Of a stretch of 64,000 nucleotides of DNA, positions 1-64,000 are shown one piece after another. This DNA is from Candidatus Poribacteria bacterium. GTDB lineage: Bacteria; Poribacteria; WGA-4E; WGA-3G. Position numbers and translations under genes: made by a program. Location of the stretch: NCBI GenBank assembly GCA_022825825.1, contig JAJDWA010000070.1, positions 1-64,000 of the forward strand, written 5' to 3'. The notes under the pieces are model-generated. The model was not told the DNA's origin, did not search any database, and saw only the letters and a list, made by a program, of their open reading frames with translations. Position 1 is the stretch's first letter; every line of letters starts with the position of its first letter.

Positions 1-429
1 AGGACACACTGGTCAAGCAAACCGAGGATTAACACTCCCATAATTTAGGTTTGCTTGCCATTTTCGTAATTATACCAAATTTTGCAAAAAAAAAATCAAG
101 TTAAAAATGTGAAAAAATTGGGAATTATTAGAATTTTGAGGGATTAAGAGTAAAAATTCGCGAAATTTGCGCTCTTTTTTGGATGAAGGCTATATTTAAG
201 CACACCATCAGCATCGTAAAGATTTGAATTTCCAGGTGAATAGACTTCAGTCTTGATCAAAAACTTAACGGTGAACCTGCAACGCTTAGCGTTGAGCAGG
301 TATAAAGAACATTATAGTAAAACCCACAATTACCTGGACGTTTGGCGAGGTTAGGAAACCTCGCCAGCAGTGGGTGTTGAAATAGGTTGTGCATTGAGGT
401 CTTTACATATTTTTAGATTTTACTATAAA
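1..429. other. Intergenic repeat-bearing region
   Basis: No coding sequence is visible here. The first 260 bases are AT-rich and featureless to me. A perfect hairpin lies at 275-301 (arms ACCTGC/GCAGGT enclosing AACGC/GCGTT). From 312 to 430 there is a palindromic repeat that starts TTATAGTAAAACC and ends TTTTACTATAAAA and holds a GGCGAGGTTAGGAAACCTCGCC palindrome-like core. The same terminal sequences recur at several other places in the window. An IS982-type element sits directly against its right end. Confidence 0.5.
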
Positions 430-430
430 A

Positions 431-1356
431 ACCTAAGTTGCCACCTATAAAATACTTCTAAATCCATGGGATTTGCTCTATAATGTTTTTATCCTAAAAA
501 GACAAAAGGAGAAACCCCATGGACTTAACCATTGCAGCAGTTTACACGATTTGTGACGATCTTTTAATTTCACTCGGTCATCAAACGCATCCACAAGCAC
601 AAATGACAGATGCTGAAGTGATGACAACTGCGATTATCGCAGCACAATATTTTGGAGGCAATCATCAAAAAGCTTGCTCTGTTCTGAAAACTACCGGATA
701 TATCCCGAATATGTTAGGACACTCCCGATACAATCGTAGACTTCATCGGATACCTCATTTATTTCAAATACTTTTTGAGTATTTTGCCCAAATCTCTAAA
801 TCCAATAATCCGAATGGTATTTACGCGATTGACACCTATCCCGTTGCTGTATGTGACAACATTCGGATTAGTCGGTGTCGCCTCTATCAAGGTGAAGAAT
901 GGCGTGGCAAAATCGCAAGTAAACGCCGCCACTTTTATGGTCTCAAAGTGCATCTAATGGTCACTGAAAGTGGACAGATTGTTGAAGTTTTCTTCACCCC
1001 TGGCAAGTGGAACGATGTCAAAGGTATGCGATATTTTCCTTATGATTTAGCACAAGGTTCTGCGGTGTTTGCGGATAAAGCATATTGCAACTACGGTATT
1101 GAAGATGCCCTAAAGGAAGCCGGCATTGACTTTAGACCGCTGCGTCCAAAGAACGCAAAGCGTCAGTTTCCACCTTGGGAAGTTTATCTGCAACATTTTC
1201 ACAGAAAACGGGTTGAAGTGACAAATAGTCTGATTGCACAACTATTACCGAAGTCAATACACGCAGTGACTGCGACAGGTTTTGAGTTGAAACTATTTTT
1301 GTTTATTATCGCAACTAATATAAAACAACTTTATGGCGATAGGTAGCAACTTAGGT
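431..1356 (+). mobile_element. IS982-family insertion sequence, complete
   Basis: One transposase gene (519-1346) is enclosed by near-perfect terminal inverted repeats. The left end at 430-448 reads aacctaagttgccacctat; the right end at 1339-1357, complemented, reads aacctaagttgctacctat, so 18 of 19 positions match. The five bases TAAAA occur on both sides (426-430 and 1357-1361). That could be a short target duplication, but the sequence is low-complexity and IS982 duplications are often longer. The transposase stop codon lies inside the right repeat. A TATAAT box at 479-484 and an AAAGGAG ribosome-binding site before the ATG suggest the element carries its own promoter. It looks intact and potentially active. 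Confidence 0.85.
519..1346 (+). CDS. IS982-family transposase
   Basis: This 275-residue DDE-type transposase fits the IS982 family in length and pattern. The expected acidic triad can be placed at AIDTYPV (first Asp, about residue 105), FADKAY (second Asp, about 188) and KRVEVTN (Glu, about 233). The N-terminal part is a helical DNA-binding region with the MTDAEVMT stretch typical of this family. It starts at an ATG with a good AAAGGAG site eight bases upstream. There is no frameshift or internal stop. It is the only open frame in the element, as expected for IS982. Confidence 0.9.
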   Translation: MDLTIAAVYTICDDLLISLGHQTHPQAQMTDAEVMTTAIIAAQYFGGNHQKACSVLKTTGYIPNMLGHSRYNRRLHRIPHLFQILFEYFAQISKSNNPNGIYAIDTYPVAVCDNIRISRCRLYQGEEWRGKIASKRRHFYGLKVHLMVTESGQIVEVFFTPGKWNDVKGMRYFPYDLAQGSAVFADKAYCNYGIEDALKEAGIDFRPLRPKNAKRQFPPWEVYLQHFHRKRVEVTNSLIAQLLPKSIHAVTATGFELKLFLFIIATNIKQLYGDR

Positions 1357-1475
1357 TAAAATACTAAAAATTGTCCAAACTTTTGTGCATTTATAAAAAA
1401 AGTCATTTTATGCAACCTTTTTATTTTTGGTACGCGTTATTAACTTACAAAGACATTTTTATTTTGAGGAGACAC

Positions 1476-4400
1476 ATGAAAATCAACGACTTTGTACTAA
1501 TCCAGCGCACCTTAGATGGTGACCAGAAAGCGTTTACCGAACTCGTAAACAGGTATCAAAAATGGGTACATTCCCTTGTATGGCGAAAGATTGGTGATTT
1601 TCACACTGCAGAAGAGATTACACAGGATATCTTCCTAAAAGTTTACAAAAAGTTATCAACCCTAAAACCTCCAATGCATTTTCCGGGATGGTTATACGTC
1701 ATAACATCGAGGCACTGTATTGCGTGGCAGCGAAAAAAACAGCAACCAACTAAATCTCTGGAGGCTATGCCTACAACAGAACTTGAGGAATTGTGCTATA
1801 CGCGTTATGAGGTAGAGCGCGAAAATATATTATCAATTGAGCACCAGCGTGAAATTGTCAGACGTCTTCTTCAGAAACTCCCAGAGAGCGAGCGTACCGT
1901 CGTAACGCTGCACTATTTGGCAGAAATGTCTTGCGAAGAAATTAGTCAATTCTTGGGAGTTTCGCAGAACACCGTTAAAAGTCGGCTCCACCGTGCCCGC
2001 AAGCGATTGGAGAAACAGGCACACCTACTCCACGATGCATCAGGTGCCTTCCAATTACCGCCAACCCTAACTGAAAACATCATGCGTGAAATTGGGCACA
2101 TCAAACCGACATCCACTACCGTAAGCAAGCCTTGGATGCCGTGGGGACTCTCGTTTGCATCGGTCCTTTTGGTTCTGCTAATGGTAGGTATGGGACCTCG
2201 TGCGTTATCGCGTTTCCAGAAGCCCTACAGTTTGGCAGCGGCATCAGAGATGAAAATAGAATTGGTTGACACACCTATTGTCCTTGAATTAGAACGCAAA
2301 TCCAACGCGCTGACTCAAATTGGAAGAATCGACGCACTTGGAAAAAATAGAGAAACCGGATCCCAAGCGGAATCACTATTTTTTGCAGCTGCACAAGCAG
2401 AAGAGACCGACCTTCCTGCAGCAAAACCTGAATGGCTTCAGACAAAAGGACCGGGAGGTATTGGGGGTTCAGGCGCAAAACTCTTTCTTACGTCCGACCA
2501 ATCCCTTTATGCGATTACAAGAACAGCGCTTTATAAACTCACAGAGAAAGCAGACATGTGGACACTTGTCAGTTCCAGTGCTCCGAATCAGATATTTGAT
2601 GGAGTGATGACGGAACGCGACGACACCCTTTACCTCCTTACTTCCAATGAAATCTTAGCCTCAATTGATGAGGGTAAGACATGGGATAACCTCGGCAGAC
2701 GCCCAGAAGGTCATGCCGTTGCATTGGTTGCCACGGATACGGCGATATACCTCGTCCTCAAAACAGATGTCTTTCGTCTTCGTTTTGAGGATATCGGTCA
2801 TGCGTGGGAACTTATAGGAGATACCTTGCGTGCCTTACAAGACGACGTCCCGGAGGCGGTCAATCCCAAAACCCGTCCTAATCGTGATGCTGCAGACAAT
2901 CCCAATTTTCGGCCCGGTCTCGCCGCTTGGGATGCATTTGCCCTCAACAACCCTGTTTTCCGCATTTGGGACGCACTCGCAATTGACAACACCCTGTTTA
3001 TTGGAACAAGCCAAGGGCTTTTCCGATTTACCGATGATTGGGAGAAATTAGAAGTGCCAACATCACACGGTATCAAATCTTTGGCAGCCGCAGAAGATAG
3101 ACTTTATGCAGGCACAATCGTTGGACCTCCGATCCCTATGGTCGGGCAGGGGACTATTCCGATCCCTATGGTCGGGCAGGGACCTATGGGGATAGGAACC
3201 CCTCGCGGAGGAGTATTCTCTTCCACTGACCTTGGCGATACCTGGACCGATATTACACCGAAAACCCACATACATTCAATGGGCACTGTTGAGGTTGTTA
3301 CAGTCAGAGACACACTGATATTGTTTGGTTATGGTTTACGCTCTCAAGATGGTGGCAAAACATGGACAGTTCCTGAAGGGGACCTTAGGATGATTAGCAT
3401 GTCTCCTACTATCGCGTTAGACGAAAACAACATATATAATATCAGCAACGGCGGAATAAGACGTACAATAGACGGCGGTGTCACGTGGCATCCATTTATG
3501 ACCGGAATAGTAAATTCTCACGTTCGAAATCTGATTATGAACAAAAACGTTCTCTTCGCGCAAACACCTACAGAACTGCTCAAATCCGTAGATGGCGGGG
3601 AGTCCTGGGAATCTGTTGACTTAATAAGTACTGACGAAAAATCACTACCTTTTCTTAGAAAAACGCGAATGAAAGTTGCAGCAGCCAATGGTATTCTATA
3701 TGCAAGCAATAGTCAACCTGATGGTGTCACGCTCTTTCGTATTTCTGATGGCGGTGATGTGTTCCTATCCGTTGAAGGTGTGCCGGATTTTGCAGTAGAC
3801 ACCTTAGAAACGGAATTGGATAAAAAGTTAAAGATCGAATCTGTTAAAGCAGCAGAACAGTTTCAGGCAGAATGGGAGAAAAAGCGTGAGGAGCTAATAA
3901 AAAACAATCCTAATGTTGACATTGACAAAGCGATGAAACAGTTTCATGCGGAACAGATAGAAACGCGTAAGAAAGCATCGGGGATTGTTATTCAGACGAT
4001 AGGGAACAATCATGATCTTGAGAAGGCAATGGAGCAGCGGTTTGCTATTGCCGCACAAGACAAGATCGCTGCAGAACAGAGGACAAATGGAACATTTACA
4101 GTCGCTGACGATACCGTCTTCATGGTATTCAGGCATAAACTGTTCAGATGGCGGTTCGGTGAAACGGCGTGGCACGACACAGGTTTGAGTTTGGAAGATC
4201 AAGACGAAATCTCACCCATCGGTGAAGAAAGGTTCACGCTTGCTGCTTCTGGGAACACTGTCTATGTCGGTAAACCGGGGGGAGAGCTTTTCTTGTCTGA
4301 AGACATCGGTGACACGTGGCGTGATGTCACTGCAGACCTGCCATTTCCTGGATTTTTTAAGGAGATACTGTTCGCGGGTTCAACTGTCTATATTTTAACG

Positions 4401-4688
4401 GATATAGGTGTCATAAGTTCACGCGATGGCGAAACATGGCAAACATGGCACGACCTCACCGATGTTGATGGGAATGTAATTTTCATAGACAGGATCGCAG
4501 GCGATGGCAAAACTGTTTACGGTGTATGTGATAGCGGTATCTATCAAGCAGATAAGCAGGCAAACACATGGAAACAGGTTATCCCAGAATTGCCACACAG
4601 GGCAACCTCCTTAGCCGTTGATGGCAATACATTTTACATCGGCACACGGCAAAACGGAGTGTACCGCTTCCAGCGTCCTGATCAATAG
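1476..4688 (+). CDS. ECF sigma factor fused to membrane helix and Asp-box beta-propeller
   Basis: The 1070-residue protein joins three parts. Residues 1-180 are an ECF-type sigma-70 factor: region 2 around FHTAEEITQDIFLKVY and region 4 around LPESERTVV...EISQFLGVSQNTVKSRLHRAR. At about 220-240 there is one hydrophobic helix (WGLSFASVLLVLLMVGMG). From about 320 to the end the chain holds at least seven Asp-box/BNR motifs of the S-x-D-x-G-x-T-W kind (for example SIDEGKTW, SSTDLGDTW, RSQDGGKTW, KSVDGGESW, LSEDIGDTW), as in sialidase-like or photosystem II stability-factor propellers. A charged helical insertion lies near 780-870. I chose the ATG at 1476 because GAGGAGA precedes it; an upstream TTG at 1371 lacks a site. 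I infer a membrane-tethered sigma factor with an outside sensor propeller. No separate anti-sigma gene lies nearby. Confidence 0.8.
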   Translation: MKINDFVLIQRTLDGDQKAFTELVNRYQKWVHSLVWRKIGDFHTAEEITQDIFLKVYKKLSTLKPPMHFPGWLYVITSRHCIAWQRKKQQPTKSLEAMPTTELEELCYTRYEVERENILSIEHQREIVRRLLQKLPESERTVVTLHYLAEMSCEEISQFLGVSQNTVKSRLHRARKRLEKQAHLLHDASGAFQLPPTLTENIMREIGHIKPTSTTVSKPWMPWGLSFASVLLVLLMVGMGPRALSRFQKPYSLAAASEMKIELVDTPIVLELERKSNALTQIGRIDALGKNRETGSQAESLFFAAAQAEETDLPAAKPEWLQTKGPGGIGGSGAKLFLTSDQSLYAITRTALYKLTEKADMWTLVSSSAPNQIFDGVMTERDDTLYLLTSNEILASIDEGKTWDNLGRRPEGHAVALVATDTAIYLVLKTDVFRLRFEDIGHAWELIGDTLRALQDDVPEAVNPKTRPNRDAADNPNFRPGLAAWDAFALNNPVFRIWDALAIDNTLFIGTSQGLFRFTDDWEKLEVPTSHGIKSLAAAEDRLYAGTIVGPPIPMVGQGTIPIPMVGQGPMGIGTPRGGVFSSTDLGDTWTDITPKTHIHSMGTVEVVTVRDTLILFGYGLRSQDGGKTWTVPEGDLRMISMSPTIALDENNIYNISNGGIRRTIDGGVTWHPFMTGIVNSHVRNLIMNKNVLFAQTPTELLKSVDGGESWESVDLISTDEKSLPFLRKTRMKVAAANGILYASNSQPDGVTLFRISDGGDVFLSVEGVPDFAVDTLETELDKKLKIESVKAAEQFQAEWEKKREELIKNNPNVDIDKAMKQFHAEQIETRKKASGIVIQTIGNNHDLEKAMEQRFAIAAQDKIAAEQRTNGTFTVADDTVFMVFRHKLFRWRFGETAWHDTGLSLEDQDEISPIGEERFTLAASGNTVYVGKPGGELFLSEDIGDTWRDVTADLPFPGFFKEILFAGSTVYILTDIGVISSRDGETWQTWHDLTDVDGNVIFIDRIAGDGKTVYGVCDSGIYQADKQANTWKQVIPELPHRATSLAVDGNTFYIGTRQNGVYRFQRPDQ
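3129..3181 (+). repeat. 30-bp in-frame tandem repeat inside the propeller
   Basis: The unit beginning ccgatccctatggtcgggca at 3129 is repeated from 3159 with a 30-base period, encoding PIPMVGQG twice and a third degenerate Pro/Gly-rich stretch after it. The repeat keeps the frame and falls in what is probably a loop between propeller strands. The DNA copies are identical over 23 bases, so the duplication is recent or conserved by conversion. Confidence 0.8.
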
Positions 4689-4959
4689 ACTCTGAATTTA
4701 ATTACACCCTATCTCATAAATCATTTGTAGGGCGAGGTCTCTGTGCCTCGCCTGCTTCTTTTTGTCCAGCAAAACATGCCAAAAAATTATTCTGTCTTTC
4801 TCCTTTTTTGACAGAAATGTATATTTCTGCTAAAGTGTTAAACATCAATTTTCTTAGAAATCTACCATAGTGGAAATTTAACCTACACTCTCGCCAAATC
4901 ATTTATGAAAGTAAGGAGAATCGGCATCCACAGATTGCTCTCGCCAAAGGAATTTGCTT
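4689..4959. repeat. Intergenic repeat with GGCGAGG/CCTCGCC hairpin
   Basis: The stretch between the sigma-propeller gene and the enolase-superfamily gene holds a TCTCATAAAT end followed by a TGTAGGGCGAGG...CCTCGCC hairpin near 4726-4750. The same motif, TGTAGGGCGGGG...CCCCGCCC, recurs around 56770-56850, and TCTCATAAA ends occur at 8797-8889. I take these as members of one dispersed palindromic repeat family. A 62-codon minus-strand open frame across it is not convincing. Confidence 0.5.
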
Positions 4960-6231
4960 ATGAAAGTCACAAATATAGAACGGACCTTAGTTGATGTTCC
5001 CTTCACACCGCGCCAACAAGAAATTACTACACAAAGCGTATCTACCGTTTACAACTGGTCACTCCTTGAACTATGCAAAGTAACAACTGATACTGGACAC
5101 ATCGGGTGGGGTGAAACCGTCATCCACTATACCTATTCCCGTGTCAGCGACTCGAGCGTCGAACGTGTGCTTGGACAAAGTCCCGCTGAATATCTGAACG
5201 ACGACTCACTCGGTGCGGGGCTGCAGATGGCACTTTTTGATGTTGTTGGTAAAATCTTGGAAGTGCCGGTTTATCGCCTCCTTGGAACGCAGTGTCGAGA
5301 TGCTGTGCCTATCTCATGGTGGAGTATTGATTCATCACCTGAAAATTGGGCAGCGGAAGCAGCCGATGCGGTAGAAAAAGGGTATACCAGTTTTAAAAAC
5401 AAACCGCGTCCATGGTGGGATATTGTCAAGCAGGTAGAGGCTATCGCAGAAGTTGTGCCCGCTGATTTCAAACTGGATTTAGATCCGAACGGTTGTCTAC
5501 GCGATGCTGATACCGCTATCCCCATTTTACGAAAACTCGCTGCACATCCGAATGTGGCAATCTTTGAATCACCAATTCCGCAAGGAGATGTAGAGGGCAA
5601 TAAACAAATTCGGCAGGCAATTGATTGTCCAATTGCGATGCACTTCGGTTCACCCCCTTATACCACCTGTATCCGTGAAGATGTGTGCAACGGTTTTGTG
5701 ATTGGTGGTGGCAAATCTCGGACGATGTACGATGGGTACCTCAGCGCAGCAGCCGATATGCCGTTCTGGTTACAAATCGTTGGTAACGGATTGACAACGA
5801 CATGGGCAGCACATCTTGGAAGTGTGCTTACACATGCCACCTGGCCCGCCATCACCTGTCTCAATCTCTATAGTGAACATCTGCTTACAAAACCGATAGA
5901 AGTTTCGGATGGCTGCCACACCGTCCCCGATGCACCCGGATTAGGTGTTGAGGTTGACGAAGCGGCGATTGAGAAGTTTCGCGTTCCCGACGAAAATTTA
6001 GATGATGACGGATATACCATTCACCCACATCCACGGATAATCAAAACAGCAGTCTATCCGGATGGAAGTTGTATCCACATGGCAGGCGATGGTTTGAGTT
6101 ATTTCAACGCTGGCAACGGTGATGCTTACGTAGAAGGCGCGCGTCTTGAGCTCACCTTTGACGATGGCACAAAAGAATGGTCAGAACTGTATGAAAAGGC
6201 ACAAGAAACTCCTGTGCATGCGCGTTGGTAA
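4960..6231 (+). CDS. Enolase-superfamily (mandelate racemase/muconate lactonizing) protein
   Basis: The 423-residue protein has the capping domain and barrel of the mandelate racemase/muconate lactonizing group. Visible landmarks are a K-x-K pair (FKNKPRP, about residue 142), the first metal ligand in KLDLDPNG (about 171) and the second in FESPIPQ (about 202). The place where the third acidic ligand is usually found reads IAMHFGSP, and the usual lysine strand before the Gly-Gly reads GFVIGGGKS, so the active site departs from the textbook pattern. Family members act on acid-sugar or related carboxylates; the substrate here cannot be told. I chose the ATG at 4960, nine bases after AAAGG, over a TTG two codons upstream. 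It stands alone, with repeats on both sides. Confidence 0.75.
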   Translation: MKVTNIERTLVDVPFTPRQQEITTQSVSTVYNWSLLELCKVTTDTGHIGWGETVIHYTYSRVSDSSVERVLGQSPAEYLNDDSLGAGLQMALFDVVGKILEVPVYRLLGTQCRDAVPISWWSIDSSPENWAAEAADAVEKGYTSFKNKPRPWWDIVKQVEAIAEVVPADFKLDLDPNGCLRDADTAIPILRKLAAHPNVAIFESPIPQGDVEGNKQIRQAIDCPIAMHFGSPPYTTCIREDVCNGFVIGGGKSRTMYDGYLSAAADMPFWLQIVGNGLTTTWAAHLGSVLTHATWPAITCLNLYSEHLLTKPIEVSDGCHTVPDAPGLGVEVDEAAIEKFRVPDENLDDDGYTIHPHPRIIKTAVYPDGSCIHMAGDGLSYFNAGNGDAYVEGARLELTFDDGTKEWSELYEKAQETPVHARW

Positions 6232-6267
6232 TTTTCATTGTCGGTAGGGTCGAGCGCAACGGAACGT

Positions 6268-6409
6268 TTTATAGTGAACTTTGAAAACAGTGATACACAT
6301 TTTCTGTCCGAGCGATCTCCGAATCGCGACGCACCTCTCTGATAGTCGGGAATCGGGGTCCCTCCTACAGATCAAAATGTCCAGAGTTAATTCTAAAGTT
6401 TACTATAAA
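6268..6409. repeat. 142-bp palindromic element, copy 1
   Basis: It starts TTTATAGTGAACTTTGAAAA and ends TCTAAAGTTTACTATAAA, giving imperfect terminal inverted repeats. Inside are the two arms CGATCTCCGAATCGCGAC and GTCGGGAATCGG..TCCCTCCTAC. It is the reverse complement of an element of exactly the same length at 37019-37160. It has no coding capacity and looks like a MITE or large REP-type element. Confidence 0.75.
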
Positions 6410-6446
6410 CCGCGCCTGCCCTCCGGCACAGGTTATATCGTAGGTG

Positions 6447-7379
6447 CTAACGTTTTGCCTTCAGCGCACCCCAGACGGTTGACAACTTCTGAATAGGTGC
6501 AACACTTAGACCAATACCAGATTCATAATTGCGGATCACTTCTTCATGCGTAAGAGCCCGATCATAAATTCGGACTTCATCAAAAACGCCTTGAAAAAAG
6601 CCTAATACATCCTTCCCATTATCATTCACAGCACCCAGAAAAATAGGTAGTGTATAGGGGCGGACGTCGTTAGGTAATGTGCAACCAGTTCCCTTGCCAA
6701 GTTGCTCCATATCAAGATAGAGAACCCTTGTTAAACAGTTCCCTCCATGCACAGGTCTATGTCTTATTTGAGGAGGCACAGGCACATTTCTTAACTTATC
6801 CAATTCTTCATCATTAGCTGACCTTGATGTCCAAACGATGTGGTGCCACTCACCATCTGAAACGGGTTGCTCCCCTCCAGAGGCACCGCCAGCACAGCCA
6901 TTCCCGCTTTTTGTAGAATAATGTGTAAACAAAATATCTTCTTTGGTCTCATATACGGTATGACCTGATTTTATTGCAGTATTAAGAAGAATGCCATAAC
7001 CCATGTTATTATTGCCACCGCATTCATTGACTTTATAGATCGCACTCCAGCGTTTCCTATTGCTTGTTTTAAACCATGCTTCAAAAGTATACGAACCAAT
7101 TCGACTACCAAAATTGCCTGCGTTTGGCAATCTCACATAATCACCAACGCCGTCTAATTCAAGTCCTTGCTTCAGGTATCCTCTGGCTATCTTTGGATTT
7201 CCCATAATCGCTGCATCGTTTTCACCCCAAACATCCTCAACTGACCTATCGTTAATAGTATGTTGATCAAAAGTCCAATAACTCACAAGCCCATCTGTTA
7301 CGATGGTCTTTGCATAAGCATTGACAGTGAGCATAAAACCAATGACCGTGAATGTGAGTAGCAACAGGAATCTTTTCAT
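6447..7379 (-). CDS. Secreted LamG-domain protein with C-terminal W-G-x-L-K ending
   Basis: The 310-residue protein opens with a clear signal peptide (MKRFLLLLTFTVIGFMLTVNAYA). Residues about 30-285 form a LamG/concanavalin-like jelly roll: DGLVSYWTFD, QGLELDGVGDYVRLP, YTFEAWFKT, GEWHHIVWT and FDEVRIYDRALTHEEV are all hallmarks of the family. Such domains bind sugars or serve as adhesion modules. The last 15 residues, ending KLSTVWGALKAKR, resemble the end of the upstream neighbour (PVQWGELKK), which suggests a shared C-terminal tag. The ATG is preceded by AAGGAGG. It lies 30 bases downstream of the TolB-like gene on the same strand, so the two are probably co-transcribed. Confidence 0.8.
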   Translation of the reverse strand: MKRFLLLLTFTVIGFMLTVNAYAKTIVTDGLVSYWTFDQHTINDRSVEDVWGENDAAIMGNPKIARGYLKQGLELDGVGDYVRLPNAGNFGSRIGSYTFEAWFKTSNRKRWSAIYKVNECGGNNNMGYGILLNTAIKSGHTVYETKEDILFTHYSTKSGNGCAGGASGGEQPVSDGEWHHIVWTSRSANDEELDKLRNVPVPPQIRHRPVHGGNCLTRVLYLDMEQLGKGTGCTLPNDVRPYTLPIFLGAVNDNGKDVLGFFQGVFDEVRIYDRALTHEEVIRNYESGIGLSVAPIQKLSTVWGALKAKR

Positions 7380-7409
7380 AACAATACCTCCTTGTTCTCC
7401 GTGATCGTA

Positions 7410-8417
7410 TCAATCTGAATACGTCTTTTTGAGTTCACCCCACTGCACGGGATGCTTTCCTGCAGGAGAGATGGCCTGAGCACCGTCAACCCAATCTAAA
7501 TTCCATTTATCACCAGGATCATGCGTCAACTGCCTAATTTTTTTCGTTGCGAGGTTATATCTATAGACTTGCACATAACGAATCGGGTCCCGTCGATTAT
7601 CAAAATCAACGATACCACTGAAAAGCACCGACCTACCTCTATTCATCCAGGCAACAGAACCAGGCATAATATCTTTCGGAATATCCAACGTCTGTGGCGC
7701 ACTACCATCTGCTTTGCGTGTAATATATCGGTAAGTGCCTGCATTAAAAACCCAAGCACCACCCTTTTCGAAACGTAGGTCTGTTTCTGTATACAGAATA
7801 CGTTGACCGTTTGTCGACCATCTTGGATTGCCGGGAGCCATCTTTTTATTTAGCGGTATCCAAGGACGAGCGTCTGTGCCATCGGCATTCATCATCCAAA
7901 GATTGTGTTCCTCCCACCACCATTCTTCTTTGAGAAATATAATTTTCTTTCCATTAGGCGACCAGTCAAAGTCACGCAATCTGATGTCGGAAATCTGCGT
8001 GATGTTCGTAGTTTTAATATCCACAACGTAGAGCCCGGCATTTGCACCACTGTCTATCCCCCGACTGATGAGAAGTTTTTTGCCATCCGGTGAAAACGCT
8101 AACCTCTCGTCGCGCCCCTCTTTTTGATTCGTGAGTTGTCGCACATTCGTGCCGTCAGCGTTCATTATGAAAGTTCTGTATCTGGCGCGATCTGATGGAT
8201 CTGTGTCCCGCAAAAAAGCGATCTGTTGTCCGTCTGGAGACCAGCGAGGTTTCGTATCATTATCTGGATAATCAGTGATCTGCGTGATGCTGTTGCCATT
8301 ATCGTCCATCACATAGATGTTAGAATCGGGGAATTGGTAGGAACTAAAAACTATTTTTGCACTGGCAGCCGCCGCAAATAACAGGATTAGGCTGAGGGTT
8401 GTTTGAAATATGCGCAC
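7410..8417 (-). CDS. Secreted TolB-like (PD40) beta-propeller protein
   Basis: The 335-residue protein starts at a GTG (8417) right after a perfect AAGGAGG at 8424-8430. The open frame runs upstream to an ATG at 8594, but that extension has no ribosome-binding site and places the signal peptide internally. After the signal (RIFQTTLSLILLFAAAASA) come repeated PD40 blades of the type NIYVMDDNG...ITQITD...PRWSPDGQQIAF, FIMNADGTNVRQLTN and LAFSPDGKKLLISRG. These are shared with TolB and many exported propellers that bind proteins or sense ligands. The C-terminus ends PVQWGELKKTYSD, echoing the LamG neighbour. The function beyond a secreted propeller is unknown. Confidence 0.8.
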   Translation of the reverse strand: MRIFQTTLSLILLFAAAASAKIVFSSYQFPDSNIYVMDDNGNSITQITDYPDNDTKPRWSPDGQQIAFLRDTDPSDRARYRTFIMNADGTNVRQLTNQKEGRDERLAFSPDGKKLLISRGIDSGANAGLYVVDIKTTNITQISDIRLRDFDWSPNGKKIIFLKEEWWWEEHNLWMMNADGTDARPWIPLNKKMAPGNPRWSTNGQRILYTETDLRFEKGGAWVFNAGTYRYITRKADGSAPQTLDIPKDIMPGSVAWMNRGRSVLFSGIVDFDNRRDPIRYVQVYRYNLATKKIRQLTHDPGDKWNLDWVDGAQAISPAGKHPVQWGELKKTYSD

Positions 8418-8599
8418 TGTTTTCCTCCTTGATTGATATAGACAATGATTGATATAGACAATATAGGTGTTACCATATTTGTGCAATTTACGTGCCATTC
8501 CAAAATCGCTGAATACCTGCGAATTTTGGTTTAAAGGTGAAACCACCTGCCCAATAACGTGCAAGGAATGTTCATGCTGCACAATACGGTGCATTGTCT

Positions 8600-9188
8600 G
8601 AGCCAGGATTCACAAGATTGCTGAGTCTGTAGCTGAGGTAGAGTGACAGCGAAACCTACATAGCCGTCAACCTCGGGTAGACGCGTTTTCTAAACGCGCT
8701 GTTAGACAAATTTTAGCACAGATATAGGAGCGTTTCCCTGAAAATTAATTTATTAATTCGATAATTTTGGAGAAAACTTCAGCAGAATACGCCATGTCTC
8801 ATAAACGAAAACAACGGTCGGGCACAGGGACCCACTCGGACGATGAAGTTGGATCCTCTAAAGGAAACCGTGTTTAACGATTTATGAGATAGATTGTACG
8901 GACCTTATCCTAATTTTTAACTTGTTTTTGAAATGCAAGCATGTTATTATATTATTAATTTCCACCATCAAATCTTTGAGATAGCTGTAGAAATGCACAT
9001 TTGCAGACGGTTCTAAACAGAAGTGTGTTAGAAAAAATCAATTGACATAGCGATATTTTACATTTTAATATCGGCAGAAATTGACACCTATCCCGCAGGT
9101 GTGCCTATTGTCATGACGCTTATAGCGGGCAAACTTAAGGAGAGCATTTGCTGGCATAATGCTTGCATTCAAAATGCTATAGAAATAA
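8600..9188. other. Repeat-bearing spacer before the DUF1501 gene
   Basis: No gene is seen in nearly 600 bases. It holds a hairpin around 8676-8705 (GACGCGTTTTCTAAACGCG), a TTTATTAATTCGATAATT end near 8747 that matches repeats at 18720 and 19810, and a palindromic element at 8797-8889 with nine-base ends TCTCATAAA/TTTATGAGA. The last 200 bases are AT-rich and probably carry the promoter of the next gene, which I cannot place with confidence. Confidence 0.4.
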
Positions 9189-10496
9189 ATGAGAACAGGA
9201 TTATGGATCCCCGAATATGATACACCTGAATTATGGCATAATGAGATTTCCCGACGTAGTTTTTTCAAATATGGCGTAAGTAGTTTTCTTGGACTCGTTG
9301 CAATGCAACACTTTGGAACCACAGGCAATGCGCAGTTGGAAAATGTTATCCCACGTGCAAAACGTTGTATCGTAATGTTCATGAGCGGCGGGCCGAGCCA
9401 ATTAGATACCTTCGATCCAAAAGACCCCTCACAAAAAAACAGTGGGCCTTTCATGCCAATTCCAACAAGTGTGAAAGGTATTCAGTTTTCTCAACATCTG
9501 CCTCAGGTTGCTGAACAAGCACATCACCTTTCTGTTATTCGTTCAATGGTGACCCGCGAAGGTAATCATGAACGCGCACGGTACTTACTACACACAGGAT
9601 ACGCACCTGGTGGGGCAGTGCGACACCCGACCATAGGTTCCTTAACATCATACTATCTTGATGACGATGAATCACATTTACCGAGTTGCGTCAACATCAA
9701 CTCCCCGACATACTCAGGGGGTTTCCTCGGTGCTTCACACGATCCATTTGTCGTGAGTAACCCTATGGAAAAGGTGGAAGATATTGAATATCCAGCACAA
9801 ATGGATACACACCGTTTTCGTGAACGGCTCAAAATGCTTAAAAACCTTGAACAAGATTTTATTGCTAAACGTTCTGGGGTCAAGACAGAAACGCATCAAG
9901 CCATTTACAAGAAAGCTGACGAACTTATCAACTCTCCCCAGATTAAAGCTTTTGAACTTAAGGAAGAACCGGCCGAAGTCCGCGAAGCTTACGGTATGAA
10001 CCGATTCGGACAAGGATGTTTGATGGCGAGAAGGCTCATTGAATCTGGTGTTAAATTTGTCGAGATAACACTTGATGGTTGGGACACACACGAAAATAAC
10101 TTCGAAAGAACCAAAGAACTCCTTAATGTTGTTGACCCAGCATTCGCCACGCTTGTTAGAGAGCTTAGCGAACGTGATCTGCTTGACGACACAATCGTTT
10201 TATGGCTTGGAGAATTCGGGCGAACGCCTCGAATTAATATGAACGATGGACGTGACCATCACCCGAACGGGTGGTCTGCAGTCATAGCAGGTGGTGGCAC
10301 ACGCGGTGGACAGGTTATCGGAAGCACTAATGAAGACGGGACAAAAGTTGTTGACCATCCCATAGGTGTAACCGATCTGTTCGCATCACTCTGCTTCGCT
10401 ATGGGGATTGACTATCAGGAAGAGAACATGTCTCGTTCAGGGCGTCCGATACGGGTCGTCAATGACGGTTTAGTTATTGAGGAATTATTTGTATAA
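9189..10496 (+). CDS. DUF1501 protein, Tat-exported
   Basis: The 435-residue protein belongs to the DUF1501 family, which has an alkaline-phosphatase/sulfatase-like fold. Landmarks are CIVMFMSGGPSQLDTFDPK (about residues 59-77), VTREGNHERARYLLHTGY, GQGCLMARRLIESGVKFVE, GWDTHENN, WLGEFGRTP and GRDHHPNGWS. Near the N-terminus the sequence SRRSFFKYG followed by a hydrophobic run is a twin-arginine signal, so export in folded form is likely. In Planctomycetes and relatives this gene is usually beside a DUF1549/DUF1553 cytochrome-like gene. That partner is absent here. The reaction is not known; hydrolysis of sulfate or phosphate esters is only a suggestion from the fold. The start is the first ATG; no strong ribosome-binding site is seen. 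Confidence 0.85.
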   Translation: MRTGLWIPEYDTPELWHNEISRRSFFKYGVSSFLGLVAMQHFGTTGNAQLENVIPRAKRCIVMFMSGGPSQLDTFDPKDPSQKNSGPFMPIPTSVKGIQFSQHLPQVAEQAHHLSVIRSMVTREGNHERARYLLHTGYAPGGAVRHPTIGSLTSYYLDDDESHLPSCVNINSPTYSGGFLGASHDPFVVSNPMEKVEDIEYPAQMDTHRFRERLKMLKNLEQDFIAKRSGVKTETHQAIYKKADELINSPQIKAFELKEEPAEVREAYGMNRFGQGCLMARRLIESGVKFVEITLDGWDTHENNFERTKELLNVVDPAFATLVRELSERDLLDDTIVLWLGEFGRTPRINMNDGRDHHPNGWSAVIAGGGTRGGQVIGSTNEDGTKVVDHPIGVTDLFASLCFAMGIDYQEENMSRSGRPIRVVNDGLVIEELFV

Positions 10497-10581
10497 AAAT
10501 CGAGTTAGTCTGGCATCTACCCTATAAATTTCTTGACTACGAATGGTGTAATTTAACATATACCTTACATTAGGTGTTTAC

Positions 10582-11142
10582 ATGCGAATTATCGCAGGGA
10601 AATTTAAGGGCAGACGCTTGACTAACCCTAAAAACATGACTGTACGCCCTACAACCGATAGAGTAAAAGAGTCTGTTTTTAGTATTTTGCACGAAAAAGT
10701 GATTAATGCCAGATTTCTTGACTTATGTGCGGGGTCTGGCAATATCGGTATTGAGGCGCTTAGTCGTGGAGCAAAACAGGTAACCTTCTTAGAACAAAAC
10801 CTGAAATGTATTAGATTGATTGAACAGAATCTTCAAGCATGTGGTTTGGAAATCAGCGATCCACAAGTTCAGTTGATTCGTGCAGATGTTACAAAGGGTA
10901 TAAAAAAACTGAACGTGCGATCAGAGACATTTGACCTTGTTTATTTTGATCCACCTTACAATGCTGAACTTTACAATAAATGTCTCTCACACATTTCAGA
11001 CACACGCATACTTGAATCTACAGGAACACTTCTCGTAGAACATCGTAAACGGACCGTACTTCCATTAAATTTTGGTCTACTAACATGCGATAGAGAAAAG
11101 CAGTACGGAGACATCTGTTTAAGTTTCTACCGATATTTGTAG
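10582..11142 (+). CDS. rsmD: 16S rRNA (guanine(966)-N(2))-methyltransferase RsmD
   Basis: The 186-residue length and all the main motifs match RsmD: MRIIAGKFKGRRL at the N-terminus, RPTTDRVKESVFSIL, the SAM-binding FLDLCAGSGNIGIEALSRGA (about residues 48-67) and the catalytic DPPY motif in LVYFDPPYN (about 121). The enzyme methylates G966 of 16S rRNA in assembled 30S subunits using S-adenosylmethionine. It starts at an ATG 85 bases after the DUF1501 gene. In many bacteria it is paired with coaD; no coaD follows here. Confidence 0.93.
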   Translation: MRIIAGKFKGRRLTNPKNMTVRPTTDRVKESVFSILHEKVINARFLDLCAGSGNIGIEALSRGAKQVTFLEQNLKCIRLIEQNLQACGLEISDPQVQLIRADVTKGIKKLNVRSETFDLVYFDPPYNAELYNKCLSHISDTRILESTGTLLVEHRKRTVLPLNFGLLTCDREKQYGDICLSFYRYL

Positions 11143-11208
11143 GTACAATGTATTCGGCATGGTTTTGTATTAAAGTCGTGTTTACTTGCTTGAAAAAGGA
11201 AAGGGTGC

Positions 11209-13770
11209 ATGAAACTTGAGGACCTAGCCATCTCACGGCGGGGAAAACTCGTCGTAATAAATCACCAAGAATACCAAATCGAATTTAATTTATCAAAAGG
11301 AACATGGAATTATAGCAATAAAAACGATAAGACAATTATCAAGAACGCATTCACACAAATAGAGTTGATAGATGATATCACCCTGAAAACCTCAGATGAA
11401 GGGTTTCTCGAATTTCATACAGAACCGGTGAAAACTGATCCGTTTGGAACGCATCAAACCCTAAGGTTTTCTTACACAACTACTCGTCTAAACAAGGATA
11501 GTGACAGTTCACAACAATCATCTGAAAAAGATGGTCCGTCTGATGGAACCGGTATCCGTATACACACCTACCTTACCTGTTACGCTGACCAACCTTATAT
11601 TTTGTTAAAAGTTGGCGTTGAAAACCTATCGTCAACCCCTATCAGTTTGAAGAATATCACGCTAATTGATATTTCTGCGCAGCATGGGGCAATCCAATTA
11701 GGTGGACACCCTTCTCAATACCACCTATTCCTAAAAATGCCTCCGATAGCCCTCAAGCCAGGTACTCACCGAAAAATTTATGACGGATTCAATTTGAATC
11801 AAGATAATACCTCACAACCGTGTCAAGATGCTATTTTACACGATACCGATAGTAAAAGATCACTCGTATTCGGGTTCATCACAGCAAACAAGTGGTGGCC
11901 TCGCATGCAGATTGGTTACCAAGCTTCTAAGCGGAAATCTCAGCAAGGTTTAACAACTTGGTCGCTTTACCATGACTGTGAACAAAAATCGTGTGAAGCG
12001 GGTGAGGTAATCACATCAGAAATTGGTTACCTCGATTTTTCAGATGATGCGTCCTCATCTTATATACGTTATACAGAACGCCTTGCTGCTGAAAACGGTG
12101 CGCAAACCTATCAAACTTTACCAGAAAACAGTTCTTACAACGAAATATCCACAAGCCACTTTAATCAAAAAACTTTCTCTGGTTGGAGTTTAACATCGGA
12201 AAACATTCAAGGAGAAATGGGGGCGGGTGCCATCGCTGAACAAGTCCAATCAATAGCCAAAAGCCCATTATTTAAGCCTTCACTTATTGGTGGGATAGAC
12301 TGTATTCATTTAGAAACAGGGTGGCAAGCAAATCCAGGAGATTTGTTATTGGACTCAAATCTATTTCCTAAAGGTATGCCACCAGTGGTTGAAGATATAC
12401 ACGCGAAAGGATTCAAAGCGAGCATCTGTATTGATCCATTTGGCATTGCACAGAATTCGGAATTAGTCCAAAAACATCCTGAGGCATGTCTACGATCTAA
12501 AAACGCGGAACAAACGCCATCAGAAGATGGAAAATCGTCAAATAGCAGTGTGGATGAACCTGTTGAAGTTCATCTACCGGGCAGAGGTACACCGCTTGCG
12601 ATATTAGATGTTTCACATCCAAAAGCACAGACGCACGTCCAACAAGTAATTAAACAGTTAGTAGATGAATGGGGTTATGACATAATTAAAGTAGATTTGT
12701 CAAGTTACACGAGTGGTATGATGGCGGTTGCCCCAAATGTTACTTGGTCCGACAGTTCCCTTACTTCAACTGAATTGTACCGCTTAGCTGTTCGGTTGCT
12801 TGCAGAAGCAGTTGAAGCAACTCAAAAGGATGTGATTCTTGCAGGATATAACGCAATTGAAAGTGTTAGTATAGGGAATTTCCTTCTTAATTATCCGCTT
12901 TTCCGCCAAAAGCATGTAGACAGTAGTGATACATGGCATCAGCAAAATGGAACAAAGCATAGGTTAACCCGCTATGCTGGACATCTTAATGCGCATAAAA
13001 CACTCTGGCACCAGGTGTTTGGGGATTTAGTTGTAGATGAACCTCGCCCTGTAAATGAGGCAATTGTTGAGATGACCGCCGCTGCATTGAGTGGTGCGAC
13101 AGTTTCATGTGCCAATACACCAACAAGTTTTTCTATACCCCGCGCTGAATTAATAGCGAAGTTATTCCCACTTTCTGGAGAAGCAGCAACCCCGATTGAC
13201 CGGTACGATGAACCTTTATCACGGATTTGGCATTTGCCCATTCAAACACCACATGAGTCTTGGAATCTCATCGGCATTTTTAATTGGAAAGACCACCAAG
13301 ATGATGTACATCTGAATTTAGATGCTGTCGGTCTTAATCCAGAAAAAGACTATCTCGTTCACGACTTTTGGACGCGTCAATATTTAGGTGTTGTCTCTAA
13401 AAATGTTACGCTCCTGAATATCGCGCCGCGTTTAGCCAAATTGCTCTGTTTCCGAGAAGAACAAAAGGTACCGCAATTGCTCTCCACAGACATGCATTAT
13501 ACACAGGGGGGTGTTGAAATTTTATCTGCGGGATGGGATAACCGTAGTGAAAGTTTCCTCCTTATCTGTCAGCCACCTCGACGAGCACAAGGAACATTTT
13601 TTATCCATGTGCCAGAGAACTATATTCCGATAGGAGTATCCGCTTACGGTAGTGATTATCAATACAGTTGGGACAGACCTATTTATCAGTTGACATTTGG
13701 TGCAACCGAGTCGCTGATCCAAGCCAGCATTCAATTTACAAAAACTTCAGGTGGTTCCGACAAAACTTGA
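11209..13770 (+). CDS. GH36-like alpha-galactosidase family glycosidase
   Basis: The 853-residue protein has the layout of GH36 enzymes: a beta-sandwich N-terminal domain, a central TIM barrel (about residues 330-650) and a C-terminal beta domain. The barrel shows HLETGWQANPGDLLLDSNLFP, GFKASICIDPFGIAQNSELVQKHP, AILDVSHPKAQTHV and YDIIKVDLSSYTSG, where the Asp of KVDLS sits at the place of the catalytic nucleophile. No signal peptide is seen, so it is probably cytoplasmic. I infer retaining hydrolysis of alpha-galactosides or related glycans, though distant relatives use other sugars. The ATG has AAAGGAAAGGG upstream. A Ser/Asp/Gly-rich loop (about 104-118) and another near 434-448 are insertions of low complexity. 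Confidence 0.75.
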   Translation: MKLEDLAISRRGKLVVINHQEYQIEFNLSKGTWNYSNKNDKTIIKNAFTQIELIDDITLKTSDEGFLEFHTEPVKTDPFGTHQTLRFSYTTTRLNKDSDSSQQSSEKDGPSDGTGIRIHTYLTCYADQPYILLKVGVENLSSTPISLKNITLIDISAQHGAIQLGGHPSQYHLFLKMPPIALKPGTHRKIYDGFNLNQDNTSQPCQDAILHDTDSKRSLVFGFITANKWWPRMQIGYQASKRKSQQGLTTWSLYHDCEQKSCEAGEVITSEIGYLDFSDDASSSYIRYTERLAAENGAQTYQTLPENSSYNEISTSHFNQKTFSGWSLTSENIQGEMGAGAIAEQVQSIAKSPLFKPSLIGGIDCIHLETGWQANPGDLLLDSNLFPKGMPPVVEDIHAKGFKASICIDPFGIAQNSELVQKHPEACLRSKNAEQTPSEDGKSSNSSVDEPVEVHLPGRGTPLAILDVSHPKAQTHVQQVIKQLVDEWGYDIIKVDLSSYTSGMMAVAPNVTWSDSSLTSTELYRLAVRLLAEAVEATQKDVILAGYNAIESVSIGNFLLNYPLFRQKHVDSSDTWHQQNGTKHRLTRYAGHLNAHKTLWHQVFGDLVVDEPRPVNEAIVEMTAAALSGATVSCANTPTSFSIPRAELIAKLFPLSGEAATPIDRYDEPLSRIWHLPIQTPHESWNLIGIFNWKDHQDDVHLNLDAVGLNPEKDYLVHDFWTRQYLGVVSKNVTLLNIAPRLAKLLCFREEQKVPQLLSTDMHYTQGGVEILSAGWDNRSESFLLICQPPRRAQGTFFIHVPENYIPIGVSAYGSDYQYSWDRPIYQLTFGATESLIQASIQFTKTSGGSDKT

Positions 13771-13816
13771 TGCACAATATCTTGTGTATGTGGTTTCTAA
13801 CTGTACATATTCGTTT

Positions 13817-14458
13817 ATGGAAAACATATCGACTCGCTACACACAGATGCAACGCCTCAAAAAACGCGCAAGTGTCTGCACAGATTGCGATTTGGCGAAA
13901 ACCCGAGTGAATGTTGTCTGTGGTAATGGAAATGTCAATGCTAAATTAGTTCTTGTTGGTGAAGGACCTTCCGCTGCTGATAATCACACGGGATTCCCAT
14001 TCTCAGGTCCCGCAGGCAATATGTTAGATGAGGTGCTTGTGGCAAGTGGATTAACACGTAGCGACATCTGGTTAACAAACATCATTAAATGTCGTGCTGT
14101 GGGATTGAAAGACGGTGCGTTGAAAAACCGCCCGCCAAAGACAACAGAAATTAAGGCATGTTCAAAATGGCTTGATAACGAACTAACTGTAATTCAACCG
14201 TCAGTGATCTTATGTTTGGGGGCGCCTGCTGCAAAGACAATCATTTATCCGCGCTTCCGCATTACAGAGGAACGCGGTGTCTGGTTTACAGATACTCGTT
14301 ACGCTCCTTTTGCTATGGCTACATTCAACCCTGCGTACGTCCTGCGGCAAGAAGGTGACAATTTTACGACAACGCGTCGAACCATCATCAACGATATTAG
14401 TGAAGCAAAACGTAAACTGGACGAGGCTAAAAACATTCCGAAATCCACACTCTTTTAA
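13817..14458 (+). CDS. Family 4 uracil-DNA glycosylase-like protein
   Basis: The 213-residue protein has all four cysteines expected to hold the 4Fe-4S cluster of family 4 enzymes: C-x2-C in SVCTDCDLAKTR (residues 21 and 24), one in NIIKCR and one in IKACSKWL. The uracil-pocket loop GEGPSAADNHTGFPFSGPAG is typical. The C-terminal loop, usually H-P-A/S-x-L-L-R, reads NPAYVLRQ here, so Asn replaces the usual His. The enzyme removes uracil from DNA in base-excision repair. I prefer the ATG at 13817; a GTG at 13751 would overlap the glycosidase by 20 bases and adds a tail without family similarity. Translation coupling with the upstream gene is possible. Confidence 0.85.
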   Translation: MENISTRYTQMQRLKKRASVCTDCDLAKTRVNVVCGNGNVNAKLVLVGEGPSAADNHTGFPFSGPAGNMLDEVLVASGLTRSDIWLTNIIKCRAVGLKDGALKNRPPKTTEIKACSKWLDNELTVIQPSVILCLGAPAAKTIIYPRFRITEERGVWFTDTRYAPFAMATFNPAYVLRQEGDNFTTTRRTIINDISEAKRKLDEAKNIPKSTLF

Positions 14459-14496
14459 AGGATATAATAGGGCATCTACCACGTGCCATCACAAAA

Positions 14497-15456
14497 ATGA
14501 ATTCTAAAAAACAGGTTGCAATAGAGGCAGTCCTCAAAGCCGCAGAACTCTGTCAACAGGTCCAGAATGAAATGGTATCAACAGATGCTATTCAAAAAAG
14601 TGACCGCAGTCCTGTAACCGTAGCAGATTTTGGATCGCAAGCACTGATATGCAAAGCGATTGGTGAGGCTTTTCCTGCAGACATTATTGTTGCTGAAGAG
14701 GACGCTGAATCTCTTAGACAAAATTTGATACTTTTGGATCGTGTCACAGATTATGTTAAACGTTTTGTAAAGGGTAAAGTGTTAAATCAAAACGTTTCCG
14801 AATGGATTAACAGAGGAAGTGGTGAGATTAGCAAAAGTTTCTGGACACTTGATCCGATTGATGGCACAAAGGGATTTCTTCGCAATGATCAGTACGCCAT
14901 CGCGTTAGCATGGATTGTTGATGGTAAAGTAGCGCTCGGTATTTTAGGATGTCCAAATCTACCACATCGGTTGGACGATCCCGATTCTCAACGCGGATGC
15001 CTTTTTGTCGCTGTTCGCGGTGAAGGCACGACTATATATACAACAAAAGGAAAGTTTTTAGGAGAAGCGCGCGTTTCGGAAAACGCATCTCGGTTAGCAG
15101 AAAGTTTTGAATCTACACATGGCGACAGCGACACACATACAAAAATTGCTAACAAACTCGGACTTAACAAACCGCCACTTCAAATTGACAGCCAAGCAAA
15201 ATACGGCATTGTCGCACGCGGAGAAGCCTCTCTCTATATCCGCCTTCCGAATCCCGCTTATCCTGATTATCGCGAGTGTATTTGGGACCATGCAGCAGGG
15301 TTAATTGTAGTTGAGGAAGCTGGCGGAAAAGTAACTGATGCAAACGGAAAACCTTTGAGTTTTCTTAGCGGTAGGCGTATGACCGAAAATCGTGGTGTCG
15401 TAGCAACCAATGGAACGTTACATGGACAGGTTTTGTCTGTCCTATCTTCTATGTAA
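14497..15456 (+). CDS. 3'(2'),5'-bisphosphate nucleotidase-like phosphatase (CysQ/Hal2 type)
   Basis: The 319-residue protein belongs to the lithium-sensitive inositol monophosphatase superfamily. Metal-binding motifs are DRSPVTVADFGSQ (residues about 29-41), IIVAEEDAE (about 66), the signature FWTLDPIDGTKGFLR (about 116-130) and the C-terminal WDHAAGLIVVEEAGG (about 264). The GTKGF form of the signature and the length resemble Hal2/SAL1 PAP phosphatases more than inositol monophosphatase, so removal of the 3'-phosphate of phosphoadenosine phosphate is the likely reaction, in sulfate metabolism. Twelve bases separate it from the dehydrogenase gene that follows, so they probably share a transcript. 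Confidence 0.82.
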   Translation: MNSKKQVAIEAVLKAAELCQQVQNEMVSTDAIQKSDRSPVTVADFGSQALICKAIGEAFPADIIVAEEDAESLRQNLILLDRVTDYVKRFVKGKVLNQNVSEWINRGSGEISKSFWTLDPIDGTKGFLRNDQYAIALAWIVDGKVALGILGCPNLPHRLDDPDSQRGCLFVAVRGEGTTIYTTKGKFLGEARVSENASRLAESFESTHGDSDTHTKIANKLGLNKPPLQIDSQAKYGIVARGEASLYIRLPNPAYPDYRECIWDHAAGLIVVEEAGGKVTDANGKPLSFLSGRRMTENRGVVATNGTLHGQVLSVLSSM

Positions 15457-15467
15457 AAGGAGTTTTT

Positions 15468-16445
15468 ATGAAAGCGGGGCAAATCGTTGCACCACATCAT
15501 ATCGAAATTATTGATATAGATAAACCGAGTTTGGCAGACTATTCTGATGGCACAGTAATGATCAAAACGATCCATAGTGCGATCTGTGGTAGTGATATGC
15601 CATCTTTTGTCCTTGAACACCCTGCCGAACGTTACCCGCTTGGACACGGGCTTTCTATTCATGAGGCAATTGGTGTTGTTGTAGAGAGCAAGTCAGAGAA
15701 ATTCAAAGCCGGAGACGAGGTGCTTGCGCTGCCACGCCATATTGGTGGATGTTCAGAATTTTTTCTATCCCATGAGAGTGTTACTTTGCCGTTGGTGGAT
15801 TATCACCGAAAAGACTGCATCTTAATGTCTCAGCCTCTGGGAACTGTCGTTTGGGCATGTCGGAAGTTAGGGAATCTGCTCAATTTGGATACTGTGGTTA
15901 TAGGGCAAGGACCGATGGGATTGCTCTTTACGCACATGTTGAGTAATCTTGGTGCAAGAACAGTCATAACTACCGATTTAGTAGATTTTCGACTTGAAGT
16001 TTCTAAACAGATGCGCGCCACACATACGATAAATTCTGCAAACGAAGACCTTGTTGCAGCTGTTAAAGAGATCACAGAGGGTAGAATGGCTGATCTTGTC
16101 ATTGAAGTGGTCGGACATCAAACAGAGACAATCAACACCTGCTTGCAACTCCTAAAACGAGGGGCAACACTTCTTGCTTTCGGTGTGCCAGATGATGAGG
16201 TATACAATTTCAACTTCTCTGAGTTTTTTAGGAAAAATATCCAATTTATCGGCTCTGTCGGACCAGATGTACCGAACGACTTCCCGTTAGCAATGGATAT
16301 GATTGCACAAGAACGTATTGACGTATCACCGATTATTACACATCATCTGCCGTTCACCGAAGCACAAAAGGGCTTTGAGATGGCACTACATAAGAAAGAT
16401 GAAGCGGTCAAGATAGTATTTGATTATCCGAATACCGATGACTGA
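15468..16445 (+). CDS. Zinc-dependent alcohol dehydrogenase-like (MDR) oxidoreductase
   Basis: The 325-residue medium-chain dehydrogenase has the N-terminal catalytic domain with AICGSDMP (Cys as zinc ligand, about residue 40) and LGHGLSIHEAIGVV, where His and Glu are in the usual ligand region, followed by GDEVLAL. The Rossmann part shows VVIGQGPMGLLFTHMLSNLGA (about 144-164). The four-cysteine structural zinc lobe is missing, as in many shorter members. It oxidises an alcohol or polyol with NAD(P); the substrate cannot be told. AAAAGGAG lies ahead of the ATG. It ends six bases from the convergent Gfo/Idh/MocA gene. Confidence 0.8.
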   Translation: MKAGQIVAPHHIEIIDIDKPSLADYSDGTVMIKTIHSAICGSDMPSFVLEHPAERYPLGHGLSIHEAIGVVVESKSEKFKAGDEVLALPRHIGGCSEFFLSHESVTLPLVDYHRKDCILMSQPLGTVVWACRKLGNLLNLDTVVIGQGPMGLLFTHMLSNLGARTVITTDLVDFRLEVSKQMRATHTINSANEDLVAAVKEITEGRMADLVIEVVGHQTETINTCLQLLKRGATLLAFGVPDDEVYNFNFSEFFRKNIQFIGSVGPDVPNDFPLAMDMIAQERIDVSPIITHHLPFTEAQKGFEMALHKKDEAVKIVFDYPNTDD

Positions 16446-16451
16446 AAACTA

Positions 16452-17501
16452 TTAAAGAGGCAATTCAACGATTCGCCCTTCACGGCTTGATTGATAGATA
16501 GCGAGGATTATTTCAACCGCTTTGCGTCCCTCGCGACCGTCAACCAAATGTGAAGCCTCAGTTTCAAGACCGTTAATAAGGTTTTCCATCTGTCTGCGAT
16601 GATTCGCATGATTGATTGCACGCGGATCTGAAGCACCGCCGCCGGTGTCTGTCTGTTGGGCAAATTTCTCCCGAATCTCAGCATCTTCTGGGAGTTCCGG
16701 GTCAAATTCCCATTTGACAATGTCCTCTTCTTCTAAAATAGCGGTGCCTTTTGTACCGCAGATTTCGGTTTTCTTGAACATGCCCGGGTAAGCAGCGGTT
16801 GTGCCTTCAATGACACCTAACGCACCGTTTTCAAACCGAAGCGCAGCAACAGCGACGTCTTCAACTTCAATGCGTTCGTGTGCTAACGTATCAGTAAATG
16901 CTTGCACAAATTTGACGGGTCCCATAAAATACTGTAGGAGGTCGATAGCATGGATAGACTGATTCATCAGGGCACCGCCGCCATCAAGATTCCACGTGCC
17001 GCGCCAACCACCGCTGTCGTAATATTCTTGGGAGCGATACCACTTGATATACGCACCACCTAATGTTAACTTACCGAACCGTTCGCTCTCAATCGTTGAT
17101 TTTACGAGTTGAGAACCTTCGGTAAATCGTGAATTAAAAATGGCACATAACCGAACACCCGCTTCATTGCAGGCTTGGATAATTTCATCGCACCGCTGCA
17201 AAGTAATTTCCAACGGTTTTTCAACAATAACATGCTTACCCGCTTTTGCTGCTGCAACTGCGGGCTCTAAATGCGCACCACTTGGTGTGCAAACACAAAC
17301 GATATCGAGGTCATCACGTTTGAGCATATCATTATAATCGGCATAACTATCAACATTATATTTATCTGTGAGTCGTTTAGCATTGTCAGCATTTCGGGAA
17401 CTCACAGCAACTAATTGACCGTGTTCTAATTCGGAAATCGCGGCGGAGTGAAAATCAGAAACCATTCCGCACCCTATAATACCAAAACCGTAAGTTTTCA
17501 T
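16452..17501 (-). CDS. Gfo/Idh/MocA family dehydrogenase
   Basis: The 349-residue protein has the N-terminal Rossmann fold with GIIGCGMVSDFH (residues about 6-17), the VCVCTPSGAH stretch, the catalytic EKPLEIT motif (about 94) and, in the C-terminal sheet domain, GGGALMNQSIHAIDLLQY with the H-x3-D pattern. Family members oxidise or epimerise sugars and inositols with NAD(P). No sugar-specific neighbour narrows the substrate. It is convergent with the MDR dehydrogenase and divergent from the TPR gene; both it and that gene must be promoted from the 66-base gap at 17502-17567. Confidence 0.87.
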   Translation of the reverse strand: MKTYGFGIIGCGMVSDFHSAAISELEHGQLVAVSSRNADNAKRLTDKYNVDSYADYNDMLKRDDLDIVCVCTPSGAHLEPAVAAAKAGKHVIVEKPLEITLQRCDEIIQACNEAGVRLCAIFNSRFTEGSQLVKSTIESERFGKLTLGGAYIKWYRSQEYYDSGGWRGTWNLDGGGALMNQSIHAIDLLQYFMGPVKFVQAFTDTLAHERIEVEDVAVAALRFENGALGVIEGTTAAYPGMFKKTEICGTKGTAILEEEDIVKWEFDPELPEDAEIREKFAQQTDTGGGASDPRAINHANHRRQMENLINGLETEASHLVDGREGRKAVEIILAIYQSSREGRIVELPL

Positions 17502-17567
17502 TTGATGTTTTCCTTCTTTAAGACTAATAAACCAATTTCAAGATTTTTTCTACATTATAAATAAACT

Positions 17568-18254
17568 ATGACTGCTAACGAAACGCAAGATCAAAGACCT
17601 GAACCTATAGAAGAACTTAACGCAGATGCCAATGAAAATCAAAATCATGAATCTGCAGAAGATTCTGATGTTGAACAAGCACCAACAAATAAAGTATTCA
17701 GAATCGGTTGTATGACGTTTTGCCTTGCTGTGACTGTACTCTTTTTATGGGCCTGGCACCACGAAATGCAGTTCAAAGACAACTATCGAAAAGCGTCTTT
17801 CCACATGCGCAATGAAGAACCAGAACAAGCGATAGAGGCGTATCAAAAAGCGATTAAAAACAAGGAACGCACAATTTTCTTCAAAGATGCTCCGTCTGCT
17901 TACAACAACCTTGGACAAGCCTATTTGTCTGCTAAACAGTATCCGCAAGCCATTGAAACATTCAAAAAAGCGATACGGATGGCACCAGATATGGCAGAAG
18001 GTTATGTCAATTTAGCAACCGTCTATCTCCAGAAAAATGAACCAGCAAATGCTCGTGCAATATGCCTTGATGCGCTCCAAACTTTTCCTGAAGCACCACT
18101 ATTACACTATAACCTCGCGTGTGCTTACGCCCTAACAAATGAACTGCAAAAATCTTTAAACTCGCTTATTCAAGCAGTAAATCTTGACCCAGAACTCAGA
18201 AATTTCGCAGAACAGGAAGGCGCGCTAAAAGATATTGTGCCTGCACTTCCTTAA
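17568..18254 (+). CDS. Membrane-anchored TPR protein
   Basis: The 228-residue protein begins with about 45 acidic, polar residues, has one membrane helix (about 48-66, GCMTFCLAVTVLFLWAW) and then three to four tetratricopeptide repeats: ASFHMRNEEPEQAIEAYQKA, SAYNNLGQAYLSAKQYPQAI, AEGYVNLATVYLQKNEPANA and PLLHYNLACAYALTNELQKS. Such proteins scaffold complexes on the membrane, here with the repeats on the far side if the N-terminus stays inside. The specific partner is unknown. Confidence 0.8.
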   Translation: MTANETQDQRPEPIEELNADANENQNHESAEDSDVEQAPTNKVFRIGCMTFCLAVTVLFLWAWHHEMQFKDNYRKASFHMRNEEPEQAIEAYQKAIKNKERTIFFKDAPSAYNNLGQAYLSAKQYPQAIETFKKAIRMAPDMAEGYVNLATVYLQKNEPANARAICLDALQTFPEAPLLHYNLACAYALTNELQKSLNSLIQAVNLDPELRNFAEQEGALKDIVPALP

Positions 18255-18938
18255 CATGCTAAAGTTTGGACAATTTATGCCAGTTATATCTTGAGTTATC
18301 AAGTCTTTTTCGATTTTTCTGTAAGTTTCCCATATCAGTGGAACCTCACGAAAAATGCTGCACTCCAGCGGAGTGCTATGTTTATAGAAAACATTATGGG
18401 CATATTCTCGCACTCCAGCGGAGTGCTATGTGTCAGTTTGCTAACATACCGCTCCGCTGGAGCGGGAAATGTCGGTTCGGACTGTGGCTATAAACATATT
18501 GCTCCGCTGGAGCAAAGAGGGTTCCGTTTTGTGTGTTGCGTTAGGGTTTCGTAACAGATGAAGTCCAACAATTTCTTATATTGAACTCGCGTATGAAAAA
18601 TTGTTCAAACTATAGTAATCTATAAATATGTAGTTATTTAACAATTAGGATGCTATTTCATGCGCTAAAAGTCAAGAATAATCTAAAAAACAGGTCGCAT
18701 TTTCATAGTGAGAAATGTCAGTTTATTAATTCGGTAATATTTATTTTCCCCAAACCCGGTAGATGCGGTTCCCTACCAATGCAGAGTACCACACGGGGCT
18801 GCCTAAATGGCATTGGTCCCGTTGATTTGGCGTATTCTACCGAATTGAAGAAGTATATATACTGAAGTCACCAATATTCAGAAACCAGATAATATAACGA
18901 CTGGCAAATCTGTAGTTCCATTGTAAAGGAAAGCATTC
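18255..18938. other. Repeat-rich intergenic region
   Basis: No credible gene is seen in about 680 bases; short open frames here read through palindromes. The first part holds four GC-rich palindromes (18360-18513, listed separately). From about 18715 to 18860 there is a copy of a second repeat family with the end TTATTAATTCGGTAAT, the core CCCAAACCCGGTAGATGCGGTTCCCTACC described in pieces, and the far end TCTACCGAATTGAAG. The SDR gene's ribosome-binding site (AAAGGA) closes the region. Confidence 0.5.
18360..18513. repeat. Four REP-like palindromes in two inverted pairs
   Basis: GCACTCCAGCGGAGTGC occurs at 18360-18376 and again at 18410-18426, each followed by TATGT. The complementary arrangement occurs at 18449-18465 (CCGCTCCGCTGGAGCGG) and 18501-18513 (GCTCCGCTGGAGC). 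The first unit continues TATGTTTATAG and the last is preceded by CTATAAACATAT, so units one and four are inverted copies of about 28 bases. They are far more GC-rich than the surroundings and can fold strongly. Confidence 0.8.
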
Positions 18939-19712
18939 ATGCTTCTTAAAGATCGTATCAGCATCGTAACAGGCGGAAGTTCTGGTATCGGGCGTGGAAT
19001 TGCACTTGAATTCGCCCGCGAAGGCGCAAGGGTCGCCATTGTTGATAAACAGGAATCTCCACTACAAGGCAAATATCACGAGAAGGATGTTACAACGCCT
19101 ACTCTCCAAGAAATAGAGAAATTAGGTGCTCAGGGGATATTCATCAAAACCGATGTATCAGATGAATCTCATGTAGCACAAATGATCCAGCAAACGGTTG
19201 AACACTTTGGCGGAATTGACATTCTCGTCAACAACGCAGGTATTCATATTCCCGGTGGAACACAAGATATTTCTATTACCGATTGGGACAAAGTTGTTGG
19301 TGTGAACCTGCGCGGTGTTTTCCTTACAACAAAACTTACTATCCCACATCTGAAAAAGTCGCAATTTGGACGGATCATCCAAATCGCTTCTGTCCATGCT
19401 TATGGGGGTGGTGCGGGGCCGGCTTATGCCTCTGCAAAAGCTGCGGTTGTTAACATGGTTAGAGACACCGCTTTAGAGGTTGGCGAAAACGGCATAACTG
19501 TTAACGCCATCTGCCCCGGTTATATTGAAACTGCAATCCAAGATTACCTCACGCCAGAACAGATTGAGTCATCCTTAGAAAAAACACCCATGCAACGTTT
19601 AGGTCTACCCAAAGACATCGGCCGCGCGGCTGTTTTCTTCGCATCAGATGATGCCGAGTGGGTCACGGGTACTTCCCTCCTCGTTGATGGCGGTGCCAGT
19701 GCCAAAGCTTAA
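18939..19712 (+). CDS. SDR-family NAD(P)-dependent oxidoreductase (FabG-like)
   Basis: The 257-residue short-chain dehydrogenase shows the cofactor motif TGGSSGIGRGIA (residues about 10-21), NNAGIH (about 99), the catalytic Ser region IIQIASVHA and the YASAK pair (Tyr/Lys, about 163-167), then ICPGYIETA. It matches FabG-like reductases, but the lack of fatty-acid neighbours and the loop at about 42-65 make a sugar or alcohol dehydrogenase equally possible. AAAGGA precedes the ATG. A TA-type mobile repeat begins seven bases after the stop codon. Confidence 0.85.
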   Translation: MLLKDRISIVTGGSSGIGRGIALEFAREGARVAIVDKQESPLQGKYHEKDVTTPTLQEIEKLGAQGIFIKTDVSDESHVAQMIQQTVEHFGGIDILVNNAGIHIPGGTQDISITDWDKVVGVNLRGVFLTTKLTIPHLKKSQFGRIIQIASVHAYGGGAGPAYASAKAAVVNMVRDTALEVGENGITVNAICPGYIETAIQDYLTPEQIESSLEKTPMQRLGLPKDIGRAAVFFASDDAEWVTGTSLLVDGGASAKA

Positions 19713-19718
19713 TATGAA

Positions 19719-20077
19719 CAGGACGGACGCATTTTCACTTAAAGTCCGCCTTTAAAGGGGTTAAATAGCTAAAATAACGACTTTTTAACCCCCTTATATG
19801 AGGATTAAATAAATATTTCGGTAATTCTAATTTTTCCCAAACCCGGCAGGCGGGGAATGCTATATAGCATTCATACCCGGGGAACGCCTAAATGGCGTTC
19901 ATACCGTTGATTTCTTGATTTGGCGGTTTCTTAACCGCACCGAATCTGCCTCAATTCCCTTTATAGAAGGTTTTCGTGTAGGATCCGGTTCGGTTAGGAA
20001 ACCGAACCTACCAAATTTGGGTAATTTACCGAATTAATAAATTAATCTTCATTCAAGGGGGAATGCGTAAGCCCTGA
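19719..20077. repeat. MITE-like repeat interrupted by a second repeat
   Basis: The outer parts match, in reverse complement, the intact 125-bp element at 29456-29580. The left end CAGGACGGACGCA and the body TTAAATAGCTAAAATAACG lie at 19719-19800, and the right end TTCAAGGGGGAATGCGTAAG lies at about 20052-20071. Between them, about 19800-20050, sits a different repeat with imperfect ends (TATTTCGGTAATT / AATTTACCGAATTAATA) and cores GGCGGGGAATGC and GGTTCGGTTAGGAAACCGAACC. One mobile repeat has therefore landed inside another. Confidence 0.65.
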
Positions 20078-20114
20078 GAAAATTGAACGGCTCTGCTTGC
20101 TATGTTCAATAATC

Positions 20115-20143
20115 TTGACATCACTACGTGCCTACGTTATAAT
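20115..20143 (+). promoter_or_regulatory. Consensus sigma70-type promoter
   Basis: TTGACA at 20115-20120 and TATAAT at 20138-20143 are separated by exactly 17 bases, a perfect match to the vegetative consensus. Transcription would begin near 20150, just ahead of the decayed Uma2 gene, and could continue into the DUF255 gene that starts at 20455. Confidence 0.75.
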
Positions 20144-20173
20144 GAAATTATCAATACATAAGTGGAGGAAGTC

Positions 20174-20460
20174 ATGGCAATTAGTGCAGCCCAAACATAT
20201 CTAAGTCCTGAAGAATACATTACTTTAGAACGTAAAATGATCCCTGATGCTGACACTGTCAGAAGTGAATACGTCAAAGGTGAAATTGTCGCTATGTCTG
20301 GGGCAAGTCGCGTGCATAATCTTATTTCAGGCAATATTTTGGTGAACTCCGCAATCGCCTAAAAGGCAGCGGCTGTGAAACCTATAAGGGCGAATGCGTG
20401 TAAGCATACCCAGCACTTTATCCTATTTCTATCCGGATGTCGTTGCCGTTTGTAATGAAA
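20174..20460 (+). pseudogene. Decayed Uma2-family (DUF820) nuclease gene, 5' half only
   Basis: An ATG with GGAGGA upstream opens a frame reading QTYLSPEEYITLERK...SEYVKGEIVAMSGASRVHNLISG, typical of the N-terminal half of Uma2 proteins, then stops at 20360-20362. In other frames the similarity continues: RNRLKGSGCETYKGECV, then after another shift [20 protein letters not shown] up to about 20460. At least two frameshifts have broken it, and the C-terminal half with the catalytic part of the fold is missing. Full-length members are about 190 residues; under 100 remain. The remnant runs into the start of the DUF255 gene, so a deletion probably joined them. Confidence 0.75.
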
Positions 20461-22791
20461 AATATAATACGAAACATATTCTTTTGTCTAATTCTGCTTA
20501 ATATCACATGGATGGGGAGTGCAGATGAAAGCGCACTCAAAAATCCAGACGGTTCATGGAAATGGACAAATCGGCTTATCCATGAGACAAGTCCTTATCT
20601 ACTGCTGCACGCGCATAATCCTGTTGAATGGTATCCCTGGAATGATGAGGCATTAGAACGCGCGAAGAAAGAAAATAAACCTATTTTTCTCTCCGTTGGC
20701 TATTCTACATGTTATTGGTGTCATGTGATGGAGCGGGAGGTCTTCTCAAACCCAGAAATTGCTGAGCAGATGAACAAAAACTTTATCAACATCAAAATTG
20801 ATAGAGAGGAACGTCCTGACTTAGACGAAATTTATATGACCGCTACGCAGATATTGATACAACGGGGTGGGTGGCCGAACTCCGTCTTCCTTACGCCTGA
20901 TTTGAAACCTTTCTTTGCTGGTACCTATTTTCCACCTGCGGATATGCCAAATAGACCCGGTTTCCCAACGATTTTGAATGCAGTGCACGAGGCATGGGTT
21001 GCGCGAGAAGCAGAGGTACTTGAATCGGCTAATAAGATTACACAAGTCATAGAAGTTGCAATCAGTACAGGATTTACCGCTCTTACTGCTAAATCTTTTG
21101 ATCGTTCCCTTATCTCTGCCGCCGTAGCACACCTAAAAACCAACTATAAGCATGCTTATGGTGGATTTAGTGGTGCTCCTAAATTCCCAAGCCCTGCAAA
21201 TTTGGAATTCTTGTTGAAGGAATATGAACGCACTACCGATGAATCTTTGCTGAAGATGGTAACACACACCTTAGATATGATGGCTTACGGTGGGATTTAT
21301 GACCAAATCGGCGGCGGATTTCACAGATATTCCGTTGACGCAAAGTGGCTTGTCCCTCACTTTGAGAAGATGCTTTACGACAACGCGCAATTGGCGAAAT
21401 TATATCTTCAAGCGTTCCAGTTAACAGAAAAACCGCAGTACCGACGTATTGCTGAGGAGATATTCAGTTTTATTTTTCGCGAAATGACAGCACCTGAAGG
21501 CGGATTCTATTCTGCATTAGACGCTGAAACGGACGCAGAGGAGGGAAAATACTATGTTTGGACAGCAGATGAAATTAAAAACGTTCTCCCGCAAAAAGAT
21601 GTCCAACAGTTCGCTGCCGTTTACGGTATGGATAAGGGGGCAAATTTTGAGGGCAAAAATGTCCTCTATGTTCCCAACGCAGCAGAATCGGAAGCTTCCC
21701 TCAAGTCATTAATATCTGCGCGAGAAACACTTTTAGCAGCTCGGTCTGAACGCGAACGCCCACTGCTGGATACGAAGATTATCGTGAGTTGGAACGGCTT
21801 AATGATAGATGCGCTTGCCTATGGATACGAAGTGCTTGGCGAAGAAAAGTATCTCACTGCCGCATCAAAAGCCGCACAGTTTATTCTTGACACGCTAAGA
21901 AAACCGAACGGTGAATTGTGGCACACTTATGCCGCCGGCGTTACGAAGTACGATGCCTATCTTGATGATTACGCCTTTTTTGTCCGTGGTCTGCTCGGAT
22001 TGCATAGTGCTACTAAAGAAGAACGTTGGTTACGTGAAGCGACAACCCTAACCGACAAGATGATCCAACTTTTTTGGGATGACAAAAATGGCGGGTTCTA
22101 TTTTACAAAGGCAGATGCGAAACAGCTGATTGTCCGCACCAAAAAACCCCACGATTCCGCAATTCCTTCTGGCAACGCAGTGGCAGTCAACAATCTCTTA
22201 ATGCTTAATGTGAGTTACCGAACCTATGCCAAAAAGGCACTTCTTAGTTTCAGCCAAGCAATGGAAGTAACGCCTTCGTCCTTCATGCACATGCTCTATG
22301 CACTCAACGGGTACTTAAGCTTAGGCGAAAACCGGGACACGTCTACCTTGCCAAACTTACCATTAGGCGAATTAGGGCAAGATAATTCAACTCAGGCACT
22401 TGTAACAGCAACTGCTAAAGTTAAAACACCTGCTAAAAACGAGCAAATTGGCGTGGAAGTTCAAGTTAAAATTGCAACGGGTTGGCATATTAACGCAAAC
22501 CCGGCGGGGCAGGATAACTTAATTCCGACAACCATTACTGTTGCTAAGGATGCTCCAATAGAGATCGTTGAAATAAAATATCCAAAGGGCAAATCGGTGC
22601 AATTTGCGTTCAGCACAGAAGTCTTGAACGTTTATGAAAAAACGTTTACAATTCCTCTGAAGTTGAAGCTAAAACCGAATACCTCCATCAAGAAAAACAA
22701 TCCTATTACCTTAAAATTCAACTATCAAGCTTGCAATGATACGGAGTGTTTGTTACCACAGACATTGGACATCCCGTTGAAGTTAGAATAA
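20455..22791 (+). CDS. DUF255 thioredoxin-domain protein with C-terminal DsbD-alpha-like domain
   Basis: The 778-residue protein begins with a signal peptide ([21 protein letters not shown]) at the ATG 20455; an in-frame ATG at 20437 is possible. Residues about 30-190 are the YyaL/DUF255 thioredoxin domain: [19 protein letters not shown], then [14 protein letters not shown] with the C-x2-C pair, and [14 protein letters not shown] six-hairpin glycosidase-like barrel follows ([40 protein letters not shown]). The last 115 residues ([12 protein letters not shown]...[14 protein letters not shown]) resemble the N-terminal alpha domain of DsbD with its Cys pair. The export signal and the redox domains point to a role in extracytoplasmic thiol chemistry; the substrate is unknown. 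Confidence 0.85.
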
Positions 22792-22817
22792 AAGACTGAC
22801 TTCCTCACATTCATTCG

Positions 22818-24008
22818 CTATAACTCATCTACATGCGTCCGAACCTTCTGGAATGCATCTAAAATCAGTTGCATATCGTCTGTGTCACCTAAAAACATAG
22901 CATGTCCAAAACTGCAGACCTCTTCCTGATACACCCGTTCTGCTTCTGGGCAGTGAACCTTGCTATAATCAATTGCTCGGTCACCAAGGTATTCACGGGG
23001 CAATCCGAGTTGGTCAAATAACTCTGGATTTCCAAAAGGACCTTCGTTATAGATGGGTTGTCCATGTGCCCCGACACCACACGGGACTCCCTCTGCACCA
23101 AGTGCTTCCAAAAATCTGCCGCGTGAAATGCCGCCGAATTCTTCAGAGACGAAACGGAAATCCCAATAGTAGAAACACCATCGTGTGACGCGTTCGTCGC
23201 GCGGAATCGGATGGATTCCCTCTATCGCTTCCATACCTTTCATAAGATATACAATATTCCGTTCGCGTGTCTCTACCTGTTCATCAAATCGTTCCAGCTG
23301 AGACAATAGGAGCGCAGCTTGAAGGTTTGTCATTCGCATGTTCAGATTTGCGACTTGATTCGCGCTGTTTGCGAGTGCTTCATCGTTTGTTATCACCATT
23401 CCACCTTCACCGCACGTCAGCGTCTTTCCTATCTGAAAACTGAATGTACCGAGATGTCCGATTGAACCCATCCCTTTTCCGCGCCATTGCGATCCGTGTG
23501 CATGCGCGCAGTCCTCAATTACCTTAAGATTGTGTCTGTCCGCAATATCCATAATCGCGTCCATATCGGCAGGATAGCCGCCATTATGCACAGGGATAAT
23601 CGATCGCGTTCGCGGGGTGATTGCCGCCTCAATTGCATCGGGTGCAATGTTATAGGTGAGTGGGTCCACATCAACGATCACCGGTACCGCATTGACGCAC
23701 ACAACTGATGTCCCTGTCGCAACAAATGTGAGTGCCGGAACGATGACTTCATCACCCGCTGTGACACCAGCAGCCTTTAGCGCACACTGCAACGCGACAG
23801 TCCCATTGGCAAGCGGAATACCGTATTTTGCATCCTGATACGCGGCAAACTTTTCACCGACTACATCAACTTTTTCGCGTCGATTCCAAGCACCGCTACG
23901 TAAGACCTCTAACAACGCGTTTTCCTCTGTTTCATCAAAAATGGGCCAACTTTTACCTAACCCGCTTTTGACAATGGATTCACCACCGTTTATTGCTAAC
24001 TTTGCCAT
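22818..24008 (-). CDS. DegT/DnrJ/EryC1/StrS family aminotransferase
   Basis: The 396-residue PLP enzyme shows SGAWNRRE near the N-terminus, ANGTVALQCALKAAGVTAGDEV (about 63-84), the VIEDCAHAHGSQW stretch (about 159) and FSFQIGKTLTCGEGGMVITN, where the Lys binds PLP (about 192). Family members aminate keto-sugars in nucleotide-sugar or antibiotic pathways, or are sensory homologues. No sugar-nucleotide genes are nearby, so the substrate is open. It is convergent with the DUF255 gene (26-base gap) and stands 79 bases downstream of the LRR gene on the same strand. Confidence 0.87.
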   Translation of the reverse strand: MAKLAINGGESIVKSGLGKSWPIFDETEENALLEVLRSGAWNRREKVDVVGEKFAAYQDAKYGIPLANGTVALQCALKAAGVTAGDEVIVPALTFVATGTSVVCVNAVPVIVDVDPLTYNIAPDAIEAAITPRTRSIIPVHNGGYPADMDAIMDIADRHNLKVIEDCAHAHGSQWRGKGMGSIGHLGTFSFQIGKTLTCGEGGMVITNDEALANSANQVANLNMRMTNLQAALLLSQLERFDEQVETRERNIVYLMKGMEAIEGIHPIPRDERVTRWCFYYWDFRFVSEEFGGISRGRFLEALGAEGVPCGVGAHGQPIYNEGPFGNPELFDQLGLPREYLGDRAIDYSKVHCPEAERVYQEEVCSFGHAMFLGDTDDMQLILDAFQKVRTHVDEL

Positions 24009-24087
24009 GTTTCATACCCTCCTTGTGATACTGATTAATTATATGAAAAATCTTCCCATTAGTAATTTATTTTCTACTTCAAATTGA

Positions 24088-26817
24088 TTACTGGTCAACT
24101 TTAATATCCAGGCTCAAATCAGGAATCTGTTTACGAAGCTTGCGAATCGGGGACATATCTTGTATTGGGTTATCCTTAATATGTAGAATTTTTAACCGAT
24201 CTAAGTTCCCAATAGGGCTGATGTCCCGAATTTGATTATCCGACATAGATAACCTTCTTAAGTTTGTCATACCAGCAATCGGTGTAATGTCGCGAATCTT
24301 ATTGTTCCAAAGTGTTAGACTTGTCAATTGTGTCAAACCTGTAAGAGGAGTGATGTCTTGTATTTCATTATCGTATAGCGATAAATTGGTAAGGCGAGGC
24401 ATTTTAGTCAGGACTGTGCCGAGTTGTATGATACTCTTGAACTGATTGCTTGACAATGAAAAACTCGTTAACCGAGTCAATCCGACAAGTGATGTTAGAT
24501 CCTCAACCGGACATTCACTGATTGATAAGTTGGTAAGATGTTTTAACTCAGCAACTGGTGTTAGGTCCCTGATTTGAATCCCGCGTATATGTAATGAGTT
24601 GAGATGTTTCAGCCCTATCAGCGGTGTTAGGTCGCTGATCTGATTATTGACAAGCCATAATGTGTTAAGATGTTTCAACTCACCGAGAGGTGTAATGTCG
24701 CTTATCGGATTTTCCCCAAGAGATAGGAGGTTAAGCAGTTGTAATTGTGCGAGCGGTGTGATGTCAATTATCTGATTCTTGCCAAAAAATAAGTGTGTAA
24801 GAAATTTCAATTCCGCGAGGGGTGTAATGTCAGTGATTTGATTCTTGTCAATCATTAACCACGTTAAATTCTTTAAACTTGCAAGCGGTGTGATGTCGAT
24901 GATTTTACCGCTGCTGATTGATAAGGTAGTAAGTTGTTGCAATTTTTTCAGAGGGCTAAGGTCGGTGATTCTATTACCAATTCTTCCATCAAAGGAGATT
25001 CGTATACGCAGGTGTAACTCTCTTAGACGATTTAATTCCATCAGTGGACTGATGTTTTGTATCTCATTACCTCCAAGTGATAGATCCCACAGTTGCTTCA
25101 ATTCTGTGAGCGGGTTGAGGTCGCTCACTCGGTTATTTTCCAGACCTAAGACCTTTAACTGTGTCAAACCTGCGAGTGGTTTGAGATCACTAATTTGATT
25201 ATCTGTCAGAGTTAGAAATGTCAGGTTTGTCAACCCTTCCAGTGGAGTGACATCTTCAATTTGATTAAAAGGGAGGTATAACTTCTCTAAACCAGTTGCC
25301 TTATCCAATCCTGCTAAGTCAGTTACACCTTTTCGGGGAACCCATAGTGATTTTAATTGTTTGAGTTTTTCTTGTGAAATAGGATCGGTTGGACTTAAGC
25401 CGAGGGCTTTTCGCACTATAGCGGCTAAGTTCGGATCGGGTATTATCTGAGATTGTGAAGGAGGGGATGGGTCTTGAATCGTATTTTCTTTGGCAGGTGA
25501 ACTTTCCTGTTTATGACTATACCTTTGTCTCCGAGACTTTTCTATAGAATCAACAAGCGTCATATCATCAATTAGATTATGTTCTACTTCTAGGTATTCA
25601 ATTAATGTTAAGCCAGTTAGCGGTGTAATGTCGGTGATTTCGTTATATCGAAGTTGTAAACGTTTCAGTTTTGTCAACCCCTTAAGTGGAGAGATATCTT
25701 TGATGTCATTGTAATTAAGGTATAGAAACTTAAGTTCTGTCAAAGCACTGATAGGTGTTAGGTCACTAATATCATTATGGTTAAGTGTTAAGTGTGTTAT
25801 TTTGGATTTATCAGCAAGTGGTGTAAGATCGCTTATTTCATTGCTGGTTAGGTCCAATTTGGTCAATCTTGCCATCTGAGTGAGGGGCGTAATATCTTTG
25901 ATCTGGTTGCGTGCCAGTTCTAATTCGTAGAGATAACGCATGTTTGTAAGCGGCATAATGTTATCTATTTGATTGTAAGACAAAAACAACTCATTGAGAG
26001 ATGTCAAGTTTTCAAGTTCAGATATATCTGAAATAAGGTTAAGATTAAGACTCAACAAATCTAACCCTATTAGTCCATCAAGTGGTGGTATGTTACGAAT
26101 TTGATTATTTTCAAGTCGTAGCCTCTGCAGGTGTGTCAGTCTTGTAAGTGGCGTAATATCGGTGATTTCGTTGTGTTCCAGATTTAAGTCGCTTAAATTT
26201 TTCAAATTTGTAAGCGGTGTAATATCGGTGATTTCGTTGTGTTCCAGATTTAACTTACTCAATTGTTCCAATTGAGTAAGTGGTGTGAGGTCCGTAATTT
26301 GATTCCGAGAAAGGACTAAGAAATTAAGTCTATTCAATCCAACAAGAAATGTGAGATTGTTAACGTTATTACTGTGAAGACTTAAAGACTCAAGTTTCCT
26401 GAATTTTGAAAGGATAGTGAAGTCTGTAATCGGATTGAAAGAAAGATTTATGCTATCAAGCTTTTCTAATCTTGATAGTGGTGTGATGTCGCTAATTTCA
26501 TTACTGCCAAGTCCTAAATTTTCAAGTTTTGTCAATCCTGCAAGTGGTGTGAGATCCGAAATTTTACTACCACCAAGGTACAAAGAAGTTAAACCTTTCG
26601 CTTTTTCTAAACCTGTTAAGTCTTTGATACCTTTCCCCCAAGCAGTCAGATCTTTTAACGTTTTCAGCTTATTCTCCATGATAGGTTCATCAGGAGACAA
26701 ACCTAATGCCTCTCGCACAGCTGCAGCTAAATTCGGATCAGGAATCTCCACCGGTTTCGGGGGTGAACAACTGACAAACACAATGAGAAACACAAAAAGC
26801 AGACAAATATGTTTCAT
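24088..26817 (-). CDS. Giant internalin-like leucine-rich-repeat lipoprotein, two arrays
   Basis: The 909-residue protein begins with a lipoprotein signal (MKHICLLFVFLIVFVSC, lipobox VFVSC). A cap region follows (IPDPNLAAAVREALGLSPD), then 22-residue LRRs of the internalin form L-x2-L-x2-L-x-L-x2-N-x-I-x-D-I-T-P-L. Around residue 440 a Ser/Gln/Pro linker interrupts the array. A second cap (IIPDPNLAAIVRKALGLSP) then opens another LRR array, so the protein is an internal fusion of two LRR units. In all there are over 30 repeats. It is probably anchored to a membrane by lipid and binds proteins or polymers. Its paralogue lies 27 bases upstream with the same signal and cap. Confidence 0.88.
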   Translation of the reverse strand: MKHICLLFVFLIVFVSCSPPKPVEIPDPNLAAAVREALGLSPDEPIMENKLKTLKDLTAWGKGIKDLTGLEKAKGLTSLYLGGSKISDLTPLAGLTKLENLGLGSNEISDITPLSRLEKLDSINLSFNPITDFTILSKFRKLESLSLHSNNVNNLTFLVGLNRLNFLVLSRNQITDLTPLTQLEQLSKLNLEHNEITDITPLTNLKNLSDLNLEHNEITDITPLTRLTHLQRLRLENNQIRNIPPLDGLIGLDLLSLNLNLISDISELENLTSLNELFLSYNQIDNIMPLTNMRYLYELELARNQIKDITPLTQMARLTKLDLTSNEISDLTPLADKSKITHLTLNHNDISDLTPISALTELKFLYLNYNDIKDISPLKGLTKLKRLQLRYNEITDITPLTGLTLIEYLEVEHNLIDDMTLVDSIEKSRRQRYSHKQESSPAKENTIQDPSPPSQSQIIPDPNLAAIVRKALGLSPTDPISQEKLKQLKSLWVPRKGVTDLAGLDKATGLEKLYLPFNQIEDVTPLEGLTNLTFLTLTDNQISDLKPLAGLTQLKVLGLENNRVSDLNPLTELKQLWDLSLGGNEIQNISPLMELNRLRELHLRIRISFDGRIGNRITDLSPLKKLQQLTTLSISSGKIIDITPLASLKNLTWLMIDKNQITDITPLAELKFLTHLFFGKNQIIDITPLAQLQLLNLLSLGENPISDITPLGELKHLNTLWLVNNQISDLTPLIGLKHLNSLHIRGIQIRDLTPVAELKHLTNLSISECPVEDLTSLVGLTRLTSFSLSSNQFKSIIQLGTVLTKMPRLTNLSLYDNEIQDITPLTGLTQLTSLTLWNNKIRDITPIAGMTNLRRLSMSDNQIRDISPIGNLDRLKILHIKDNPIQDMSPIRKLRKQIPDLSLDIKVDQ

Positions 26818-26844
26818 AATGCTATTTTCCTTTTAATGTTTTCT

Positions 26845-29247
26845 TTACGGATCAACCTGTATATCCACATACAAATCAGGGTTCTGCTTGCGAAACCTGC
26901 GAATTGGGGACAGATTCTGGATAGAGTTGCCTTTAATATATAGAACTCTTAACCTATCAAAGTTCTCAACAGTGCTAATGTCCTGAATTTGGTTATCCGA
27001 CAAAAATAACCTCCTTAAGTTTGTTAATTCTGCCAACGGAGTGATGTCACGGATTTGATTTTTGGTTAGCTCTAAGCTTGTAAGTTGTGTCAACTCCTTA
27101 AGTGGTGTGATGTCGGAAATTTCACTGTCATCAAGCGATAATCCCGTAAGGTGTGGCAATCCGGTGAGAAATGAAACGAGATCAGTTAGATCCAGAAGGT
27201 TTTTACCACCAAAACCTAACCATGTCAATCGTGGCAAACTCACGAGTGGTGAGAGATCGCTAATTTGGTTTCCACCAATTGACAATGACGTAAGTCGTGT
27301 TAATTGAGCAAGAGGTGTGATGTCCGTAATTTGATTTCTGCTTAGATTCAAACCTGTCAGTTGTCTTAATTCAACAAACTGCTGTGTATCGCGAATTTGA
27401 TTATCGCTAAGATGTAAGATCGTAAGACTTTTAAGTTGAGTTAGTGGAGTGATGTCTTGAATTTGATTATCGTCGATAAATAATCGTCTAAGGGATTTTA
27501 TAGTTGCAATATTCGTAAGATCACTAACCTGATTTCCTTTTATCCGTAGCGTATTAAGTTGTGATAATTTTTCAAGTAGAGGCACATTGGTGATTTTATT
27601 GTCTTCAAGATTTAAGTCACCAAGCTGCGTTAATCCAGCGATAGGTGTTATATCACTGATCTGGTTATGACTGATATTTAAGGACAAAAGTTTTGTTGAA
27701 TTTTTGAGCGGTGTGATATCGCTAATTTTATTGTCTTCAAGCGATAAGGCTGAAAGGTTCGTCAAATTATACATTGGAGGAATGTCAACAACCTGATTTC
27801 TATCGAGATATAGGAATAATAATCGTGTTAATTCTGCAATGGGTGTGATGTTGACGATTTGATTATTGCTGAGATTTAAATGAGCCAGCTGTGTCAATCC
27901 TACGAGTGGAGTTATATCGCTGATCTTATTGTTTGGGAGCTCTAACATCTTTAGTTGTGTCATATTAGCAAGTGACGCGATATCACTAATATCATTATTT
28001 GTTATATCTAAAGTTTTTAGTTTCGTCAATTTTCCAAGCGGTGCAATGTCGCTAAGTTTATTATTTCTGAGCTCTAACTTTTCCAGTTTCGTCAATTTTC
28101 CAAGCGGCGTGATATCGTTGATTTTATTATTATCCAAGGATAGCGCTGTTAGGTTAGGCAAACCTTCAAACAACGAAACAAAAGATGTCAAATCTCGAAT
28201 CTCAGTCTCTCTAAGTGCAAAGGACGAAAGTCGCTTTAATCCACTAATAGGTCCAAAGTCTTTAATTTGATTACCTCTAAGTGATAAATTCCTAAGCTGA
28301 GTCAATTCAGATAACGGTGAGATATCGCCAATCTGATTGCTGCCGAGATATAAGCTCATCAGTTGTTTCATCCCTGCAAGTGGTGTGATGTCCCGGATTT
28401 CATTATTACCAATAGATAAGGTGTGCAGTTGCGGCAAATTTACTACCGGTGTAAGGTCTATTATTTTATTATTCCATAAAGATAATCTTTCCAATTGTAC
28501 TAGTCCTGCCAAAGGTGTTATGTCTTGGATTCTATTTCTTATAAGGGTTAAATCTGTAAGTTGTTTCAATCCTCTGAGCGGGGTGACGTCACCAATTGTA
28601 TTACCCTCAAGATTTAGGATATCAAGTTGTATTAACCCAGACAAAGGTGTAATATTGCTAATTTCATTATACCTGAGATTTAATTCCTTGAGTTGTATTA
28701 ATTCTGTGAGCGGCGCAATATCACGTATTTTGTTGCTATTAATTTCTAATTTCCTCAGTTGTGTTAACTCCTTGAGAGGTGTTATATCTTTAATACGGTT
28801 CGAATTAAGCGTTAACTCGCTAAGTAGTAATAATCCTTCAAGTGGCGTAAGATCACGGATTTGATTGCTATCAAGTGATAACCTACTGAGTTGTGTTAAT
28901 CCAGAAATGGGAGTGAGGTTCATAATTTGATTAGAATTTAGGTGTAAAGTCGTCAGATTTGTTAGTTGTGCAAGAGGTGTGATATCTGCAATTTGACCAC
29001 CAATAAGTGATAAACTTGTTAAACCCGTCATTTTTTCTATACCTGTTAAATCACTGATATTGTGTCGCCATGGAGACAACTTTTCCAATTTTTTTAACTT
29101 CTTTTGCGTGATAGGTTCATCAGGAAATAAACCTAATGCCTCACGAATAGCAGCAGCTAAATTCGGATCGGGAATCTCTACCGGTTCCGGTGGTGAACAA
29201 CTGACAAATACAATAAAAAACCCAAAAATTAGCCAAATATGTTTCAT
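26845..29247 (-). CDS. Internalin-like leucine-rich-repeat lipoprotein, paralogue
   Basis: The 800-residue protein has the same plan as its downstream neighbour: lipoprotein signal MKHIWLIFGFFIVFVSC, cap IPDPNLAAAIREALGLFPD, then a single long run of about 33 repeats of 22 residues (for example LTSLSLIGGQIADITPLAQL). The ending (IRRFRKQNPDLYVDIQVDP) matches the other gene's ending (IRKLRKQIPDLSLDIKVDQ). The TATAGCATT-ATG leader with AAGGAG is also shared, so the tandem duplication included the start region. The two are likely one transcript. The repeats give much room for recombination between copies. Confidence 0.88.
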   Translation of the reverse strand: MKHIWLIFGFFIVFVSCSPPEPVEIPDPNLAAAIREALGLFPDEPITQKKLKKLEKLSPWRHNISDLTGIEKMTGLTSLSLIGGQIADITPLAQLTNLTTLHLNSNQIMNLTPISGLTQLSRLSLDSNQIRDLTPLEGLLLLSELTLNSNRIKDITPLKELTQLRKLEINSNKIRDIAPLTELIQLKELNLRYNEISNITPLSGLIQLDILNLEGNTIGDVTPLRGLKQLTDLTLIRNRIQDITPLAGLVQLERLSLWNNKIIDLTPVVNLPQLHTLSIGNNEIRDITPLAGMKQLMSLYLGSNQIGDISPLSELTQLRNLSLRGNQIKDFGPISGLKRLSSFALRETEIRDLTSFVSLFEGLPNLTALSLDNNKINDITPLGKLTKLEKLELRNNKLSDIAPLGKLTKLKTLDITNNDISDIASLANMTQLKMLELPNNKISDITPLVGLTQLAHLNLSNNQIVNITPIAELTRLLFLYLDRNQVVDIPPMYNLTNLSALSLEDNKISDITPLKNSTKLLSLNISHNQISDITPIAGLTQLGDLNLEDNKITNVPLLEKLSQLNTLRIKGNQVSDLTNIATIKSLRRLFIDDNQIQDITPLTQLKSLTILHLSDNQIRDTQQFVELRQLTGLNLSRNQITDITPLAQLTRLTSLSIGGNQISDLSPLVSLPRLTWLGFGGKNLLDLTDLVSFLTGLPHLTGLSLDDSEISDITPLKELTQLTSLELTKNQIRDITPLAELTNLRRLFLSDNQIQDISTVENFDRLRVLYIKGNSIQNLSPIRRFRKQNPDLYVDIQVDP

Positions 29248-29318
29248 AATGCTATACTCCTTCTGATTCCCTCTTTATAGATCAACTTTGATTTCTCTCT
29301 GTTATGAACTATAATTGT

Positions 29319-29455
29319 TCACACAGTCCCCTCTGTTTCCTCAAGATCAGTTAAGTCCTCAACCTCAGCGATGTCTGCCAACATTCGAGCGTATTCACGT
29401 AACTCCACTTGAAGCGCAGCAAGCTCTTCCCGAAAAGTAGCACGTTCAGTTTCAT
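29319..29455 (-). pseudogene. 3' gene fragment cut by a mobile repeat
   Basis: On the minus strand an open frame ending at the TGA at 29319-29321 reads ERATFREELAALQVELREY, then ARMLADIAEVEDLTDLEETE. This acidic, coiled-coil-like tail has no start codon of its own: the frame continues upstream into the palindromic element at 29456-29580. It looks like the last 45 codons of a gene truncated by that insertion. Coiled-coil tails of this kind occur at the ends of several small protein families, so I do not name one. Confidence 0.35.
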
Positions 29456-29580
29456 TATCAGGACTTACGCATTCCCCCTTGATAAGGGGGTAGGGGGGTT
29501 AAAAGGCGTTATTTTAGTTATTTAACCCCCTAAATCCCCCTTATCAGGGGACTTTAAGAGAAAGTGCGTAAGTCCTGATA
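29456..29580. repeat. 125-bp TA-flanked MITE-like element, intact
   Basis: The ends TATCAGGACTTACGCA (29456-29471) and TGCGTAAGTCCTGATA (29565-29580) are perfect 16-base inverted repeats. The interior is itself nearly palindromic (CCCCCTTGATAAGGGGG and TTAACCCCCTAAATCCCCC). The outermost TA on both sides may be a TA target duplication of the IS630/mariner type. It has no coding capacity and would need a transposase from elsewhere. A broken copy is at 19719-20077. Confidence 0.8.
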
Positions 29581-29703
29581 AGTCAATATTGCGAGGCACG
29601 GGGACCTCGCGCTACAGATTAGGTTAATTTGGTATTATATCACAATCTTGTTTTAGAGTGGCCTAAATTTCTGATGGCAGTACATACACTATCGTATTGA
29701 TTC
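29581..29703. other. Spacer with GCGAGG hairpin
   Basis: Apart from a short GCGAGGCACGGGGACCTCGC hairpin near 29592-29611, of the same general type as the repeats at 4730 and 56770, I see nothing in the gap before the MATE gene's stop. Confidence 0.4.
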
Positions 29704-31014
29704 TCACATTGAACTAAACAGATGCTTCGGTGCTAATACCGTCAACAACACACCACGCACAACCAAAAGCAGCGTCAACGCAGCCCAAAGTCCATGATTA
29801 CCATAGGGCATCAACAGATACACCGCACATAGAAACAGCAGCATCGCAACAATCATAGAATTCCGCAACGGCTTTGCGGCAGTCGCGCCAAGGTAAATCC
29901 CATCCCAAATATACGCGGCAACATTGATAACAGGCGCAGCAATTATCCAGACAAGATACGGTTTTGCTTGTCCTATAAGATCGTGTTGATCCGTAAAGAA
30001 ACGAAGTAGCTGCTTTCCAAATAGACCAAAAATTAACATGATCGCGCCTCCGAACAGAAATGCCCACCAAAAAATATGACGCGTTGTCCGCTTCAAATTC
30101 TGCATATCCTGAGCGCCTTTGTATTTGCCAATCATACTCTCCGCAGCAAAAGCGAACCCATCAATTGAGTATGACATGAGGTTAATATATTGCAGCAGAA
30201 TAGTGTTAATCGCTAATACAGTATCGCTCAAGGCAGCAGATTTCGCTGTGAAAAAGGCATGGCTAAACACAAGACACAGCGTGCGAATGAAAATGTCGCT
30301 ACTGATGCTGAGAAATCGCTTCAGTTTAGAAAACGCAAGGATTATTCGGAAATCCCAAGTTGTTAGTAGATAACGATAACGTGCAAAGAAAAGCGTGCTT
30401 GCCAGAATGAGTCCAATATACTGGGCGATAACGGTTGCTAAAGCGACACCCTCCACCTTCATGCCAAGCACATTCACAAATATCAAATTCAGAACGATGT
30501 TTATCAGATTGACGAGAATTGTCAACAGCATCGGATAATGTGCATTCTGTAAACCTAAAAATACGCCGTGGAATGCATGTAGACAAAGCGTCGCAGGAGC
30601 AGCATAGATACGGATATGAAAATAGGTGCGGGCAAGTTGCTCAACCTCTGAACTTGTGGCAATCAGTGCCAAACTGACATCCGCAAGAATCCATTGCACG
30701 ATTAACAGCAGAAGACTCACGATGATGCCAATAGCTAAACCACGTTGAAGTAAGAGTCCACATTCAATATTATCATTCTCTCCATAAGCCTGTGCGGTCA
30801 ACCCTGTTGTTGCCATCCTAAGAAACCCAAATCCCCAATAGATAAAACTGAAAATAATACCACCGATGCCGACTGCACCGAGATAGTGTTCGGACTCCAA
30901 ACGTCCCATCAGCGCAGTATCAACAGTGCCAAGTAGTGGTATGGAAAAGTTGCTGATGATGTTCGGGATTGTGAGCCGAATTATCTGTTTGTTGATGTGT
31001 TCAGGTTTCTGCAT
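29704..31014 (-). CDS. MATE-family (DinF-like) efflux transporter
   Basis: The 436-residue protein has about twelve membrane helices and two similar halves, as in MATE exporters. The N-terminal LTIPNIISNFSIPLLGTVDTALMGRL and the GFGFLRMATTGLTAQAYG stretch, with a polar helix after each, match the DinF branch. It would expel organic cations or drugs in exchange for protons or sodium. The ATG at 31014 is preceded by a weak purine-rich site. It stands alone, divergent from the lpxL cluster; the 218-base gap to lpxL holds the promoters. Confidence 0.88.
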   Translation of the reverse strand: MQKPEHINKQIIRLTIPNIISNFSIPLLGTVDTALMGRLESEHYLGAVGIGGIIFSFIYWGFGFLRMATTGLTAQAYGENDNIECGLLLQRGLAIGIIVSLLLLIVQWILADVSLALIATSSEVEQLARTYFHIRIYAAPATLCLHAFHGVFLGLQNAHYPMLLTILVNLINIVLNLIFVNVLGMKVEGVALATVIAQYIGLILASTLFFARYRYLLTTWDFRIILAFSKLKRFLSISSDIFIRTLCLVFSHAFFTAKSAALSDTVLAINTILLQYINLMSYSIDGFAFAAESMIGKYKGAQDMQNLKRTTRHIFWWAFLFGGAIMLIFGLFGKQLLRFFTDQHDLIGQAKPYLVWIIAAPVINVAAYIWDGIYLGATAAKPLRNSMIVAMLLFLCAVYLLMPYGNHGLWAALTLLLVVRGVLLTVLAPKHLFSSM

Positions 31015-31194
31015 AAAGGAGTTCCGTTTCTGTTATAGAGTTTACCTGAAATTACGGTGAGAAATCAAGTCAGCTTGATGATCAAAATTGAAAGTGTTGT
31101 GTCTCTAAAATTTACAAAGAAAAACCGTAGGTAATGCAACAAACTATTATATCTAACCTATATGCGGTTGAATTGTCTCACTTTACATTTTTCT

Positions 31195-31223
31195 TTGTAA
31201 TTTTGCGAGAAATTTGGTATACT
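31195..31223 (+). promoter_or_regulatory. Promoter of the lpxL-lpt cluster, possibly leaderless
   Basis: TTGTAA at 31195-31200 and TATACT at 31218-31223 are separated by 17 bases. The ATG of the acyltransferase gene at 31233 lies ten bases past the -10 box, so transcription starting at the usual distance would give an mRNA with almost no leader. This agrees with the absence of a ribosome-binding site there. Confidence 0.5.
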
Positions 31224-31232
31224 ATATTCCTA

Positions 31233-32144
31233 ATGAAAGATTGGTGTTATGGATTTACCGCCAAACTGATTGGATTCTGTGTATCTTGTCTTCCGCGTTC
31301 GGCATCATTGGTTCTTGGCGGATGGCTGGGTGTCCTCAGTTTCTGGTTCGCATCACAGCACAGAAGGTTAGCATGCGAACATCTAAGTCGGAGTTTGGAT
31401 ATTTCCGATGAACGTCGTGTTAACGCAATAGCTAAAAAATGCTTTGAAAATTTAGGCAAAACTGTTGTTGAGTTCATGCGATTCCCACGCATGGATCCGA
31501 AGCAGACTAAAAAATATGTTCATTTTGAAGGTATTCAGCATGTAGAAGATGCTTTAGCAAACGGGAAAGGAGCAATAATATTAACCGGACATTTTGGGAA
31601 CTGGGAGCTTCTGGCGGCAAGTATTAGTGCGGCTGTGGCGCCGTTGAGTCCAATTGTGCGGGAATTGCGTTCACCTCGGCTAAACGTGTTGGTTAATAGT
31701 TACCGAGAAAAAGCAGGATATACTACAATAGATAGGGATACTGGGGTACGACAAGCCCTCCGATGTTTGAAACGCAACGAACTGCTTGGCATTGTCGCTG
31801 ACGTGGACACCACTGTAAACGGTGTTTTTGTTGACTTTTTTGGAAGACCTGCTTACACACCCTATAGTCCTGTCGCTTTTGCGCTAAAAACTGGTGCAGT
31901 GATATTGCCATCTTTTATTGTCCGTCAGGCTGATGGTACACATCGGGCGATAATTGAGCCGCCGTTAGCGTTAAAACGGTGCGATGTAAAAGAGGAAGAA
32001 CTTGTTATCAATACACAAAAATTCACTAAAATCATTGAATCTTATATCCGAAAATATCCAGAGCAGTGGATTTGGATGCATAAACGGTGGAAAACGCGTC
32101 CCGATACCAGTCCAACTAATAAGAATGCCAACGTTTTGGAGTAA
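31233..32144 (+). CDS. lpxL: LpxL/HtrB-type lipid A acyltransferase
   Basis: The 303-residue protein belongs to the LpxL/HtrB lysophospholipid acyltransferase family. The catalytic H-x4-E motif is seen in LTGHFGNWELL (about residue 115-125), preceded by the usual N-terminal hydrophobic anchor, and the GVFVDFFGRPAYTP stretch is typical. It adds a secondary acyl chain to a lipid A precursor at the inner face of the cytoplasmic membrane. I chose the ATG at 31233 because the family similarity begins there and a promoter ends just upstream; an ATG at 31134 is possible. Its end overlaps lptC by 20 bases, tying lipid A acylation to LPS export. Confidence 0.87.
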   Translation: MKDWCYGFTAKLIGFCVSCLPRSASLVLGGWLGVLSFWFASQHRRLACEHLSRSLDISDERRVNAIAKKCFENLGKTVVEFMRFPRMDPKQTKKYVHFEGIQHVEDALANGKGAIILTGHFGNWELLAASISAAVAPLSPIVRELRSPRLNVLVNSYREKAGYTTIDRDTGVRQALRCLKRNELLGIVADVDTTVNGVFVDFFGRPAYTPYSPVAFALKTGAVILPSFIVRQADGTHRAIIEPPLALKRCDVKEEELVINTQKFTKIIESYIRKYPEQWIWMHKRWKTRPDTSPTNKNANVLE

Positions 32145-32673
32145 TAAATGTCTTGTTTTTTTTCTAATTTTTTGTTTTGCTGTTATCGGTTGTGAACGTG
32201 AGGAAGAAGAAACCCAACCAGTAGAACCTACACCGATCCAACAGCTTGAAACGTTTTCTATGCAGCACAGAGAGGCGGGTGTCTTAAAGTGGACCCTTGT
32301 CGGCGAGGCATCTGAGATGCAAAGACACCGAGTAATCGTTCAAAACCCGAAGGTTCAAATATATGAAGAGGGACAAGTTTCTATGACATTGACCAGCAAA
32401 ACTGGGCAGTACTTCAACGTTGGGAAGAAAAAAGATAACCTATATCTCAATGGGGAAGTAGTTGGTGTCAACGAGAATGGAACACTATACACAGAGGAAC
32501 TCCAGTGGCAAAACAAAGATGGAACGCTCTATTCACCAACTGAAGTTAAGATCGTGCGAGGAGATTCTACATGGTATGGGGCCGAAATGGTCGCTAATCC
32601 GGACCTTGAAACCGTAAAGATGTCAAAAAATAGATTTACACTCTACGCTAAAGATGAGGAAATAAATGATTAG
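32125..32673 (+). CDS. lptC: LPS export protein LptC
   Basis: The 182-residue protein has an N-terminal hydrophobic segment ending in a lipobox-like VIGC (about residue 22), then a single OstA-like beta-jellyroll domain with QHREAGVLKWTLVGEASEM, the GQVSMTLTSKTGQYF and LYLNGEVVGVNENG repeats and LYTEELQWQNKDGTLYSP, which are typical of LptC. LptC takes LPS from LptFG and hands it to LptA in the periplasm. The possible lipid anchor is unusual, as the well-known LptC uses a membrane helix. The start is inside the end of lpxL; lptA starts eight bases before its stop. Confidence 0.85.
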   Translation: MPTFWSNKCLVFFLIFCFAVIGCEREEEETQPVEPTPIQQLETFSMQHREAGVLKWTLVGEASEMQRHRVIVQNPKVQIYEEGQVSMTLTSKTGQYFNVGKKKDNLYLNGEVVGVNENGTLYTEELQWQNKDGTLYSPTEVKIVRGDSTWYGAEMVANPDLETVKMSKNRFTLYAKDEEIND

Positions 32674-33637
32674 AAAGAATATTATCCCTAAAAAAAATAC
32701 TGAAGTGGCATTCAAACTACCACAATTGGTTAGAAATTGGTTAATCTTTCTCGGTGTCGCAATTTGTTTGATAACATTTTCAGTGGTGGCAGATGAAGCA
32801 GCAAATACTGAAAAGAAAGAAGGCGAAGTTGTCCAGCAGACCGAAAAAAAGCCGGCAGTTCCAGCTAAATCAACCGAAAGCAAAGACGCTAAAAAAGGGA
32901 CTGATACACCGAGCCCAGATAGCGATGGTGCCATGACCGAACCAACTAAAGAAGTTATTGTAGGTGACTCAGATGAAATGGACCGGGATATGAAAGCCGG
33001 TATCACAATTCTTATCGGAAATGTAAAGACGATAAGGCTTAATGAACAAGGCATTGAAATCGGATTTCTAAATGCCGACAAAGTAACACTCAAGAGTGAT
33101 ACAAAAACAGGTAAAACGACAGAAATTATTGCTGTAGGTAATGTAGAGATACGAGATCAAGATATCTTCGCAACCTGCGACCACGCTACGATGAACAACC
33201 TAACGAACATCATTACGTTAAAAGATAATGTCGTAGTTTTACAAAACAAAGATAGACTTGAAACGAAACTTTTCACCTTCAATAGAACAACAGGTAAGCA
33301 GAAAGGCGTTGGGAACGTTAAATTTAAGGTAACCGTCACACAAGCAACACCAGAGGAAGCTGCAGAAGCAAGTTCCGATAGCGAGGATACCTCTGCAACG
33401 CCGAGTCAAACTGACGAGAATGATGTCTCTCCAGAAGCGAAAAAAGAGAATAAAAAAAAGTCTGACTCTGACAAAGCGGAAACTGAAGAAAAAACCACAC
33501 CCGCTGAAACAGAAAAAGAAGATAAAGATTCGGCATCTGAAGAAGCTAAAGAGGCTGAACCGACTGAATCTGAAGAAACCGAACCGACTGAATCTGAAGA
33601 AGCTGATGAAGCAGAAGGATCCGAGGAGACAGAGTAA
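32666..33637 (+). CDS. lptA: LptA/OstA-like LPS transport protein with acidic tail
   Basis: The 323-residue protein has an N-terminal hydrophobic signal or anchor (about 22-42), a Lys/Glu/Pro-rich linker, then an OstA-like domain (about 107-225): GITILIGNVKTIRLNEQGIEI, KTTEIIAVGNVEIRDQDIFATCDHA, LKDNVVVLQNKDRLET and GKQKGVGNVKFKV. The last 95 residues are an acidic low-complexity tail with repeated EPTESEE units, not present in the classical protein. LptA bridges the periplasm for LPS. It starts inside lptC, a sign of translational coupling. Confidence 0.83.
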   Translation: MIRKNIIPKKNTEVAFKLPQLVRNWLIFLGVAICLITFSVVADEAANTEKKEGEVVQQTEKKPAVPAKSTESKDAKKGTDTPSPDSDGAMTEPTKEVIVGDSDEMDRDMKAGITILIGNVKTIRLNEQGIEIGFLNADKVTLKSDTKTGKTTEIIAVGNVEIRDQDIFATCDHATMNNLTNIITLKDNVVVLQNKDRLETKLFTFNRTTGKQKGVGNVKFKVTVTQATPEEAAEASSDSEDTSATPSQTDENDVSPEAKKENKKKSDSDKAETEEKTTPAETEKEDKDSASEEAKEAEPTESEETEPTESEEADEAEGSEETE

Positions 33638-33675
33638 CGTCGTTTTTCGCGTTACTTCGTAATGCTTTTGTAAAT

Positions 33676-34452
33676 ATGGAGAACACAGGTAGCAACAACG
33701 TGGCAAAAGAACTACAAACTCACAACCTCGTTAAAAGATATACACGGCGCGGTCCAATTGTAGTTAATGAAGTAAGTCTATCGCTACAGCAAGGCGAAAT
33801 AGTAGGTTTGTTAGGACCCAACGGTGCTGGCAAATCAACGACATTCTATATGGTGGTCGGTCTAATCCGCCCAAATGCAGGTCGCATCACTTATGGGGAT
33901 AGAGATATAACGTTCTTACCGATGTACAAACGGGCGCGCCTCGGTATAGGCTATCTCTCACAGGAGACATCAATTTTTCGCAAATTAACGGTGAAACAGA
34001 ACATTGAAGCGATTTTAGAGGCACACAGTATGCCGAAAGATGAGCGAGAAACGCGTATACAGGAATTCACAGATGAACTCGGTATTTCCAACCTTTTAAA
34101 CAGAAAGGCATACACGCTTTCGGGAGGTGAATGTCGTCGCGCTGAGATTGCTCGCGCCCTTGCTGCGCAACCAGACTTTATCTTGTTAGATGAACCACTT
34201 TCTGGGATTGACCCAATCGCAGTTGCGGACATTAAGCAGCTCATTTTACATTTGAGAAACAGGAATCTTGGTATCCTTATCACAGACCATAACGCTGTTG
34301 AAACGCTAAATATTGTTGATCGTGCATATCTTATAGCGGATGGGAAAATTACACTGTCCGGCACACCTGAAGAACTTCTCAATAGCGAAGTTGCCAGAGA
34401 ACTCTATTTCGGTCCTAACTTTCATTATGCAAAAGAGGAGAACAACTCATAA
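33676..34452 (+). CDS. lptB: LPS export ABC transporter ATP-binding protein LptB
   Basis: The 258-residue ABC ATPase carries Walker A GPNGAGKST (about 47-55), the Q-loop in GYLSQETSIFRKLTV, the signature LSGGECRRAEIARAL (about 152), Walker B FILLDEPLSGIDP and the H-loop ITDHNAVET. The long match to LptB, including the HNLVKRYTRRGPIVVNEVSL start, makes the call firm. It powers LptFG to extract LPS from the inner membrane. lptF and lptG are not in the window. The first ATG is used; a GTG eight codons later is an alternative. It lies 38 bases after lptA. Confidence 0.94.
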   Translation: MENTGSNNVAKELQTHNLVKRYTRRGPIVVNEVSLSLQQGEIVGLLGPNGAGKSTTFYMVVGLIRPNAGRITYGDRDITFLPMYKRARLGIGYLSQETSIFRKLTVKQNIEAILEAHSMPKDERETRIQEFTDELGISNLLNRKAYTLSGGECRRAEIARALAAQPDFILLDEPLSGIDPIAVADIKQLILHLRNRNLGILITDHNAVETLNIVDRAYLIADGKITLSGTPEELLNSEVARELYFGPNFHYAKEENNS

Positions 34453-34556
34453 GAGGAACTTTAGCATCGGTTATCGCTTGAGAACATCTTTATTTTAAGA
34501 CGTTTGCAGGCACAACACGCTAACGTTCTGATAGTGATTTATTGGGGTGCTGCGCG

Positions 34557-36350
34557 ATGAAAATACAACCGAAACTTACGCAAACTCAGACGCAACAACA
34601 GAAAATTATCATGACCCCGAAATTGCAACAAGCAATTAAGGTGCTTATGATGCCGCAGCTTGAGTTGAAGCAGTTTATAGAGCAAGAGTTAAACCAAAAC
34701 CCTCTGTTAGAAATTGAGGATGAGCCTGAAACATCACTATCTATGGAGGATTATGATCCCGCGCCTGAATGGAACAAACCTGAGGAAAATATCGATCGTG
34801 AGGATACTTCTGTAGATATTGACTGGCATGCTGTGTTTGACGACATGCGACCACCTGTGACTCAAGCAAATAATCAATATAATGATACCGATGTTCCTGA
34901 ATCAGACATCGCAGAAGCAATATCCCTTCAAAACTATCTTTTTCAACAACTCCAGTTAGCACCTTTCACCAAAACAGAAAGGACTATTGGTGAATTAATC
35001 ATTGGAAATTTAAATGATGATGGTCAACTTCAACTAAAACTGTTTTCTCTCCCTGTCGAGTTTGATGCTGACTTTGAAAATGAATGTCTATCAGAAGAAT
35101 TACAAAAAACGTTATCGAAAAACCTCAGCACTATAACGAATAATGGTAAAAAATCAAAAGAAGAAATCAAAGAACTCTTATTTGAGATCAAATCTATCGT
35201 AGCAAACCCTGAAAATTTGGAAAGTGGTGACGAATCTAAAAGCTGGCAAATCGTTGATACCAGTAGTAAAAAAATATATACCGTTAAACGTGAAGGGAAT
35301 GAACTAAATCTTTATGAACTTACTTTAGAAGATATTGCATTAGAAGCAAGATGTACAGTATCCGAAGTAGAAACAGTCCTGCGAACAATACAAGAAACTT
35401 TTGAACCTGCGGGTATCGCTTATCGTGACCTCAAAGAAACATTGGGTATACAGATTCGACACCATGAAATGCAGCATTACAAGCAAAACGGCGTGGCACC
35501 GGCCGATGATATTCCGTTCCAACTTGCTAAAGAGATTGTTGAGCATCATTTAGAGGATTTATTGAATAGTAGAATGGTTGCTATCTCTCAGGCGCTTGAG
35601 TTGAACAAGGACGAAACTCTGAAGGCATCACAATGGATTGGCACTTTGTCCCCGTATCCAGGACGCTACTTTTCTGATCCATCTGTTAGAGATTTGGATA
35701 AATCGCCAGAGACAATCCAAGGGATCACACCTGATGTGCAGATTGTGGAAAATAACGAAGACTATTATATTTTGCCAATTGATAATTATATTCCGCGCTT
35801 GCGTATGAATTCTTACTATATTAACTTGATGCGTGATAAAAGTAAACCTTTGGATTCGGAAACGAAAAAATGGATAGAAAAAAAATATAGCGATGCTATA
35901 GATTTGCTCAGCAGTGTAGCACAGCGAGGCCGGACTATTGAACGGGTAACGGAAGCTATCTTTAAAGTTCAATCCGAATTTTTAAAGCAAGGTCCGCAGA
36001 GTATTAAACCTTTGACATTAAAAACCGTTGCCGATATGGCAGGTGTCCACGAATCAACCGTGAGCCGCGTCACCAGTAACAAATATGTTCAGACACCGAT
36101 AGGGACCTATCCTTTAAAATTCTTTTTTAGTAATCAATTGGCAACAACTCAAGGCGACTCAGTGTCTGCAGAACAGGTTAAGGCAGCACTTAAAGACGTA
36201 ATAAATAAAGAAAATCCTGCGAAACCTCTAAGTGATCAAGCGGTAAGTGTTTCTTTGAAAAACCGCGGTATAGTTGTTGCAAGGCGGACTGTTCAAAAAT
36301 ATCGTGAAGAACTCGGCATCCTCTCTTCCTGTCAAAGGAAAAAAACTTAA
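34557..36350 (+). CDS. rpoN: RNA polymerase sigma-54 factor RpoN
   Basis: The 597-residue protein starts with the activator-responsive glutamine/leucine-rich region (PKLTQTQTQQQKIIMTPKLQ), contains the core-binding domain (about 290-420), the helix-turn-helix around VADMAGVHESTVSRVTSNKY and ends with the RpoN box VARRTVQKYREELGI. An insertion of about 80 residues, charged and helical, lies near 170-250 and makes it longer than the usual 430-500. Sigma-54 reads -24/-12 promoters with the help of AAA+ activators; none is encoded here. The ATG at 34557 follows a TTG five codons upstream. The order lptB-rpoN-hpf is the well-known conserved one. Confidence 0.95.
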   Translation: MKIQPKLTQTQTQQQKIIMTPKLQQAIKVLMMPQLELKQFIEQELNQNPLLEIEDEPETSLSMEDYDPAPEWNKPEENIDREDTSVDIDWHAVFDDMRPPVTQANNQYNDTDVPESDIAEAISLQNYLFQQLQLAPFTKTERTIGELIIGNLNDDGQLQLKLFSLPVEFDADFENECLSEELQKTLSKNLSTITNNGKKSKEEIKELLFEIKSIVANPENLESGDESKSWQIVDTSSKKIYTVKREGNELNLYELTLEDIALEARCTVSEVETVLRTIQETFEPAGIAYRDLKETLGIQIRHHEMQHYKQNGVAPADDIPFQLAKEIVEHHLEDLLNSRMVAISQALELNKDETLKASQWIGTLSPYPGRYFSDPSVRDLDKSPETIQGITPDVQIVENNEDYYILPIDNYIPRLRMNSYYINLMRDKSKPLDSETKKWIEKKYSDAIDLLSSVAQRGRTIERVTEAIFKVQSEFLKQGPQSIKPLTLKTVADMAGVHESTVSRVTSNKYVQTPIGTYPLKFFFSNQLATTQGDSVSAEQVKAALKDVINKENPAKPLSDQAVSVSLKNRGIVVARRTVQKYREELGILSSCQRKKT

Positions 36351-36425
36351 ATTTAATCCGTTGGACATACTTTTTACATAGAGAAATATTTTCAAATTTT
36401 AGATATTTATTTTAGGAGGCACATT

Positions 36426-36983
36426 ATGAAAATTACCTATTCCGGACATCACATTAAAATTACTGACGACCTTCATGATTATATCCTAAAACGTGCTGAG
36501 AAAATTGAATCTCGTTTCGGAGATATGCAAGAGTTTAATGTTGTTCTTAAAGCGGAAAAACATCGTTTTGAAGCTGAGGTAATAGTGACAGCACCAAGAG
36601 TGTCGTTTTACGCAAAAAATAATACGCATGAAGTCCTATCTGCATTAGATGGTGCAGCAGACAAGGTTGTTAACCAGATTCGTAAACATAAAGAACGGGT
36701 GAAAGACAAACGGCATAATGTCCCACATCGAGAGGTAGTGGCACAATTGAATCCAGAAGTGCCAGAAATCTCGGCAGATGAGGATTCAACGGATCCTCCG
36801 GTTATTGTGCCAGTATCAGAGAAGTTTGCTGCAAAACCGCTTACAGTGAGTGAAGCTGCGTCTGAACTTCATACCTCAGGAGAAACTTTATTGATGTTTT
36901 TAAACTCTGAAACACGGCAAGTGAATCTACTGTACCAGTCCGATGATGGAGCTTACGGTTGGGTAGAACCCTCCTTTACGTAG
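36426..36983 (+). CDS. hpf: Ribosome hibernation promoting factor, long form
   Basis: The 185-residue protein has the S30AE/HPF N-terminal domain (MKITYSGHHIKITDDLHDYI to about 100, with VVNQIRKHKERVKDKRH) and, after an acidic linker, the dimerising C-terminal domain (FAAKPLTVSEAASELHTSGETLLMFLN to LYQSDDGAYGWVEP). Long-form HPF alone forms 100S ribosome dimers in stationary phase. AGGAGGC precedes the ATG. The gene follows rpoN by 75 bases. Confidence 0.93.
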   Translation: MKITYSGHHIKITDDLHDYILKRAEKIESRFGDMQEFNVVLKAEKHRFEAEVIVTAPRVSFYAKNNTHEVLSALDGAADKVVNQIRKHKERVKDKRHNVPHREVVAQLNPEVPEISADEDSTDPPVIVPVSEKFAAKPLTVSEAASELHTSGETLLMFLNSETRQVNLLYQSDDGAYGWVEPSFT

Positions 36984-37018
36984 CGTTATCGGATACCGAA
37001 TATCTTCGGTAGGCGCGA

Positions 37019-37160
37019 TTTATAGTAAACTTTAGAATTAACTGGACATTTTGAGATGTAGGAGGGAACTCCGATTCCCGACTGCTCCTACAGTTCAGTC
37101 GCGATTCGGAGATCGCTCCTACAGAAACTGTGTCCCATTATTTTCAAAGTTCACTATAAA
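37019..37160. repeat. 142-bp palindromic element, copy 2
   Basis: It starts TTTATAGTAAACTTTAGAA and ends CAAAGTTCACTATAAA. Read on the minus strand it matches the element at 6268-6409 nearly throughout and has exactly the same length. The internal arms GTAGGAGGGAACTCCGATTC and GTCGCGATTCGGAGATCGCT are also found, without the outer ends, at 60384-60449. Confidence 0.78.
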
Positions 37161-37397
37161 ATCGCGCCGAGTTATCTGAACCAAGATTTACAAGATTTGT
37201 ATTCTTGTCCGTTGGGTAGAACGGAACTGAGAAAGATGGCAACCTATACCAAAATACCTCAAAACAATGCACCGTCGCATTCCAGCAATGCGGTAGTAGA
37301 GGCTAACAACTTGTCTCTGGCTGCTTATATGTTGGATTTTGCTTCGCTCTACCCAACCTACGCACTTGTATCAACCCAGCTTTAGAAGGAGAATATC
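37161..37397. other. Spacer before the toxin-antitoxin pair
   Basis: The first part resembles fragments seen elsewhere near repeats (GAACCAAGATTTACAAGATT; compare 8605). A 62-codon open frame at 37197-37385 has no family resemblance and no good ribosome-binding site. I do not call a gene. Confidence 0.35.
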
Positions 37398-37715
37398 GTG
37401 GATTTCAAAGATGGATACCCATTAACGTGTTTCGTGCACAGTGAGTCTTTTGATGAAACCTATACAGCCTACATTCAAAAGAACGGCACCGGTTTTTTGG
37501 GGCATATTCCTGACTTCCCAGAAGTGGAATGTCCGGGAGATACTATTGAGTCTGTCAAAGCCCAGCTGCACGATGCGCTTGACCAAGCCCTTAATGAGAT
37601 TGAAGATGCTTGGGAAAAACAATTTGAAGCAGATGTCAAAGCGGGACGCCTTGAACCGCTCGTGCAAAAAGCTAAGAAAGATTACAAAGCAGGGAAATAT
37701 ACCCGAATTGTTTGA
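37398..37715 (+). CDS. HicB-like antitoxin
   Basis: The 105-residue protein starts at GTG with AGAAGGAG upstream. Residues about 22-75 (TAYIQKNGTGFLGHIPDFPEV, then ECPGDTIESVKAQLHDALDQAL) match the partly degraded RNase H fold of HicB antitoxins. The last 30 residues (QFEADVKAGRLEPLVQKAKK, then DYKAGKYTRI) look like the toxin-wrapping tail of antitoxins that partner RelE/ParE toxins. It is followed after five bases by such a toxin, not by a HicA. I infer that it neutralises that toxin and represses its own promoter. Confidence 0.7.
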   Translation: MDFKDGYPLTCFVHSESFDETYTAYIQKNGTGFLGHIPDFPEVECPGDTIESVKAQLHDALDQALNEIEDAWEKQFEADVKAGRLEPLVQKAKKDYKAGKYTRIV

Positions 37716-37720
37716 AGTCC

Positions 37721-37987
37721 ATGCAAAAGTTTCAACACATAATCAATGATGAATTTGTAGCACTCGCGGACAAACTCCCACGCGATATTCAAAGAGCTAT
37801 TGCCAAACAATTTCAATTTTTACGAACCAATCCACTTCACCCATCGCTCAGATTCAAAAAAGTGTCAGGACGATGGTCACTACGTATCACTAAGGATTAC
37901 CGAGCACTCGGTTATGAGCAAGATGATGATACCATTACATGGTATTGGGTCGGGCCGCATGATGAATATGAAAAGAGGATCAAGTAG
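37721..37987 (+). CDS. RelE/ParE-superfamily toxin
   Basis: The 88-residue protein has the compact RelE/ParE pattern: a two-helix start (FVALADKLPRDIQRAIAKQFQ), NPLHPSLRFKKVSGRWSLRI, then TKDYRALGYEQDDDTITWYWVG and a closing HDEYEKRI. The conserved basic and aromatic positions of the W-x-L-R-I-x-x-x-Y-R-A strand are kept. Toxins of this superfamily cut mRNA at the ribosome or block gyrase; the target cannot be told. The ATG at 37721 lies five bases after the antitoxin stop, so the two are co-translated. Confidence 0.78.
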   Translation: MQKFQHIINDEFVALADKLPRDIQRAIAKQFQFLRTNPLHPSLRFKKVSGRWSLRITKDYRALGYEQDDDTITWYWVGPHDEYEKRIK

Positions 37988-38104
37988 CAGAAATACCGAT
38001 CTTATCTTTTGTCGTTTTTGATACGAAAAACACTATTAAAATATAAGAATAAAATACTACGCAATAAATAATTTATGTCATAAACTATTTATTGTGAATA
38101 AAAT

Positions 38105-38137
38105 AGGCAGATACCCTTTCGGATATCTGCCTTGAAT
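38105..38137 (-). terminator. Likely terminator of the minus-strand operon, possibly bidirectional
   Basis: AGGCAGATA (38105-38113) pairs with TATCTGCCT (38124-38132) across a ten-base loop. On the minus strand the stem is followed by ATTTTATT. It lies between two convergent units: the toxin gene and the unknown operon ending at 38154. Confidence 0.6.
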
Positions 38138-38153
38138 CAAATCGTGAATGTTC

Positions 38154-39479
38154 TCACTGAACCGTCACGGTATAACTGTACTCCTGAACACTGTTATCCC
38201 CCGTGTAAATATACGCAGTGATTGTGAACGACCCGGTATGCATAGAACCACTGGGGAACGTATAACTCAACGAGGCGGTGTTTGTTAGCCCGTCACCGGT
38301 TGCTGTGCTAACGTTTGTGCCGTAGTAACTCGTCTCCCCCGGTGCCTTGACATACCAGTAGACAGAGTTATACGGGACAGATGTGGTCAGACTCGCAGTG
38401 TGACTCCCGCCAGGGCTTGCAGCGTAGGTGCCACCAGCAGGAGATAAACCGGGGGAATCGCTGGTGCTGGCACTACTGTCTTCCTTATGATCCAAAGGAA
38501 ACCAGTCACAGGTACTTGGCGAGCAGTTGTAGTATGTTTCGCCACAGCCCCATCTCTTACAGGTGCGGGGCTTGTGTAACTCAAGTTGCTCTGGCACACA
38601 GATATAGTAAAGTACCGGCAACAGGTGTGCCGGTGCCACGCATTGCCGCCGGTGTGCAAACTCGTTTTCAGGCTGCATATACTCACCGCACCCAGCACAC
38701 GGGACGCACTGATCAGGCGGCGGGTCCTGTTCTGACCCTGAATGCATATCGTCTTCTATATCCACAGAGAAAGTGCCACTCAGACTCAGGGAGTTTTCTG
38801 GAATCTGGAGACTGGTCGCACTCGGACGGTATATCCAACTTTGTGTAGAACTCTGTGCATACCCGATAGTGACATCGCCTTTTTGCCACCCAGCACTCGC
38901 CTCCAACTTCCTCTGTTTCGTGTTGGAACCGCCAACATGCGTGTCAATACCGTTGAAGGTTGCACGCCCCCCACTAATACTCAACGTGCTGTTCGTACTT
39001 TCAACAACCTCTGATTGAAATCCTTTGTTGAGGTACGGAACACATTGATCATCATACGGCGCATCATAATTAGCTTCAAAATCGTAATTATCTTCATTCG
39101 GACGATAGGTACTCCATCTGTATGTGCCTTCACCATCGCTCAGCGGCGAGCCATTTGTCCAGGAACCAACATCCTGTGAACTCCCACCGGTCCCTAAATA
39201 AAAGGTTAATGTGCCAGGCCCTTTGGCATAAGCCTGTATCGTATAGGTAATTCGTGCCGGCACTTTCCCAGGCTCCCAGTCTTCGTCCAGGATGCGCTTA
39301 GTGTCACTGGCGATCTCACGCTCCGCTGTGTAAGTGGTACCATCCGCAGGGTCTGAGCTGATTGCAAGATGATCTAACGTGAAATCTCCCGCAAACGCAG
39401 GAATGTAAGTGCTACATAGCACGACAACAGTGAGGTAAAACAAAGATGTTTGGAAACATTTACGATAATCAAAAGTCAT
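38154..39479 (-). CDS. Secreted Cys-rich protein of unknown function
   Basis: I do not recognise this 441-residue protein. It has a signal peptide (LFYLTVVVLCSTYIPAFAG) and an N-terminal domain starting DFTLDHLAISSDPADG. A beta-rich middle part follows, then a cysteine/histidine cluster at about 262-330 (CVPCAGCGEYM, FAHRRQC, CKRWGCGETYYNCSPSTCDW) with the spacing of zinc-binding knuckles. The C-terminal part (about 345-441) is Ser/Thr-rich and looks Ig-like: GGSHTASLTTSVPYNSVYWY, then FTITAYIYTGDNSVQEYSYT. The ATG overlaps the stop of the upstream gene by four bases (ATGA), so the two are translationally coupled. It is the last of three genes in one unit. Confidence 0.65.
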   Translation of the reverse strand: MTFDYRKCFQTSLFYLTVVVLCSTYIPAFAGDFTLDHLAISSDPADGTTYTAEREIASDTKRILDEDWEPGKVPARITYTIQAYAKGPGTLTFYLGTGGSSQDVGSWTNGSPLSDGEGTYRWSTYRPNEDNYDFEANYDAPYDDQCVPYLNKGFQSEVVESTNSTLSISGGRATFNGIDTHVGGSNTKQRKLEASAGWQKGDVTIGYAQSSTQSWIYRPSATSLQIPENSLSLSGTFSVDIEDDMHSGSEQDPPPDQCVPCAGCGEYMQPENEFAHRRQCVAPAHLLPVLYYICVPEQLELHKPRTCKRWGCGETYYNCSPSTCDWFPLDHKEDSSASTSDSPGLSPAGGTYAASPGGSHTASLTTSVPYNSVYWYVKAPGETSYYGTNVSTATGDGLTNTASLSYTFPSGSMHTGSFTITAYIYTGDNSVQEYSYTVTVQ

Positions 39480-40279
39480 TTTTTTATCTCCTTATAGGGA
39501 TCAACTTCATAAAATTCATAAAGATGTTCAATGCCCATACGCTTATAGAGGGCTCTGTCCGCTTCAGCTAATCCTATCTTCCGCATTTCCGGAGTTTGCT
39601 CATCCCCATAATAAATGCTGTCACGTGGGAATAAGGTCGGAATTTCACCTTGTGCGCTGTCAACGAGTTCCCGGATTTCCTGTTGAATCGATTGCATTTG
39701 AGGTGTCGGTTCGCTATCTAATCTAAGTGTCTTTGCGAGTTCCAACTCCGCTTGCAGTTGTTTATAACGCGCTAACTCTTCAACGGTGGGACGAAACCCA
39801 ATACGTTTACCGTATTTCTTAACTACGGCCGTATTCCGATAATGTTTTATCCAGTTGCCAAAGTTATCTTGAACAGGTTTAAAATAGTCTGCCTCTGTCG
39901 GCGGATCAAATCCGTAGTAGTTACGATAGGATTCCAACGTCCGAGGATCTGTCCAGTCCAAAACCTTCGGTTCAGAACTCCCCCAGTCAATATTGAGTGG
40001 GGGACCTTTAGGACGTTTCCGCTGCACGCCGCCCGCTGCTTCTGATACCTGGACTTCGTCCCAGTGGTCATTGTGCCATTCCCACTTGTAGCCGGGTTTC
40101 GCGGCACGGGGCGGAGTTGATGCAGCCCCTTGCTTCTGACGAATGTTTTCTGAAACTTCCTCTGATGGTAGATTATACACCTTTTCAGGTTCGGGATCGG
40201 GATAGCGCAGCAAAAACACGCCACCGATACCGAGTAGAATAATGAGGATTGCAAGCCCCCATATCATTTTTTTATTCAT
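39476..40279 (-). CDS. Membrane-anchored unknown protein
   Basis: The 267-residue protein has one N-terminal helix (MIWGLAILIILLGIGGVFLL, residues 5-24), a Pro/Lys-rich linker, a short aromatic motif PGYKWEWHNDHWDEV (about 62-76) and then a mostly helical, charged domain to the end. I do not recognise the family. The aromatic His/Trp motif looks like a small structural module. AAGGAG precedes the ATG. It is the middle gene of a three-gene unit, 39 bases after the small membrane protein and overlapping the secreted Cys-rich gene. Confidence 0.6.
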   Translation of the reverse strand: MNKKMIWGLAILIILLGIGGVFLLRYPDPEPEKVYNLPSEEVSENIRQKQGAASTPPRAAKPGYKWEWHNDHWDEVQVSEAAGGVQRKRPKGPPLNIDWGSSEPKVLDWTDPRTLESYRNYYGFDPPTEADYFKPVQDNFGNWIKHYRNTAVVKKYGKRIGFRPTVEELARYKQLQAELELAKTLRLDSEPTPQMQSIQQEIRELVDSAQGEIPTLFPRDSIYYGDEQTPEMRKIGLAEADRALYKRMGIEHLYEFYEVDPYKEIKK

Positions 40280-40318
40280 GAGTGTTGACTCCTTACAAAA
40301 TTAAGGTTATCCCCTACT

Positions 40319-40531
40319 TCACTGCATCGAGCAGGCAAGGGGGCTTGGTATTGCGTACGGACACGGTTTTTGCTGTCGCTTTGGTGTCTCATCACAGTAC
40401 CTTGGTTCACACTGTTCTAAACGCGGCGGTTGCTCGGTTTGCGTGGCTTTGAGACTCAGGCTTCCGAACACCAGTGCCGCGAGTATAATACCGATAACAA
40501 AGTATCGGATGTAAAAACGAAAAAGTTGCAT
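40319..40531 (-). CDS. Small single-pass membrane protein with Cys-rich tail
   Basis: The 70-residue protein starts at the ATG at 40531, eight bases after GAGGTG; longer frames reach upstream without a site. Residues about 5-26 form one membrane helix (FYIRYFVIGIILAALVFGSL). The remaining 40 residues are Pro/Gln-rich with four cysteines (LEQCEPRYCDE, KPCPY, PLACSMQ). No family is recognised. It is the first gene of the three-gene unknown unit, which probably starts in the gap before valS. Confidence 0.5.
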   Translation of the reverse strand: MQLFRFYIRYFVIGIILAALVFGSLSLKATQTEQPPRLEQCEPRYCDETPKRQQKPCPYAIPSPLACSMQ

Positions 40532-40608
40532 ATTATAGCACCTCATTTTAGTGTATTGCTTAGTCGCTGGTTTACCTACCACCTTAAAAAAATGGTGGGC
40601 ACCCCAGC

Positions 40609-40675
40609 AACCAAGCTAAAGAATCTAAGATATGTTAGATCAAGGTACCCATAGTCTTGATTCTTTAGTTTGGTT
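40609..40675. repeat. Long perfect-type hairpin between divergent units
   Basis: The arm AACCAAGCTAAAGAATC at 40609-40625 (then TAAGA) pairs with TCTTGATTCTTTAGTTTGGTT at 40655-40675: 21 pairs including one G-U, with a single bulged T and a 24-base loop. It lies between the start of the unknown operon and the valS promoter. It has no U-run, so it is not an ordinary terminator. It could be a mobile palindrome or an RNA element. Confidence 0.6.
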
Positions 40676-40719
40676 GACATAAGTATTATACAACTTTTAC
40701 ATTTTTTGTGCAAGTTTTT

Positions 40720-40748
40720 TTGTAAAAAAGTGTTATATGTGGTAAAAT
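40720..40748 (+). promoter_or_regulatory. Promoter of valS
   Basis: TTGTAA (40720-40725) and TAAAAT (40743-40748) are 17 bases apart. Transcription would begin near 40755, leaving a leader of about 36 bases before the valS ATG at 40791. The -35 box is the same TTGTAA seen ahead of lpxL. Confidence 0.55.
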
Positions 40749-40790
40749 AATTGTATCTATAATAGAATTGAACTGTTTTCAGGTAAAAAC

Positions 40791-43451
40791 ATGACAAATC
40801 TTCCAAAAATTTACGACCCTCAGGAAATTGAGGGTAAATGGTCCCAATTTTGGGAAAGCAACGGCTTTTTTCATGCCGAAGCAACCTCTGACAAGCCTCC
40901 CTACGCAATTGTGATCCCACCCCCAAACATCACTGGTAGCTTACACATTGGGCATGCGCTTGATAACACCCTTCAAGATTGCCTCATCCGATGGAGACGC
41001 ATGCAGGGTTACAACGCGCTCTGGATGCCCGGAACAGACCACGCGGGCATTGTAACCGAACTCATTATGGAGCGCAAACTTGCCGAAGAAGGTACAAGTA
41101 GAAATGCCCTCGGCCGCGAAAAATTTATTGAACGGATGTGGCAATGGAAAGCGGAGTCCGCTGGGTACATCGTCTCGCAGCTTCAACAACTCGGATGTTC
41201 ATGTGATTGGGAACGAGAACGGTTTACACTGGATGAAGGACTGTCTGAGGCAGTTCGCACCGCCTTTGTTAAACTGTATAACCAGGGACTAATCTATCGC
41301 GATACCTATATGGTCAATTGGTGTCCACGATGCAGGACCGCAGTGAGTAACCTTGAAGTGGAACCGGTTGAAATAGATGGTAATTTTTACCACATTCGCT
41401 ACCCTGTCATAGATAGTGATGTCGTGCTTGAAATCGCTACAACCCGTCCTGAAACGATGTTGGGTGATACGGCGGTCGCAGTGCATCCGGATGATGAACG
41501 TTATCAACACCTGATAGGTAAAAAAGCCCTCCTCCCGCTTTGCGACAGAGAAATTTCGATAATAGCTGATGAATATGTAGATACAGAATTTGGGACAGGA
41601 GCATTGAAAGTTACGCCTGCTCACGATGTAAACGACTATGAAATTGGTTTGAGGCATAACCTTGAACAACGCACTATTTTTACCCAAGATGGGCATATTA
41701 ACGAAAATGCACCTAAAAAATACGTTAGCTTATCCCGATGGGATTGCCGAAAAAAGGTCGTAGAAGATTTAGAGAAAGCGGATTTTCTTGTTAAAATTGT
41801 GCCACACAAACATGCTGTTGGACATCATGATAGGTGCGGTACAATAGTAGAACCTGCTATATCACCGCAGTGGTTTATGAATGTTCGTCCACTTGCACAA
41901 CGCGCAATAGAAGCGACAAAAAAAGGTGAAGTCACATTTATCCCTGAACGCGAAACCGCACGGTTTTTTCATTGGATGGAGAATATTGAACCGTGGCCCA
42001 TCTCACGCCAAAGATGGTGGGGACACCGACTCCCGATATGGTATTGTAATGCTTGTGATAAAGTTACTGTCGCAATGGATACACCTGAACAGTGTGAATG
42101 TGGCGCAGCAGACTTCCATCAAGACGAAGATGTCCTGGACACATGGTTTAGTTCCGGACTGTGGCCTTTTTCTACAATGGGGTGGCCAGAAGAAACAGAG
42201 GAGTTAAAAACCTTTTATCCCACATCTGTGCTTGTCACCGGGTGGGATATACTTTTCTTCTGGGTAGCAAGAATGATTATGTTAGGACTCGGATGCATGG
42301 ATGAAGTTCCTTTCCGTAAGGTGTATCTACACGGCCTTGTCGCCGATGAGAAGGGACAGAAGATGAGCAAGTCGAAAGGGAATAGCATTGATCCATTGGA
42401 GACAATTGCTACTTACGGCACCGATGCCTTCCGATTTGCACTCGCAAATGCAAGCACGCCGATCCCTTATGTCCCACTACTGGAATCTCAGATTGAGGCT
42501 GGTAAAAGATTTGCAAACAAAGTGTGGAATGCAGCTCGATTCATTCTCATGAATTTAGAGAAGTTTCCTGTTCCAGCAGACAAAGAAAAGGTACCAGAAG
42601 GACAAGAGTTATTAGAAATTCAATGGATACAGAGTCGTCTAAGCCATACCATTATGTCAGTAACTGATGCATTTGAAAACTTCAAATTCTACGAAGTGGC
42701 GCAAATCCTCTATGCTTTTCTTTGGCATGAATTCTGCGATTGGTATTTGGAATTCGCGAAACAACGTCTATCCAAAAATGAACCTCAGGCGCTATGGGTT
42801 GCTGCTGATGTATTAGAACAGATGATGCGGCTCCTGCACCCGTTAATGCCGTTTTTAACGGAGGAAATTTGGCAGCAACTTCCGCATGGCGGGAATAACT
42901 CTGATGCAGATGGAAACGCATCAGTGACTGTTGCATCTTGGCCAGAATCAACTGAAGAAAATCCTATAGTAGAAGCGACTATGACAAATCTCATGGAAGT
43001 GATTGAAAATATCAGAAGTGTCCGCGGCGAGTTGAACGTTCCAGTCGGGGCATCAGTGGAAGTTCACATTCAATCACCAAATGTTGAAGTTCGAAATCGA
43101 CTTGAAACATATTTGGAACAATATTTACCTGCTTTTACCAAAGTATCGAACATTACTATTGCAGAGTCTTTACCGAAACCACCCGCATCAGCCGAAGCGG
43201 TAATTGGAGACCTCGCTATCTACATACCATTGGAAGGGATAATTGACTTTGAAGCTGAAATAGCACGGCTAACAAAACGTCATCAACAAACACTTAAAGA
43301 CGTTGAAGCGGCGCAAAAGACGTTAGAAAATCCGAATTTTATTGAACGTGCGCCAGAGAAAGTTGTAGCACAAAAACGGGAACTACTTGAACGTTTATTG
43401 GTTGAACAGGAGAAATTAGCACGGAGTCTTACGATGCTTGTTTCTTCGTGA
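40791..43451 (+). CDS. valS: Valyl-tRNA synthetase
   Basis: The 886-residue class I synthetase has the HIGH motif in PPNITGSLHIGHAL (about 44-57), the editing (CP1) domain in the middle (TTRPETMLGDTAVAV, GTGALKVTPAHD), the KMSKS motif in GQKMSKSKGNSIDP (about 520) and the C-terminal coiled-coil arm (FEAEIARLTKRHQQTLKDVE to the end). It charges tRNA-Val and edits mischarged Thr. The length is normal. The first ATG agrees with the family N-terminus (LPKIYDPQEIEGKW). Confidence 0.97.
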   Translation: MTNLPKIYDPQEIEGKWSQFWESNGFFHAEATSDKPPYAIVIPPPNITGSLHIGHALDNTLQDCLIRWRRMQGYNALWMPGTDHAGIVTELIMERKLAEEGTSRNALGREKFIERMWQWKAESAGYIVSQLQQLGCSCDWERERFTLDEGLSEAVRTAFVKLYNQGLIYRDTYMVNWCPRCRTAVSNLEVEPVEIDGNFYHIRYPVIDSDVVLEIATTRPETMLGDTAVAVHPDDERYQHLIGKKALLPLCDREISIIADEYVDTEFGTGALKVTPAHDVNDYEIGLRHNLEQRTIFTQDGHINENAPKKYVSLSRWDCRKKVVEDLEKADFLVKIVPHKHAVGHHDRCGTIVEPAISPQWFMNVRPLAQRAIEATKKGEVTFIPERETARFFHWMENIEPWPISRQRWWGHRLPIWYCNACDKVTVAMDTPEQCECGAADFHQDEDVLDTWFSSGLWPFSTMGWPEETEELKTFYPTSVLVTGWDILFFWVARMIMLGLGCMDEVPFRKVYLHGLVADEKGQKMSKSKGNSIDPLETIATYGTDAFRFALANASTPIPYVPLLESQIEAGKRFANKVWNAARFILMNLEKFPVPADKEKVPEGQELLEIQWIQSRLSHTIMSVTDAFENFKFYEVAQILYAFLWHEFCDWYLEFAKQRLSKNEPQALWVAADVLEQMMRLLHPLMPFLTEEIWQQLPHGGNNSDADGNASVTVASWPESTEENPIVEATMTNLMEVIENIRSVRGELNVPVGASVEVHIQSPNVEVRNRLETYLEQYLPAFTKVSNITIAESLPKPPASAEAVIGDLAIYIPLEGIIDFEAEIARLTKRHQQTLKDVEAAQKTLENPNFIERAPEKVVAQKRELLERLLVEQEKLARSLTMLVSS

Positions 43452-43475
43452 TTATGACAAGTTTAAAAAAAAGCA

Positions 43476-43898
43476 ATGGAAAATAATAACCGATGTTTTG
43501 TTTGCGGGACAAATAATCCGTATGGCTTGCAAGTGGAACCAAAAATCAGAGATGCGGGCGCAGAAGTCCACATAGAATGCACACCCCCCGAACACATGCA
43601 AGGATGGGCAAACATTCTACATGGTGGTATAATTAGTACCCTATTAGACGAGGCGATAACCCACATTGGCATAGGCACTTTTGACGGTCCTGCTGTTACA
43701 GCGCAGCTTGAAGTCCGTTTTCGGAAGCCTGCACCAACAGGCGTGAAACTACTTGTTTCCGCAGAACGGACTAAGGTTTCACGGCGTTTAGTAGAAGCAA
43801 AAGCTGAAATAAAACTTAGTGATAACACCCTCATCGCGACTGGCACCGGTAAGGTTATGCCGGTTGATGAAAGTTACACCTCTACGTCTTCGAACTAA
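43476..43898 (+). CDS. PaaI-type hotdog-fold thioesterase
   Basis: The 140-residue protein has the N-terminal CFVCGTNNPYGLQV motif common in this branch and the hotdog core ANILHGGIISTLLDEAITHI (about 49-68) with the central helix and the acidic Asp/Glu. The second strand region PAVTAQLEVRFRKPAPTG follows. Enzymes of this type hydrolyse acyl-CoA thioesters; the acyl group is unknown. It follows valS by 24 bases and precedes nadB by 34, so the three are likely one transcript. Confidence 0.83.
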   Translation: MENNNRCFVCGTNNPYGLQVEPKIRDAGAEVHIECTPPEHMQGWANILHGGIISTLLDEAITHIGIGTFDGPAVTAQLEVRFRKPAPTGVKLLVSAERTKVSRRLVEAKAEIKLSDNTLIATGTGKVMPVDESYTSTSSN

Positions 43899-43932
43899 TC
43901 GAACAGGATGCTGAAAGGCTTACAAAACATAT

Positions 43933-45600
43933 ATGAACACCGAAACAGATTCTTCTGTTCTGAATTCAGATGCGCGTTCAGGTTGGTATACAGATGTGCT
44001 TATAGTCGGTAGTGGTGCTGCCGGATTGCGTGCTGCTCTCGCGGCAAGTGAGAACGCTGATGTCACCTTAATTACGAAAACAACCCTTAAAGAGAGCAAT
44101 ACACTTTATGCACAAGGTGGTATCGCTGTTGCCATGAACGTTGATGATACAGTAGACCTACACGTAGAGGACACATGTAGTGCTGGATGTGGTTTATGTG
44201 ATGTAGGTGCTGTTGAAACTATGGTATCTGAAGGTATCCCTCGCGTAACAGAACTGTTAGATTGGGGAGCAAATTTCGATTGGGAAGGAACACTTCCCCG
44301 TTTTACACAAGAGGCAGCACATAGTCGTAGACGTATTGTTCACAAAGGCGATGCAACTGGCCGTGAAACAACCGACGTTCTCGTTCAGCGAGTCTTAAAC
44401 ACAGAACGTATACGTGTGTTATCAAATGCTTTTGCAATAGACCTACTTACAAACGCAGAATCAACACAAGAAAAAGTTCAAAACACATGTTACGGTGTCA
44501 CCGCCATCGTGGAAGATAAATTGGTCCGTCTCTATGCAAAAGCGACAATTCTTGCAACAGGCGGACTTGGTCGTCTATATCCCTGCACCTCCAATCCAGA
44601 GGTAGCAACGGGTGATGGTTTTGCAGCCGCATGGCGTGCAGGATGTGAGATGATAGATATGGAATTCGTCCAGTTCCACCCGACGACACTTTATCTTGAT
44701 GGTGCGCCTAATTTTCTGATTTCCGAAGCAGTACGAGGTGAAGGTGGACGACTTATTAACATTCGCGGTGAACGGTTTATGGAGAAATACCACAAAAAAG
44801 GTGAACTTGCCCCGCGTGATGTGGTCAGTCGTGCTATCCAAAATGAGATGTTTCTCACGGGCTTCCCATGTGTCTATCTTGATATTACACATAAACCTGC
44901 AGATTTTATTCTGGAACGATTTCCTACCATCTCCGATACGACTAAACGTTACGGTTTGGATATAAATATAGACTTAATTCCTGTCCGTCCAGGCGCACAT
45001 TTTATGATGGGGGGTATCCGCACGAACGCGGATACAGAAACAAACTTGAAAGGACTTTACGCGTGTGGTGAAGTTGCCTGCACTGGCGTGCACGGCGCTA
45101 ATCGTTTGGCAAGCAATTCCTTATTAGAATGTCTCGTCTTCGGCGTACGTGCAGGAAACAACGCGGCAGCTTATGCCGCATCACATACATTACAGTCTCC
45201 CCCAAGTATCCAAATTCCGAGCAATGAAGAAATGACTCCCGGATTAGATGAGGATTTTATTGTAGCCGTAAAGGATGCAATTCGTGAAACGCTCTGGGAG
45301 AATGTTGGGATTGAACGCGATGGTGAAGGTTTAGAACAAACACTGGACGATTTAGAAGAAATAGGAGTAGAGATCGATCTCTGCCCCTATTCGCCTGTAT
45401 CTCTTCAAACTACCGATGTCGGGCTATGCGAAACATTCAATATGCTTAATGTAGCATGGTTAATAACACATGCAGCCCTCGTTCGAATGGAAAGCCGTGG
45501 TGGCCACTACCGCGCGGATTTCCCTGATCAAGACGATATTGATTGGCTGAAACGCATTATCGTGACCAGAGAAGATGACCCCAAAATTGTCGATCTATAG
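43933..45600 (+). CDS. nadB: L-aspartate oxidase NadB
   Basis: The 555-residue flavoprotein shows the FAD-binding VLIVGSGAAGLRAALAA (about 23-39), the ALYAQGGIAV-type stretch (TLYAQGGIAVAM), VQRVLNTERIRV, the active-site region HPTTLY and RGEGGRLINIRGERFM, and the C-terminal GANRLASNSLLECLVFG. It converts aspartate to iminoaspartate, the first step of de novo NAD synthesis. nadA and nadC are not in the window. The stop codon TAG lies within the start of a palindromic repeat (CTATAGTAAAACC). Confidence 0.94.
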   Translation: MNTETDSSVLNSDARSGWYTDVLIVGSGAAGLRAALAASENADVTLITKTTLKESNTLYAQGGIAVAMNVDDTVDLHVEDTCSAGCGLCDVGAVETMVSEGIPRVTELLDWGANFDWEGTLPRFTQEAAHSRRRIVHKGDATGRETTDVLVQRVLNTERIRVLSNAFAIDLLTNAESTQEKVQNTCYGVTAIVEDKLVRLYAKATILATGGLGRLYPCTSNPEVATGDGFAAAWRAGCEMIDMEFVQFHPTTLYLDGAPNFLISEAVRGEGGRLINIRGERFMEKYHKKGELAPRDVVSRAIQNEMFLTGFPCVYLDITHKPADFILERFPTISDTTKRYGLDINIDLIPVRPGAHFMMGGIRTNADTETNLKGLYACGEVACTGVHGANRLASNSLLECLVFGVRAGNNAAAYAASHTLQSPPSIQIPSNEEMTPGLDEDFIVAVKDAIRETLWENVGIERDGEGLEQTLDDLEEIGVEIDLCPYSPVSLQTTDVGLCETFNMLNVAWLITHAALVRMESRGGHYRADFPDQDDIDWLKRIIVTREDDPKIVDL

Positions 45601-45690
45601 TAAAACCTATAATTAATGGGACAAGCAGAATACGCTTTTGGTATTCTGTATTGGTTAGGAAACCGCACCTACCGGGCTTAGAAAAAAAGC
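45595..45690. repeat. Fragment of the TATAGTAAAACC repeat family
   Basis: It begins CTATAGTAAAACCTATAATT, as at 314, and contains the inverted pair CAGAATACGC..GTATTCTG and the core GGTTAGGAAACCGCACCTACC. It is a partial copy: no matching right end is visible before the transglycosylase gene. Confidence 0.5.
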
Positions 45691-45708
45691 CGAACTTACG
45701 TTATTGAC

Positions 45709-47958
45709 TCAGTTTCCCAAAAATAGGGGACTTGAGTCGTTTTTTCGAGCACCTAAAGCAGAATTTACTGCGGGTGCTTCCGGCTGCCCATAAATTTCAA
45801 CATAATTATCATAACTGTTGATAACTTTTTTGATATGCAGCCGTGTTTCGCGGATGGTAATCTTTTCTACAAATTCGTCAAGGTCTTTAATTTTTTTCGT
45901 ATCCAACCATCGCCGCATTCTGCCAGGACCGCCATTATAGGCACCAGTTACCAACATAGCGTTATCATCAAACATTGAGTTGAGTTCACCGATATATTTA
46001 GTTCCCATACGTATATTAATTTCAGGGTCCTTGAGCATTGAAGTGCGAAATCGGCGGATATTCAGTCTTCGTGCAAGTTCTCTGCCGGTAGCAGGCATAA
46101 TCTGCATCAGACCAATCGCACCTGCCCAACTAATTGCGTCTTTCCGGTATCTACTCTCTTCTAAAATCATTGCGAAAATCAAGGCGGTGTCTACCTTATA
46201 CTGCTTAGCATATTTCTTAACCAACTGTTCATAGTGCAGCGGATAGAGCCGCTGACGTAGTTTGGCTAAGTCAGTACTTGCCTGATTTTGAAATGATGAA
46301 CTGATGAGTGCTTTATCGGCAATTGCACGGGCTTTGTCATACATTGACAAATTTTCATAGCTTGTGATTAAGGCGTAGAAGCACTCCTTTGCCACATTCG
46401 GTGTTTTGTCAATATAACGGGTTAATTGGTAAATCGCATCTTCATAGAGTCTTAGTTTCATCAATGTAGGTAAATGATCAGGGCACGCTTTCTGTGATGG
46501 CAATTCTGCATCTGGAACTGCTTTCGGTTCTAATTCAGATGTAGTGATTCCAAGAATAGCCTTTGCTCTGGCACTGTAATACCAGTAGCGCGCTTTTGCT
46601 ACTTCGGCATATATTTCTTGAGCAAGCTGGGGTTTTTTCTGACGTTCTCTAATTTTTGCCATCCAAAAATGTGCACCCATTGCATAACGGTTACCGGGGA
46701 AATTCTCCTTCAAACCTTCAAACGCTTTGTAACTTTCTTCATAACGTTTTTCGTCAAAACGTTGCCATCCGATTCGCCACGCTGCCCAATCAGCATAATC
46801 ACTTCCAGGGGCGACTTCAATTAACCGTGAATAAGCTTTGAGTGCTAACTCCGATTTTTCCCGATTTTCATGAATTTTGGCAATATCGTATAGCGCCTCA
46901 TCTACCAATTTACTCCAAGGGTATGTTTTAACAAAACTTTCAAGCCGGTTTACGGCAGTTGTTAGACTACCTTTTTGCCAATAACATTGGGCAATTTGGT
47001 AATGTGCGCGGGTTAAGTAGTCTGATTTTGCCCCGAGAGCGATTACGCTGTTGTATTTTTTAATTGCTGTATTATACCACTTCCGTCTTTGATAACTTTT
47101 TCCTACATAATAGAGAATACGACCTTTCAGTTTCAGGTCTGATTTCGCCGTAAGCCGATCAAGTTCAGTGATTGCAGATTTCCAATTTCCATGATAATAA
47201 TGCACTAATCCGCAATTCAATCGATCGTTAGTGGTCAGGACGAGGGATTTGTGATCCCGCGCCAGCATTTTCAACTTATTGACAGCATCTTCTGCAACGG
47301 TATCTGAATGCTTTTCAGCAATAAGCTTCTGATGGATTTTAAAAGCTTCTGAAAAATTGTTTAACCCTTCTTCACAGCGCGCTAATGCATAAGTAACCTC
47401 TCGTGTATAACGTTGTTTGTCGGTAATTTCAACTAAAAGTGTTTTTGCCTTTTTGTACTGTTTATGTTTTAAATGAAGTTTTGCAAGGACCCATTTTGCA
47501 TCGTTCAGATAAGGACTCGTTGGGTAGTCCTGGGCAAGCTGCGTATACCATTTGATAGCCTTTACATCGTTATCCATGCCTTCATAAAGTTTTGCGAGGC
47601 GATACGCTGCACTATCTGCAAGTGGGTAATTACGGGTGATAGCTCGCACATAGTGTCGAACTGCTTGTGGACGTTTCTGCAACTTTTCATAGTTGTAACC
47701 GAGTGCGTGATGGATTTCCAGCTTTTCTGATTCGGATAGGTTAGTTTGTAATAATCTTTCTAATTTTGAGACAGCAAGTTTACGATTACCCTTATCTATC
47801 CATTTAAAGGCATCCTGCAATGCTGGATTATGCTCACTATCCGCAGAAACCAATGATCCAGATGTAATGCAGCTGCAACAAAGTGTTACCAATATACCGA
47901 ACAGGAACTTGAAGATTTTAGAAGTGCGAATGTTGACAAAAGACTGTATCGTTTCCAT
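45709..47958 (-). CDS. Soluble lytic murein transglycosylase with TPR array
   Basis: The 749-residue protein has an N-terminal hydrophobic export signal (FKFLFGILVTLCCSC), a long superhelix of about ten tetratricopeptide-like repeats (about 45-560) and a C-terminal SLT/GH23 domain: ALIFAMILEESRYRKDAISW with the catalytic Glu, GAIGLMQIMPATGRELARRL, NIRMGTKYIGEL and VTGAYNGGPGRMRRWL. It cleaves peptidoglycan to form 1,6-anhydro ends. The architecture is like Slt70, though the helical part is built from TPRs. The Cys pair at the signal end could make it a lipoprotein. Confidence 0.9.
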   Translation of the reverse strand: METIQSFVNIRTSKIFKFLFGILVTLCCSCITSGSLVSADSEHNPALQDAFKWIDKGNRKLAVSKLERLLQTNLSESEKLEIHHALGYNYEKLQKRPQAVRHYVRAITRNYPLADSAAYRLAKLYEGMDNDVKAIKWYTQLAQDYPTSPYLNDAKWVLAKLHLKHKQYKKAKTLLVEITDKQRYTREVTYALARCEEGLNNFSEAFKIHQKLIAEKHSDTVAEDAVNKLKMLARDHKSLVLTTNDRLNCGLVHYYHGNWKSAITELDRLTAKSDLKLKGRILYYVGKSYQRRKWYNTAIKKYNSVIALGAKSDYLTRAHYQIAQCYWQKGSLTTAVNRLESFVKTYPWSKLVDEALYDIAKIHENREKSELALKAYSRLIEVAPGSDYADWAAWRIGWQRFDEKRYEESYKAFEGLKENFPGNRYAMGAHFWMAKIRERQKKPQLAQEIYAEVAKARYWYYSARAKAILGITTSELEPKAVPDAELPSQKACPDHLPTLMKLRLYEDAIYQLTRYIDKTPNVAKECFYALITSYENLSMYDKARAIADKALISSSFQNQASTDLAKLRQRLYPLHYEQLVKKYAKQYKVDTALIFAMILEESRYRKDAISWAGAIGLMQIMPATGRELARRLNIRRFRTSMLKDPEINIRMGTKYIGELNSMFDDNAMLVTGAYNGGPGRMRRWLDTKKIKDLDEFVEKITIRETRLHIKKVINSYDNYVEIYGQPEAPAVNSALGARKNDSSPLFLGN

Positions 47959-48309
47959 TCTTAATAAATTGACAGGCGTAATATACGCTTTTTGTCCTCC
48001 CCATTTAAATTCACGTGTATTGAATCGTAAAGTAGAAATTTAATATAAGAGTAGTACGGGAATACATTTTCCCACCTAACAGTATTGTAACGTTACTTCT
48101 AAACAAATGGCAACAAAAAATGATAGGTAATGTTGCTTGTTGTGGATTTAGCAAACAATTTTTTTACGCAATTAGTAGTTTTGAGATTAGTTAAAATTGG
48201 TGTAACATTATCTTTTGTATGTAAATGTATATACAGATAAAATTATAATAAAAATAAACTTACACATTTATATATATATATATTCTGGTTAACTAAAACT
48301 AAGAGTTCG
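47959..48309. other. AT-rich spacer
   Basis: This 350-base gap between two minus-strand genes is very AT-rich, with a TA run at 48271-48286. Promoter-like boxes for the transglycosylase are probable, but I cannot pick one. No repeat or RNA is recognised. Confidence 0.3.
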
Positions 48310-48606
48310 TCACTGAAGATGCCCCTCCTCGATCATATCAGCTTTTTCATTCAATAATTTTGCCCATTGACGGCATTGATTATATAATATGTTATTATAA
48401 TAATCTTTATCACTCCGACTAATCAAAACTGCTTTTTCATTATATTTTTGAGCTGCCTCTCTTAATAACACAACATTGTTAGATGAAAAAGTAATAATAA
48501 ATTGAAATGTATCTAAATCTGTAGTAGGTTCTGTATATTTAAAACTACATCCTACCAACAAAAATGATAAAATTAAAATTAAAGTCCCTAAACATTTTTT
48601 TAACAC
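48310..48606 (-). CDS. Small lipoprotein of unknown function
   Basis: The 98-residue protein has a clear lipoprotein signal (MLKKCLGTLILILSFLLVGC, lipobox LVGC). The mature 79 residues have a beta-like start (DTFQFIITFSSNNVV) and then two helices (LLREAAQKYNEKAVLI and CRQWAKLLNEKADMIEE). The codons are AT-richer than in the neighbours. The family is not recognised. The ATG is preceded by GGAGAAAAGC. Two strong hairpins lie upstream on its leader side (48661-48778). Confidence 0.6.
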   Translation of the reverse strand: MLKKCLGTLILILSFLLVGCSFKYTEPTTDLDTFQFIITFSSNNVVLLREAAQKYNEKAVLISRSDKDYYNNILYNQCRQWAKLLNEKADMIEEGHLQ

Positions 48607-48660
48607 AGCTTTTCTCCTTTTTCGGATTTAAAGGTTTCATTGATATTACTTATCTTATCA

Positions 48661-48778
48661 GGATACCCAATTCACGTATCTGTCTTAAAAGGAGTGGGTA
48701 TCCCTGGTGACGAAACCTAAATACCCAATTTGCATTAGATATGAGATACCCAAATCACTCAGGTATTTAAGTTTCGTC
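48661..48778. repeat. Two adjacent hairpins upstream of the small lipoprotein
   Basis: GGATACCCA at 48661-48669 pairs with TGGGTATCC at 48695-48703. Next to it GACGAAACCTAAATACC at 48709-48725 pairs with GGTATTTAAGTTTCGTC at 48762-48778 with one mismatch. They share the word ATACCCAA, so the block may be a complex palindromic repeat or a structured 5' leader of the lipoprotein gene on the minus strand. Confidence 0.6.
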
Positions 48779-48876
48779 AGTAAAAATCTTATCAGATTTA
48801 GCACTATTTTGCAATTTTTTCGTTCTATTTCGGAGGGTATTAACCAAATAATGATACATATATGAAAATTAATTTA

Positions 48877-49043
48877 TTATAGTCCAACCTAAAATATGTG
48901 AACACTCTCCTGGTAGGTGCGGTTTCCTAACCAATTCAGAATACCATACGCGTATTCTGACATACCCATTTCCCAGACCCACCGGGTGCGATTAGGAAAT
49001 CGCACCTACCGTAGTGTCCAAAAAATTATTGGTTTCACTATAA
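48877..49043. repeat. Palindromic repeat of the TTATAGT family
   Basis: It starts ATTATAGTCCAACC and ends GGTTTCACTATAAT, and holds GGTAGGTGCGGTTTCCTAACC and a facing GGTGCGATTAGGAAATCGCA core with a CAGAATACC..GGTATTCTG-like inner hairpin. The ends and the TAGTGTCCAAAAAATTATTG stretch match a copy at about 59058-59228. Confidence 0.65.
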
Positions 49044-49102
49044 TTCGGGCCTATTTAAAATTATTGGAAGATTGAATAGTGCTGCTCTGATGATAAAATT
49101 TA

Positions 49103-49131
49103 TTGACTTTTACAAAATCATGTGTTATAAT
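49103..49131 (+). promoter_or_regulatory. Promoter of the tRNA-tilS-hpt unit
   Basis: TTGACT (49103-49108) and TATAAT (49126-49131) are separated by 17 bases. Transcription would begin near 49138, about 12 bases before the tRNA. No second promoter is visible between the tRNA and tilS, which are 22 bases apart. Confidence 0.7.
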
Positions 49132-49149
49132 TAAGTCAGACTTTAACGT

Positions 49150-49221
49150 GCCGGTGTAGCTCAGTGGTAGAGCACACGACTCATAATCGTGCTGTCCGGA
49201 GTTCGACTCTCCGCACCGGCA
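49150..49221 (+). tRNA. tRNA with CAT anticodon (elongator Met or Ile2)
   Basis: The cloverleaf is complete: acceptor GCCGGTG/CACCGGC, D-arm GCTC...GAGC, anticodon stem CACGA/TCGTG with loop CTCATAA (anticodon CAT), T-arm CGGAG-TTCGACT-CTCCG and discriminator A. CCA is not encoded. A CAT anticodon can mean elongator tRNA-Met or the tRNA-Ile whose C34 is changed to lysidine by TilS. The tilS gene starts 22 bases later, which makes the Ile2 identity tempting but does not prove it. It is not the initiator, which is encoded at 56919-56992. Confidence 0.92.
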
Positions 49222-49243
49222 TTGTTCTTTGAAGGTCCACCTC

Positions 49244-50659
49244 ATGGAACCCCGTTTTGTGCAAAAGATGCATCGCTTCATTTCACAGCACACGATGATT
49301 GAGGATGGAGAAAAGGTGCTCGTTGCAGTCTCAGGTGGTGCTGATTCACTTGCACTACTTTACGGGTTGCATGCCCTACAAACACATCTAAACTGCGATC
49401 TCCACGTCGTTCATCTTGATCACGGTATCAGACATGATTCTGCTGCAGACGCTGAATTTGTCAGCGAACATGCTGTACGTTTAGGGTTGCCTTTTACGGA
49501 ACACGCCGTTGATTTACCGCAATTAATAAAACATTGGAACCTTTCCGTTGAGGCTGCAGGTCGTAAGGCACGTTATGAATTCTATGAATCTGTCTGTGCA
49601 GAAGTTAGCGCGACTAAAGTTGCTCTCGGACATCATCAAGACGATATTGCCGAAACAGTCCTGATGAATCTACTTCGTGGCGCAGGATCAAACGGTTTAA
49701 AAGGGATCGCTCCTATTAGAGTCGGGAAGTTTATCCGGCCGCTTACAGCGTTCACCCGTCAAGAAATTGAATCATATCTCAAATCAATTAATCTTGTGCC
49801 AAGATACGATTCAACGAATACGGATAAACGTTATCTCCGCAACCGAATCCGCCATAAGTTGATACCGCTGCTTGAACAGGACTATAATCCGAATATTAGA
49901 ACAGGATTAAATCGGACCGCTGAAGTCCTAAGTGCTGAATCGGAGTATCTTGGTGCAATCGCTCGTGAGGCTTTTGAGGCATGTAGACTCACACTATCCC
50001 AATCTACATGTGTTGTATTAGATAGGAAAAAATTTCTACAGAATCACATTGCATTGCAGAGACGGATTCTAAGGCACAGTATTGCTGAAATTTTTGGACA
50101 CGTAGACGATTTATATTTCGAACATTTTCAAGCAATTCTTGGTCTTATCAATGGAGATAATCCAAATGCTGTGTTAAGACTACCAAACAGTTTCCAATTC
50201 AGACGTGCTTATGAACAGCTTATTTTTGAGAAAACACTCGCTGAAACAGAGGATTTTGCCTATCCGCTAAATGTACCGGGGAAGACGTGTATACCCGCAT
50301 TAAATACAGAAATCACGGCATATCTGTACGATGTGCCGCCAAGCAATGTTCAGCCCATACCTGATGGTACTTTTGAGGCAATGTTAGATTGTAGTAAGAT
50401 TCAATTGCCGTTGATAGTTCGGAATCGTTGGCAAAGGGATAGATTTCAACCGCACGGCATGCAAGGGAGAAAAAAGATTAAAGATTTTTTTATTGATGCA
50501 AAGGTGCCACGTTGTGAACGCGATCGCATCCCATTGCTTGTCTGTGGTGATGAAATTTTATGGGTCATCGGGTTTACCACTAATGAGAGGTTCAAAATCC
50601 GACCACAAACACAAAGGTACCTTCACTTTCATTATGGAAAAGACAAAACCGTTTCCTAA
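49244..50659 (+). CDS. tilS: tRNA(Ile)-lysidine synthase TilS
   Basis: The 471-residue protein has the PP-loop signature VAVSGGADSLALLYGL (about 27-42), the VVHLDHGIR and LGHHQDDIAETVLMNLLRGAG stretches, KRYLRNRIRHKLIPLL, and the C-terminal TilS domains ending with the GMQGRKKIKDFFIDAKVPR motif. It attaches lysine to C34 of tRNA-Ile(CAT) using ATP so that AUA is read as Ile. I chose the ATG at 49244, behind GAAGG. It lies just after a CAT tRNA and overlaps hpt by 26 bases, the common tilS-hpt order; ftsH does not follow. Confidence 0.95.
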   Translation: MEPRFVQKMHRFISQHTMIEDGEKVLVAVSGGADSLALLYGLHALQTHLNCDLHVVHLDHGIRHDSAADAEFVSEHAVRLGLPFTEHAVDLPQLIKHWNLSVEAAGRKARYEFYESVCAEVSATKVALGHHQDDIAETVLMNLLRGAGSNGLKGIAPIRVGKFIRPLTAFTRQEIESYLKSINLVPRYDSTNTDKRYLRNRIRHKLIPLLEQDYNPNIRTGLNRTAEVLSAESEYLGAIAREAFEACRLTLSQSTCVVLDRKKFLQNHIALQRRILRHSIAEIFGHVDDLYFEHFQAILGLINGDNPNAVLRLPNSFQFRRAYEQLIFEKTLAETEDFAYPLNVPGKTCIPALNTEITAYLYDVPPSNVQPIPDGTFEAMLDCSKIQLPLIVRNRWQRDRFQPHGMQGRKKIKDFFIDAKVPRCERDRIPLLVCGDEILWVIGFTTNERFKIRPQTQRYLHFHYGKDKTVS

Positions 50660-51170
50660 ATCCGTTCTAATTTCTGAATCACAGATTCAGGAACGAATTC
50701 AGGAGCTCGGCAGGCAAATATCAGAAGACTATGAGAATCAAGAACTTGTCCTTGTCTGTGTACTGAGAGGTGCTGCGCTGTTTTTCGCGGACCTCGCCCG
50801 TGAAATATCTTTACCGCTCCGGTTTGAGTTCTTGCAAGCCTCAAGTTACCATAATAGTACGGAATCATCAAAAAATATACAGTTTATTCGAGCGGGGAGC
50901 GATTATGTTCAGCATAGACATGTGCTTATTGTAGAAGATATTATTGACACCGGGCGGACTTTAAAGTTTCTCGTGGAACATCTTAATACCTTGAATCCAA
51001 AGACTATTAAAATTTGTACCCTTCTCGATAAGCCGTCTCGACGTCAAATTTCTGTGCCGGTTGATTATTCCGGTTTTAAGATTCCGAACGTTTTTGTTGT
51101 CGGATATGGACTTGATCATGGACAATTGTATCGCAATTTGCCATACATTGCTGTTTTGGAAGACATTTAG
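50634..51170 (+). CDS. hpt: Hypoxanthine phosphoribosyltransferase
   Basis: The 178-residue protein matches bacterial HPRT: LVLVCVLRGAALFFADLARE, FEFLQASSYHNSTESS, the PRPP-binding VLIVEDIIDTGRTLKFLVEHL (about 101-121), and the closing FVVGYGLDHGQLYRNLPYIAVL. It salvages hypoxanthine and guanine to IMP and GMP. The start lies 26 bases inside the end of tilS, so the two are translationally coupled. Confidence 0.95.
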   Translation: MEKTKPFPKSVLISESQIQERIQELGRQISEDYENQELVLVCVLRGAALFFADLAREISLPLRFEFLQASSYHNSTESSKNIQFIRAGSDYVQHRHVLIVEDIIDTGRTLKFLVEHLNTLNPKTIKICTLLDKPSRRQISVPVDYSGFKIPNVFVVGYGLDHGQLYRNLPYIAVLEDI

Positions 51171-51247
51171 GGCTGTGCTTAAATTTCAAATTACCCTGAA
51201 AACTATTGGAATCAACAATAATTACTGCTTAAATTAAGAAATTTTTC

Positions 51248-51276
51248 TTGACAACTTATTTTATATTTGATAAAAT
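51248..51276 (+). promoter_or_regulatory. Promoter of the cytochrome c gene
   Basis: TTGACA (51248-51253) and TAAAAT (51271-51276) are separated by exactly 17 bases. The start would fall near 51283, about 38 bases before the cytochrome ATG. Confidence 0.72.
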
Positions 51277-51320
51277 ATCTAAAGTATGTATATTTTTTTA
51301 TATCATAAAGGAGATTTTTG

Positions 51321-52103
51321 ATGCGTAAATTCGCTTCGCTTTCAATTTGCGTCCTGCTGATAGCAGCATTAGTGTATTTTACACAAGCACAACAGTTAGG
51401 AGACAAAGCGCAACTTGGCCGCGAACTTTTTCACGATCCGACGTTTAAAGGAACCCTAAGTCCAACAGGGAAAAAAGCAGCGACTGGTCTTGCTTGTGCT
51501 GACTGTCATGCAGATTTTGATGAAGCTACAAAGCCGGACGGTCGAATTCGTGCTGGACATAGTGTTATCGGTGTTCCACATCGTGGTACAGCAAAAGGGG
51601 GTATGATTTCAGGTGCTGATTTTGCGCGTGCCGCCGGTGGTGGCGGTTTCTGTTATGAGCATTTTTTACAACGTGTCCGCCCCGACCAAGTTAACCCTAC
51701 TGCGATTCCTGCAGAGCATGCAGAAGCACTGATGGCTTATTTTGAAGCCATTTCGGGTGATAACAAAGGGCCACAGTTTGAAATCGAAATGTTAGATGAT
51801 GATGCTAAAATAGCAGCGGGTGAAAAAATTGCTGCCATGCCTGGAGACGCGAAAAAGGGATGGCAACTTTTTGGACGCGCTTGTATCGTTTGCCATACGA
51901 CCCCTTCTAAAGCTGGCATCGGTCCTCGCCTTATCTATAGAAAACCACGTGATATTGATAAACAAATGGCTCGCTGGGCTAAAACGATCCGTGGCGGCGG
52001 CAGTTCACTCATGCCCTTCTATGCTTCCGATATTCTCAGTGACCAAGATATAGCGGACATTCTCGCCTTTTTGCGCGAGCAGCTGGAAAGTTTAGCAAGA
52101 TAA
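51321..52103 (+). CDS. Secreted dihaem cytochrome c
   Basis: The 260-residue protein has a signal peptide (ASLSICVLLIAALVYFTQAQ) and two C-x2-C-H haem sites, LACADCHADF (about residue 55) and CIVCHTTPS (about 189), each followed by a Met-containing region (GGMISGAD and GSSLMPFYAS). The N-terminal LGRELFHDPTFKGTLSPTGK resembles di-haem peroxidase-like and sulfur-oxidation cytochromes. It is probably a periplasmic electron carrier. AAAGGAGA lies ahead of the ATG at 51321. It is a single-gene unit with its own promoter and a terminator. Confidence 0.83.
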   Translation: MRKFASLSICVLLIAALVYFTQAQQLGDKAQLGRELFHDPTFKGTLSPTGKKAATGLACADCHADFDEATKPDGRIRAGHSVIGVPHRGTAKGGMISGADFARAAGGGGFCYEHFLQRVRPDQVNPTAIPAEHAEALMAYFEAISGDNKGPQFEIEMLDDDAKIAAGEKIAAMPGDAKKGWQLFGRACIVCHTTPSKAGIGPRLIYRKPRDIDKQMARWAKTIRGGGSSLMPFYASDILSDQDIADILAFLREQLESLAR

Positions 52104-52112
52104 CCTATTGAT

Positions 52113-52146
52113 TTGGCAGGGGTAATTTCACCCTGCCAATTTATGA
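52113..52146 (+). terminator. Rho-independent terminator after the cytochrome gene
   Basis: TTGGCAGGG (52113-52121) pairs with CCCTGCCAA (52131-52139) around a nine-base loop and is followed by TTTAT. It is placed nine bases after the stop codon. Confidence 0.7.
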
Positions 52147-52338
52147 ATGTTCTCAATATTTGGTAACCTTCTTCTGTTTTATACGTATTAGTTAATACAT
52201 TATTATATTAACATGGTATAGTAGGTTTCCTCCGAAGTTTAAGTTGTATGCTTAAACCAGAAACCTATTGTGTTGAGATGGATATTTTGGACAGATAGCA
52301 TAAGTGTTCTGTTTCCAAATATAAAAGAGGGTGAGGTC

Positions 52339-52872
52339 ATGAGAACATACCATTTTTTTGCATTATTTTTCTGCATTTTCTTTATTGGGTTGGTTTTAAA
52401 TATCTCAGGATGTGGCGGTAGCAACATGAAAAACCCCGTATCCGACACGGATATAGTGGAAGAGGATATAACGGATTCAGGTGATACTGTCATTGAATCA
52501 GGAACTACTGAAAATATAGAGAATACGGAGAAAGCGGGTGAACTTGATGTAACAGTCACGGTTACCAAAAAAGCGGTTAAGCCGGGAGAGCGAATAGAGT
52601 TAACCGCTTCAGTTAACGGAGTCAGAGGAACAGATGTCGTTCTAAATTGGCTTAACATTACCGAATATGGAACGCTTTCTTCAACCAACGACAATCCGAT
52701 TACATGGACAGCGCCTGATACGTTAGGTGAAGCAAATACGCAGGTCGAAGTTCTACAACTTGTTGTGACTGTAATTAGTGAAGTTGTTTCAGTCGGCGCC
52801 GCCGGCATTCAAACCGACACGCAAATTTTTTCAGATACGATAGAGATATTGCTGACGGTAACTGGTGAATAA
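52339..52872 (+). CDS. Lipoprotein with Ig-like domain
   Basis: The 177-residue protein has a lipoprotein signal ending VLNISGCGGS (lipobox ISGC, about residue 30). An acidic, Thr-rich linker follows, then a beta-sandwich-like stretch from about 72: ELDVTVTVTKKAVKPGERIE, LTASVNGVRGTDVVLNWLNI and NDNPITWTAPDTLGEANTQV, a pattern shared with big Ig-like and PKD domains. No catalytic motif is seen. It is probably a surface or periplasmic structural lipoprotein. The ATG at 52339 has GAGGGTGAGG upstream; the frame reaches back to 52270 without a site. Confidence 0.65.
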   Translation: MRTYHFFALFFCIFFIGLVLNISGCGGSNMKNPVSDTDIVEEDITDSGDTVIESGTTENIENTEKAGELDVTVTVTKKAVKPGERIELTASVNGVRGTDVVLNWLNITEYGTLSSTNDNPITWTAPDTLGEANTQVEVLQLVVTVISEVVSVGAAGIQTDTQIFSDTIEILLTVTGE

Positions 52873-53060
52873 CGTGTTCAGTATAAGCAAACGAACTATT
52901 ATATAAGATTCAAAAGTCATGTAAATTTCTTTAAAACAATTTATTATATATCTATCATTATTTTGTATTTATTTTATAAGCGTCCGCAAGGGTCTATTAG
53001 ACACTATTTAATTTAGTTCATAAAGTAGGTTCTGGCTGGCATAACCCAATTAGGTAGGAA

Positions 53061-53873
53061 ATGAAGAAAAAAAATATTCAAATCGTTATAACCGTTTTAC
53101 TCGTAGTTTTTGCTTCAACACTGTGGACATCTTCAGCTATTGCGATTCACCATAAGGTTAAATCGGGGGAAACATTATCGGGAATCGCAAAAAAATATGA
53201 CGTTCCCATGGAATCCATTGCTAAAGCCAATAACCTGAAGTCTGTAGACCACATACAAATTGGAAAAAAGTTAATCATTCCAGGTGAGGCTAAAACGCTA
53301 AATGCAGGAGGTGCTGCAGATGGCACTTGGCATGTTGTTAAGGATAAAGACACGTTATATAGTATCGCCCGAAAGTATAATATTAAGGATTGGAAAGACC
53401 TTCAAAAAATAAACAACATCTCCAATCCGAAACACCTGAAAATAGGTCAAGAAATTTTTATCCCGGGTGATGAGAGTGTCGGTTTTGAAAATCCGTTACG
53501 AATTTCTTTAGTTGTAACATCACATTACGGTTATCGCAACCATCCTGTAACGCGCCATTACCGTCTGCACGAAGGTATAGATTTCCGTGCAAGAACTGGC
53601 ACACGAGTTTATGCTTCAAAGACAGGGACAGTTACCTATGCAGCAAGAAAAGGCGGTTACGGCAAAACAGTCTCTATACAACACGAAGACGATTTCAGCA
53701 CATCCTATGGACACTTGTCCAGGATTTATGTATCTGTCGGTGATTTTGTCCGACAAGGACAGGTCATCGGCTTATCTGGAAACACAGGAATTTCAACAGG
53801 TCCCCACCTGCATTTTGAAATTAGACACAAAGGGAAAAGTGAAAACCCAGCTCGTCACCTTGATCTCCCGTAA
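53061..53873 (+). CDS. LysM and M23 peptidoglycan endopeptidase
   Basis: The 270-residue protein has a signal peptide, two LysM modules (HHKVKSGETLSGIAKKYDVP at about 32-77 and WHVVKDKDTLYSIARKYNIK at about 90-136) that bind glycan strands, and a C-terminal M23 domain. Zinc ligands are in RLHEGIDFRA (His and Asp) and GPHLHFEIRH (H-x-H). It would cut peptide cross-links in peptidoglycan, or act as an EnvC/NlpD-like amidase activator if inactive; the zinc set looks complete. The end overlaps the next gene by 35 bases, so the two are coupled. Confidence 0.9.
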   Translation: MKKKNIQIVITVLLVVFASTLWTSSAIAIHHKVKSGETLSGIAKKYDVPMESIAKANNLKSVDHIQIGKKLIIPGEAKTLNAGGAADGTWHVVKDKDTLYSIARKYNIKDWKDLQKINNISNPKHLKIGQEIFIPGDESVGFENPLRISLVVTSHYGYRNHPVTRHYRLHEGIDFRARTGTRVYASKTGTVTYAARKGGYGKTVSIQHEDDFSTSYGHLSRIYVSVGDFVRQGQVIGLSGNTGISTGPHLHFEIRHKGKSENPARHLDLP

Positions 53874-55338
53874 ACGAAGTTGGCCGTTCATAGCCATCTT
53901 GCTCCTCCTATTTACGGGTCTTCCCAGTGGGAAATACATCTTTTCAGATTCGGTCAACAGTCGGCGCGAAATTCGAACACATCAATCGAGGCCCACAATT
54001 GGAACGCGTGGACTCGGCTTAAGTCGCGCTTTTATTAGCAATGCTGATGATGCAACAAGCCCGCTTTGGAATCCCGCAGGACTCGCATCCCTTGACCGTG
54101 GAAATTTGATCTATGATTTCTCACAAGGTGCGTTTTCCCTTGCATATCCTCTTAACCCCATTGGAACTTTTGGGGTGAACATCCTTGATTTCAACGCTTC
54201 TGATCGTTTCTTGGTAAGCCATATTTCTAACCCTATCGGTACGTTTGAGTATGGTTACAATCAAGCCCTATTTTCGTATGCCAAGAGATTTGGACCGGTC
54301 CAACTTGGTGCAAGTACAGGGTACAGTCGTGCCCCTTATAGTAACAGTCTCTGGGCTCCAAATTACGACGTTGGTGCGCAAATGACGCTTTCCCCTTACG
54401 CTATTGTAGGTATGCAACTTCGCGATATTAGCGGGGTATCCATTGAAAATAAAAATGGTACTGTTTTGCAAACTTTTGACCCACAATTTACTGTGGGAAC
54501 GACTCTAATACCGCATCAATTTGTTAGATGGCATACCTGCTTTAATGCTACGCAACCAAGTTTTGGCACAAGTTTTGAAATCGTGGCGGGGCCTCTTTCC
54601 GCGAATGTTGGTTCACATTTTTCATTTGGCACTGGAACACCTGCGCAATCGTGGAGTTTAGGAGTCTCATTTAAACAGTGGGGAAAACAAACCTATTATA
54701 CTTTTCTGAGTGAAGACAATCTTAAGTATAAGCATCTACTATCAATCGGCCTCACTTTTGGTGAGACACAACAAGCACCGAATAAATTTAAGACCGAAAA
54801 ACTTGAACCTGCAACTTCTGACGTTACACCTCAAACACCTGATAAACATATATCAAAATCTACAAAAAAGAAGAGCATTCAAATTGCCAAAAAACACAAC
54901 ATTTCTATAGAACTGATGTTAGCTATGATTTATGTAGAATCGAAATTTAATCCTGTAGCAGTATCCAAAACAGGTGCAGGAGGTCTGATGCAGTTAGTAC
55001 CTGCAACCGCAAGAGAATACGGCTTGAAAGTCCCAAGATACTCTAATAAACTTAAGCCAAACTTTGATAGAAAAGTAGATGAACGATTTGACGCTGATAA
55101 AAACCTCAACTCGGGATTAGTCTATTTCAACTACCTTTTGGAGAAATATATCAACAATTTAACATTGGCACTTGGGGCGTATAATGTCGGTCCCAGCAAA
55201 GTGAGGATAAGAGGACCTCTTGTCGGCAGAGGGAAAAAATACGCACAGATGGTGCTAAACCGTCGAGACCTATATAAAAGTGATACAAAACTACTGGAAA
55301 CAGATCTAAAGAGGTTAGAAATTATACTTAGCAAGTAG
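53839..55338 (+). CDS. Outer-membrane barrel-like protein fused to a lytic transglycosylase
   Basis: The 499-residue protein starts at a GTG (53839) behind AAAGGGA, inside the previous gene. After a signal (FIAILLLLFTGLPSG) comes a barrel-like region of about 300 residues with the opening GTRGLGLSRAFISNADDATS and PLWNPAGLASLDRGNLIYDF, typical of PorV/UPF0164-type and FadL-like outer-membrane proteins. A Lys/Thr linker leads to a GH23-type SLT domain (about 350-499): LMLAMIYVESKFNPVAVSKT with the catalytic Glu, GAGGLMQLVPATAREYGLK, NSGLVYFNYLL and ALGAYNVGPSKV. I infer a transglycosylase tethered through the outer membrane. The fusion is unusual. Confidence 0.75.
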   Translation: MKTQLVTLISRKRSWPFIAILLLLFTGLPSGKYIFSDSVNSRREIRTHQSRPTIGTRGLGLSRAFISNADDATSPLWNPAGLASLDRGNLIYDFSQGAFSLAYPLNPIGTFGVNILDFNASDRFLVSHISNPIGTFEYGYNQALFSYAKRFGPVQLGASTGYSRAPYSNSLWAPNYDVGAQMTLSPYAIVGMQLRDISGVSIENKNGTVLQTFDPQFTVGTTLIPHQFVRWHTCFNATQPSFGTSFEIVAGPLSANVGSHFSFGTGTPAQSWSLGVSFKQWGKQTYYTFLSEDNLKYKHLLSIGLTFGETQQAPNKFKTEKLEPATSDVTPQTPDKHISKSTKKKSIQIAKKHNISIELMLAMIYVESKFNPVAVSKTGAGGLMQLVPATAREYGLKVPRYSNKLKPNFDRKVDERFDADKNLNSGLVYFNYLLEKYINNLTLALGAYNVGPSKVRIRGPLVGRGKKYAQMVLNRRDLYKSDTKLLETDLKRLEIILSK

Positions 55339-55347
55339 GAATAAGAC

Positions 55348-56610
55348 ATGAATACTATTCGATTGGCGATTGTTGGGTGTGGTGGTATGGGACACCGACA
55401 CATGTACGGGTTAGCAGAACTCCATCGAGCTGGATGGGAGCGTTTTGATCTCGTCGGTGCGTGCGATCCTGTTCTCGCTAATGCTGAGTCTCTTGCCGCA
55501 CAAGCAGAAGAACGTTTCGGTAAGAAACCTGCGGTTGTAAGTAACTTGGAAGAACTCGCCGAAATAGGTGTAGATGCCGTTGACGTAACAACTACACCAC
55601 CGTATCACCATACCGTTGCTGTTGAAACACTTGAACGCGGATGGCATACGATGGTTGAAAAACCGATGGGATTAACCGTTCGCGCGTGCAACTTAATCTG
55701 TCGTGCTGCAGAAAAATCTGATGCTGTGCTGAGCGTTGCAGAAAACTATCGGCGCGACCCGATCAATAGACTTGCCAAAGCGCTGCTTGATGCGGAAGTG
55801 ATTGGGAAACCACGTTTTCTTATCCATCATGCGATTGGCGGTTCAAATCGGATGCTTATCTCTGTCTGGCGGCACCAGAAAGATCAAAGCGGTGTTCTGC
55901 TTGATGTCGGTGTCCATTATGCCGATATGATTGAGTATTTACTCGGTGAAGTTGAAACTGTCTACGCGCAAACCCGCCTTCATGAACCGATCCGACACAA
56001 CCCTGCTGCTGTGAGCGGCGAATCAGGATCGAATCCTGCAGGTGTCTATACGGAATGGCAACGTAAGATGCCCGCTGAATTTGAGGCAACTGCGGAAGAT
56101 GCTGCGTATGCAACGTTAACTTTCAAAAACGGAGTTGTCGGACAGTATATTGAGGACCACGGCGCATGGGGACGGGGCAGCTGGATCAGACAAATTCACG
56201 GGTCTCAAGGTTCAATGACGCTCCCCGGCGATCGAAGCGGTGGAGTTATCTCCCTACAAATTGATGGACAAGGCACGATTAACGATGAAAAATTATTAGA
56301 CCTCGTGCCGGATTTTCATCTTGATGCCGTTACGACAGACCTATTCGGTGGTAACCGTCTGTGGAACTATAATTTTCCTTTTCCCGACACGGACGCCAAA
56401 ATTATCGCAATTGAGTATGGTGATTTCGCGGAAGCAATTGCTGGCAACTACCCTATTGAAGTTGATGCATATCAAGGCACCCGTTCCGTTGCCATTTCTT
56501 ATGCCATGCTTGAATCCGGGACAACTGGGCAAATCGTTCACCTTGACAAAATGCTGGACGAATCCATCAATGCTTACCAGCAGGAAATTGATGATGGATT
56601 GGGAATTTGA
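55348..56610 (+). CDS. Gfo/Idh/MocA family dehydrogenase
   Basis: The 420-residue protein has the Rossmann start LAIVGCGGMGHRHMYGLAEL, the TTPPYHHTVAVETLERGWHT stretch, the catalytic VEKPMGLTV motif (about 104-112) and GVLLDVGVHYADMIEYLLG with the H-x3-D pair. It is longer than the relative at 16452-17501 and clearly a different branch. It probably oxidises or rearranges a sugar acid or polyol with NAD(P). It begins nine bases after the barrel-transglycosylase gene, but a functional link is not obvious. Confidence 0.85.
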   Translation: MNTIRLAIVGCGGMGHRHMYGLAELHRAGWERFDLVGACDPVLANAESLAAQAEERFGKKPAVVSNLEELAEIGVDAVDVTTTPPYHHTVAVETLERGWHTMVEKPMGLTVRACNLICRAAEKSDAVLSVAENYRRDPINRLAKALLDAEVIGKPRFLIHHAIGGSNRMLISVWRHQKDQSGVLLDVGVHYADMIEYLLGEVETVYAQTRLHEPIRHNPAAVSGESGSNPAGVYTEWQRKMPAEFEATAEDAAYATLTFKNGVVGQYIEDHGAWGRGSWIRQIHGSQGSMTLPGDRSGGVISLQIDGQGTINDEKLLDLVPDFHLDAVTTDLFGGNRLWNYNFPFPDTDAKIIAIEYGDFAEAIAGNYPIEVDAYQGTRSVAISYAMLESGTTGQIVHLDKMLDESINAYQQEIDDGLGI

Positions 56611-56918
56611 AATTCCACCTCATAGATGTTAGTTCAACGTATCAAATGCGTCCTCCCCAGGTAGGTGCGGTTTCCAACCCGACCGGAGTTATCCATGTTG
56701 TAGATCGTGTAGAGCATAGTGAAACCTATAGGTGTCAATTTAATTAACGTTCCCAAGCCCAGAAAATGCTGTAGGGCGGGGTCTCTATACCCCGCCCGTT
56801 GTTTTTGTGCACAAGACATGACGAGGCACAGAGGCCCCGCCCTACAACTGATTTATGAAATAGATTGTAATCAGGATGTTTTTTGTTTGAAATGGGTAAA
56901 TTTGCGGGGAATAAAAAA
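56611..56918. repeat. Intergenic repeats with GGGCGGGG hairpins
   Basis: A GGTAGGTGCGGTTTCCAACC core lies at 56661-56680. At about 56770-56848 TGTAGGGCGGGGTCTCT and its facing GGCCCCGCCCTACA form the ends of a palindromic unit whose inner arms also pair (GGGCGGGG/CCCCGCCC). It closes with GATTTATGAAATAGATTG, matching the 4711 and 8881 repeats. No gene is seen. Confidence 0.5.
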
Positions 56919-56992
<74 letters not shown>

Positions 56993-57006
56993 CTAAGAAA
57001 TCGATA

Positions 57007-57092
57007 TGGTCGAGGAGGGACTTGAACCCTCACGCCTGTTTATGGGCGATGGATTTTAAGTCCATTGTGTCTACCGATTCCACCACTCGACC
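57007..57092 (-). tRNA. tRNA-Leu (TAA)
   Basis: On the minus strand the acceptor GGTCGAG/CTCGACC, the D-arm with GGAATCGGTAGACAC, the anticodon stem ATGGA-CTTAAAA-TCCAT (anticodon TAA), a long variable arm and the T-arm GAGGG-TTCAAGT-CCCTC make a type II leucine tRNA. Discriminator A; CCA not encoded. Confidence 0.96.
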
Positions 57093-57108
57093 AAAAAGAT
57101 AATAGTAT

Positions 57109-57137
57109 AGTATACACGATTATCAAGTGTTTGTCAA
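57109..57137 (-). promoter_or_regulatory. Promoter of the tRNA-Leu/tRNA-fMet unit
   Basis: On the minus strand TTGACA (57137-57132) and TATACT (57114-57109) are separated by exactly 17 bases. Transcription would start near 57102, ten bases before tRNA-Leu. Confidence 0.75.
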
Positions 57138-57170
57138 CTTTTTTTCATATTTAATTAAAGTTCACCACAT

Positions 57171-57199
57171 TTGACTATTTTCTCTAAATATGGTATTAT
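57171..57199 (+). promoter_or_regulatory. Promoter of the conserved unknown gene at 57347
   Basis: TTGACT (57171-57176) and TATTAT (57194-57199) are 17 bases apart. The transcript would have a leader of about 140 bases. It contains a compound hairpin at 57247-57284 (AGCAGC/GCTGCT outside, GGGT/ACCC inside) followed by ATTTTC, which could act as an attenuator or be a fortuitous fold. Confidence 0.5.
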
Positions 57200-57346
57200 A
57201 ATAAAAGAAAATGACCAAGGACAGATTTCCAGCTTGTGCGCTAATCAGCAGCAGGACGCGGTGGGTTACCCAGTGACCGCTGCTATTTTCTATAACACAT
57301 CTAAAATCAATGAGAGCAGGCTCCGTCTTGAAATTGAGGTTAATTA

Positions 57347-58471
57347 ATGGCGCATGCATATACCCCCGGACTTAAAGTCACGGAGGGGATGACAATTGAG
57401 AAAGAACGTCGGCTTCCGCTTGAAGGTGAAGTGCTTGTTGAAGCTGGTGCTACGGTTAAGGCAGAAGACATCGTGGCAAAGGCGGATTTACCGGGCAATG
57501 TTCAGTTGTTGAACGTCGCAAACTTACTCAGTGTGCCACCGGAAGAAATCGCAGAATATATGCTCAAACCTGTAGGTGAAACCGTCTCAGAAGACGAAAT
57601 TATCGCTACAACAAAGGGGCTTTTCGGACTTTTCAAATCACAAGCACGTTCGCCTATTGATGGAACGATTGAATCGATATCGGATGTTACAGGGCAGGTC
57701 ATCCTTCGTGAACCACCTATCCCTGTTGAACTCAAGGCTTACACAGATGGCACTGTCACTGAAACTATCCCGAATGAAGGCGTCACAGTGGAAACCTACG
57801 GCACGTATATCCAAGGCATCTTCGGTGTTGGTGGTGAAACGGTTGGAAACTTAGTTATAGTGGCGAATTCACCGAATGAGGAGTTGACCGCAGAACAGGT
57901 TCTACCTGAACACAAACAGAACATACTCGTTGGTGGTGCGCTCGTAAAAACAGATGCAATTCAGAAAGCGATCCAACTTGGCGTACACGGCATCATCGCA
58001 GGCGGCATTGACGATGCAGACCTGCGGCAACTTCTTGGCTATGAACTTGGCGTTGCAATTACCGGGTCTGAAGAACTCGGGCCTACACTTGTTATCACCG
58101 AAGGATTTGGCAGTATCGCAATGGCGGAACGCACTTTTGCACTGCTAAAGCAGCGCGAAGGCATGAAAACCTCTATCAACGGTGCTACACAAATTCGCGC
58201 AGGCGTTGTCCGACCAGAGATACTTATACCGTTAGTTACGGAAACCGAAAACACGGACATTGACACACCTGCTGGCATGTTAGAAATTGGTAGCCCTGTA
58301 CGTGTTATACGTGAACCGCATTTTGGCAAATTGGGACACGTTACCGAATTACCGATTGAGCTACAGAAATTGGAAACAGAAGCAGAGGTGCGCGTGCTGC
58401 AAGTTGAATTCGAAGATGGTGAAAGAACCAATCTGCCCCGCGCCAACGTTGAAGCGATTGAAGAGAGATAG
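57347..58471 (+). CDS. Conserved protein of unknown function with barrel-sandwich and KOW-like ends
   Basis: The 374-residue protein has no signal and no membrane helix. The N-terminal 150 residues hold two barrel-sandwich-like stretches (RLPLEGEVLVEAGATVKAED and DGTIESISDVTGQVIL) similar in style to lipoyl/biotinyl hybrid motifs, without a modifiable Lys motif. A middle alpha/beta part (GGALVKTDAIQKAIQLGVHG) follows, and the end (GSPVRVIREPHFGKLGHVTE, then VEFEDGERTNLPRANVEAIE) looks like a KOW/SH3 barrel. I have no reaction to offer. It is a single gene with its own promoter and a long leader. Confidence 0.6.
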   Translation: MAHAYTPGLKVTEGMTIEKERRLPLEGEVLVEAGATVKAEDIVAKADLPGNVQLLNVANLLSVPPEEIAEYMLKPVGETVSEDEIIATTKGLFGLFKSQARSPIDGTIESISDVTGQVILREPPIPVELKAYTDGTVTETIPNEGVTVETYGTYIQGIFGVGGETVGNLVIVANSPNEELTAEQVLPEHKQNILVGGALVKTDAIQKAIQLGVHGIIAGGIDDADLRQLLGYELGVAITGSEELGPTLVITEGFGSIAMAERTFALLKQREGMKTSINGATQIRAGVVRPEILIPLVTETENTDIDTPAGMLEIGSPVRVIREPHFGKLGHVTELPIELQKLETEAEVRVLQVEFEDGERTNLPRANVEAIEER

Positions 58472-58612
58472 ATTATAATAGATACGCGCTTTCATTCCCC
58501 GGTAGGCGGGGAATGCCTAAATGGCATTTACACCGTTGATTTGGAGGTTTCCTAACCTCTCTGGTGCAGCGTGTCCGAGTCCTCTAAAACCTACTATAAC
58601 AGGAGAGACACT
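58472..58612. repeat. Partial palindromic repeat
   Basis: The sequence CCCCGGTAGGCGGGGAATGCC with the facing GGAGGTTTCCTAACCTC, and the words AAATGGCATTTACACCGTTGATTTGG in pieces, match the repeat at 19840-19930. It ends near CTACTATAACAGG, close to the start site of the XRE gene. Confidence 0.5.
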
Positions 58613-59023
58613 ATGCCAGACACAAACGAAAACACACAAGACCCACAACAACAAATCAACAGACACTTCTTACGCTACCTACGCGAAAACGCTAAACTTA
58701 CACAGGAACAACTTGCCCAGGAAATCGGTGTCGAAATCGAGCTGGTTCAGCACTGGGAAACAGGAAGACGACAGCCGAGCCAAAGACACCAATTTGATTT
58801 GGAAAAATTGTTCGGTATTGAGGCAGGGGGACTCTGCCTCGAAATACAACAACTCCTCATTGAAGATTTTAACGCTGCATATTTTGGTGATGAAGATGCA
58901 CGCGCAAGAATTGATTGGGTAGATGAGAAAAAAAGATTAGCACAAGTACTTTCTATAATTCCATCCACGAAAAGATTACCGACCGCAGAACTTATCACGG
59001 CATTGCTTGAAGAACTTTTATAG
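58613..59023 (+). CDS. XRE-family helix-turn-helix regulator
   Basis: The 136-residue protein has a Gln/Asn-rich start and then a Cro/C1-type helix-turn-helix at about 16-70: LRYLRENAKLTQEQLAQEIG, VEIELVQHWETGRRQPSQRH. The C-terminal 65 residues are helical and acidic and may hold the dimer or ligand part. It would bind a palindromic operator; its target is not evident. The ATG at 58613 follows AGGAGAG. The downstream repeat region separates it from the next gene. Confidence 0.8.
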   Translation: MPDTNENTQDPQQQINRHFLRYLRENAKLTQEQLAQEIGVEIELVQHWETGRRQPSQRHQFDLEKLFGIEAGGLCLEIQQLLIEDFNAAYFGDEDARARIDWVDEKKRLAQVLSIIPSTKRLPTAELITALLEELL

Positions 59024-59057
59024 TGGGAATATTCTCACTACTACACTGTTTTCTCCT

Positions 59058-59228
59058 TTTTATACTGAAATCTAAAATATGTGCACAATCCCTGGTAGAT
59101 GCGGTTTCCTAACCGCATCTATGAGATTAGATAAACACAGGTTCGGTTAGGAAACTGAACCCGCCGAATGCCGGACGCGCATGAGGCGTTGATTCGTAGT
59201 GTCCAAACAATTATGGATTTTACTATAA
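59058..59228. repeat. Palindromic repeat, copy matching 48877-49043
   Basis: Shared words with the copy at 48877 are CTAAAATATGTG near the left end, GGTAGATGCGGTTTCCTAACC, a facing GGTTCGGTTAGGAAACTGAACC-type core, and TAGTGTCCAAACAATTATGG plus TTTACTATAA at the right end. It has no coding capacity. Confidence 0.6.
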
Positions 59229-59305
59229 GTGAATTTCGCAGAATTGATTAAGGAATCTTAATCCTTAAAAAATCTCCTTTTAATACAAATTTTTAACATA
59301 TTTTG

Positions 59306-59437
59306 CATAATTATTGTCAAAAAAGCGTAATTTAGTGTTAATTATTTGATATTTATTGATTTTTTGTGTATAATTACTGTTAATATAATACAATTCAGTG
59401 TTAATTATTTGACATTTGATTGTATTTACTGTATAAT
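59306..59437 (+). promoter_or_regulatory. Tandem 63-bp repeat carrying duplicated consensus promoters
   Basis: GTGTTAATTATTTGA occurs at 59335 and 59398, exactly 63 bases apart. Each copy forms a promoter with a 17-base spacer: TTGATA (59346-59351) with TATAAT (59369-59374), and TTGACA (59409-59414) with TATAAT (59432-59437). A further -10-like CATAAT lies at 59306-59311, again 63 bases upstream, without a -35 box. The second promoter is a perfect consensus. The words ATAATTACTGTTAAT and TGTTAATTATT within each unit could also be operator sites. Confidence 0.75.
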
Positions 59438-59449
59438 TACTGTTAATCA

Positions 59450-59566
59450 ATGAGAGATACCTGCACTAAAAACATGACGTGCATGGTGTGCGTCCCCCAC
59501 TGACAAGTGGAAAACCCACAGTGCAGACAAAAAACTCTCATAACAGACATGCCGTTGGGGCGTGTC
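59450..59566 (+). ncRNA. Candidate structured leader RNA
   Basis: Beginning about where the strong promoter would start, the leader folds well. An outer stem ATGAGAG/CTCTCAT (59450-59456 with 59535-59541) encloses CTGCAC/GTGCAG (59461-59466 with 59521-59526) and a small hairpin CCACT-GACA-AGTGG (59497-59510). Outside it lies a second hairpin, GACATGCC/GGCGTGTC (59546-59553 with 59559-59566), 13 bases before the ribosome-binding site GCGGAGG. I do not recognise a known riboswitch or ribozyme class. Confidence 0.45.
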
Positions 59567-59588
59567 ACACAACAAGCGGAGGTTATAG

Positions 59589-60359
59589 ATGACTCGAGAC
59601 ATCATCACCAATAAATGGATTATTGGCGCGATAGTCTTCTTGATAGTATTTGCCGGTGCGTGTGTATTATGGTACCGATACGACACGGCACCTTATAGGC
59701 AAGAGGCAGCCGAAGCCGCCAAGTTACTCCGCCAACGGGAAGCAACCCAAAAAGCAGATACTGAGAACGCGGTAAAACGGGCAGCCGATGCACCTGCGGA
59801 AAGCAGTACGCCACCCGCAGAGCAACCAATAGTCGATGAGGAAAGTATCCCCCAAAATGCTGATATGGATAATACTACCCAGGTAGACATAAAACATGAG
59901 GGTGGAACGAGAACAATAACAATTGATAAAACCGTACATCCATACATGTTGGAATCACCGTTTGGCTTTGGGGCCTATCCAGAAATACCCCCTGGGTGGC
60001 CTGGATTTGCTATTTGGATGACAGTAAAAGAAGCATACGACACTTTTCCAAGCGACACAAAGCGAGACAATGAGTTAATGGCCCGAGTGACAATCAAAGC
60101 ATGGAACGAGGGTGACAGAAACTGGACACATGCAAATATGGATCGTCTAACTGGCAAAGTTTATCTAATGTACCCTAATACAGTCTATATTACTGTAAAA
60201 GATCATGTATTAGAGGACGGTACCGTAATACAAAGGATTACCCGTCAATTAGGGAAGGCTCCCACCGATGTCGACCTATTAAACCCTCCGTCTCACATAA
60301 CTGTTTTAGATTATGATTCATCAGGGATTGACCCTTATGAATATCTCAATCTAAATTAG
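59589..60359 (+). CDS. Membrane-anchored protein of unknown function
   Basis: The 256-residue protein has one N-terminal helix (WIIGAIVFLIVFAGACVLW, residues 9-28), then a charged helical and Pro/Glu linker (about 35-95) and a soluble domain from about 95: TITIDKTVHPYMLESPFGFG, AYPEIPPGWPGFAIWM, then KVYLMYPNTVYITVKDHVLE and the ending DSSGIDPYEYLNLN. I do not recognise a family with a known role. The layout (short anchor, linker, one compact domain) resembles the middle gene of the unknown operon at 38.2-40.5 kb in plan only. Expression is probably strong, given the tandem consensus promoters upstream. Confidence 0.6.
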   Translation: MTRDIITNKWIIGAIVFLIVFAGACVLWYRYDTAPYRQEAAEAAKLLRQREATQKADTENAVKRAADAPAESSTPPAEQPIVDEESIPQNADMDNTTQVDIKHEGGTRTITIDKTVHPYMLESPFGFGAYPEIPPGWPGFAIWMTVKEAYDTFPSDTKRDNELMARVTIKAWNEGDRNWTHANMDRLTGKVYLMYPNTVYITVKDHVLEDGTVIQRITRQLGKAPTDVDLLNPPSHITVLDYDSSGIDPYEYLNLN

Positions 60360-60383
60360 TGCTTTGTCAACATATTATTGTCC

Positions 60384-60449
60384 GTCGCGATTCGGAGATC
60401 GCTCCTACCGATGAACTGCTTATCGTAGGAGGGAACTCCGATTCCCGAC
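60384..60449. repeat. Core of the 142-bp element without its ends
   Basis: GTCGCGATTCGGAGATCGCT at 60384 and GTAGGAGGGAACTCCGATTC at 60425 are the two inner arms of the 142-bp elements at 6268 and 37019, in exchanged order and joined by a 16-base spacer. The outer TTTATAGT ends are missing. Confidence 0.65.
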
Positions 60450-60507
60450 CCCTTTCAAGCCCCATCAATTAGCACTTGACTAAACACTTGCAAAGGAGAA
60501 AAAAATG

Positions 60508-61203
60508 TTAAAACGTCTTTAGTGGCGATTTCACTCGTCGCACAATCCCAGAAAAATAGCACAGCCGATCATAATACCCCATCACCCGCTTTACATAGTG
60601 CCGCGTCTCGTTATACCCTCTAAAATATCCGTGCGGCGGCACACCTGCTTCCCAAATTTCTATATGCAATTTTTTATCCTTTTCTGTGAGTAGCCCCAGA
60701 TTTGTCCTAATAGATTCCCACTCATGCGGCTTACATTGCCGGTGCATTGCTATTTTCTGGGCATCTTTGATATGTCCCCGTCCACCATTATAACTCGCTA
60801 AAGCAATGCGAATACGATTTGGATGTGAACTTTCTGGATAGAGATCGTATAAACTGCGCAGATACCGAGTCGCGCCAGCAATACTCTCATGAGCTTCAAA
60901 AGGATCGGAAACACCGACTTCTTTCGCTGTTTCAGGCATTAGCTGCATCAATCCTTTCGCGCCAGCAGGACTCACGGCAGATTCGTTAAACCCAGATTCC
61001 TGGACAATCAGAGCAGTAACCAGCCGCCAATCCAACTGATGTATCGCAGCATGTTTCTGAATAACCCGCCGATACTTTAGAATCTTTGGGGAAACAGCCA
61101 GAAGCCGGACACCGTTCCAGTCACGGACAAGGGCGACTAAGCCCCCAATCAGTAATGTGCAAACGATAATTCTTACAAAAATGCGTTTTGTTATCTTTAC
61201 CAT
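60508..61203 (-). CDS. Membrane-anchored lytic transglycosylase (GH23)
   Basis: The 231-residue protein has an N-terminal helix (RIIVCTLLIGGLVALV) and one SLT domain: VTALIVQESGFNESAVSPAG with the catalytic Glu (about 69), AKGLMQLMPETAKEVGVSDP, ATRYLRSLYDLY and ALASYNGGRGHIKDA, ending in a Tyr-rich tail (GYNETRHYVKRVMGYYDRL) as in the MltF C-terminal domain. It cleaves the glycan strands of peptidoglycan, held at the membrane. It is a lone gene between repeats. Confidence 0.88.
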   Translation of the reverse strand: MVKITKRIFVRIIVCTLLIGGLVALVRDWNGVRLLAVSPKILKYRRVIQKHAAIHQLDWRLVTALIVQESGFNESAVSPAGAKGLMQLMPETAKEVGVSDPFEAHESIAGATRYLRSLYDLYPESSHPNRIRIALASYNGGRGHIKDAQKIAMHRQCKPHEWESIRTNLGLLTEKDKKLHIEIWEAGVPPHGYFRGYNETRHYVKRVMGYYDRLCYFSGIVRRVKSPLKTF

Positions 61204-61430
61204 GTGAGTCTAATACCAAATTAAACGTGAGCTCGGTATAAGCAATTTTGGAAACGGTAGGAGCGGTTTCCTAACCGCTCCGTGTCAGACACAAAACGTG
61301 CCTGTCGTTGCCAGGATAAGCCCGGTTCGGTTGGGAAACCGAACCTACCGTGGTTATTAAGAATTAGAATAAAATCAAAGCATGAAGAACTTTATATCTC
61401 TTGGACCGAGCTCACGTTACATTAAATATA
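61204..61430. repeat. Palindromic repeat with AACGTGAGCTCGGT ends
   Basis: AACGTGAGCTCGGT near 61224 faces ACCGAGCTCACGTT near 61406, with the inner cores GGTAGGAGCGGTTTCCTAACC and GGTTCGGTTGGGAAACCGAACC. The unit fills the gap between the transglycosylase and the next minus-strand gene. No gene is seen. Confidence 0.55.
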
Positions 61431-63398
61431 TTAACGCGGCAAGGCATGATAACCTATACCACTGAAAAATCCAACGACCATCCAGATTCCTACCATCACA
61501 TATTCACCAAAAATCAATCCGAATGCTATAGGACGGATCCGCCGATACATCATAGGACCGCCAAACTTCAACGTAATGTATTTGATGAGCCATCCCACAA
61601 AAATAGAAGACCATAGGTGAAACGCAGGATAGGTAGCACCTAATAAGTATCCGATCGGATGCAACGACCACCAGACAAAACTTTGACGCATCCAGAGCAT
61701 AAACGCTGTAAAACCTGCACCTGCAATCATACTATAAACCTCAAGCCAATTTGTTTCAACAGGAAATTGAATGAGTCTGTTCATTCGGTTGAAATAACCA
61801 CGCGGGGCACCGACAAATGACGAGCCTTGTAAAAACAGCGCGCCTTTATCGTAGACGAGTGTTAACGATGCATAAACGGATACGAGGATAGCAGCGACGA
61901 TTGAAATACCGAGTATCGGCACGATTCGGCGGCGGGCAAGTTGAACTTCATCGGCTGCTTTGAAACTGTGCAAGAAGTTCGGCATCATGAATTCTCCCCA
62001 ATCCCGTAGAAAAGTCCGCTGAAAACTGAGAACTGCCAAACTTTTTTGTCCCATTACCCCCGATCCGAGTGTGAAATTGATGTAATCTGATGGGAAAAAA
62101 GGGGCTTGCACAAGGAGTAGTCCACCGTTTACCACCATCCATGATAACACGACAGAGGTGATAAATATTGAGAGCAGCGTGACCACCGCCACCCAAGTGG
62201 TTATGCCAGCAATCACAAAGAACGCAACAAGAGTAACAAAACCGAGAAGAAATCCGAGCAGTGCTAAGCGATATGGCAGGGGTTCATCGGAATCGTCTAT
62301 TACACGTTTATCCCCTGATGGACTCGTTTGTTTCCTGTCTATACCAAACGTTCGCCTGAAAATCGTAGCAATATGTTCGCGTCCACCCCAGAAAACAGCA
62401 GGGACAAAAATAAGATAGCCTCCCATCACTTGACGGCTACAACTTAGCCACGGACCGATCCCAAAGCCAGTTGCATTCATGATGATGTATTGGAGTTTGA
62501 AAAATAGAAAGAAAAACCAGAGACTAAAAGACACTTCAAGCGTCAACAGTGCAGCCACACCGATAACTGAAAAATAGATAGCGATGTTCATCGCTGGCCA
62601 CATGCCGAGCGTATGCCACGGCTTTTCTGTAAAGGCGCGATGAATGTTATAAATCAATGGGATTTCTGGTACTGTAGGAAAATGGGCGTGTAGTCCATTG
62701 AGAAAATGTATCAGCACCGGCAATGCCATGCCTACCCACAATAATTTATTTTTGAAAAAAGCATTGAGAAGTGTTCCACGTTCCGGTGCTGCTGCCAATT
62801 GAACAGGAATTTGAACTAAGGGAAACGAGAATCGTTCGCGTTCTATCCACTGCTTGCGGAGGATTGTGGAGAGGCAGACCGTTGTGAAGTAAAAAACGAA
62901 AACAAAAAGCCCCCAGATAAGGAGCGGTTTGATCCAAGGTGACCACGGGACATTTCCACCCGGTGAAAGTCCTTCATAGAAATCTGTTACGGCTTGTGTG
63001 TCCGTAACGACCAACCACTCTGGGATGTGTGGTTGGAGTGTCTCTACCCAATCGTTTTCGGGAGTAGTGAAGTAACGTAGCGCAACAAGACAGGGTAGCA
63101 GAAACTGCAGCAGTCCCATTGAAGGAATGCCAACAGCAACGATTAGCATCATCCAGATAACTGTTAATTCAAGGGCAGAAAAGGAAAAACGACTGTTTCG
63201 CGTCAAAAAACGCAGCGGAAGATTGACAACGAATACAAGCAGGAGCAACCCAAAGATTGAACCGACAGGTAAGTGATTGCCCGCAATCCTTGAATTCCCT
63301 AAAAAATAATTGTTGTAGGGGGTGATTGCACATATTCCCCCTACCAAAAACAGTCCTACAAGGACAGCAGAAAATCGGATTTTTGGGCGGCGGGGCAT
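61431..63398 (-). CDS. OPT-like multi-pass membrane protein (DUF6785/DUF6784 type)
   Basis: The 655-residue protein has about 14 hydrophobic helices. The opening (AITPYNNYFLGNSRIAGNHL), ALELTVIWMMLIVAVGIPSM, the RERFSFPLVQIPVQL segment and the C-terminal LGATYPAFHLWSSIFVGWLIKYITLKFGG are typical of a family of large membrane proteins found in Planctomycetes and Poribacteria, related to oligopeptide transporters (OPT). The substrate is not known. It precedes the sulfatase fragment's end by about 235 bases in reading order, on the same strand, so it may belong to a catabolic unit with it. Confidence 0.7.
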   Translation of the reverse strand: MPRRPKIRFSAVLVGLFLVGGICAITPYNNYFLGNSRIAGNHLPVGSIFGLLLLVFVVNLPLRFLTRNSRFSFSALELTVIWMMLIVAVGIPSMGLLQFLLPCLVALRYFTTPENDWVETLQPHIPEWLVVTDTQAVTDFYEGLSPGGNVPWSPWIKPLLIWGLFVFVFYFTTVCLSTILRKQWIERERFSFPLVQIPVQLAAAPERGTLLNAFFKNKLLWVGMALPVLIHFLNGLHAHFPTVPEIPLIYNIHRAFTEKPWHTLGMWPAMNIAIYFSVIGVAALLTLEVSFSLWFFFLFFKLQYIIMNATGFGIGPWLSCSRQVMGGYLIFVPAVFWGGREHIATIFRRTFGIDRKQTSPSGDKRVIDDSDEPLPYRLALLGFLLGFVTLVAFFVIAGITTWVAVVTLLSIFITSVVLSWMVVNGGLLLVQAPFFPSDYINFTLGSGVMGQKSLAVLSFQRTFLRDWGEFMMPNFLHSFKAADEVQLARRRIVPILGISIVAAILVSVYASLTLVYDKGALFLQGSSFVGAPRGYFNRMNRLIQFPVETNWLEVYSMIAGAGFTAFMLWMRQSFVWWSLHPIGYLLGATYPAFHLWSSIFVGWLIKYITLKFGGPMMYRRIRPIAFGLIFGEYVMVGIWMVVGFFSGIGYHALPR

Positions 63399-63634
63399 AT
63401 TAAGTTCCTACACGATGAAATCGGTTCAAAAGATTACTACGATTAAAACGCATGATGCGGTGTGAAGCAGATTCTTCTCACCACGCTACACACCTGCCAC
63501 CTAACTATGAAAGGTTTTGGAATTAACGAGACACTTCAGGATAGGCGAGGTTAGGAAACCTCGCCTACGAGGGAAATTACCGTGCATGTGGGGGGACAAC
63601 ATGTCCATTTATTTTCATGATTTACTATATTTTC
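63399..63634. other. Spacer with GGCGAGGTTAGGAAACC palindrome
   Basis: The palindrome TAGGCGAGGTTAGGAAACC (63542-63560, continuing TCGCCTA) is the same core as the repeat at 343-375. Apart from it I see nothing; open frames here run antisense to the sulfatase end. Confidence 0.4.
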
Positions 63635-64000
63635 TCAATTCCCTTCAGTTTCATCACGGAGGACCGGGTTATAAAGACAGAGTTCTGCGTCTACAATTCT
63701 GCCATCAGGTAACGTATACTGATTCGGGGTACCGCCGCCCCACGGTGCTGTCCAATCTTTGCTGCGTTCTTTATCATCATCTTGTTTTTGCTGAACAGCT
63801 TCCCAAGAAAATCCTCCCATGAGTTGTTCATGTAGGGATGCTTCCAATTCGCTATGTTCAGGTTTCCCAGCAAGATTTTCAAATTCGTCAGGGTCATTTT
63901 CTAAATCAAACAAGATAGATTCATCTTTGGGAAAAGCGACATATTTATAGCGAGGCACTCTCAACATCCGCATTGGGCCTGTGGTTTGGTTTGCCCAATA
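63635..64000 (-). CDS. Sulfatase, C-terminal end only (runs off the window)
   Basis: The frame enters from the window's right edge and ends at the stop at 63635-63637. The visible 121 residues include TTGPMRMLRVPRYKYVAFPK, ESILFDLENDPDEFENLAGK and SLHEQLMGGFSWEAVQQ, the usual C-terminal pattern of arylsulfatase-A-type sulfatases (R-x-x-x-Y-K-Y...LFDLENDPxE). The catalytic Cys or Ser region lies outside the window. The enzyme would remove sulfate from sugars or polysaccharides. Confidence 0.82.
   Translation of the reverse strand, partial: YWANQTTGPMRMLRVPRYKYVAFPKDESILFDLENDPDEFENLAGKPEHSELEASLHEQLMGGFSWEAVQQKQDDDKERSKDWTAPWGGGTPNQYTLPDGRIVDAELCLYNPVLRDETEGN

Follow-up and report, generated by a model that had tools for sequence, protein, structure and literature searches.

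A single-chain membrane ECF sigma factor with a probable outside tandem beta-propeller, and its family in Poribacteria

Architecture of the protein

The window analyzed here is a stretch of 64,000 nucleotides of a Candidatus Poribacteria genome (contig JAJDWA010000070.1, positions 1 to 64,000). One of its genes joins an ECF sigma factor, a membrane helix and a beta-propeller, raising the question of whether sensing and promoter recognition can reside in one chain and, if so, which promoters are recognized and how the sigma factor is kept silent. The gene (1476..4688, forward strand) is a single intact frame of 1070 amino acids plus the stop codon, which confirms the composition given in the initial annotation. 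Both sigma regions are present, as Pfam sigma r2 and r4_2 both score above the cut-off: region 2 (PF04542) comprises residues 23-89 (1542..1742, forward), and region 4 (PF08281) residues 126-178 (1851..2009, forward), with N165, T166, K168, S169 and H172 in the recognition helix. The NCBIfam sigma70-ECF score is 103.9 vs 42.9 bits, and the family profile aligns with SigW over positions 8-181.

Region 4 is followed by a conserved cytosolic juxtamembrane segment (residues 182-220; 2019..2135, forward), predicted to be helical up to about residue 207. The single transmembrane helix, expected near residues 220-240, is placed by hydropathy (1.95 over 19 residues) at residues 221-239 (2136..2192, forward), with conserved P222, W223 and G238. 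A conserved stalk of residues 240-300 (2193..2375, forward; FQKPYSLAAASEM..ELVDTPIV in the window gene) is predicted to be disordered and is a candidate protease target. In a model of 285 residues the sigma part is well predicted, the juxtamembrane helices have pLDDT of about 80, and that of the membrane helix and stalk is around 50 or lower. In a fold search with this model, anti-sigma-bound SigW ranked first (TM-score by target 0.66), above polymerase-bound ECF factors, the rmsd being 8.4 and the ranking control-free.

Pfam recognizes no anti-sigma domain in the juxtamembrane segment, and among the 21 families listed for the window protein at E up to 1 there is no anti-sigma (FecR-like) domain. 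At the same threshold the window protein has no zinc finger between sigma and helix, nor is one found in any of 32 linker segments from its family. The canonical ECF arrangement, a separate membrane anti-sigma gene adjoining the sigma gene, is also absent among the immediate neighbors. Such a partner is usual for ECF factors, as described in the consulted part of PMC8999054, and its gene could sit far from the window gene, in which case the helix and propeller would merely position a sigma factor held by another protein. We consider this improbable, given that the genes adjoining the window gene encode a DDE transposase and an enolase-superfamily protein, and that many family genes are grouped with their own kind.

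Residues 316-1070 (2421..4685, forward) form a GH74-like tandem beta-propeller with Asp boxes, according to domain and fold matches. The tandem propeller fold typical of GH74 is found here; GH74 enzymes rank high in the fold comparison, as do outside parts of Bacteroides sensors, though the TM-scores to the latter are low (0.17-0.21 by query), and the likeness to GH74 is one of fold. The two-component sensors BT4663 and BT4673 of Bacteroides and GH74 xyloglucanases share with the window protein a propeller-rich outside or secreted part, but they deliver their output through a two-component regulator or as an enzyme, rather than through a sigma factor. The propeller is probably outside the cell, judging from the domain types and from a weak positive-inside bias (K+R 2.2 vs 1.7) at the helix. 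WD40 modules are often cytosolic, and one propeller-bearing family member (L022:8195) has no helix, its propeller being thus expected in the cytosol; both points would suit a propeller that reads an internal signal. This arrangement is nevertheless very improbable for the window protein, as the sigma part must be cytosolic and one helix lies between the two, in other members a C-type lectin or carboxypeptidase-regulatory domain is found, and the high-ranking folds are those of the GH74 enzymes and outside sensor parts mentioned above.

The family in its own genome and across Poribacteria

A family search in the genome of origin, that of a Candidatus Poribacteria relative (5.14 Mb, 75 contigs), yielded 100 matching pieces. 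After the matched regions had been fetched, these gave 39 family genes, 32 of them with a membrane helix and seven, including L022:8195, without one. The genes are clustered, with close groups of five, four, four and three copies, together with two copies that lie more loosely, 2.3 kb from each other. The outside parts of the 32 helix-bearing members are of Asp-box (17), WD40 (11) or other types (4, including carboxypeptidase-regulatory and C-type lectin). In contrast, the end of region 4, linker, helix and stalk show mean column identity of 59% (32 rows), versus 41% and 25% in two full-length sets. The sigma part, linker, helix and stalk are conserved, and the outside module varies.

Across the phylum, 68 of 84 genomes have the helix/stalk segment: 58/58 in the same taxonomic family, 2/2, 7/9 and 0/3 in three other families of the order, 1/10 elsewhere in the class, and 0/2 beyond it. 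Copy numbers per genome within the taxonomic family range from one to at least 51 in the phylum scan, and reach 71 in genome G020. Low-copy genomes (n=13) retain the helix in 23 of 25 genes, while the FQxPY stalk motif is kept in 15 of 25. A scan of named genomes gave 295 relatives, the best 80 of which (77 loci) belong to Candidatus or uncultured Poribacteria.

Thirteen genes from eight loci in seven genomes align end to end with the window gene. All of them are single genes with the same domain order, and residues of regions 2 and 4 are conserved; the outcomes that the initial annotation named as speaking against the fusion, its restriction to this genome or two separate genes in relatives, have thus not come about. 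Since relatives were collected with the fused segment or sigma-bearing genes as queries, split versions would be under-found in this count. That one chain combines sensing with the sigma function is supported, and a lone fusion or a frameshift artefact is ruled out by the phylum-wide copies together with the thirteen full-length single-gene relatives.

Predicted promoters of family genes

The initial annotation considered the target promoters unknown, but they can now be predicted. The 200 nt upstream of family genes contain a two-part motif scoring above 8 in 35 of 38 training upstreams, with -35 AATTATGCA(A/C)CC, -10 GCGTCACTATA, and core spacing of 18 (25 genes), 17 (9 genes) or 19 (1 gene). 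The predicted promoter of the window gene (1405..1444, forward) has -35 TGCAACC at 1411-1417 and -10 GCGTTA, with CGTT at 1435-1438, core spacing of 18, and 37 nt from CGTT to the ATG at 1476; it scores 26.2 by the family matrix (PWM), the gene itself being in the training set.

Among unique family genes whose upstream DNA was long enough, 185 of 212 have the ECF-type promoter TGCA(A/C)C-N17/18-CGTC or a variant, as counted with a matrix retrained on those same genes; the matrix built from the genome of origin alone finds 180/216 at the threshold of at least 14. A score of at least 14 is reached by 80 of 88 genes from other genomes, versus 2 of 880 dinucleotide shuffles; these genomes are relatives, and the shuffle test addresses chance, not independent origin. 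A scan of both strands of 852 kb of the genome of origin (with small overlaps) gave 48 sites scoring at least 18, versus one in the reversed sequence. Of these sites, 34 precede training genes and 14 are elsewhere, two of the latter with no gene found downstream. The shuffled and reversed controls rule out a chance motif. The exact pattern ATGCAMC-N17/18-CGTC has 30 matches in the whole genome versus 11 in the backward control; taken alone, it is a weak promoter finder, and the matrix is better.

The features of ECF promoters, that is, an AAC-like -35, CGT in the -10 and autoregulation, are all found at the level of computation. Genes with no promoter (27 of 212) are mostly from low-copy genomes: 18 of the 27 are among the 22 genes from the 13 such genomes. 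None of 16 genes outside the taxonomic family has the promoter, and so the promoter finding applies within this taxonomic family. The -35 classes differ among paralogues, among them TGCACC (54), TGCAAC (43), TGAGAC (31) and AGCAAC (15).

Correlation of sigma-factor residues with promoter bases

The covariation analysis shows that K168, S169, C153, H172, T166 and N165 rank with the -35 bases, and A83 and R86 of region 2 with the -10 bases. In particular, the top 20 covarying pairs comprise eleven pairs between sigma4 and -35, two between sigma2 and -10, none crosswise, and seven that involve linker, helix or stalk columns. The latter all pair with bases flanking the -35 core, and are taken as shared descent. 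Among the top 50 pairs four are crosswise. Region tests at 80% clustering are modest (p 0.018 for the recognition helix, 0.0048 for region 2.4), and become weaker under stricter clustering (0.032 and 0.106; 0.045 and 0.060).

Descent was controlled for by comparing 89 disjoint sister pairs, of which 26 differ in the -35 and 21 in the -10. The six columns best associated with -35 changes are 165, 172, 169, 153, 166 and 168 (p 2e-6 to 1e-4), while for -10 changes column 83 comes first (9e-7) and linker column 97 next (2e-5). At p about 1e-4, the -35 is also tracked by some columns of region 2.

The preferences of particular recognition helices are strong. NTRSR occurs with TGCACCA in 32 of 33 genes, NTKSR with TGCACCC in 17/19, GTKSQ with TGCAACC in 13/13, and NTKSH, the type of the window gene, with TGCAACC in 9/9; the covariation thus predicts TGCAACC, rather than TGCACCC, as the -35 used by the window sigma factor. 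On average, genes identical in the six residues have exactly the same 7-base -35 in 85% of cases (base rate 14%), this figure covering 65 of 185 genes, namely those for which a six-residue match exists at a background identity below 0.55. In the alignment with SigW, residues 166, 168, 169, 172 and 153 correspond to T168, K170, T171, H174 and L155. The couplings of S169 with -34 and of H172 with -32 are in register with the contacts in the SigW crystal structure, and K168 couples to -30, adjoining the contact at -31, as far as the contacts are given in the consulted part of PMC6713349.

Since the promoters are present and the contact residues covary with their bases, the sigma parts appear to be functional and specific, and to act in autoregulation. 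One of the 32 helix-bearing copies, on contig C29, has lost its sigma part, as might be expected if the sigma moiety were degenerating and its role in transcription had been lost. For the family this explanation is rejected as having very low probability, as the sigma part is under purifying selection (median dN/dS 0.089) and the DNA-contact residues covary with promoters. Moreover, eight of the nine -35 classes with at least five genes include both Asp-box and WD40 outside parts, according to a crude pattern count, and hence sensor and output appear exchangeable.

Candidate target sites beyond family genes

Sites scoring at least 18 also precede other genes, all of which are predicted targets. 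These are a MoxR/BatA operon (L175), an ABC-2 permease (L028), a WD40 gene (L031), a probable ABC ATPase (L177) and a small ECF gene (L037), the last two named by eye, a 125-aa gene followed by amidase_3 (L180), and genes of exported-looking proteins with no Pfam match (L178, L179). On contig C71 such sites precede glycosyltransferases and a cysteine-rich peptide; the sigma factor encoded nearby (L016:9913) combines N83/Q86 with an unusual -10, TGTGTC, and TGTC is common to the neighboring target sites. Another sigma gene, L021:8847, has no promoter within 220 nt and is outside the training set of the residue code. Its recognition helix is STKSR, a type seen with (A/G)GCAACC in 18 of 20 genes, and at 1.9 kb upstream there is a GGCAACC site that agrees with this preference and precedes two same-strand genes.

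Anchoring and proposed release

The whole set of observations is best explained, with reasonable though far from complete confidence, by a one-protein transmembrane regulator similar to IutY of Pseudomonas putida, anchored and inactive until a signal triggers two-step proteolysis, with the free sigma factor acting in positive feedback. Here, a short helical linker would connect a cytosolic ECF sigma factor to a single membrane helix, followed by a flexible conserved stalk and an exchangeable outside sensor; in the window protein the GH74-like tandem propeller probably reads a glycan or glycoprotein. The whole protein would be inactive while held at the membrane. An outside signal would expose the stalk to a cut by a site-1 protease, then a site-2 protease (S2P) would cut within the membrane helix, and the sigma factor set free would guide RNA polymerase to TGCAACC-N17-CGTY promoters. 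The predicted targets include the promoter of its own gene, and the feedback would likely be positive.

Proteolytic release is plausible by analogy with IutY, whose sigma factor is released by Prc and RseP after trimming of its periplasmic part has left about 50 residues, a substrate of RseP (as described in the sections of PMC5411451 available to us). The conserved stalk of the window family is of about the same size as this trimmed part. Genes for both kinds of proteases are present in the genome of origin, that is, S2P with PDZ domains, for which the initial annotation suggested looking, and S41 proteases. Still, S2P is found in 14 of 14 control genomes, and its presence therefore says little about the mechanism.

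An alternative is a sigma factor that is active while anchored, the signal changing its conformation or oligomeric state and transcription starting at the membrane with no cleavage. Regulators of the ToxR/CadC type provide a comparison for transcription from the membrane. The failure of Pfam to find an anti-sigma domain agrees with this alternative, as do the autoregulatory promoters, which need no release. However, the strongly conserved, predicted-disordered stalk suits a protease target, and the studied relative IutY is freed by RseP (PMC5411451, in the part consulted), which makes anchored activity unlikely, if less so than control by a distant anti-sigma protein. Under the preferred explanation, release by proteolysis, silencing may involve residues 182-207, which are conserved and predicted to be helical.

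Comparison with known systems

The claim that the ECF systems known so far rely on a separate membrane anti-sigma factor was too strong, as IutY and ECF48/52/53 are known fusions; such membrane ECFs have been described before, and those exemplified by IutY and ECF52 carry an anti-sigma domain (PMC8999054, PMC5826349, in the parts consulted). IutY (ECF243) resembles the window family in that one chain contains the sigma factor, a membrane segment and an outside part, but in IutY the latter is an anti-sigma domain partnered with an outer-membrane receptor (PMC5411451, same sections), whereas the window family is multi-copy and has a large outside module and no Pfam-recognized anti-sigma domain. 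ECF52, with SCO4117 of Streptomyces, and also ECF48 and ECF53, likewise combine sigma factor, helix and an outside carbohydrate-binding module, and proteolytic release has been proposed for ECF52 (according to the available text of PMC5826349 and PMC8999054). However, ECF52 has a zinc finger and is described as exclusive to Actinobacteria, while the window family has no zinc finger and its best 80 of 295 relatives (77 loci) are from Poribacteria. Moreover, SCO4117 is given as the sole ECF52 of S. coelicolor (PMC5826349, in the part consulted), unlike the multi-copy window family.

Some members of ECF57 have WD40 extensions and thus also join an ECF sigma factor to WD40-like repeats; these extensions are described as protein-interaction modules, and two cysteines may link sigma2 and sigma4 (PMC8999054, the comparison being by description only). 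The SigI/RsgI systems of cellulolytic clostridia share with the window family many paralogues, paralogue-specific -35 elements and autoregulation, and sense polysaccharides (PMC6056542, available sections), RsgI being cut by RseP (PMC12203970). They consist, however, of two genes, sigma and anti-sigma, in 8-16 copies, as opposed to one gene in up to 71 copies.

As far as our literature searches reach, what is new here is the scale, together with the exchangeable sensors, a readable promoter code and the absence of any recognized anti-sigma domain. A search joining "ECF sigma factor" with Poribacteria found no paper, with most subscription papers beyond its coverage, and the word "sigma" is absent from the main text, as available, of the Poribacteria single-cell paper PMC3909097.

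Taken together, these data allow for a tentative reading, to which we give somewhat less than even chances, in which the two-gene sigma/anti-sigma system has given way in Poribacteria to arrays of receptors, each self-contained and with no anti-sigma domain, that number up to 71 per genome. The tether and the juxtamembrane helices would silence the sigma factor, sensors would be freely swapped on a fixed sigma-helix-stalk chassis, and the controlled promoter would be readable from six residues. As a minimal anchored sigma factor with no recognized anti-sigma domain, the protein tests how little silencing requires, and the 185 sigma/promoter pairs are a natural collection for reading the recognition code. 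As most receptors have a readable output promoter, one may predict from sequence which genes answer which sensor. Poribacteria are known above all as symbionts of sponges (PMC3909097, in the part consulted), and in such a symbiont this would, if true, be a large decodable surface-sensing system for glycans of the host or of seawater.

Neighbourhood and propeller of the window gene

Directly upstream of the window sigma gene (1476-4688, plus strand) lies a DDE transposase gene (519-1346), and the family-type promoter (TGCA(A/C)C-N17/18-CGTC or a variant) of the sigma gene is situated between the two. Inside the propeller of the encoded protein a long insertion, predicted to be helical, occupies residues 778-870 (window 3807-4085), exceeding in length those of the paralogues.

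Incomplete family copies and helix-less ECF proteins

One member of the family of one-chain membrane ECF sigma genes, L022:8195-11005, has the Asp-box propeller but lacks, in frame, the end of the linker, the helix and the stalk; its product would be soluble. Another copy, L033:7581-10085 on contig C29, lacks the sigma part and is probably a decaying gene, as the match there contains two stop codons.

Large ECF proteins that have no membrane helix form a second group, seen at L031:5329-7908, L034:7794-10502 and L034:10870-13587. Both scanned members contain WD40 repeats, and the upstream motif common to this group differs from the family-type promoter, being AAACC-TTTCCC and CTCTATA-like.

Sigma-FtsZ-polymerase fusion

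On contig C47 of the same genome, a single frame of 1430 aa (L035:5064-9356, minus strand) encodes a chain in which an ECF sigma factor is fused to an FtsZ-like GTPase and to DNA polymerase III alpha, the latter with PHP, polymerase, finger and HHH_6 parts. Its residues 1-600 are matched without a break, at 65-85% identity, in open frames of 1359-1449 aa from six other genomes of the genus, and as two pieces within a 1450-aa frame in a seventh. Seven further genomes have sigma-FtsZ without the polymerase (frames of 598-630 aa, with a stop codon reported in two of them). Among the papers listed by a literature search there is no apparent counterpart of the fusion.

Glycosyltransferase and peptide cluster

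At approximately 64-100 kb of contig C71 (regions L016 and L037), glycosyltransferases with a PqqD-like, leader-binding appearance are clustered with short cysteine-rich peptides. The cluster carries family-type promoters, with a family sigma gene at its middle, and looks like a glycosylated ribosomal-peptide locus.
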